A DNA stretch of 20,770 bases from a virus, in IMG/VR virus record IMGVR_UViG_3300006921_000217, positions 1 to 20,770 of that record; one strand, given 5' to 3'. Below are positions 1 to 20,770 of the stretch, piece by piece. The number at the start of each line of letters is the position of its first letter. Within the stretch, counting starts at the first letter, position 1. Position numbers and translations under genes: made by a program. Under the pieces are notes generated by a model. The model had not been told where the DNA came from. It saw nothing but the letters and a program-made list of their open reading frames with translations, and searched no databases.

Positions 1-12
1 TAATGCAAACAT
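1..12 (-). CDS. Start of the next late gene (first four codons only)
   Basis: An ATG at 12-10 followed by TTT GCA TTA (Met-Phe-Ala-Leu) runs off the left edge. Seven bases upstream on the minus strand is a strong Shine-Dalgarno motif, AGGAG, which overlaps the TAG stop of the tail fibre gene. That arrangement is the usual coupling in this operon, so the fibre gene is probably followed directly by another late gene, such as a second fibre part, chaperone or lysis protein. Nothing about its function can be seen. Confidence 0.55.
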
Positions 13-19
13 ATTACTC

Positions 20-2344
20 CTATGATAATGTTAAGGCTAGATTTCTTCCAACCTCTAACCATTTGCTTCCGTTATATCTAAAATTGAACATATCCCCAAG
101 ATTTGCTGTTGTTGTTGCTGTCGGAGCTGTGTCCGATGCGAACTCGAATACGGCATTCCATGCAATTGTTCTACTACCTGTACCATCTTGAATACAGACA
201 ATAGATATAAATTGACCTGTTGTTGGATTAGTTGGTGCATCAAAGGTTACGTTATTTGTTAATGTTACTTTAGCTACTGGTGATGCTCTAACATCCCAAT
301 CTTGCGTAGTATCAAATGTTAATGTAGCTTCTTCAATATAAATAGCACCAGTAATTTTTGATAAATTATTAGCATCAGCTGTTAAAGTTTTAGAAGCAGC
401 ACTTGTACCTAATGTTGTAATATCATTATAATTTAGTTCTGCTGTTGTAGCTGTGCAACCATCCATTTTATTTAATTCTGTAGCTGTAGCAGAACAAACA
501 ACATCTTCATTAATTTTAGGTGAAGTTAAAGTTTTATTAGTTAAAGTTTGTGTACCTGTTAAAGTAGCAACAGTAGAATCAATATTTACTGTAACTGTTC
601 CAGATGTTCCACCACCTGATAAACCTGTACCAGCAGTAACTCCTTCAATATCTCCAGAACCATCAGCACCAGAATAACTAAAGTGTACCCCAATACCATC
701 TGTATTTGAAAATGTTCCGCTTGAAACTATATGAGTTACTGGAACTTTAGTATAACCACTTGCGTCTGTAACAGCTCCCGATACTTTAAAAGTTGCGTAA
801 GTAGATGCTGTACCTTCTTTAGTAATAGTTACAATACCTCTTGCTGTTGAATTAGATACATCATCCCATGATTGAACATAACCTGATATATCTGCCGAAG
901 CATCGTCTGCATCATCTACATATAAAATAGAAACTGAACTTACAGTTCCATTGTTAAAAGCTACTTTACCTGCACCTGGATCAGCATCACTTGTTGCCGA
1001 ACTCCAAGTCATTGAAAGTTGTGAGTTAGTACCAGCAGCTCCCGTAGCACCTGTTGATCCTGTGCTTCCAGTAGAGCCAGTTGAGCCTGTGTCTCCTTTT
1101 AATCCTGTTCTTGTAAAGTGTACTGATAATTCATCAGCAGCACTAAAAGTATTGTTACTTGCTAAGTGAGCAACTGTAATTTTGTTGTAACCACTAGCAT
1201 CTGTTACCGCAGCAGTAATTTTAAATCTTGCGTAAGTTTGACTATCGTTAATATCTACAATGTGTAAAAATCCTTTAATGGTAGAAGTTGATCCACCCCA
1301 ACTTTGAACATCTGTTGCTGTACTAGCACCATAAGCATCCGCATCATCTATATATATTTCTGTAGCCGATGCGTAAGTACCATTATTAAATGCTATTTCT
1401 CCAGCACCAGGATCGGCATCTGAAGTTCCTGTATCAAATTTATAATAGTAACCTGGTATTGCACCATCTTCACCAGATGCTACAAAAGAAATAAATACTT
1501 TATCATCATTAGCAAAAGTACCAGCACTATCAATATAAACTAAACTTATTTTTGAATAACCACTTGCGTCTGTGATTGCACCAGTTACTTTAAATACCAT
1601 CCAAGTATCTAATGTATTTGCTTTTGAAATTCTTATTCTACCTCTATTGGTATCATTGCCTGTTACATCATCCCAGCTTTGTACCCATGCTGAAACATCT
1701 GTTCCATTAAATTCTAAATCATCTATGTACATTATGGTTGCACTAGATATTGTTGCATTGTTTAATCTAAATTTTCCTGCTCCAGGATCTGCGTCAGCAG
1801 TAGTTGTTGAATATTGAAACATTGCTGAATCTCCACCAGCAGGTAGAAAGTCTGCAACTGTTGTTAAATTACCAGAGCTATCAAATCCTAAAGTTTTAGA
1901 TGCTCTTGTTGTAGCACCATCTGTAAATTCTGGTGTTGTAATTGTATTTGTTCTTGAAACTTTAAACGATCTATCCAACTCTTCTTGCATTTGTTGAATG
2001 GTCATTGTTGCACGATCCAAACCCTCTTCATGGCTCTCCGCAGGGAATGGATCATTAGCAATATAATCTATTGCTTGGGTTTGCGGGACTTCTCTAATCA
2101 TCACTACAGTTTCTGTAGCTGTGGGAGTGTTTCCTGATGTGAAAGTTATTGAGCCACCACTAGCATCACCTGCTCCTGCAACTGTGTAGTGGGTTGTTAT
2201 AGTCTTAGTTGTTTCAGTTCCTGTTGAGGATCTTATGATAACTGATAAATCTGAATCTGCAAATATCTTAAACGGATAGGTAAAGTTAGTTGTACTACCA
2301 TCACCTGCTGTTAATTGTCTTACTACTGTTGAAGATATTGTCAT
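20..2344 (-). CDS. T7-type tail fibre protein with three tandem modules and a collagen-like linker
   Basis: This 774-aa protein should form the host-recognition fibre of the virion. Residues 1-160 match the N-terminal tail-attachment domain of T7 gp17 (phage T7 tail fibre family): it opens MTISSTVVRQLTAGDGSTTN, contains TYPFKIF, VMIREVPQTQ and PAESHEEGLDRATMTIQQMQEELDR, and ends in a helical stretch. Residues 175-293, 298-413 and 443-560 are three related modules, each with DADPGAGK/E, NNGT, YIDD or YVDD, VQSW and VTDASGY-type signatures. A Gly-x-Thr collagen-like run at 415-437 sits between modules 2 and 3. Residues 568-612 hold the common phage-fibre motifs GTGLSGGGTSGTVTVNID and LTNKTLTSPKI. 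The C-terminal 110 residues (YIEEATLTF to LALTLS) probably form the distal tip. The gene is last of the structural series in the window, matching T7 gene 17 after gene 16. The start has a weak GAG ribosome site. Confidence 0.93.
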   Translation of the reverse strand: MTISSTVVRQLTAGDGSTTNFTYPFKIFADSDLSVIIRSSTGTETTKTITTHYTVAGAGDASGGSITFTSGNTPTATETVVMIREVPQTQAIDYIANDPFPAESHEEGLDRATMTIQQMQEELDRSFKVSRTNTITTPEFTDGATTRASKTLGFDSSGNLTTVADFLPAGGDSAMFQYSTTTADADPGAGKFRLNNATISSATIMYIDDLEFNGTDVSAWVQSWDDVTGNDTNRGRIRISKANTLDTWMVFKVTGAITDASGYSKISLVYIDSAGTFANDDKVFISFVASGEDGAIPGYYYKFDTGTSDADPGAGEIAFNNGTYASATEIYIDDADAYGASTATDVQSWGGSTSTIKGFLHIVDINDSQTYARFKITAAVTDASGYNKITVAHLASNNTFSAADELSVHFTRTGLKGDTGSTGSTGSTGSTGATGAAGTNSQLSMTWSSATSDADPGAGKVAFNNGTVSSVSILYVDDADDASADISGYVQSWDDVSNSTARGIVTITKEGTASTYATFKVSGAVTDASGYTKVPVTHIVSSGTFSNTDGIGVHFSYSGADGSGDIEGVTAGTGLSGGGTSGTVTVNIDSTVATLTGTQTLTNKTLTSPKINEDVVCSATATELNKMDGCTATTAELNYNDITTLGTSAASKTLTADANNLSKITGAIYIEEATLTFDTTQDWDVRASPVAKVTLTNNVTFDAPTNPTTGQFISIVCIQDGTGSRTIAWNAVFEFASDTAPTATTTANLGDMFNFRYNGSKWLEVGRNLALTLS
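674..1798 (-). repeat. Three intragenic tandem modules in the tail fibre gene
   Basis: Three roughly 105-115 codon modules lie at about 1798-1475, 1423-1115 and 994-674 (fibre residues 183-290, 308-410 and 451-557). Each follows the same sequence of motifs: DADPGAG, NN(A/G)T, a (Y/M)(I/V)DD site, VQSW, a beta-rich segment, DASGY, then a short strand ending in a hydrophobic-Phe pair. They differ enough at DNA level to be an old duplication. A collagen-like linker is encoded at 1102-1034, between the second and third copies. Confidence 0.85.
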
Positions 2345-2392
2345 AGTTATTACTCTATATAATTAAATGTCATAATTATCAATACCATATTA

Positions 2393-5300
2393 TTATGGTA
2401 ATAGTACATTATTTTCTTCTTTTTGGTTTAATTTTCTTTTTCCTAAATATCCATACTTTTGTTTTTTTGCATCAATTAATGCTTCTTTAACATCAGGATA
2501 TTCTTTAATCATTTTAGCATAAGCTGCATCTTTATATGCCTTAAATACTTTTTTAATTATCATTTCTTTACCACCATCAAAATTAACATCTCCTTCTTGT
2601 AAATTTTTATAAAAAGTTGAGTTCATTTGATTAATTATTTCTTCTTGAAAAGTTCTTCCATTTATTTTTGTTTTACCTATATTTTCCATCATAAAGTCAT
2701 AAGCTGATTGTTTTTCTTTTTTAAATTCAGTTAAATCAACTATTCTATTTTTAATTTTTTGAGGTGGTAATAAAGCAATTCTTAATCTTGCTATTTCAAA
2801 AGCTACAGGATTATCTTTAACATCTATTTGTCTACCTACAAGTGATAGTCCTTGCAGTAATGAAGAAAAAGAAATAATACCCTCTGGATTAAAATACAAA
2901 CTACTTGGTGTTTTTTCTATAGGCTCTCCAGTAATAATATCCCTTCTAGGTTCTAAATATTTTTCTCCTAATCCTGCTTTGGCTAAAATTTGATCTACAA
3001 ACCCTCTAGTTTCATAAGCTGTTTTTTCAGGTTCTAATATACCAGGAATACCTTGATTTCTTAAAGAAGCATAAGGTATTAAATTACCCACGACACCCCC
3101 TACAAATCTTTCTACTTTATTTTCTGTAGGATCTCCAATTAAATTAGCAACATCTGAAATACCTCTTAAATAAGTTTTGTTAGCACCATTTCTCATAACT
3201 GTTAAAATAGCTGCTGTAAGAATACTCTCTTTATCTTCATCATTAATGTTAGCTAAATTTTCTTTAATATCAGCTATCCATCCAAAAATCATAAAACGAG
3301 GATCCATTCTATTGTATTGTTTGTAAGTTATTGTTCCATCTTTATTTTTTTGTGCAATAGAATAAGGTTGCCAACCATTAGCTAACCAAGTTTTTTTAAT
3401 TTGAAAATTAGATGGTCCATTACCTGTTATTTTTGGAAAAAAATTTCCATTCTTATCTTCAATATCTTCAGTTGCTAGATGAAATCCATAGAATACAATA
3501 GCTGTTCCAAACATTTGTCTACCTAATACTTCAGCTCTAGCTCTTCTGTCTCCACTTCTCCATAAAGTTTGATTTTGTTTTGTAAAAACTCCTAGTCCAG
3601 GAATACGATTAGACATATGTCTCCAAAGATTGGTAGGTGTTCTAATAAACGGAGCCATAAATCTAAATTCAGGAGAGTTATTTAAAAAAGTTTGTATTTT
3701 AGCTCCCCAATCTAAATAAGAGCCACCTCTTAATGTATTCGTGTAACTTGATTCTCTTGCATATTGTAAAGCAGCTTCATTAATAGAACTATCTTTAACA
3801 TTTGCATTTCCATTTTTAGTAAAACCTTCATCAAAAATTCTTTTAATATTAGCTTTACCTTCTTTTGAACTAATAACTAAACCTCTTTCCATCGTATTTT
3901 CTAAAGCATTAGTATAAAGTCTACCTCTATAATTAGATTGTTTTAAAAATTCATCGCCTGTCATTAATAATCTTGATGGTAATTCTATAACTTTACCTAC
4001 CCAATCTATTGCTGTACCAGCACTACCATCAAAACCAAGATTAGCACCACTAATAGGTCTAATAGCTTTTCCATTTACAATTTCTAAATTGTCTTGTGTT
4101 CGAGCAAGAGGATCAAGAATAGCATCTCCTTGTTTTAAAGCTAAATGAGTTGCTTTAACAATATCACCCATGTGCATCATCATTCCTGAATATTGTGCAA
4201 AACCTAATCTTATGGCTTTAGCATCAGCTCTTACAATTCCACCTGTAATTTGTTCTAAAGGTCTAATAAGAGTTTCGTAAATACCAGACTTCATGTTAAG
4301 TGCTTGTGTGAATACACCAGACAATAACGAGTTAATATATGCAGAGTTAAATGCTTCTATCACTCTCTGACCTTTTGATTTTGAAACAGCATTAATAACT
4401 TCTTCTAAAGGTGCATCTTTTATTAATTTAGCCATCGTTACAGAATCTCCTTCAAAATTTTTAATAATGTTTGCCATTTTTTCTACATTTAAAATTTTAC
4501 CTTCTGATCTAACAACTTTAATATTACCAGCTTGAGTAACTCTAGCAGCACCTCTAATTTGATTTTTAAGAGCTACCACAGTATTTCTAACTATTTCAGA
4601 TTGCAAAGCCACTTCTTCTTTTGCTTGTTTAGTCCATTTTGATGTATCATTACCAAATTGTTTTACATATTTTTGTGATGTCTCTCTTAATTGAAATGCT
4701 AGTTCTTGTAAAATTTGTTTTGATGCAATCATTCTAACTGTTGCAGTTTTAGCTCTTTCACCTTCTTTAGGTAATGCTTTTAAAATTTCACCTTTATCTC
4801 TTGACATTAATTTTGCTAACTCTTCAGCTTCAGCATTTTTTAAAACATCATTCTGTAAAAAATCTTTAGTAGTTTCATCAAATCGTTCTGCAACATCATC
4901 AATAGTTTTTAAAACTTGAGCAGAATTTTTAAGTGATTTTGTATTTAATATTTTTTTAATAAAAGATTCTGTTTCTGCTTTAGCTTCTTTCTTACCAATA
5001 TTTAATTTTTTTAAATATTCTTTCATGTTAATAGCATCATTGTTTTCTGCTATTTTTTTATATACTTTTTTAGTTTTCTTGCCTTTTTTAAGATCACTAA
5101 TAGCTTCACCAGTTTCTTTATAAATCTTTTCTTTCTCTGCAAAATCTTTAGTTGCTTTTGCTTTTTTAAAGGCTTTAAGACCAAACAATATTTCAAATGG
5201 TCCACCAATAAGCATACCTTCAAGTACATTTTTTAATCTACCTTCCATTTCGGTATCATCTTCATCGGTTGCTAAATATTGAGTAACTGCGTTATTTAAA

Positions 5301-5869
5301 ACATTACTATCAAATTCAACTAACATATCTGCCAATCTTCCTTCATTAGGATCAAAGACAGTAAGATCAGAAACTCCCCCTGCTGCCATACCTCTTAATC
5401 CTGTTTTTACAATTCCACCACCAAGACCTACTGCTTTAAAAAATTTATTAGGTCCTATAAATCCTGTAACAAATCTTGAAGCACCTTCTGTCATATTTTC
5501 TGCTAATCCTTCAGGTTTGTGGAATATAGGTAATTGTCTTTTTTTAGAATATTCTTCTGCTTTCCATTTAGAAGGAGAAATAAATTGTGGAATAAAATCT
5601 TTAAATGTAACCTTTCCATCTTTATCTCCAAATTCAAGTCCACCTAATGAAATTATATTTTCATCCATAAAATCCGCAGTTTCTTCAACAGCATTAACAA
5701 CACCTTGACCAGCAGACAAACCCAAACGACCAGCTTTCTGCCAAAAATTAAAATCTTTTTCATCAGGATTAGGAATTAAACCAGAATTAACAGGTTCTAT
5801 TTTTTTAACACCATCATTATGTGTTTTAAAAAAATCTAATGTTTCTTGATTTAATGGAGTATCTGCCAC
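2393..5869 (-). CDS. Large internal virion (ejection) protein, T7 gp16-like by position
   Basis: At 1158 aa this is the largest protein here. It sits between a gp15-like gene and the fibre gene, as T7 gene 16 does, so its likely role is the internal core protein that is ejected and helps move DNA across the cell envelope. Visible features are a Gly/Ala-rich hydrophobic stretch near residues 130-165 (GASRFVTGFIGPNKF to RGMAAGGVSD), a long Lys/Glu-rich helical region around 230-480, and a central block with PFIRTPTNLWRHMSNRIPGL, a motif I associate with large marine podovirus core proteins. I see no clear lytic transglycosylase or lysozyme catalytic motif, unlike T7 gp16. The start at 5869 lies 2 bases after the stop of the upstream gene. 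Function is from position and size rather than a recognised domain. Confidence 0.75.
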   Translation of the reverse strand: MADTPLNQETLDFFKTHNDGVKKIEPVNSGLIPNPDEKDFNFWQKAGRLGLSAGQGVVNAVEETADFMDENIISLGGLEFGDKDGKVTFKDFIPQFISPSKWKAEEYSKKRQLPIFHKPEGLAENMTEGASRFVTGFIGPNKFFKAVGLGGGIVKTGLRGMAAGGVSDLTVFDPNEGRLADMLVEFDSNVLNNAVTQYLATDEDDTEMEGRLKNVLEGMLIGGPFEILFGLKAFKKAKATKDFAEKEKIYKETGEAISDLKKGKKTKKVYKKIAENNDAINMKEYLKKLNIGKKEAKAETESFIKKILNTKSLKNSAQVLKTIDDVAERFDETTKDFLQNDVLKNAEAEELAKLMSRDKGEILKALPKEGERAKTATVRMIASKQILQELAFQLRETSQKYVKQFGNDTSKWTKQAKEEVALQSEIVRNTVVALKNQIRGAARVTQAGNIKVVRSEGKILNVEKMANIIKNFEGDSVTMAKLIKDAPLEEVINAVSKSKGQRVIEAFNSAYINSLLSGVFTQALNMKSGIYETLIRPLEQITGGIVRADAKAIRLGFAQYSGMMMHMGDIVKATHLALKQGDAILDPLARTQDNLEIVNGKAIRPISGANLGFDGSAGTAIDWVGKVIELPSRLLMTGDEFLKQSNYRGRLYTNALENTMERGLVISSKEGKANIKRIFDEGFTKNGNANVKDSSINEAALQYARESSYTNTLRGGSYLDWGAKIQTFLNNSPEFRFMAPFIRTPTNLWRHMSNRIPGLGVFTKQNQTLWRSGDRRARAEVLGRQMFGTAIVFYGFHLATEDIEDKNGNFFPKITGNGPSNFQIKKTWLANGWQPYSIAQKNKDGTITYKQYNRMDPRFMIFGWIADIKENLANINDEDKESILTAAILTVMRNGANKTYLRGISDVANLIGDPTENKVERFVGGVVGNLIPYASLRNQGIPGILEPEKTAYETRGFVDQILAKAGLGEKYLEPRRDIITGEPIEKTPSSLYFNPEGIISFSSLLQGLSLVGRQIDVKDNPVAFEIARLRIALLPPQKIKNRIVDLTEFKKEKQSAYDFMMENIGKTKINGRTFQEEIINQMNSTFYKNLQEGDVNFDGGKEMIIKKVFKAYKDAAYAKMIKEYPDVKEALIDAKKQKYGYLGKRKLNQKEENNVLLP

Positions 5870-5871
5870 AA

Positions 5872-7287
5872 TTAACCTTGTTGCCTTGATTTAAGAATAG
5901 GAACATAATCATTCATAAAAGCACCAACATCAGGTTTACCATTTTCTTGAACATAACCATTTAATTTTGCTAATGTTTTTAAAATATTATCTGCTTTTGG
6001 ATCAGCTTTATAGGCTTCATAAAATTCTTCTACTTGCTCTGTCTCTCTAACAATATTAAATTTATTATCAGTTAAATTAAATGCGGTTACTTTTTCTATA
6101 TCTATTTCTTCATACTTATCAATAATATTCATTCTTAATTGTCTTGAATATTCTTGCTGCTCTGAAAAAGTAGCATCAGGATTAGCTGATGTATAATCAT
6201 CAATTCTTTGATCGTATTCTGATCCTGCTTCAAATGCTTTTTCTTTATTAGCTGCTTTATTAAAAGAAGCATCAAAAGCATTATAAAATGTAGCTTCTAA
6301 TATTTTTTTTTGTCCAGCAGAATAATCAAAAAAAGAATTACCTTGTACTATTTTTTTAACTTTATCTTCATGCCTAATACTTTCTGATAAAACTTTTTCT
6401 TTAAGTTGCGTAAATGTTTGTTCTCTTTTACCTGAAACAACTGCACTACCATTATATCTTTTAAATTTTTCTAACTCATTAGTTAATCTAATCGCTTCAT
6501 CATAATCAGCATTAGGATCACCCTCAACAGCTAAAGAATTAATTTTAGCAACATAAGAATCATAAATAGATTTATTAAAATCTTCATTAGATAAAAAAGA
6601 ATCACCTTTTAATGATTGATCTAAATTATTAATTTGTTGCTCAGCATTAGGTAAACCAATAAAAGAATCAGCATCAGCTAACAATAAAACAGAATCAATA
6701 GCTTCTTTTCTTTTTTTAAGATCAGTTTCTCCAAGCATATGTTCTTTATTGAACTCTTCAGCTTTACGATAAAATTCTTGTTTATATTTAACTTTTAAAA
6801 TAGGGTTATCTGTTGTTTTATATTTATTAACACCAATATTTATTTCATCATTATAAACTCTTATGCTTTCTTTCTCATATGCTTTAAATGAATTAGTTTT
6901 TAAATGATAAATACTTTCAGAATTTTCTAAATCTGCACCTTGTTTAATTAATTCTTTAATTCTTCTATTTTTAACAGTTGATAAAGTTTGTTCTAAAATA
7001 GGAGTAAATTGTGTTTTATAATTATTAATAGCATCTTCGTCATTAATATTATCTTTTTGTGAATGAATAATTTTATCTTGCTCTGCTTTTAATTCTAATA
7101 ATTTTTTATTTGCTTCTAATTTTTCTGTGTTATCTCTTTTTTTAATAGCATAATTAGTAAGTTCATTAGCAGCTGGAACTAATGCAGCAGCTATAGTTGA
7201 TCTAGGAGAAATTTGAATACCTGTTTTAACTCCTGGTCCTTCAGATATAACTCTTCCTTCTGTATTATATGTTGGTATTTTAGGCAT
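5872..7287 (-). CDS. Internal virion (core) protein, T7 gp15-like by position
   Basis: The 471-aa product is highly charged and almost wholly helical in appearance, with long Lys/Glu/Asn-rich stretches and no signal peptide or membrane segment. It opens MPKIPTYNTEGRVISEGPGV; residues about 40-130 look like coiled coil. The gene sits between the gp14-like and gp16-like genes with 2-base gaps on each side, so it is translated with them. T7 gp15 forms the periplasmic tube of the DNA-ejection complex, and this is the best positional match, although it is shorter than T7 gp15 (about 750 aa). No family motif is recognised with certainty. Confidence 0.68.
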   Translation of the reverse strand: MPKIPTYNTEGRVISEGPGVKTGIQISPRSTIAAALVPAANELTNYAIKKRDNTEKLEANKKLLELKAEQDKIIHSQKDNINDEDAINNYKTQFTPILEQTLSTVKNRRIKELIKQGADLENSESIYHLKTNSFKAYEKESIRVYNDEINIGVNKYKTTDNPILKVKYKQEFYRKAEEFNKEHMLGETDLKKRKEAIDSVLLLADADSFIGLPNAEQQINNLDQSLKGDSFLSNEDFNKSIYDSYVAKINSLAVEGDPNADYDEAIRLTNELEKFKRYNGSAVVSGKREQTFTQLKEKVLSESIRHEDKVKKIVQGNSFFDYSAGQKKILEATFYNAFDASFNKAANKEKAFEAGSEYDQRIDDYTSANPDATFSEQQEYSRQLRMNIIDKYEEIDIEKVTAFNLTDNKFNIVRETEQVEEFYEAYKADPKADNILKTLAKLNGYVQENGKPDVGAFMNDYVPILKSRQQG

Positions 7288-7289
7288 AA

Positions 7290-7757
7290 TTATCCAAACG
7301 CTTTCAATAAACTTGTTCCTGCTTGAGCATAATAACCTAATTCTGCTGCTCTAGCTTGATTTCTTGCTACTTGTCCTTGCATCCTTGCAAAATTTGCTTC
7401 TTCAAATTTTCTAACTTTATTTATTTTTGCATTATAATCTATAATATCTTTTTCTAATTCTGCATTTTCGGCATTAGCTCTTAATATTCTTAAACCTGAT
7501 CCAGATAATTCTACACCAGATTTTAATATAGCAGTTTTTGTTTCCCCTTGAAATTTTGCAAATTTTTTATCAAATTGAGCAAGATCAAATTCTTTTTGTT
7601 TTTCAATTAATTCACCTTCTTGCTCTGCAACTTGAGCATTACGATTCATTATTAATTGATTAAATTTACCTGCTGCACTCGCTTGTTTAGCTGCAACAAT
7701 TTGCGTTGCTGCCGATATATATGGAACTGCTGGTGCTAAAGGTGCTAAAAAACTCAT
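7290..7757 (-). CDS. Internal virion protein, T7 gp14-like
   Basis: This 155-aa protein has the layout of gp14-type core proteins: a short hydrophobic N-terminus (MSFLAPLAPAVPYISAATQI), a long amphipathic helical middle rich in Ala, Lys, Glu and Gln, and a C-terminus ending in Tyr-Tyr-Ala-Gln-Ala-Gly-Thr-Ser-Leu-Leu-Lys-Ala-Phe-Gly. In T7, gp14 forms the outer-membrane pore of the ejection machine. It lies between the gp13-like and gp15-like genes, its ATG overlaps the upstream stop by one base (TAATG), and it is 2 bases from the next gene. That context supports the call more strongly than any single motif. Confidence 0.75.
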   Translation of the reverse strand: MSFLAPLAPAVPYISAATQIVAAKQASAAGKFNQLIMNRNAQVAEQEGELIEKQKEFDLAQFDKKFAKFQGETKTAILKSGVELSGSGLRILRANAENAELEKDIIDYNAKINKVRKFEEANFARMQGQVARNQARAAELGYYAQAGTSLLKAFG

Positions 7758-8212
7758 TAAAAAATCCTCGCATATCTGTAATGATGTGAGCCATCAAAAC
7801 CATAGTGTTTCATTAAACCCTCTTCCTCTAATCCTAACCACTTTGCAAATCTTAAACCTTTATCAAAATCAGCTCTTATCGCAGTTTGAACTCTTTTTAT
7901 ATTGTGTTCTCTTGCAAGTCTTGTAAAATTTTTTTTAATTGCTCTTGCTACCAAAAGAGGATGTTGCCAAACTTTATGACTTGCGAGTACCCATCCTTCT
8001 GCAACACCATCCCAAATAATTTTCATACCAGAAGAAGCAATAGGCTCATCATTAACGATACAAGTGTAAGCTAAACCTTTTTGTTCTAGCTCCATCGCTT
8101 CTCCGTCAAATTTTGCATCTTGATCCATAAGTACATGATTCATTTGATTGGCTAAAATAATCTTACCATGTTTTGCAATGTAAGGCACTATATGTAGTAT
8201 ATTATCCGTCAT
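7757..8212 (-). CDS. GNAT-fold-like protein, T7 gp13-type internal virion protein
   Basis: A 151-aa protein resembling the T7 Gp13 family (DUF2833), which has an acetyltransferase-like fold. It runs MTDNILHIVPYIAKHGKIIL, has a central beta region (IASSGMKIIWDGVAEGWVLA), a helical segment with LLVARAIKKNF and a C-terminal part (RFAKWLGLEEEGLMKHYGFD) that matches the acceptor-side helix and strand common in GNAT-like phage proteins. T7 gp13 is needed for virion assembly but is not thought to acetylate. The reading frame overlaps the end of the tail tubular B gene by 11 bases, and its stop overlaps the next ATG. An enzymatic role cannot be excluded. Confidence 0.78.
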   Translation of the reverse strand: MTDNILHIVPYIAKHGKIILANQMNHVLMDQDAKFDGEAMELEQKGLAYTCIVNDEPIASSGMKIIWDGVAEGWVLASHKVWQHPLLVARAIKKNFTRLAREHNIKRVQTAIRADFDKGLRFAKWLGLEEEGLMKHYGFDGSHHYRYARIF

Positions 8213-10766
8213 TTGTGGCTAACCTTGGGTATAACGATAAAATAGTAAAAGGTAAAGGTTGAGTTTGTCTTACAAAGATAAACCCATCTGTTTCATAGTT
8301 ACCTCTAAATTCAACTTGTTTGTCTCCTGAAAATGGTGGAATACCCTCATCCATAAGATCAGCAGAACTTCTAAAAGGTATTCTTTCTAAATCATTTAGA
8401 TTAGGTCCCACCTCTACACCTATAGTTTCAAACATTCTAACTGTAATATCGTAAATTCTTTTAGTCTTACCTTGAGATGTTCCATCTTGAGATCCTGCAT
8501 CTAATCTCATGGTTTGTAATAAAGAAGTATAATTTAATCCAACCTTAACATTTTTAGAAGAACGATCTAAAGTAATAGATCCACTTGCAACTGTTTTATC
8601 TGGGTGCGTTGCACCATCAGCTAATATTCCAACAGCCTGTCCTTCAAGGTGATCTAAACCTGAAATTGTTGTAACTGCTGAACCGCTATAACTTAATGCA
8701 CTATCTAAAAAATTAAATGTTGTATTGTCGGTTTCATCAAAATCAAATACATTTAAGTATTCTACATATCGTCTTGTTATTCCATTAACTGTTCTTTTAA
8801 CAATAACCCAAACTTGATACTCGGTATCATCAGTAGGTATAACAGAAACACTTTCACATACGGCTTTACCCTCATTAGTTTTTGCTAATCGAGTAGCATC
8901 GTCTAAAGATTTAATTGTTAAAAATCCTGTAGATGATGGAGATGTTTCTGTAATCGTAACAACATTACTAGAAACTGTTGCTGTAAAATCAGAATCAGCA
9001 TCTATTAATGTTTTTAAGTTTGTTGCTGTTTGATTATTACTTGTTGCAGTATGAAATTTTCCAGTTGTAGAAGATGTAGCGGATGTAAAGGTTGTAGTTG
9101 TTCCATCTACTTTTGTTAAAACAATTCTTGTACCATTAGCTATATTTGCATAATCAGTAACTGTGATTGTTGCATTACCAAATCTTCCACCAAAAATATG
9201 TCTATGCCAAGCAGTTACTTGCTGTTCTCTTTGATAAGTAAACCCTACTAATTCGCCATCACCTCTTACTCCATAAATAATTTGATTCGGCTCTTGTTGA
9301 TAAGCAATTTGTGTTAATCCACCTTCAGTAATATGCTCAGCAAGAATAGTCATATCAGGTGCAATGTAACCATCCACATCAAAGTTATAAGCTAGTTCTC
9401 TTATTTTTCTTTTAGCTCTTTGTAAAAATAATGTTGCGTTACCTACAGCTAAAGCATCTACATTTGCAGAGCCATGATTAGATTGTTTCTTAATTAAAAT
9501 ATTAGTTGGAGTAACTGCACTATCTGTACCACCGCCTGATACAGTAAATTCACCACCTGCTGTACCAATAATTAAAGTTCTTGTTGCTGTCATAAAACGA
9601 ATAGCATTAACTTGGTTAGAAGCAATCGTGTAAACCATTGCATCATCATCAGCTACTGTTCCGCCAATATTTTCATCCATGTTTTCATAATCACCTGATT
9701 TAGAAAAGAATATGGTTTGAGGTTGATCTGTTGTTCCTGCAAAAACTAATCGTTGTTCAAAAAAAGTAACGCAAGAAGGATGACCTGTAGTATCTGAAAA
9801 TGATCCTAGTTGAAAAGCTGCTGTTGCATCTGTATTTGTAAATGCAGTTGTAATTGTAGCCACTGCAACTGTAGCACTTGTTCTTGCTGTAATTGTTGCA
9901 TAACCACTATTAAAAAAAATTTGTCTGCCTACATCAGTTGCTAACCAACCTACACCACCATTAATTCCTGTAATGGCAGATGCAGTAATATTAACACCTG
10001 TTCCTACTCCAGCAGAAGCTGGTGTTAAAGTAGTTGCTGTTGTGTTGGCATCCATAAAAGGTCCATTAGTAAAATCAACATCAGTTAATGTCCATGTAGT
10101 GTGAGCTGTCCGAGAAAGTTTTTCTACTTCGTGAGAAGGATGCGTAATATACATAACATCAGCAGATTGTGCAAACTTAATATCAAACAGTTGAGCTGTT
10201 GTATAAGGAGTAGCAATTTCATAAACTTTATTAGCTGTTCCTGCTGAACTATAAGCAGTATAACCTGTACTGTTTACATTTGTTCCATCTTTATCTGTTA
10301 ATTGAAAAGTGTTTGTTGTTACACCTGCAACTAAAAATCTTTTACCATTAACCTGTGTCATTCCTACGACAGCAGTAATAACAACTTCATCTCCATTGGA
10401 ATAACCATGTGAATTAGAAGTAACCACAGCAGGATTAGCTTGAGTAATTCCTGTTATTGTTTTATCGCCTTCTAAAATTGAACCATTATCTTTATAGAAT
10501 CTTATTTTTAAATTTGAAAACTCCAACATATAAGTTTGTGTTGTTGAAAATTCAAAAGGAATTAATCTTGTTTTATTATCGCTGTCTGCAACTTCGGCAA
10601 CAAAACTTGAGCCTGGTCGTCTTGCAGCAGCTCCATGAGGATAGACAACTAAGTTTTCTAAGGTTGAGCAACCTGAAGAATATTTAGTAAGATCATTTCT
10701 TCCATCTAATCGTGGAGATAATTCACCACCTGTAAAGTTCGTTAATTGAACTGCAACTCTAGCCAT
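8202..10766 (-). CDS. Tail tubular protein B (gp12-like nozzle protein) with inserted domains
   Basis: The 854-aa product should form the tail nozzle below the gp11-like ring. The N-terminus is the family signature (FTGGELSPRLDGR, DLTKYSSGCSTLENLVVYPH, ARRPGSSFVAEV; residues 10-60). WHRH at 520-523 and the ESVSVIP segment at about 638-644 are motifs normally found close together. Here they are separated by about 105 residues of Thr/Ala-rich beta sequence (about 528-632), an apparent domain insertion. Residues about 103-178 (ITGITQANPAVVTSNSHGYS and onward, with TNTFQLT) resemble the FCCH-type beta domain often grafted into phage structural proteins. The C-terminus (YETDGFIFVRQTQPLPFTIL) is also typical. 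It starts 3 bases after the tail tubular A stop. Confidence 0.9.
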   Translation of the reverse strand: MARVAVQLTNFTGGELSPRLDGRNDLTKYSSGCSTLENLVVYPHGAAARRPGSSFVAEVADSDNKTRLIPFEFSTTQTYMLEFSNLKIRFYKDNGSILEGDKTITGITQANPAVVTSNSHGYSNGDEVVITAVVGMTQVNGKRFLVAGVTTNTFQLTDKDGTNVNSTGYTAYSSAGTANKVYEIATPYTTAQLFDIKFAQSADVMYITHPSHEVEKLSRTAHTTWTLTDVDFTNGPFMDANTTATTLTPASAGVGTGVNITASAITGINGGVGWLATDVGRQIFFNSGYATITARTSATVAVATITTAFTNTDATAAFQLGSFSDTTGHPSCVTFFEQRLVFAGTTDQPQTIFFSKSGDYENMDENIGGTVADDDAMVYTIASNQVNAIRFMTATRTLIIGTAGGEFTVSGGGTDSAVTPTNILIKKQSNHGSANVDALAVGNATLFLQRAKRKIRELAYNFDVDGYIAPDMTILAEHITEGGLTQIAYQQEPNQIIYGVRGDGELVGFTYQREQQVTAWHRHIFGGRFGNATITVTDYANIANGTRIVLTKVDGTTTTFTSATSSTTGKFHTATSNNQTATNLKTLIDADSDFTATVSSNVVTITETSPSSTGFLTIKSLDDATRLAKTNEGKAVCESVSVIPTDDTEYQVWVIVKRTVNGITRRYVEYLNVFDFDETDNTTFNFLDSALSYSGSAVTTISGLDHLEGQAVGILADGATHPDKTVASGSITLDRSSKNVKVGLNYTSLLQTMRLDAGSQDGTSQGKTKRIYDITVRMFETIGVEVGPNLNDLERIPFRSSADLMDEGIPPFSGDKQVEFRGNYETDGFIFVRQTQPLPFTILSLYPRLATNDG

Positions 10767-10769
10767 GAA

Positions 10770-11351
10770 TTAATACCTTGAGTTAATAAAAGTTCCAGCA
10801 TCAATAACATCTGTCATGCCAAGGTCTTGATCTATATTCTGTCCTTCAGTTGAATCTACAAATCTTGCATCTCTTAATTTTTCTTTAAATAACTCATACA
10901 TATTTTGAGTAGTGTTATTATTAGAAGTGATTGCAAAAGCCATATCAGCAGCAAGAGATGAAGATAATGTTTCTCTTAATAATTCATCATACTCATTAGG
11001 ATCTGTAATTCTTGCAACATATAAAATTTTCATACTTGATGTGTTACTTAATATTTTTCTACCTTCAACTTTATAGTTTGAATCGTAATCTAATATTCTA
11101 AGTAATCTTAAACAATCAGCAGGTAAAGTATATTGGTAAGAAAAACCCCAAGCAGGAGTAGCAACATCTGCTGCGATAGCAATTCTTTTTTGTAAACAAT
11201 TCCAAGGATGTGTTCTAAATAAGGCATCTCTAACTTGTGTGTATCTTGAATTGCAAAGCCTTGCGTTTTTTGAATCTTCTGTTAGGGAAAGAATTGTTGT
11301 TCCCCCTAATTGATTTAATGCTCCATTACAAATTCCAACTACTGATGCCAT
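10770..11351 (-). CDS. Tail tubular protein A (gp11-like, gatekeeper/adaptor)
   Basis: A 193-aa protein with the gp11 family signature: ICNGALNQLGG near the N-terminus, then NARLCNSRYTQVRDALFRTHPWNC at about 29-52, then WGFSYQYTLPADCLRLLRIL. These motifs define the helical ring that attaches below the portal and to which the nozzle and fibres bind. Length agrees with T7 gp11 (196 aa). The gene lies directly before tail tubular B, the order seen in T7 (11-12), and 3 bases after the 42-aa basic ORF. Confidence 0.92.
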   Translation of the reverse strand: MASVVGICNGALNQLGGTTILSLTEDSKNARLCNSRYTQVRDALFRTHPWNCLQKRIAIAADVATPAWGFSYQYTLPADCLRLLRILDYDSNYKVEGRKILSNTSSMKILYVARITDPNEYDELLRETLSSSLAADMAFAITSNNNTTQNMYELFKEKLRDARFVDSTEGQNIDQDLGMTDVIDAGTFINSRY

Positions 11352-11354
11352 TGA

Positions 11355-11483
11355 TTATGATTTTTTCTTTTTTGGAAAACCAGCTTTCATATTTGCGTAG
11401 GCTTTCTTTGTGATTGTACTTTTCTTTTTTGATCTTGATGTTCCCGCTTTTTTTCTTGCGTTTATATTTCTATATAAGCTCAT
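11355..11483 (-). CDS. 42-aa very basic protein (small conserved-looking phage ORF)
   Basis: Reading from ATG at 11483 gives a 42-residue protein beginning MSLYRNINARKKAGTSRSKK and ending AYANMKAGFPKKKKS. It has 15 Lys/Arg and one aromatic cluster. I recognise this pattern (LYxNI...R.KAGTSRSK...ST...YA.MKAGFPKKKK) as a small uncharacterised protein seen in marine phages between capsid and tail genes. A good ribosome site (AAAGGATT) lies about 6 bases upstream, and the start is one base after the preceding stop. The charge suggests it binds DNA or the inside of the capsid, or is a virion protein. That role is inference. Confidence 0.75.
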   Translation of the reverse strand: MSLYRNINARKKAGTSRSKKKSTITKKAYANMKAGFPKKKKS

Positions 11484-11484
11484 A

Positions 11485-11685
11485 TTAATCCTTTATAATA
11501 TATTTTCTTCTTATTTGTCTATCTTTTAATAAGGCAAATATCTCTTCTTCTGTTCGTTCTTCTTTTGTGTCAAAACCATAATGATACTTAGCATCATTTT
11601 TAAAGCGGTCCACTAACACATACCTATAAACATAATCGTTTTTTTTAAAATGTAATACAGGTTTTAAATCTTCTATCTTCTTCAT
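11485..11685 (-). CDS. 66-aa protein of unknown function just below the capsid-operon terminator
   Basis: A 66-aa charged protein (opens MKKIEDLKPVLHFKKNDYVY, ends RRKYIIKD) with no recognised family. It follows the decoration protein gene and precedes the 42-aa basic gene by one base. Its ATG has no Shine-Dalgarno motif: the upstream bases are the C-run and TTTT of a hairpin, so translation may depend on that hairpin being opened, or the true start may differ. No other in-frame ATG is available nearby. The acidic stretch KEERTEEEIFALL and the basic C-terminus suggest a small helical protein. Confidence 0.6.
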   Translation of the reverse strand: MKKIEDLKPVLHFKKNDYVYRYVLVDRFKNDAKYHYGFDTKEERTEEEIFALLKDRQIRRKYIIKD

Positions 11686-11688
11686 ACT

Positions 11689-11724
11689 AAAAGGGGGGAA
11701 GTACCGCTAGGCAAGATCCCCCCC
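11689..11724 (-). terminator. Intrinsic terminator after the capsid/decoration genes
   Basis: On the minus strand a run of seven G's (11724-11718) can pair with six C's (11698-11693). An inner TGCC/GGTA pairing closes a four-base loop, and the hairpin is followed by TTTT (11692-11689). It lies 23 bases after the decoration gene stop and just before the 66-aa gene. This is the same relative place as the T7 terminator T-phi (after gene 10, before gene 11). The short U-run suggests partial termination, which would lower tail-gene expression relative to capsid. Confidence 0.65.
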
Positions 11725-11747
11725 TAATATTTGTAACAATTAGTTTA

Positions 11748-12227
11748 TTAATTTACAACGTAATTAATATTCCAATTTAACGATCCAGCAGTACCACCTG
11801 TTGCATCAAACGTGATTGCAACATAGTAATATCCACCAGGATCTGAACTGTCTCCAGCTAGTTCCCATACCTTTTTAGAACCAGTGTTTAGATCAGCAGC
11901 TTCGAAACGAACATCTGTCATTCCAGCAGCATCTGCTACTGAAGTTGCGAAAGCATCTTCGTCTTTTACCGCACCTGCTGTCGTATAAAGACCAACATTG
12001 AAAGTACACGAACCACCGAATGTGTCTGAGCCAATAAATAATTGTGGCACAGCCGCATTACTAGGAATGGGTGCTAACATAACAATGTCGTTATCTGTAC
12101 TATCTCCAGCAGCAAGTTCTACCGATCCATGAGCAGTTCTAACAACACCAGCCAACTCGGCTGCGTTATTAGCTACTGGTGGAGTCGCTTCGAAATTAGC
12201 TACCAGGTCTGTATTTTTAGTTGTCAT
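11748..12227 (-). CDS. Probable capsid decoration/structural protein
   Basis: A 159-aa Ala/Gly/Thr-rich protein with no Cys-rich or enzymatic motif. It begins MTTKNTDLVANFEATPPVAN, has VVRTAHGSVELAAGDSTDND (residues 28-47) and IVMLAPIPSNAA, and ends in beta-type sequence (GGYYYVAITFDATGGTAG, NWNINYVVN). Similar proteins are found directly after the major capsid gene in marine podoviruses and are presumed virion proteins. The strong ribosome site AGGAAGGAT and its place before a terminator suggest high expression, as for a decoration protein. The function is inferred from position; the family is not firmly recognised. Confidence 0.68.
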   Translation of the reverse strand: MTTKNTDLVANFEATPPVANNAAELAGVVRTAHGSVELAAGDSTDNDIVMLAPIPSNAAVPQLFIGSDTFGGSCTFNVGLYTTAGAVKDEDAFATSVADAAGMTDVRFEAADLNTGSKKVWELAGDSSDPGGYYYVAITFDATGGTAGSLNWNINYVVN

Positions 12228-12244
12228 ATTTTATATCCTTCCTA

Positions 12245-13099
12245 TTATGCTTCTGTACATTGTACTTCAAGAACTTTAGCTTCTTCCATTCTAGTAGCAC
12301 CAATGCTCATGCAGTAGTACACTTGAGTAGCATAAGACTTGTCGCTTCTTTCGTCTATTCTAGCATTAACATCTTTGCCAATACCTAAAGCGATTCCATC
12401 TTGTGCGTAAGCTATACATGATCTAGTTGTGCTAGATAATGCAAGTCTATTCGATACAATGAAATTAAAACCAAGAAACGAGTTCACTTCACCATTAGCC
12501 AATGCTTTGACTGTGTTGAAATCTGAACTTGTAACCTCAGTTGTTCCTAAGAGATCAGTAATCTGCTTCGGAGAAACGATAATGTTTCTCGGAATTGAAG
12601 GATCTATATCAGCTAAATCAAAAGTCTGCTTAGCAGTTCTTAATTTAGCAATCGTTAAACCAACACCGCCATGTGCAATGGCTGTTTGTGCTGATGTACT
12701 TGTAGCTCCTGTTTCACCAGTGAACGCAGTTCCTAGTGCAGCAGTTATGATCACATCATCCATAGCTCTTCCCATTGCCATAGCAGCGGCTTGAGCATAA
12801 GTTGATGTAGGGTCGATTAAAAGACGTACTTTGTCTTGTTGATCTATTAAATCAGCAAATTCATAATCTGCAAGAGATACTCTACGTCTAGCGTGAGGTG
12901 TATCTATTTGCGGAGTGTCTGAATGTCTGCTTGTTTTTTCAACAGCAGTTACTGATCCAACTTGGTCGAAAAATGCGTTTTTTCCAACCACGGATTCAAC
13001 TCTGACTTTGTCTCTTAATAACGATCCCATTTGTTGAGACAACATTTGAATGTTAGCAGAATACTGCTGTACAAATGCTGTAGTTATTTGTGATGACAT
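12245..13099 (-). CDS. Major capsid protein (HK97-fold type)
   Basis: This 284-aa protein forms the head shell. It has features of the short podovirus-type major capsid proteins: an N-terminal helix (ITTAFVQQYSANIQMLSQQM), then LRDKVRVESVVGKNAFFDQVG (29-49), HARRRVSLADYEFADLIDQQDKVRLLIDP (69-97) and a helix AQAAAMAMGRAMDDVIITAALGTA (102-125). The C-terminal half has SPKQITDLLGTTEVTSSDFN and a final beta-rich segment. The gene sits between scaffold and decoration protein genes and has a clear GGAGAG ribosome site 6 bases upstream of the ATG. The leader of this gene carries several hairpins. Confidence 0.93.
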   Translation of the reverse strand: MSSQITTAFVQQYSANIQMLSQQMGSLLRDKVRVESVVGKNAFFDQVGSVTAVEKTSRHSDTPQIDTPHARRRVSLADYEFADLIDQQDKVRLLIDPTSTYAQAAAMAMGRAMDDVIITAALGTAFTGETGATSTSAQTAIAHGGVGLTIAKLRTAKQTFDLADIDPSIPRNIIVSPKQITDLLGTTEVTSSDFNTVKALANGEVNSFLGFNFIVSNRLALSSTTRSCIAYAQDGIALGIGKDVNARIDERSDKSYATQVYYCMSIGATRMEEAKVLEVQCTEA

Positions 13100-13126
13100 A
13101 TTTGTCTCTCCATATTATTGTTATTA

Positions 13127-13219
13127 TTAAAATAATTCAGAAAGGTTCTCCGTCTGATTAGACAGGCATCTCTTGCATTTAAGGTCTGTTAGACCGCAGT
13201 ATTGTTTCTTGCAATCAAT
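13127..13219 (-). other. Possible Cys-rich mini-ORF (30 codons) in the scaffold-capsid gap
   Basis: In the frame ending with TAA at 13127, an open stretch reads Asp-Cys-Lys-Lys-Gln-Tyr-Cys, six residues, Cys-Lys-Arg-Cys, then LSNQTENLSELF. That is C-x4-C-x6-C-x2-C, like a tiny zinc knuckle. There is no in-frame ATG, GTG or TTG; the first plausible start is ATT at 13219. An ATG farther up (13258) is in frame but is followed at once by TAA. No Shine-Dalgarno motif is visible. It could be a real small protein with a rare start, a decayed gene, or chance in a structured RNA leader. Confidence 0.3.
13152..13195 (-). repeat. Twin small hairpins in the capsid gene leader
   Basis: Two inverted repeats with similar sequence occur 19 bases apart: GGTCT-AAC-AGACC (minus strand, 13195-13183) and GTCT-AATC-AGAC (13163-13152). 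Each is preceded on the minus strand, within about 25 bases, by a copy of TGCAAGA. The pair looks like a diverged duplication and would form two adjacent hairpins in the capsid mRNA leader. Confidence 0.55.
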
Positions 13220-13245
13220 AAGGTTTTTATCAAATTGTCTTATAT

Positions 13246-13285
13246 AAACCCCTTACATTATTTTTAAAAAAAATACAAGGGGTTT
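13246..13285 (-). other. Long hairpin between scaffold and capsid genes
   Basis: AAACCCCTT (minus strand 13285-13277) pairs with AAGGGGTTT (13254-13246). The stem continues inward through two G-U wobbles and several A-U pairs. The wobbles would be A-C mismatches on the plus strand, so the stem is best formed in minus-strand RNA, the sense of transcription here. No clear U-run follows (TTTATATAAG), so it is either a weak terminator or an mRNA processing or stability site separating scaffold from capsid message. Confidence 0.55.
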
Positions 13286-13292
13286 AAAATAA

Positions 13293-14189
13293 TTATTTAT
13301 TACTCATAGTCATTTCTCTTAAAGTATAAACTTGTTGCACCGATTTATCGTGATCGGGATGTTGTTTATTCCAATAAGGTCCTTGTCTATCGTTGACAAT
13401 GGTAGCTATTTCAGACTCTAAATCTTTAACTGTACTAACATTTTCACTTTCAGTTGATACAATTTTATCCTCAGACATCATATTTGCAATCTTTGCAAAT
13501 CCTTTTATGATCTCAGGATGATCTCCAAGCCTTGTTCCATTTTGAAGTGTCATATCTAAAACATCTGCATTGATATTAGCTTGAGCTAATGCTCCTGCTT
13601 GTTTTATTTTAGCTTCAAAATCTCTACCCCATTCTTGTCTTAACTGTTGAGTAGCTTGAGCTTGTGCAGTTTCAGTATCAACTTGAGCTTGTTTAGCTGT
13701 GCCTTCCATACTGTTTTTATAAAATTCCAATATGCCTTGAGCTTGTTTATTATTCAAACCCAATTTGTGCGATTGCTCGGCAAAGGATTTAATTGCACCC
13801 TCATCCATAGGAACAACATCAGATTTAGCTTCTAGTTTATATTTTTCCGCAGATTCTGGTCTGCCTAATTTTGTATAAACTTCATTCCATTGATCTTCTG
13901 TTGAGTTATTATTTGGGATAACCATTTTATCCTGACCAATCATTTTCGTTGCGTTAATATAACTTTTAGCTAACGCATCTATCTCAGTAAACTTTTTAAT
14001 GTTTTGGTCATCTCTATACTCTGGAGAGATTGCATCTTTCCAAGATTTAGCTACAGGAGCTGGTTGCTCAGTAGTAGCTGATATAGTTGTCTCTGTTGTT
14101 GTTTCTTGTTTTGTTTCTGGTTGTGCTGTAGAGGGAGTTGTCGTTTCTACAGGCACAGCAGAAGGCTGTGTTGTCTGTTCATTTGACAT
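13293..14189 (-). CDS. Capsid assembly (scaffolding) protein
   Basis: The 298-aa product fits phage scaffolds. It has a disordered Thr/Pro/Glu/Gln-rich N-terminus (residues 1-45), then a segment typical of such proteins (SWKDAISPEYRDDQNIKKFT, ALAKSYINATKMIGQDKMVI, 48-92, followed by LGRPESAEKY), a helical middle with many Ala, Gln and Lys, and a charged C-terminus. It lies directly before the major capsid gene and after the portal, the same order as T7 genes 8-9-10. Scaffolds of this type line the inside of the procapsid and leave on maturation. The ATG at 14189 is 2 bases after the previous stop; AAGGAAAAT upstream is a good ribosome site. Confidence 0.88.
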   Translation of the reverse strand: MSNEQTTQPSAVPVETTTPSTAQPETKQETTTETTISATTEQPAPVAKSWKDAISPEYRDDQNIKKFTEIDALAKSYINATKMIGQDKMVIPNNNSTEDQWNEVYTKLGRPESAEKYKLEAKSDVVPMDEGAIKSFAEQSHKLGLNNKQAQGILEFYKNSMEGTAKQAQVDTETAQAQATQQLRQEWGRDFEAKIKQAGALAQANINADVLDMTLQNGTRLGDHPEIIKGFAKIANMMSEDKIVSTESENVSTVKDLESEIATIVNDRQGPYWNKQHPDHDKSVQQVYTLREMTMSNK

Positions 14190-14191
14190 TG

Positions 14192-14431
14192 TTATTTTCC
14201 TTTTTCGTTATCATTTCGTAGCATAGCTTGAATAAATAGAAGGATGCTACGTTGACCTTCCATATATGCACTTTCATGACTATCCCCTTTTACATTAGTG
14301 GTAGTATGATGATGGCATCTCTTTTCTAAATCAGACAATACTTCTTTACCTTCGTCTGAACTGAATATCATTTTATAGTTTGTTTTTAAATTCTTAACGT
14401 ATTGTTCTAGTTTTTTATTTGCTTCTCCCAT
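14192..14431 (-). CDS. Bbp19-like small phage protein
   Basis: A 79-aa protein containing GDSHESAYMEGQRSILLFIQ (about 49-68), which matches the pattern of the Bbp19-like family (a His-Glu-x-Ala-Tyr-x-Glu-Gly-Gln-Arg-Ser core), first named in Bordetella phage BPP-1. These small proteins are commonly encoded between the portal and scaffold or capsid genes, as here, and their role is unknown. A His triplet and Cys (RCHHHTTTN, about 38-46) are notable. It lies 2 bases from each neighbour. Confidence 0.72.
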   Translation of the reverse strand: MGEANKKLEQYVKNLKTNYKMIFSSDEGKEVLSDLEKRCHHHTTTNVKGDSHESAYMEGQRSILLFIQAMLRNDNEKGK

Positions 14432-14433
14432 AA

Positions 14434-16062
14434 CTATGCAACATCAGCATTGGCTACCGCTTTTGCTTCTTCAGGTAGTGCTTTTGCTAATGGTGCTATA
14501 TCTCCTCCTGCTTTCGCTAGTTGTTGAACTTGTTGCATTTGTTGCATCTCTTGTTGTTGTTGTTGTGCTTGTTGTCTTTCGGCATTAACTTGACTTTGTG
14601 ATTTTAATATTTTTTGCGGGACACCCACTATATCAGCTAAGTGTTTAACAAGATTATCAAAATTAACATAATCAAATACAGGTGCTACATTTGCAAGTGA
14701 ACCTAATATTTCTATTGCTCTCATAATAGATTGTAGCTCTGAAGATTTTTGTGCTTTCGCTAAAGGAGAAACATATTCAATTTCTATATCTCTACCTGAT
14801 AAAAATTCTGGTGCTTGAGGTAATTGATTGTTTCTTAATAGAATATTAAATACACGATCAATTAAAGGTTTTAATAATTCAGATTGTAATCTACCTAAGA
14901 CAGGTCCTAGTAATCTCATCTTCTCTTCGTTTCTTTGGATCACTTCAGTTGCTGTCATTTGTGGACCATCTTGCATCATAAGTTGATTAACATAGAATAC
15001 AGCTCTAATAGCATCTCTTCTTTGCTGCTCCATATTTAAACCTAATGGATTATTTGCACCAATATTTAAAGGTTCAATTCTATCTCTTGTGCCTGATCTA
15101 TAAAAATTTAAACCCCCTGGTACTGTTCTCACAGGTAATAAAAATCCATCATCAGGAACAAGTAAAGGTGGGTCAACTTGTTTTTGTGCAGCTTTAATTG
15201 TAGTCTTAGACATTTCATTTAGCATCTTCACATCTGGCAATGCTGTCATTGCAGGTGATCTTCCATAAATTTCATTTGATGCTTTTAAATATCTTGGGAC
15301 TACAAAAGGAAACTCTTTAAATCCTGATACTGATAATTCGTTACCTGTTTTAAATTCAATGTAAACAGATTCAAATGGCATATTAGATTTATCTTTTTTT
15401 GTAGGATTAAAATCTTTTCTTGGATAAACTGCGTGGATAATTTCTATTTCTTTGTAAGGATCTTTATCAACAATACTTCTAATATCGCTTGATATTTTAT
15501 CGCCAAATTTTTGCACCGCAGCTCTAGCTGAAATTTTAAATCGTCTGTAGATAGTATCTATTCTACCTTTATCATTTTCTGCAATAAATACTTCATTAAT
15601 ATGTCGTGTTGAAAATTTAATTAAATCAGCATCATCTTCTTCAATAAACATGGCAGCCGTACCAAAGGTAATTAGATCATGGTATAATTCAAATATTTCT
15701 TGTTGAAAATTTGATCTATTGAAAGCGGTGTACATTGCATCAGTTGCTGATTCTAACCAAAGTTTTGCTTCATCCTCACCATCAACATCTTCATCTTTAA
15801 ATCTTAAAGTAAACCAAGGTGTAGAAGGATTAGTCAACATGCCATGAAGTGATGCAGCTAATAATTCTATAGCTTGAATAGGTGAAGAATCAAAAATTAA
15901 TTCCATTCTCTTATCACCTCTGGCTCTTTGTTTGGTTACATCTGCTTTTCTAGGTTGCATATAATCTGCAACATCTTGCCAATGCGTTTCCCAATTTTGC
16001 CTTTGACTTTGCAATTTGTCAAATCGTGATAATAAACTTTTTGTTAAATCTGTTTTTGCCAT
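14434..16062 (-). CDS. Portal (head-to-tail connector) protein, T7 gp8 family
   Basis: The 542-aa protein should form the dodecameric ring at the capsid vertex through which DNA passes. Family signatures include LLSRFDKLQSQRQNWETHWQ, VADYMQPRK, RMELIFDSSPIQAIELLAAS, SLHGMLTNPSTPWFTLRF (about residues 70-110), LYHDLITFGTAAMFIEED, and ALPDVKMLNEMSKTTIKAAQ further on. Length is close to T7 gp8 (536 aa). The C-terminus is a low-complexity Gln-rich run (about 497-518), followed by an Ala/Lys-rich tail. The start overlaps the previous stop by one base (TAATG), with AGGACAA as ribosome site. Confidence 0.93.
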   Translation of the reverse strand: MAKTDLTKSLLSRFDKLQSQRQNWETHWQDVADYMQPRKADVTKQRARGDKRMELIFDSSPIQAIELLAASLHGMLTNPSTPWFTLRFKDEDVDGEDEAKLWLESATDAMYTAFNRSNFQQEIFELYHDLITFGTAAMFIEEDDADLIKFSTRHINEVFIAENDKGRIDTIYRRFKISARAAVQKFGDKISSDIRSIVDKDPYKEIEIIHAVYPRKDFNPTKKDKSNMPFESVYIEFKTGNELSVSGFKEFPFVVPRYLKASNEIYGRSPAMTALPDVKMLNEMSKTTIKAAQKQVDPPLLVPDDGFLLPVRTVPGGLNFYRSGTRDRIEPLNIGANNPLGLNMEQQRRDAIRAVFYVNQLMMQDGPQMTATEVIQRNEEKMRLLGPVLGRLQSELLKPLIDRVFNILLRNNQLPQAPEFLSGRDIEIEYVSPLAKAQKSSELQSIMRAIEILGSLANVAPVFDYVNFDNLVKHLADIVGVPQKILKSQSQVNAERQQAQQQQQEMQQMQQVQQLAKAGGDIAPLAKALPEEAKAVANADVA

Positions 16063-16304
16063 TATTGTCCTAATAAACTTTTACGACCCAAAGTAATAGT
16101 GTCATCCATAATACCTTGAGACCCCGTCATAATTGTTGCCGATCTTCCTTTTCGTTTTGTTAATCTTGAATCATAACCATCTGCACTTGTTGCAGTTGCC
16201 TGAGAAACTTCTGCAACTGTTGGAGCTACATTAATAGGTGCAGGTGCTTGAGGTGATGGTCTTGGTTTAACTACTGATGCTACTCTTGCTACTGCTCCAC
16301 CCAT
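16062..16304 (-). CDS. Small protein with C-terminal 'KRKGRxxTI...KSLLG' motif (copy 2)
   Basis: An 80-aa protein: a Pro/Ala-rich, likely disordered N-terminal half (VVKPRPSPQAPAPINVAPTV) and a C-terminal motif TKRKGRSATIMTGSQGIMDD ending KSLLGQ. The 72-aa protein two genes upstream has the same ending, so the two are paralogues. Such proteins are often found next to terminase and portal genes. By position (just before the portal) and composition they recall T7 gp6.7 and gp7.3, minor virion proteins that are ejected. That comparison is inference. Its start has AGGACA upstream, one base after the end of the 59-aa gene. Confidence 0.72.
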   Translation of the reverse strand: MGGAVARVASVVKPRPSPQAPAPINVAPTVAEVSQATATSADGYDSRLTKRKGRSATIMTGSQGIMDDTITLGRKSLLGQ

Positions 16305-16305
16305 A

Positions 16306-16485
16306 TTATTGTCCTGACACCATAGATGATTTAGTTTCTTTTGTCTCTTTGGCTTTTTTAATTTTTACTTCTGGTTTTTTAATTTCGTTTTCATAAGATA
16401 TATCTGTGCCATGATCTTTTAATTTATCATAAACTCTTTTATCTTTTGGTTTTTTTTTAAATATCTTTTTAATTTTATCAAACAT
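16306..16485 (-). CDS. 59-aa Lys-rich protein between the two paralogues
   Basis: From ATG at 16485 (codons MFDKIKKIFKKKPKDKRVYD) to TAA at 16306 the frame encodes 59 residues, about one third Lys. The ending is KKAKETKETKSSMVSGQ. The ATG lies one base after the previous stop, and the stop is one base before the next start, so it fits the tight operon packing. AGGATCA overlapping the previous stop serves as ribosome site. No family is recognised. The strong positive charge suggests it may accompany DNA, as T7 gp7.3 does, but this is only a positional guess. Confidence 0.62.
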   Translation of the reverse strand: MFDKIKKIFKKKPKDKRVYDKLKDHGTDISYENEIKKPEVKIKKAKETKETKSSMVSGQ

Positions 16486-16486
16486 T

Positions 16487-16705
16487 TTATGATCCTAATA
16501 AAGTTTTTTCTTCTATTTCTGCTTCCTCTTTAACCCCTAAAGGACTTGTTAAGATTGTAGATTTACGACCTTTTCTTTTTCTTTCTCTTGCCGCTTGGTC
16601 TGCTGCAATTTGTGCTTTTTCTGCTGCTGATAATTCTGAAGAAGGTGGTTCTGGCAAAGGTTGCACAGGGGGTAACGATGGCATCTTTGGCATTAAAAAA
16701 CTCAT
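16487..16705 (-). CDS. Small protein with C-terminal 'KRKGRxxTI...KTLLG' motif (copy 1)
   Basis: A 72-aa protein starting MSFLMPKMPSLPPVQPLPEP: a Pro-rich N-terminus, a helical Ala/Glu-rich centre (SAAEKAQIAADQAARE) and the C-terminal motif RKRKGRKSTILTSPLGVKEE ending KTLLGS, shared with the 80-aa protein at 16062-16304. I chose the ATG at 16705 rather than an in-frame ATG at 16726. The inner start lies one base after the terminase stop and has AGGATTTT about 7 bases upstream, while the outer one would overlap terminase with no ribosome site. Confidence 0.74.
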   Translation of the reverse strand: MSFLMPKMPSLPPVQPLPEPPSSELSAAEKAQIAADQAARERKRKGRKSTILTSPLGVKEEAEIEEKTLLGS

Positions 16706-16706
16706 A

Positions 16707-17978
16707 TTATAAAATCCTATATTCATTCTCTGCTACACGTTGCGGAGCAGATTGTCTAGTATTAATTTCTTGTAGTCCCACACTTAGATACCTCATGGCA
16801 TCACAACCATGTGAACTCCAATCATGTACAGGCTTTGATCTAAACATTCTATTCTTATCAATATACTTCCTGTGATAATGTCTTAACGCATCTATTAGCT
16901 TTTTGCAATGGTCTGTATCAATCCAGCAACGAGGTAAGGTCATTGTGGTTGCGTGGATGCCATCTTCTAATGGAATTTTGGGAACAACCTTAAATCTTAC
17001 TCCTAGCTGGTAAGCTACCTCTCTTCTTGTTTTACCATTGCTAAATTCTGTAACTTCTATATCATGCGGTGCGAAATGATCTTTATAGATATAATCTTTA
17101 TCTTTTATGATCTGCACATAGTGGGGTAATCCCTGACCTCTCTCTTCATGATAATCAATAATATTAATGCTTCTGCCTAGCTGCTGGAAAAATATAATAG
17201 AACTATGATCCGCCACCCCTAAGTCCCAACTGGTAGAAACTGGCAAGGAAGGATCGTAAGGTACTCTTGTTAATTGTTTTCCATCTTCCATCTTTGCCAA
17301 GACATCTGCATAGATAGCTCCTTCAATATTAGCAATCCAATCACATTCAAACTCTTGTAGGTACTTCTTCTCACCCATAACTTCTTTTGCTTTGACTAGC
17401 TCTTCCTCATCTACTATTTTTGTTTCACTTGCTTTTGCTTTATAGTTAAACCAATCTTCTGCTCCTTGTGCGTGTTGATAGAGTTCATAGAAGTTATTGT
17501 TCATGCCTTGAGGTGTACCAATAAAGACACAGTAACCTTTACGATCTGATAATGCAGGTCTAATAATTTCTGGGAAAAGTTTATCGGTTACATTTGCGTA
17601 TTCATCAATGACACATCCATCCAGGTATATACCCCTTAAGCCATCTGAATTTTCCGATCCTAGTAAAGTAATTCTAGCACCATTAGGTAAATCTACTCTT
17701 AGTTCTGTTTCGTTAAATTTGATATAAGGGATCTTATCTGTAAACTGTTTCATATAATCCCAAGCAATACTCTTTGCCTGTTTAAAAGTGGGTGCAATAT
17801 AAGCGAACCTGGGGTTCTTTTTTTTGGAAAGTAAAGCAGACCTGATTAAATGATTAATCATACATACTGTTTTGCCAAACCTACGATGGCACACCAATAC
17901 TGACCATCTATGACTATCTATTTGTTTGTGTAGATAACTCTGGTGCTTTCTTGGGGTATAGGGTATTTTAATATCCAT
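16707..17978 (-). CDS. terL: Large terminase subunit (DNA packaging ATPase/nuclease)
   Basis: The 423-aa protein pumps DNA into the procapsid and cuts it. The ATPase part shows Walker A (CHRRFGKT, residues 30-37), Walker B with catalytic Glu (VIDEY, 123-127) and a coupling motif (GTPQG, 154-158). The nuclease part has the first acidic strand (TSWDLGVADHSSIIFF, Asp252) and a C-terminal SSHGCDAMRY (Asp393) that provides metal ligands. The translated frame is complete but shorter than T7 gp19 (about 586 aa), closer to the compact terminases of many other phages. It begins 2 bases after the 62-aa gene stop. The placement ahead of the portal differs from T7, where the terminase gene lies after the tail fibre gene. 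Confidence 0.95.
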   Translation of the reverse strand: MDIKIPYTPRKHQSYLHKQIDSHRWSVLVCHRRFGKTVCMINHLIRSALLSKKKNPRFAYIAPTFKQAKSIAWDYMKQFTDKIPYIKFNETELRVDLPNGARITLLGSENSDGLRGIYLDGCVIDEYANVTDKLFPEIIRPALSDRKGYCVFIGTPQGMNNNFYELYQHAQGAEDWFNYKAKASETKIVDEEELVKAKEVMGEKKYLQEFECDWIANIEGAIYADVLAKMEDGKQLTRVPYDPSLPVSTSWDLGVADHSSIIFFQQLGRSINIIDYHEERGQGLPHYVQIIKDKDYIYKDHFAPHDIEVTEFSNGKTRREVAYQLGVRFKVVPKIPLEDGIHATTMTLPRCWIDTDHCKKLIDALRHYHRKYIDKNRMFRSKPVHDWSSHGCDAMRYLSVGLQEINTRQSAPQRVAENEYRIL

Positions 17979-17980
17979 AT

Positions 17981-18169
17981 TTAGTGGATCATCTTACTTT
18001 GGCTACCATCATCTAGTAAGACCTCAAATCCTAATCTTGACATAATGTAGCTAGTAAATAGCTCAGATGATGCCTTATTTGGAAAGCCTATAAATCTAAT
18101 AACTACATGATTTGTTTTTTTATCAATGTAGCAAATAGAATCTAGTTCTTCAGATCCAAAGTAATCCAT
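17981..18169 (-). CDS. 62-aa protein before terminase; possible small-terminase analogue
   Basis: A 62-aa protein (opens MDYFGSEELDSICYIDKKTN; includes VVIRFIGFPNKASSELFTSY). It has no recognised helix-turn-helix. The ATG has no Shine-Dalgarno motif but overlaps the stop of the 34-aa membrane ORF (TAATG), so it is probably translated by coupling. In T7 the order is holin (17.5), small terminase (18), large terminase (19); here a membrane peptide, this gene and terL occur in the same order. At 62 aa it is short for a small terminase (T7 gp18 is 89 aa), so that identity is a hypothesis only. Confidence 0.65.
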   Translation of the reverse strand: MDYFGSEELDSICYIDKKTNHVVIRFIGFPNKASSELFTSYIMSRLGFEVLLDDGSQSKMIH

Positions 18170-18273
18170 TATGTTATTATTAAAATAATAATAATAGCTA
18201 AAACACCAAGCACAACTTTTTTATGATCTCTCCAGTAGTGCTGCATTTCGTGTATAATTGTATTTATATCCAT
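18169..18273 (-). CDS. 34-aa single-pass membrane peptide (holin-like candidate)
   Basis: From ATG at 18273 the frame encodes 34 residues: a polar, positively charged N-terminal half (MDINTIIHEMQHYWRDHKK) followed by one hydrophobic segment (VVLGVLAIIIILIIT) that reaches the C-terminus. Its stop overlaps the next ATG by one base, which explains how the downstream gene starts without its own ribosome site. Its own ribosome site is weak (AAAGATAAG). T7-like phages carry a small holin gene at this point, and a single short helix could insert in the membrane. At 34 aa it is smaller than T7 gp17.5 (67 aa). Function unproven. Confidence 0.6.
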   Translation of the reverse strand: MDINTIIHEMQHYWRDHKKVVLGVLAIIIILIIT

Positions 18274-18288
18274 ACTTATCTTTAAATT

Positions 18289-18406
18289 AAAAAAAAAGGA
18301 TTAGCAAGATACAGATAGGCGACTGTGTCTAAGGGTGTCCTGAAGTCCCATGTATATATACGTATAGTTTGGCGACCAAATTTTGGGGTATAGGGGGTAT
18401 CTTGCT
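18289..18406 (-). ncRNA. Candidate structured leader/small RNA closed by a 10-bp inverted repeat
   Basis: In minus-strand RNA, AGCAAGATAC (18406-18397) pairs perfectly with GTATCTTGCT (18312-18303), closing an 84-base interior. Nine T's follow after AATCC (18297-18289). Inside, TTTGG can pair either with CCAAA downstream (TTTGG-TCG-CCAAA, 18380-18368) or with CCAA just upstream (18386-18376), so two exclusive hairpins are possible. The element ends about 16 bases before the 34-aa ORF. It could be an attenuator, a riboregulator or an independent small RNA. No known riboswitch or tRNA-like family is recognised. Confidence 0.45.
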
Positions 18407-18482
18407 TTCAAAAATAGAGGGTTTAGCTTTCAATATTACTAACGATAACTTATGATTATCAATACTATTCCGATAACGATCA

Positions 18483-18518
18483 ATTATAGGAAGATAATAT
18501 AGGTCAGTAATGCTGACC
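18483..18518 (-). promoter_or_regulatory. Possible late promoter with palindromic operator
   Basis: A perfect -10 hexamer TATAAT (minus strand, 18488-18483) lies 13 bases downstream of the 17-bp palindrome GGTCAG-CATTA-CTGACC (18518-18502), which covers the position of the -35 element. The -35 bases themselves match sigma-70 consensus poorly. This is the layout of an activator-dependent or repressed promoter and it faces the late operon. A start near 18476 would give a leader of about 200 bases. Confidence 0.42.
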
Positions 18519-18584
18519 CGTTTGTTATAACGTGAGAAAAGCAGCCGTTGCTGTTTATATTAGAATAGGAACTTTTCAACTACT

Positions 18585-18608
18585 TCCAGGAATATCTCCA
18601 GGAATATT
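18585..18608. repeat. 12-bp tandem repeat, two copies
   Basis: TCCAGGAATATC at 18585-18596 is followed at once by TCCAGGAATATT at 18597-18608. The pair lies between the 88-aa gene terminator and the palindrome. It could be a protein-binding site; nothing more can be said. Confidence 0.6.
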
Positions 18609-18614
18609 ACACAT

Positions 18615-18652
18615 AAAAAAAAACCCTCAATAAAATTAATTATCAAGGGTTT
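18615..18652 (-). terminator. Strong intrinsic terminator for the 88-aa gene
   Basis: On the minus strand AAACCCT (18652-18646) pairs with AGGGTTT (18627-18621) around an AT-rich loop, and the hairpin runs into nine T's (18623-18615, the first three within the stem). It begins 21 bases after the 88-aa gene stop. It insulates the small leftward cassette from the late operon. Confidence 0.85.
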
Positions 18653-18673
18653 AATTCTTTTAATTGTTTTAAT

Positions 18674-18940
18674 CTATTGTGAATATTCAAGACCAAAGCT
18701 TTTTAAATTCCAAGCATCAGTTTTTTTAATCCATTCATAAGTTACATAATCATAATCTTTAAGCATTTTATCAAAATCCATATCTTTATATTTATTTAAA
18801 GACATTACATAATCTTGACAATCACTACTTAAATCACTCCATAACTCTTTAAATACATCCGACACATCAACCAATCTTTTTTCAGTTGTAACTTTGCCAT
18901 TCCATATATTTAAATCGTGGCATTTAACATAAGTATTCAT
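18674..18940 (-). CDS. 88-aa acidic protein of unknown function
   Basis: An 88-aa acidic protein rich in Asp, Lys, Tyr and Trp (opens MNTYVKCHDLNIWNGKVTTE; includes SDVFKELWSDLSSDCQDYVM). I do not recognise a family. It has a good ribosome site (GAAAGGG, 8 bases before the ATG), the same type as the rightward early genes, and its own strong terminator. It forms a two-gene leftward cassette with the 57-aa gene, whose stop overlaps a likely promoter for this gene. This suggests an early or constitutive gene rather than a structural one. Confidence 0.75.
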   Translation of the reverse strand: MNTYVKCHDLNIWNGKVTTEKRLVDVSDVFKELWSDLSSDCQDYVMSLNKYKDMDFDKMLKDYDYVTYEWIKKTDAWNLKSFGLEYSQ

Positions 18941-18971
18941 TTTATTTACCCTTTCATTAGTTAATTAATAT

Positions 18972-19000
18972 ATACATAACATATATATTATATATGTCAA
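18972..19000 (-). promoter_or_regulatory. Putative sigma-70-type promoter for the 88-aa gene
   Basis: A perfect -35 TTGACA (minus strand 19000-18995) is followed after 17 bases by ATGTAT, a weak -10 within a very AT-rich tract (TATGTATATATT). The -35 overlaps the stop codon of the 57-aa gene. The -10 is poorly defined, so the exact start is uncertain. Confidence 0.5.
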
Positions 19001-19170
19001 TCACTCTTTTTAACTTTAATAAACTTTAATAATTTATGTTTCTTCTTATTGATATATGAGATCTTAACAGTTTCATTGGGTTTAAACTTACTTGATAATT
19101 TTTTTAATAATTTTTTAAAGCTATTAGCTGCAATGGTTTCATTGTCATTAATTAAATAAGAGTATCTCAT
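18997..19170 (-). CDS. 57-aa basic protein, apparently leaderless
   Basis: Reading from ATG at 19170 to TGA at 18997 gives 57 residues, very Lys-rich (begins MRYSYLINDNETIAANSFKK; continues LSSKFKPNETVKISYINKKK). No helix-turn-helix or other family is recognised. There is no Shine-Dalgarno motif. A promoter-like TTGCAA-18-TATATT ends only 9 bases before the ATG, so transcription would start within about 1-4 bases of it, giving a leaderless message as for lambda cI from PRM. It diverges from the early operon and is flanked by paired 20-bp repeats, so a regulatory role is plausible but unproven. Confidence 0.6.
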   Translation of the reverse strand: MRYSYLINDNETIAANSFKKLLKKLSSKFKPNETVKISYINKKKHKLLKFIKVKKSD

Positions 19171-19219
19171 ACTGTTGCAAATATATCACATTTCCAGAAA
19201 CTGTTGCAATAATATCACA
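19171..19219. promoter_or_regulatory. Two 20-bp tandem operator-like repeats
   Basis: ACTGTTGCAAATATATCACA (19171-19190) and ACTGTTGCAATAATATCACA (19200-19219) share 18 of 20 bases and are 29 bp apart, nearly three helical turns. The first abuts the ATG of the 57-aa gene. They lie between two divergent genes, so a regulator bound to both could control each direction. Confidence 0.7.
19180..19209 (-). promoter_or_regulatory. Promoter for the leaderless 57-aa gene
   Basis: On the minus strand the -35 is TTGCAA (19209-19204), the spacer is 18 bases and the -10 is TATATT (19185-19180, one base from consensus). The -35 comes from one 20-bp repeat and the -10 from the other, so a protein bound at either would cover the promoter. 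Confidence 0.5.
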
Positions 19220-19253
19220 CCAATAAATTAATCAAATTAATTATTTTTATGGG

Positions 19254-19282
19254 TTGACTTCTATATTTAATTTCATTAATCA
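19254..19282 (+). promoter_or_regulatory. Putative early rightward promoter
   Basis: TTGACT (19254-19259, one base from the -35 consensus), a 17-base spacer and TAATCA (19277-19282). The -10 is weak. A start near 19290 would give a leader of about 44 bases to the first early gene. It lies 35 bases from the nearer 20-bp repeat. Confidence 0.5.
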
Positions 19283-19333
19283 TATACGTAATGGAGTTAA
19301 ATAAAACAAACAAACAAAAGAAAGGGGTAAAGT

Positions 19334-19621
19334 ATGAAAGCATATAAAACAACAATTCACACTGATGGCGATACTGTCAATGTGGTTCACCATTCAACTA
19401 AAATTATTGAGCATAATTTAGTTAATAAAACTATTAAACTTAATAATGATGGTTGGTTTTCTAAAACTACCAAAGATAGAATGAATGCTTACTTTAATGA
19501 AAGCAATTTATCAGCTTTTGGAATATTTCAGAAAAAGGGTAATTGGTTCGTTTTAACACCTAATAACGATCATAAGAATGCAATACCTTATGAAAATAAT
19601 ATGATCTTAGAGGTTGCTTAA
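19334..19621 (+). CDS. 95-aa early protein, small phage family of unknown function
   Basis: First gene of the rightward early operon, with ribosome site GAAAGGGG 7 bases before the ATG. The segment IKLNNDGWFSKTTKDRMNAY (about 35-54), then AFGIFQKKGNWFVLT (61-75), resembles a pattern I know from many small uncharacterised phage proteins (Gly-aromatic, Thr-Thr-Lys-x-Arg-Met/Leu-Asn, then Gln-Lys and Trp-Phe-Val). No biochemical role is known to me. It is soluble and has no signal or membrane segment. Confidence 0.75.
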   Translation: MKAYKTTIHTDGDTVNVVHHSTKIIEHNLVNKTIKLNNDGWFSKTTKDRMNAYFNESNLSAFGIFQKKGNWFVLTPNNDHKNAIPYENNMILEVA

Positions 19622-19680
19622 TTTAACTATTGATATGTATATACTTTGTATATACTATCATCAAAACAGAAAGGGAAAAA

Positions 19681-19833
19681 ATGAAAATAAAAGATTTTAA
19701 AACAGCAAAAGACTTATTCGCTAAAACTTATAATAGAAAAATTTATGATTTCATGGATTTTGGTGAAATAAGCCGTATGAAAAAAGTAACACAAGTAAGA
19801 CAAACACAACAAAAAGAAAGGAACAAAAAATGA
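19681..19833 (+). CDS. 50-aa basic early protein of unknown function
   Basis: I chose the ATG at 19681 because GAAAGGGAAAAA precedes it; an in-frame ATG at 19630 has no ribosome site. The product (MKIKDFKTAKDLFAKTYNRK, then YDFMDFGEISRMKKVTQVRQ and a Lys/Gln tail) has no recognised family. Its TGA overlaps the ATG of the next small gene (ATGA), showing translational coupling. Confidence 0.65.
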   Translation: MKIKDFKTAKDLFAKTYNRKIYDFMDFGEISRMKKVTQVRQTQQKERNKK

Positions 19834-19907
19834 TTGTTGACCACATACTATTCACACCCATTTTGGGTTTAATAGTTTTGACAATAATGTTTTTGTTTTT
19901 AGATTAA
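19830..19907 (+). CDS. 25-aa membrane peptide
   Basis: MIVDHILFTPILGLIVLTIM followed by Phe-Leu-Phe-Leu-Asp, then TAA. It is almost entirely one hydrophobic helix. The ATG overlaps the previous stop (ATGA), and AAAGGA lies about 9 bases upstream. Very short hydrophobic peptides are often missed in annotation. Some act on host membrane proteins, but nothing specific is indicated here. Confidence 0.5.
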   Translation: MIVDHILFTPILGLIVLTIMFLFLD

Positions 19908-19931
19908 CAATAACAATGAAAGGGAAAAAAG

Positions 19932-20138
19932 ATGAATAATAAAAGATATAAACTATCAGTAGGACATAACGAAACGCATCAATTACATTGTGTTATAAAT
20001 GAAAATGCTTACAAAAATGAAGATGAAATTATTGCAGAATTTTCAGATTATAATATGTGCAATAAATTTATAGATAATTTTTTTATACCTATTCAAAATA
20101 AAAAAGGTGAATACAAATATAGTATTTATAAAAAATAA
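19932..20138 (+). CDS. 68-aa early protein of unknown function
   Basis: A 68-aa protein with a strong ribosome site (GAAAGGGAAAAAAG before the ATG). It opens MNNKRYKLSVGHNETHQLHC and continues with an acidic segment (NEDEIIAEFSDYNM) and a basic C-terminus. There is no recognised domain. The position between tiny early genes and the ribosome site make it a likely real gene. Confidence 0.65.
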   Translation: MNNKRYKLSVGHNETHQLHCVINENAYKNEDEIIAEFSDYNMCNKFIDNFFIPIQNKKGEYKYSIYKK

Positions 20139-20158
20139 CCAAGAAAGGAGAAAAAAGT

Positions 20159-20299
20159 ATGCTAACAATTAATCTACTAATCATTTTAGGGGGAGCAATT
20201 CTTTTTGGGTTGTTTCTCTTAATGGTTAAGAAGCTAGATCAAAGAGAGGATTTTGATACAAGATATAGAAAACAAGAACAATGGAGAAAGGGGAAATAA
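20159..20299 (+). CDS. 46-aa protein with one N-terminal membrane helix
   Basis: From ATG at 20159 the frame reads MLTINLLIILGGAILFGLFL, then LMVKKLDQREDFD and a charged tail ending RKGK. This is an N-terminal membrane anchor with a cytoplasmic charged tail by the positive-inside rule. The ribosome site AAGAAAGGAG lies 8 bases upstream. Function is unknown; a holin or spanin role cannot be judged from the sequence. Confidence 0.65.
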   Translation: MLTINLLIILGGAILFGLFLLMVKKLDQREDFDTRYRKQEQWRKGK

Positions 20300-20303
20300 A
20301 TAT

Positions 20304-20432
20304 ATGACAAAGAAAAAAATAATGTTATTTGCTCAGTTAGTCAGCGAAATTGACATATCTAAATACAAGCAAAAAGAATATGTTAATATTGTTAAAGCTA
20401 TTTACTGGGAAATCTTTGGGAAAAAAGTATGA
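20304..20432 (+). CDS. 42-aa early protein of unknown function
   Basis: ATG at 20304, four bases after the previous stop, with AAAGGGG 10 bases upstream. The product (MTKKKIMLFAQLVSEIDISK, then YKQKEYVNIVKAIYWEIFGK) looks helical and amphipathic. Its TGA overlaps the next ATG in a 4-base ATGA overlap, typical of a coupled pair. Confidence 0.58.
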   Translation: MTKKKIMLFAQLVSEIDISKYKQKEYVNIVKAIYWEIFGKKV

Positions 20433-20608
20433 AACTAGAAAAAAAAATAGATTTAGAGTGGTTAAAGAAGCAAACTATTTTAAATATAATAAGTGCTAGA
20501 GGTGTTATTTTTACTTATTATAAACATAAACAACAACAAGAAAGGGAAAGTTATGAGCAAAAAAAAAGACAAAGCATTAACCAATGTAATAAACTTGTCA
20601 TTAGATAA
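20429..20608 (+). CDS. 59-aa basic, Gln-rich early protein
   Basis: Starts by ATGA overlap with the previous gene: MKLEKKIDLEWLKKQTILNI, then a Gln/Lys/Glu-rich stretch (KHKQQQERESYEQKKRQ). It is unrecognised. Its last 56 bases overlap the next gene in another frame, and the ribosome site of that gene lies inside it, so the coding evidence for its C-terminus is weaker. Confidence 0.5.
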   Translation: MKLEKKIDLEWLKKQTILNIISARGVIFTYYKHKQQQERESYEQKKRQSINQCNKLVIR

Positions 20609-20770
20609 ATTAGATAAAATGATGATTGGTATTGAAAATAGTAAAGATTGGAAGATATGTAAGCAAGATAACACATCTTTATCTTTTGTTATCTCTATTT
20701 TAATTAAAGAGTTAGCAATACAAATGGCTTCAATGCAAGATGTTTCTTTTGTCAAAAAAGAATTAAAAGA
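20553..20770 (+). CDS. Early protein, truncated by the window end
   Basis: ATG at 20553 with a strong ribosome site (AAGAAAGGGAAAG) begins an open frame of at least 72 codons that runs off the right edge. It begins MSKKKDKALTNVINLSLDKL and includes SLSFVISILIKELAIQMASM, a likely amphipathic helix. No family is recognised. The frame opposite this gene on the minus strand (20480-20755) is regarded as its shadow. Confidence 0.68.
   Translation, partial: MSKKKDKALTNVINLSLDKLDKMMIGIENSKDWKICKQDNTSLSFVISILIKELAIQMASMQDVSFVKKELK

Follow-up and report, generated by a model that had tools for sequence, protein, structure and literature searches.

Organization of the divergent control region

The window that we analyzed, a linear IMG/VR fragment of 20,770 bp taken over its whole length, belongs to an HTVC010P-type (Ubiqueviridae) pelagiphage, as judged from its terminase, portal and gene order. 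The large terminase subunit was 90.8% identical to that of HTVC010P, the portal was assigned to the family phrog_332, and the blocks of genes followed the same order as in HTVC010P. Similarity at the DNA level was seen to pelagiphages only, and the host is probably a SAR11 bacterium. What the window has in common with the HTVC010P-type isolates (HTVC010P, Skadi, HTVC034P) is the genome plan, with terminases that are 84-91% identical in most isolates, whereas the genes for proteins of 57 and 88 aa, which lie between the repeats described below and the late block, are extra genes in the window. A contig from another record carried a 57-aa gene and an upstream region identical to those of the window. 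On the opposite side, the first early gene belongs to a family (PF23790/phrog_554) that is known from cyanophages. The region from 18300 to 18620 is non-coding and precedes the 62-aa/terminase block; its DNA is similar to positions 261-646 of HTVC010P, it contains a G-rich run (ggggtatagggggta) that is unusual for this AT-rich genome, and it is possibly the cohesive-end or packaging region. The features of the locus are collected in Table 1.

Table 1. Features at the early/late divergence of the window and in the adjoining leftward block.
Feature	Coordinates	Strand	Remarks
Terminase large subunit	16707..17978	-	91% identity to the HTVC010P protein
62-aa MDYF...MIH gene, start of late block	17981..18169	-	
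88-aa gene, function unassigned, downstream of 57-aa gene, with its own Shine-Dalgarno (SD) sequence	18674..18940	-	
57-aa gene, first leftward gene, no SD, probably leaderless	18997..19170	-	homologues, purifying selection
Proximal box, TGTGATATATTTGCAACAGT on the - strand	19171..19190, core 19174-19189	-	immediately followed by the 57-aa start codon
Distal box, TGTGATATTATTGCAACAGT on the - strand	19200..19219, core 19203-19218	-	
Candidate promoter, TTGCAA (19209-19204), 18 nt, TATATT (19185-19180)	19180..19209	-	predicted
TTGACT, candidate -35 of the divergent early promoter	19254..19259	+	predicted from sequence
First early gene, opposite side, 95 aa, Kyano_Gp96 family PF23790, SD AGAAAGGGG	19334..19621	+	

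A first, sequence-only reading of this DNA had described two 20-bp repeats 29 bp apart upstream of the 57-aa gene. Both are present, reading on the + strand ACTGTTGCAAATATATCACA (19171-19190) and ACTGTTGCAATAATATCACA (19200-19219); they are identical at 18 of 20 positions with a start spacing of 29, and the window holds no other copies. On the - strand the order is TGTGATATTATTGCAACAGT, ttctggaaa, TGTGATATATTTGCAACAGT and the ATG at 19170. Each repeat is one imperfect palindrome and not merely a pair of -35/-10 hexamers: the box is an imperfect inverted repeat, GTTGYA-N4-TRCAAC, which takes the form GTGATA-N4-TGCAAC in the window, the left half often being GTGATA.

The same reading had joined the two repeats into a promoter, TTGCAA-18-TATATT. 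The letters and the spacing are indeed found on the - strand, where TATATT is followed by TGCAACAGT and the ATG, but this arrangement varies across the family: its -35 part is not maintained in relatives, and the tandem hexamers were rejected as the conserved element because their spacing is lost in members whose boxes are 17-18 bp apart. A sigma-54 reading of the boxes was also dropped, since sigma-54 needs a -24 element and SAR11 bacteria are not known to have this factor. The PhaR/AniA motif was compared with the box and was found to be different.

The box is an element of host porin promoters

A search of genome contigs with GTGTGATATWWTTGCAAC gave 31 matches, including nine in Pelagibacteraceae and four in Puniceispirillum (SAR116). 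The sites in these two groups adjoined an outer-membrane porin gene, with the porins of SAR116 carrying the box as well as those of SAR11, and in SAR11 a lipoprotein gene and leuS were usually transcribed divergently from the porin. Most of the exact matches outside SAR11 and SAR116 were not at porins. The exact 16-mer occurred in 10 of the 297 Pelagibacterales genomes sampled, once in each; these sites were at porin or outer-membrane protein promoters, one of them lying at a contig edge beside the porin-flanking lipoprotein gene. Many of the bacterial genomes scanned were single-cell or metagenome assemblies.

When SAR11 porins were instead taken by protein homology, the inverted repeat was found upstream of 22 of 23, compared to 1 of 26 upstream regions of other genes at the same loci and 0.3% of shuffled porin regions (half-sites GTTGYA/GTGATA, no more than 1 of 12 positions mismatched, within 220 bp upstream). 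The distance from the box to the porin ATG was mostly 95-118 nt, and its orientation to the porin varied, as expected for a dyad. The box is thus a host element that is carried upstream of SAR11 porin genes and is specific to them.

We scanned the window with a matrix built solely from these bacterial (SAR11 porin) promoters. The top match was the proximal box (24.2 bits) and the second was the distal box (22.9 bits), while the next best match in the window reached 13.6 bits. In 300 first-order shuffles of the window, the porin-matrix score was never above 21.2 bits, indicating that the repeat pair did not arise by chance. Since the matrix includes degenerate sites picked from porin upstream regions, the weight here is carried by the shuffles and the control with other genes, and not by the bit scores alone.

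In two other alphaproteobacterial genomes (L345 and L344, around position 1501 in both), the box adjoins a response-regulator receiver gene (VLIVEDQPQILRLIADCLK), and in L345 a porin lies on the other side of the box. The receiver gene is a candidate lead to the regulator.

The boxes are found in phages that lack the 57-aa gene

In HTVC010P-type contigs that do not have the 57-aa gene, the box is at the same divergence, between the early genes and the 62-aa/terminase block, and the second copy is often degenerate (TGTTGTATATTTACAG). In these relatives the boxes are followed, after about 350-380 nt, by the 62-aa MDYF...MIH gene. The same intergenic region is boxed in HTVC010P, Skadi-5 and about 20 contigs: whole-genome scans gave the best matches at 34689-34764 (three copies) in HTVC010P and at 13475-13513 in Skadi-5. 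Boxes were also present in HTVC034P and HTVC106P. The sequence-only reading was supported in taking the repeats for a regulatory element of a divergent control region, but because the same boxes are found in phages that lack the 57-aa gene, they do not belong to that gene.

Unlike the window, some HTVC010P-type isolates are without the box. None was found in the whole genomes of HTVC035P and HTVC100P, or in the partial stretches scanned of Lederberg, Greip, HTVC204P and HTVC028P; its absence from several close relatives indicates that the box is not essential to the phage family. The cultured phages tested were a handful, several of them only near the terminase gene. Five of the relatives that have no 57-aa gene carry a second palindrome (TTAGAATNNTTCTAA / TTTATAATNNTTCTAA) downstream of the boxes, and this may hold a -10 element or another operator.

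Scanning IMG/VR with TGTGATATNNTTGCAACA returned at least 119 stretches, compared to 7 for a reversed control pattern, from viral collections that overlap. Many unrelated groups were represented among the 119 stretches listed, with a GC content of 30-47% in those measured. A terminase gene was present in 62 of the 119 loci listed, mostly at about 0.2-0.7 kb from the box; among these listed loci the terminases belonged to several PHROG families, and the orientation of the box relative to the terminase varied. The Roseobacter phage CRP-6 carries an array of at least six boxes. This array (GTGACATTTTTGCAAC and variants, at 198-418) is found toward one end of the genome record, about 2.6 kb upstream of the gene that comes before the terminase. 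The SAR116 phage HMO-2011, of which 50 of the 55 kb were scanned, showed no good box. A box in an unrelated viral contig (L063, around 1200-1255) has a parS-like palindrome (TTTCACGTGAAA) at a distance of about 10 bp.

The start codon of the 57-aa gene abuts the box

The 57-aa open reading frame is a real gene, since about 30 homologues of 57-62 aa were found in IMG/VR and the pairwise dN/dS within the 57-61-aa family was about 0.06-0.3. At the homologous loci that we inspected, in HTVC010P-type genomes, the 62-aa/terminase block follows closely downstream of the gene. Each box-bearing homologue has one to three boxes, and in all 18 that were scored the 16-bp box core ended 0-4 nt before the ATG and no AGG/GGA-type SD was present, in keeping with the earlier observation that the gene in the window has no ribosome site before its ATG. 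By contrast, the box-less homologues have an SD, either GGAGGT or AAGG. Together with the short distance between box and ATG, this points to a leaderless transcript as the likely means by which the 57-aa gene is expressed, as the first reading had suggested. The contrast between box-bearing and box-less homologues is the best evidence for such a transcript, although it is not proof; an SD is also missing from some other genes of the window, so that this feature alone does not prove leaderless translation. The sequence of the box varies between members of the family while the palindromic half-sites are kept, as would be expected of a protein-binding site. A search for boxes directly before an ATG elsewhere (94 stretches) gave no further recurrent family with a convincing gene beyond the 57-61-aa family.

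AlphaFold2, run on the family alignment, predicted a beta-beta-alpha-beta-beta domain for the 57-aa protein (pLDDT 85, pTM 0.59). A fold search against the PDB gave nothing below E 0.28 and no convincing match to a DNA-binding protein, consistent with the earlier remark that the protein has no recognized DNA-binding fold. The structure match in BFVD, A0A1B1IR89 (48% identity, TM 0.90), is itself a member of the 57-61-aa family. Pfam and PHROG searches gave chance-level matches only, and no relatives were found by tblastn in cultured phages or bacterial genomes.

Proposed control by a host porin regulator and its alternatives

HTVC010P-type phages do not have an RNA polymerase of their own and rely on the host enzyme (PMC10504331). 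The repeats are copies of the host porin box, and from the sequence comparisons we consider it likely that a host porin regulator times the divergent promoters of the phage. The boxes lie between the rightward early genes and the leftward block (the 57-aa gene, then terminase and virion genes), and a host envelope or porin regulator that bound them would tune transcription from the early and the leftward promoters. Phage transcription could in this way track the envelope or osmotic state of the host, or the phage could draw on an abundant host activator. RNA polymerase would probably start within or just after the proximal box and produce a leaderless mRNA that opens with the 57-aa frame, the start codon of the 57-61-aa gene abutting the proximal box in this phage subgroup. 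The binding of a host protein to the boxes, the identity of that protein, its action in activation or repression, and the transcript start are what we infer here. Since OmpR/ChvI-type proteins control outer-membrane proteins in Alphaproteobacteria, a response regulator of this type would be a reasonable first candidate for the binder. CenR and ChvI/BvrR are similar in that they control cell-envelope genes through short repeated boxes, but the published motifs (CenR TGA-N8-TGA; ChvI TTGC-N3-GCAA or N-GCC-N8-GCC) differ in spacing and half-sites from the box here, TTGC-N6-GCAA (PMC9275681, PMC9731502, PMC9491525).

The nearest known case is that of the cyanophage Pho boxes, through which the host PhoB/PhoR controls phage genes (PMC10976474, citing Zeng and Chisholm 2012). 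The principle is the same, in that a host regulator has its site in the promoter of a marine phage and phage transcription follows host physiology, although binding is predicted in the present case. The box here likewise lies in a phage intergenic promoter region and in the same place in relatives, with some isolates lacking it. It differs from the Pho boxes in its sequence, the inverted repeat GTTGYA-N4-TRCAAC; in the hosts, which are SAR11 and other Alphaproteobacteria; in its target, since it sits at the main early/late divergence where the Pho boxes serve an auxiliary metabolic gene; and in its regulator, for which an OmpR/ChvI-type protein is a candidate here. We found no paper on the SAR11 porin box in phages in a partial literature collection.

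The boxes might instead be bound by a phage-encoded regulator that has evolved to a host-like site, in which case they would form an ordinary phage early/late switch. Their position in the early/late divergent region would suit this, and HTVC010P-type phages encode two putative transcriptional regulators (PMC10504331), with which the annotations of HTVC035P and HTVC100P agree. However, these two phages have the regulator genes and lack the box, and the box is shared by phages with unrelated terminases and a GC content of up to about 47% and by host porin promoters, which makes this explanation unlikely. It is more doubtful still that the boxes are decoys, titrating away the regulator of the host porin so that less porin is made, while phage promoters are hardly controlled directly. 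A drop in porin could, for example, limit superinfection, and phages may carry up to at least six copies (CRP-6) against about one exact site per SAR11 genome; nevertheless, two copies per genome are few, and the exact placement at divergent promoters, 0-4 nt from the ATG, suggests a role in cis.

The sequence-only reading had favored autoregulation, with the 57-aa protein binding the paired repeats as lambda cI does at PRM. The likeness lies in the paired operators, the divergent region and the abutting leaderless or near-leaderless gene; moreover, the gene is adjacent to the boxes in all box-bearing members, and the protein is small and lysine-rich. This proposal was not supported, and we regard it as very improbable, because boxes without the gene are found in many phages and bacteria, including HTVC010P, Skadi-5, HTVC034P, other phages and host porin promoters, while box-less homologues keep the gene and use an SD. 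Unlike in lambda, the protein is not repressor-like, the fold searches gave no known DNA-binding fold, and the operator is common to the host genome and to phages without the gene. Least probable of all is that the boxes belong to a packaging signal as sites for the small terminase subunit: although a terminase gene is nearby in roughly half of the motif loci listed, we rank this reading last on account of the porin link, the same box being a porin-promoter element in bacteria, and the terminase families involved are unrelated, the orientation of the box to the terminase varies, and the frequent position of terminase at the head of a late operon makes its proximity fit a promoter role.

Implications for marine phages

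SAR11 bacteria and HTVC010P-type phages count as some of the ocean's most abundant organisms and viruses, and the matter at stake is how gene expression is timed in a phage that has no RNA polymerase of its own and whose host has few regulators. The present analysis names a concrete 16-bp box that is common to host porin promoters and phage control regions. It opens to direct test the identity of the SAR11 protein that controls the porin, and the dependence of the phage program on that protein, and the box also provides a sequence mark for control regions in the genomes of uncultured marine phages. Beyond control by the host porin regulator in this phage, we tentatively raise a wider possibility, in which we have less than even confidence: a single, undescribed alphaproteobacterial porin regulator may have been tapped independently, as the master input to their early/late divergence, by unrelated lineages of marine phages, namely SAR11 podophages of two or more types and Roseobacter phages. 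If this were true, phage development would be gated by the envelope and porin status of the host, and in one lineage this gating would be coupled to a small leaderless gene that has its start codon as the edge of the operator.
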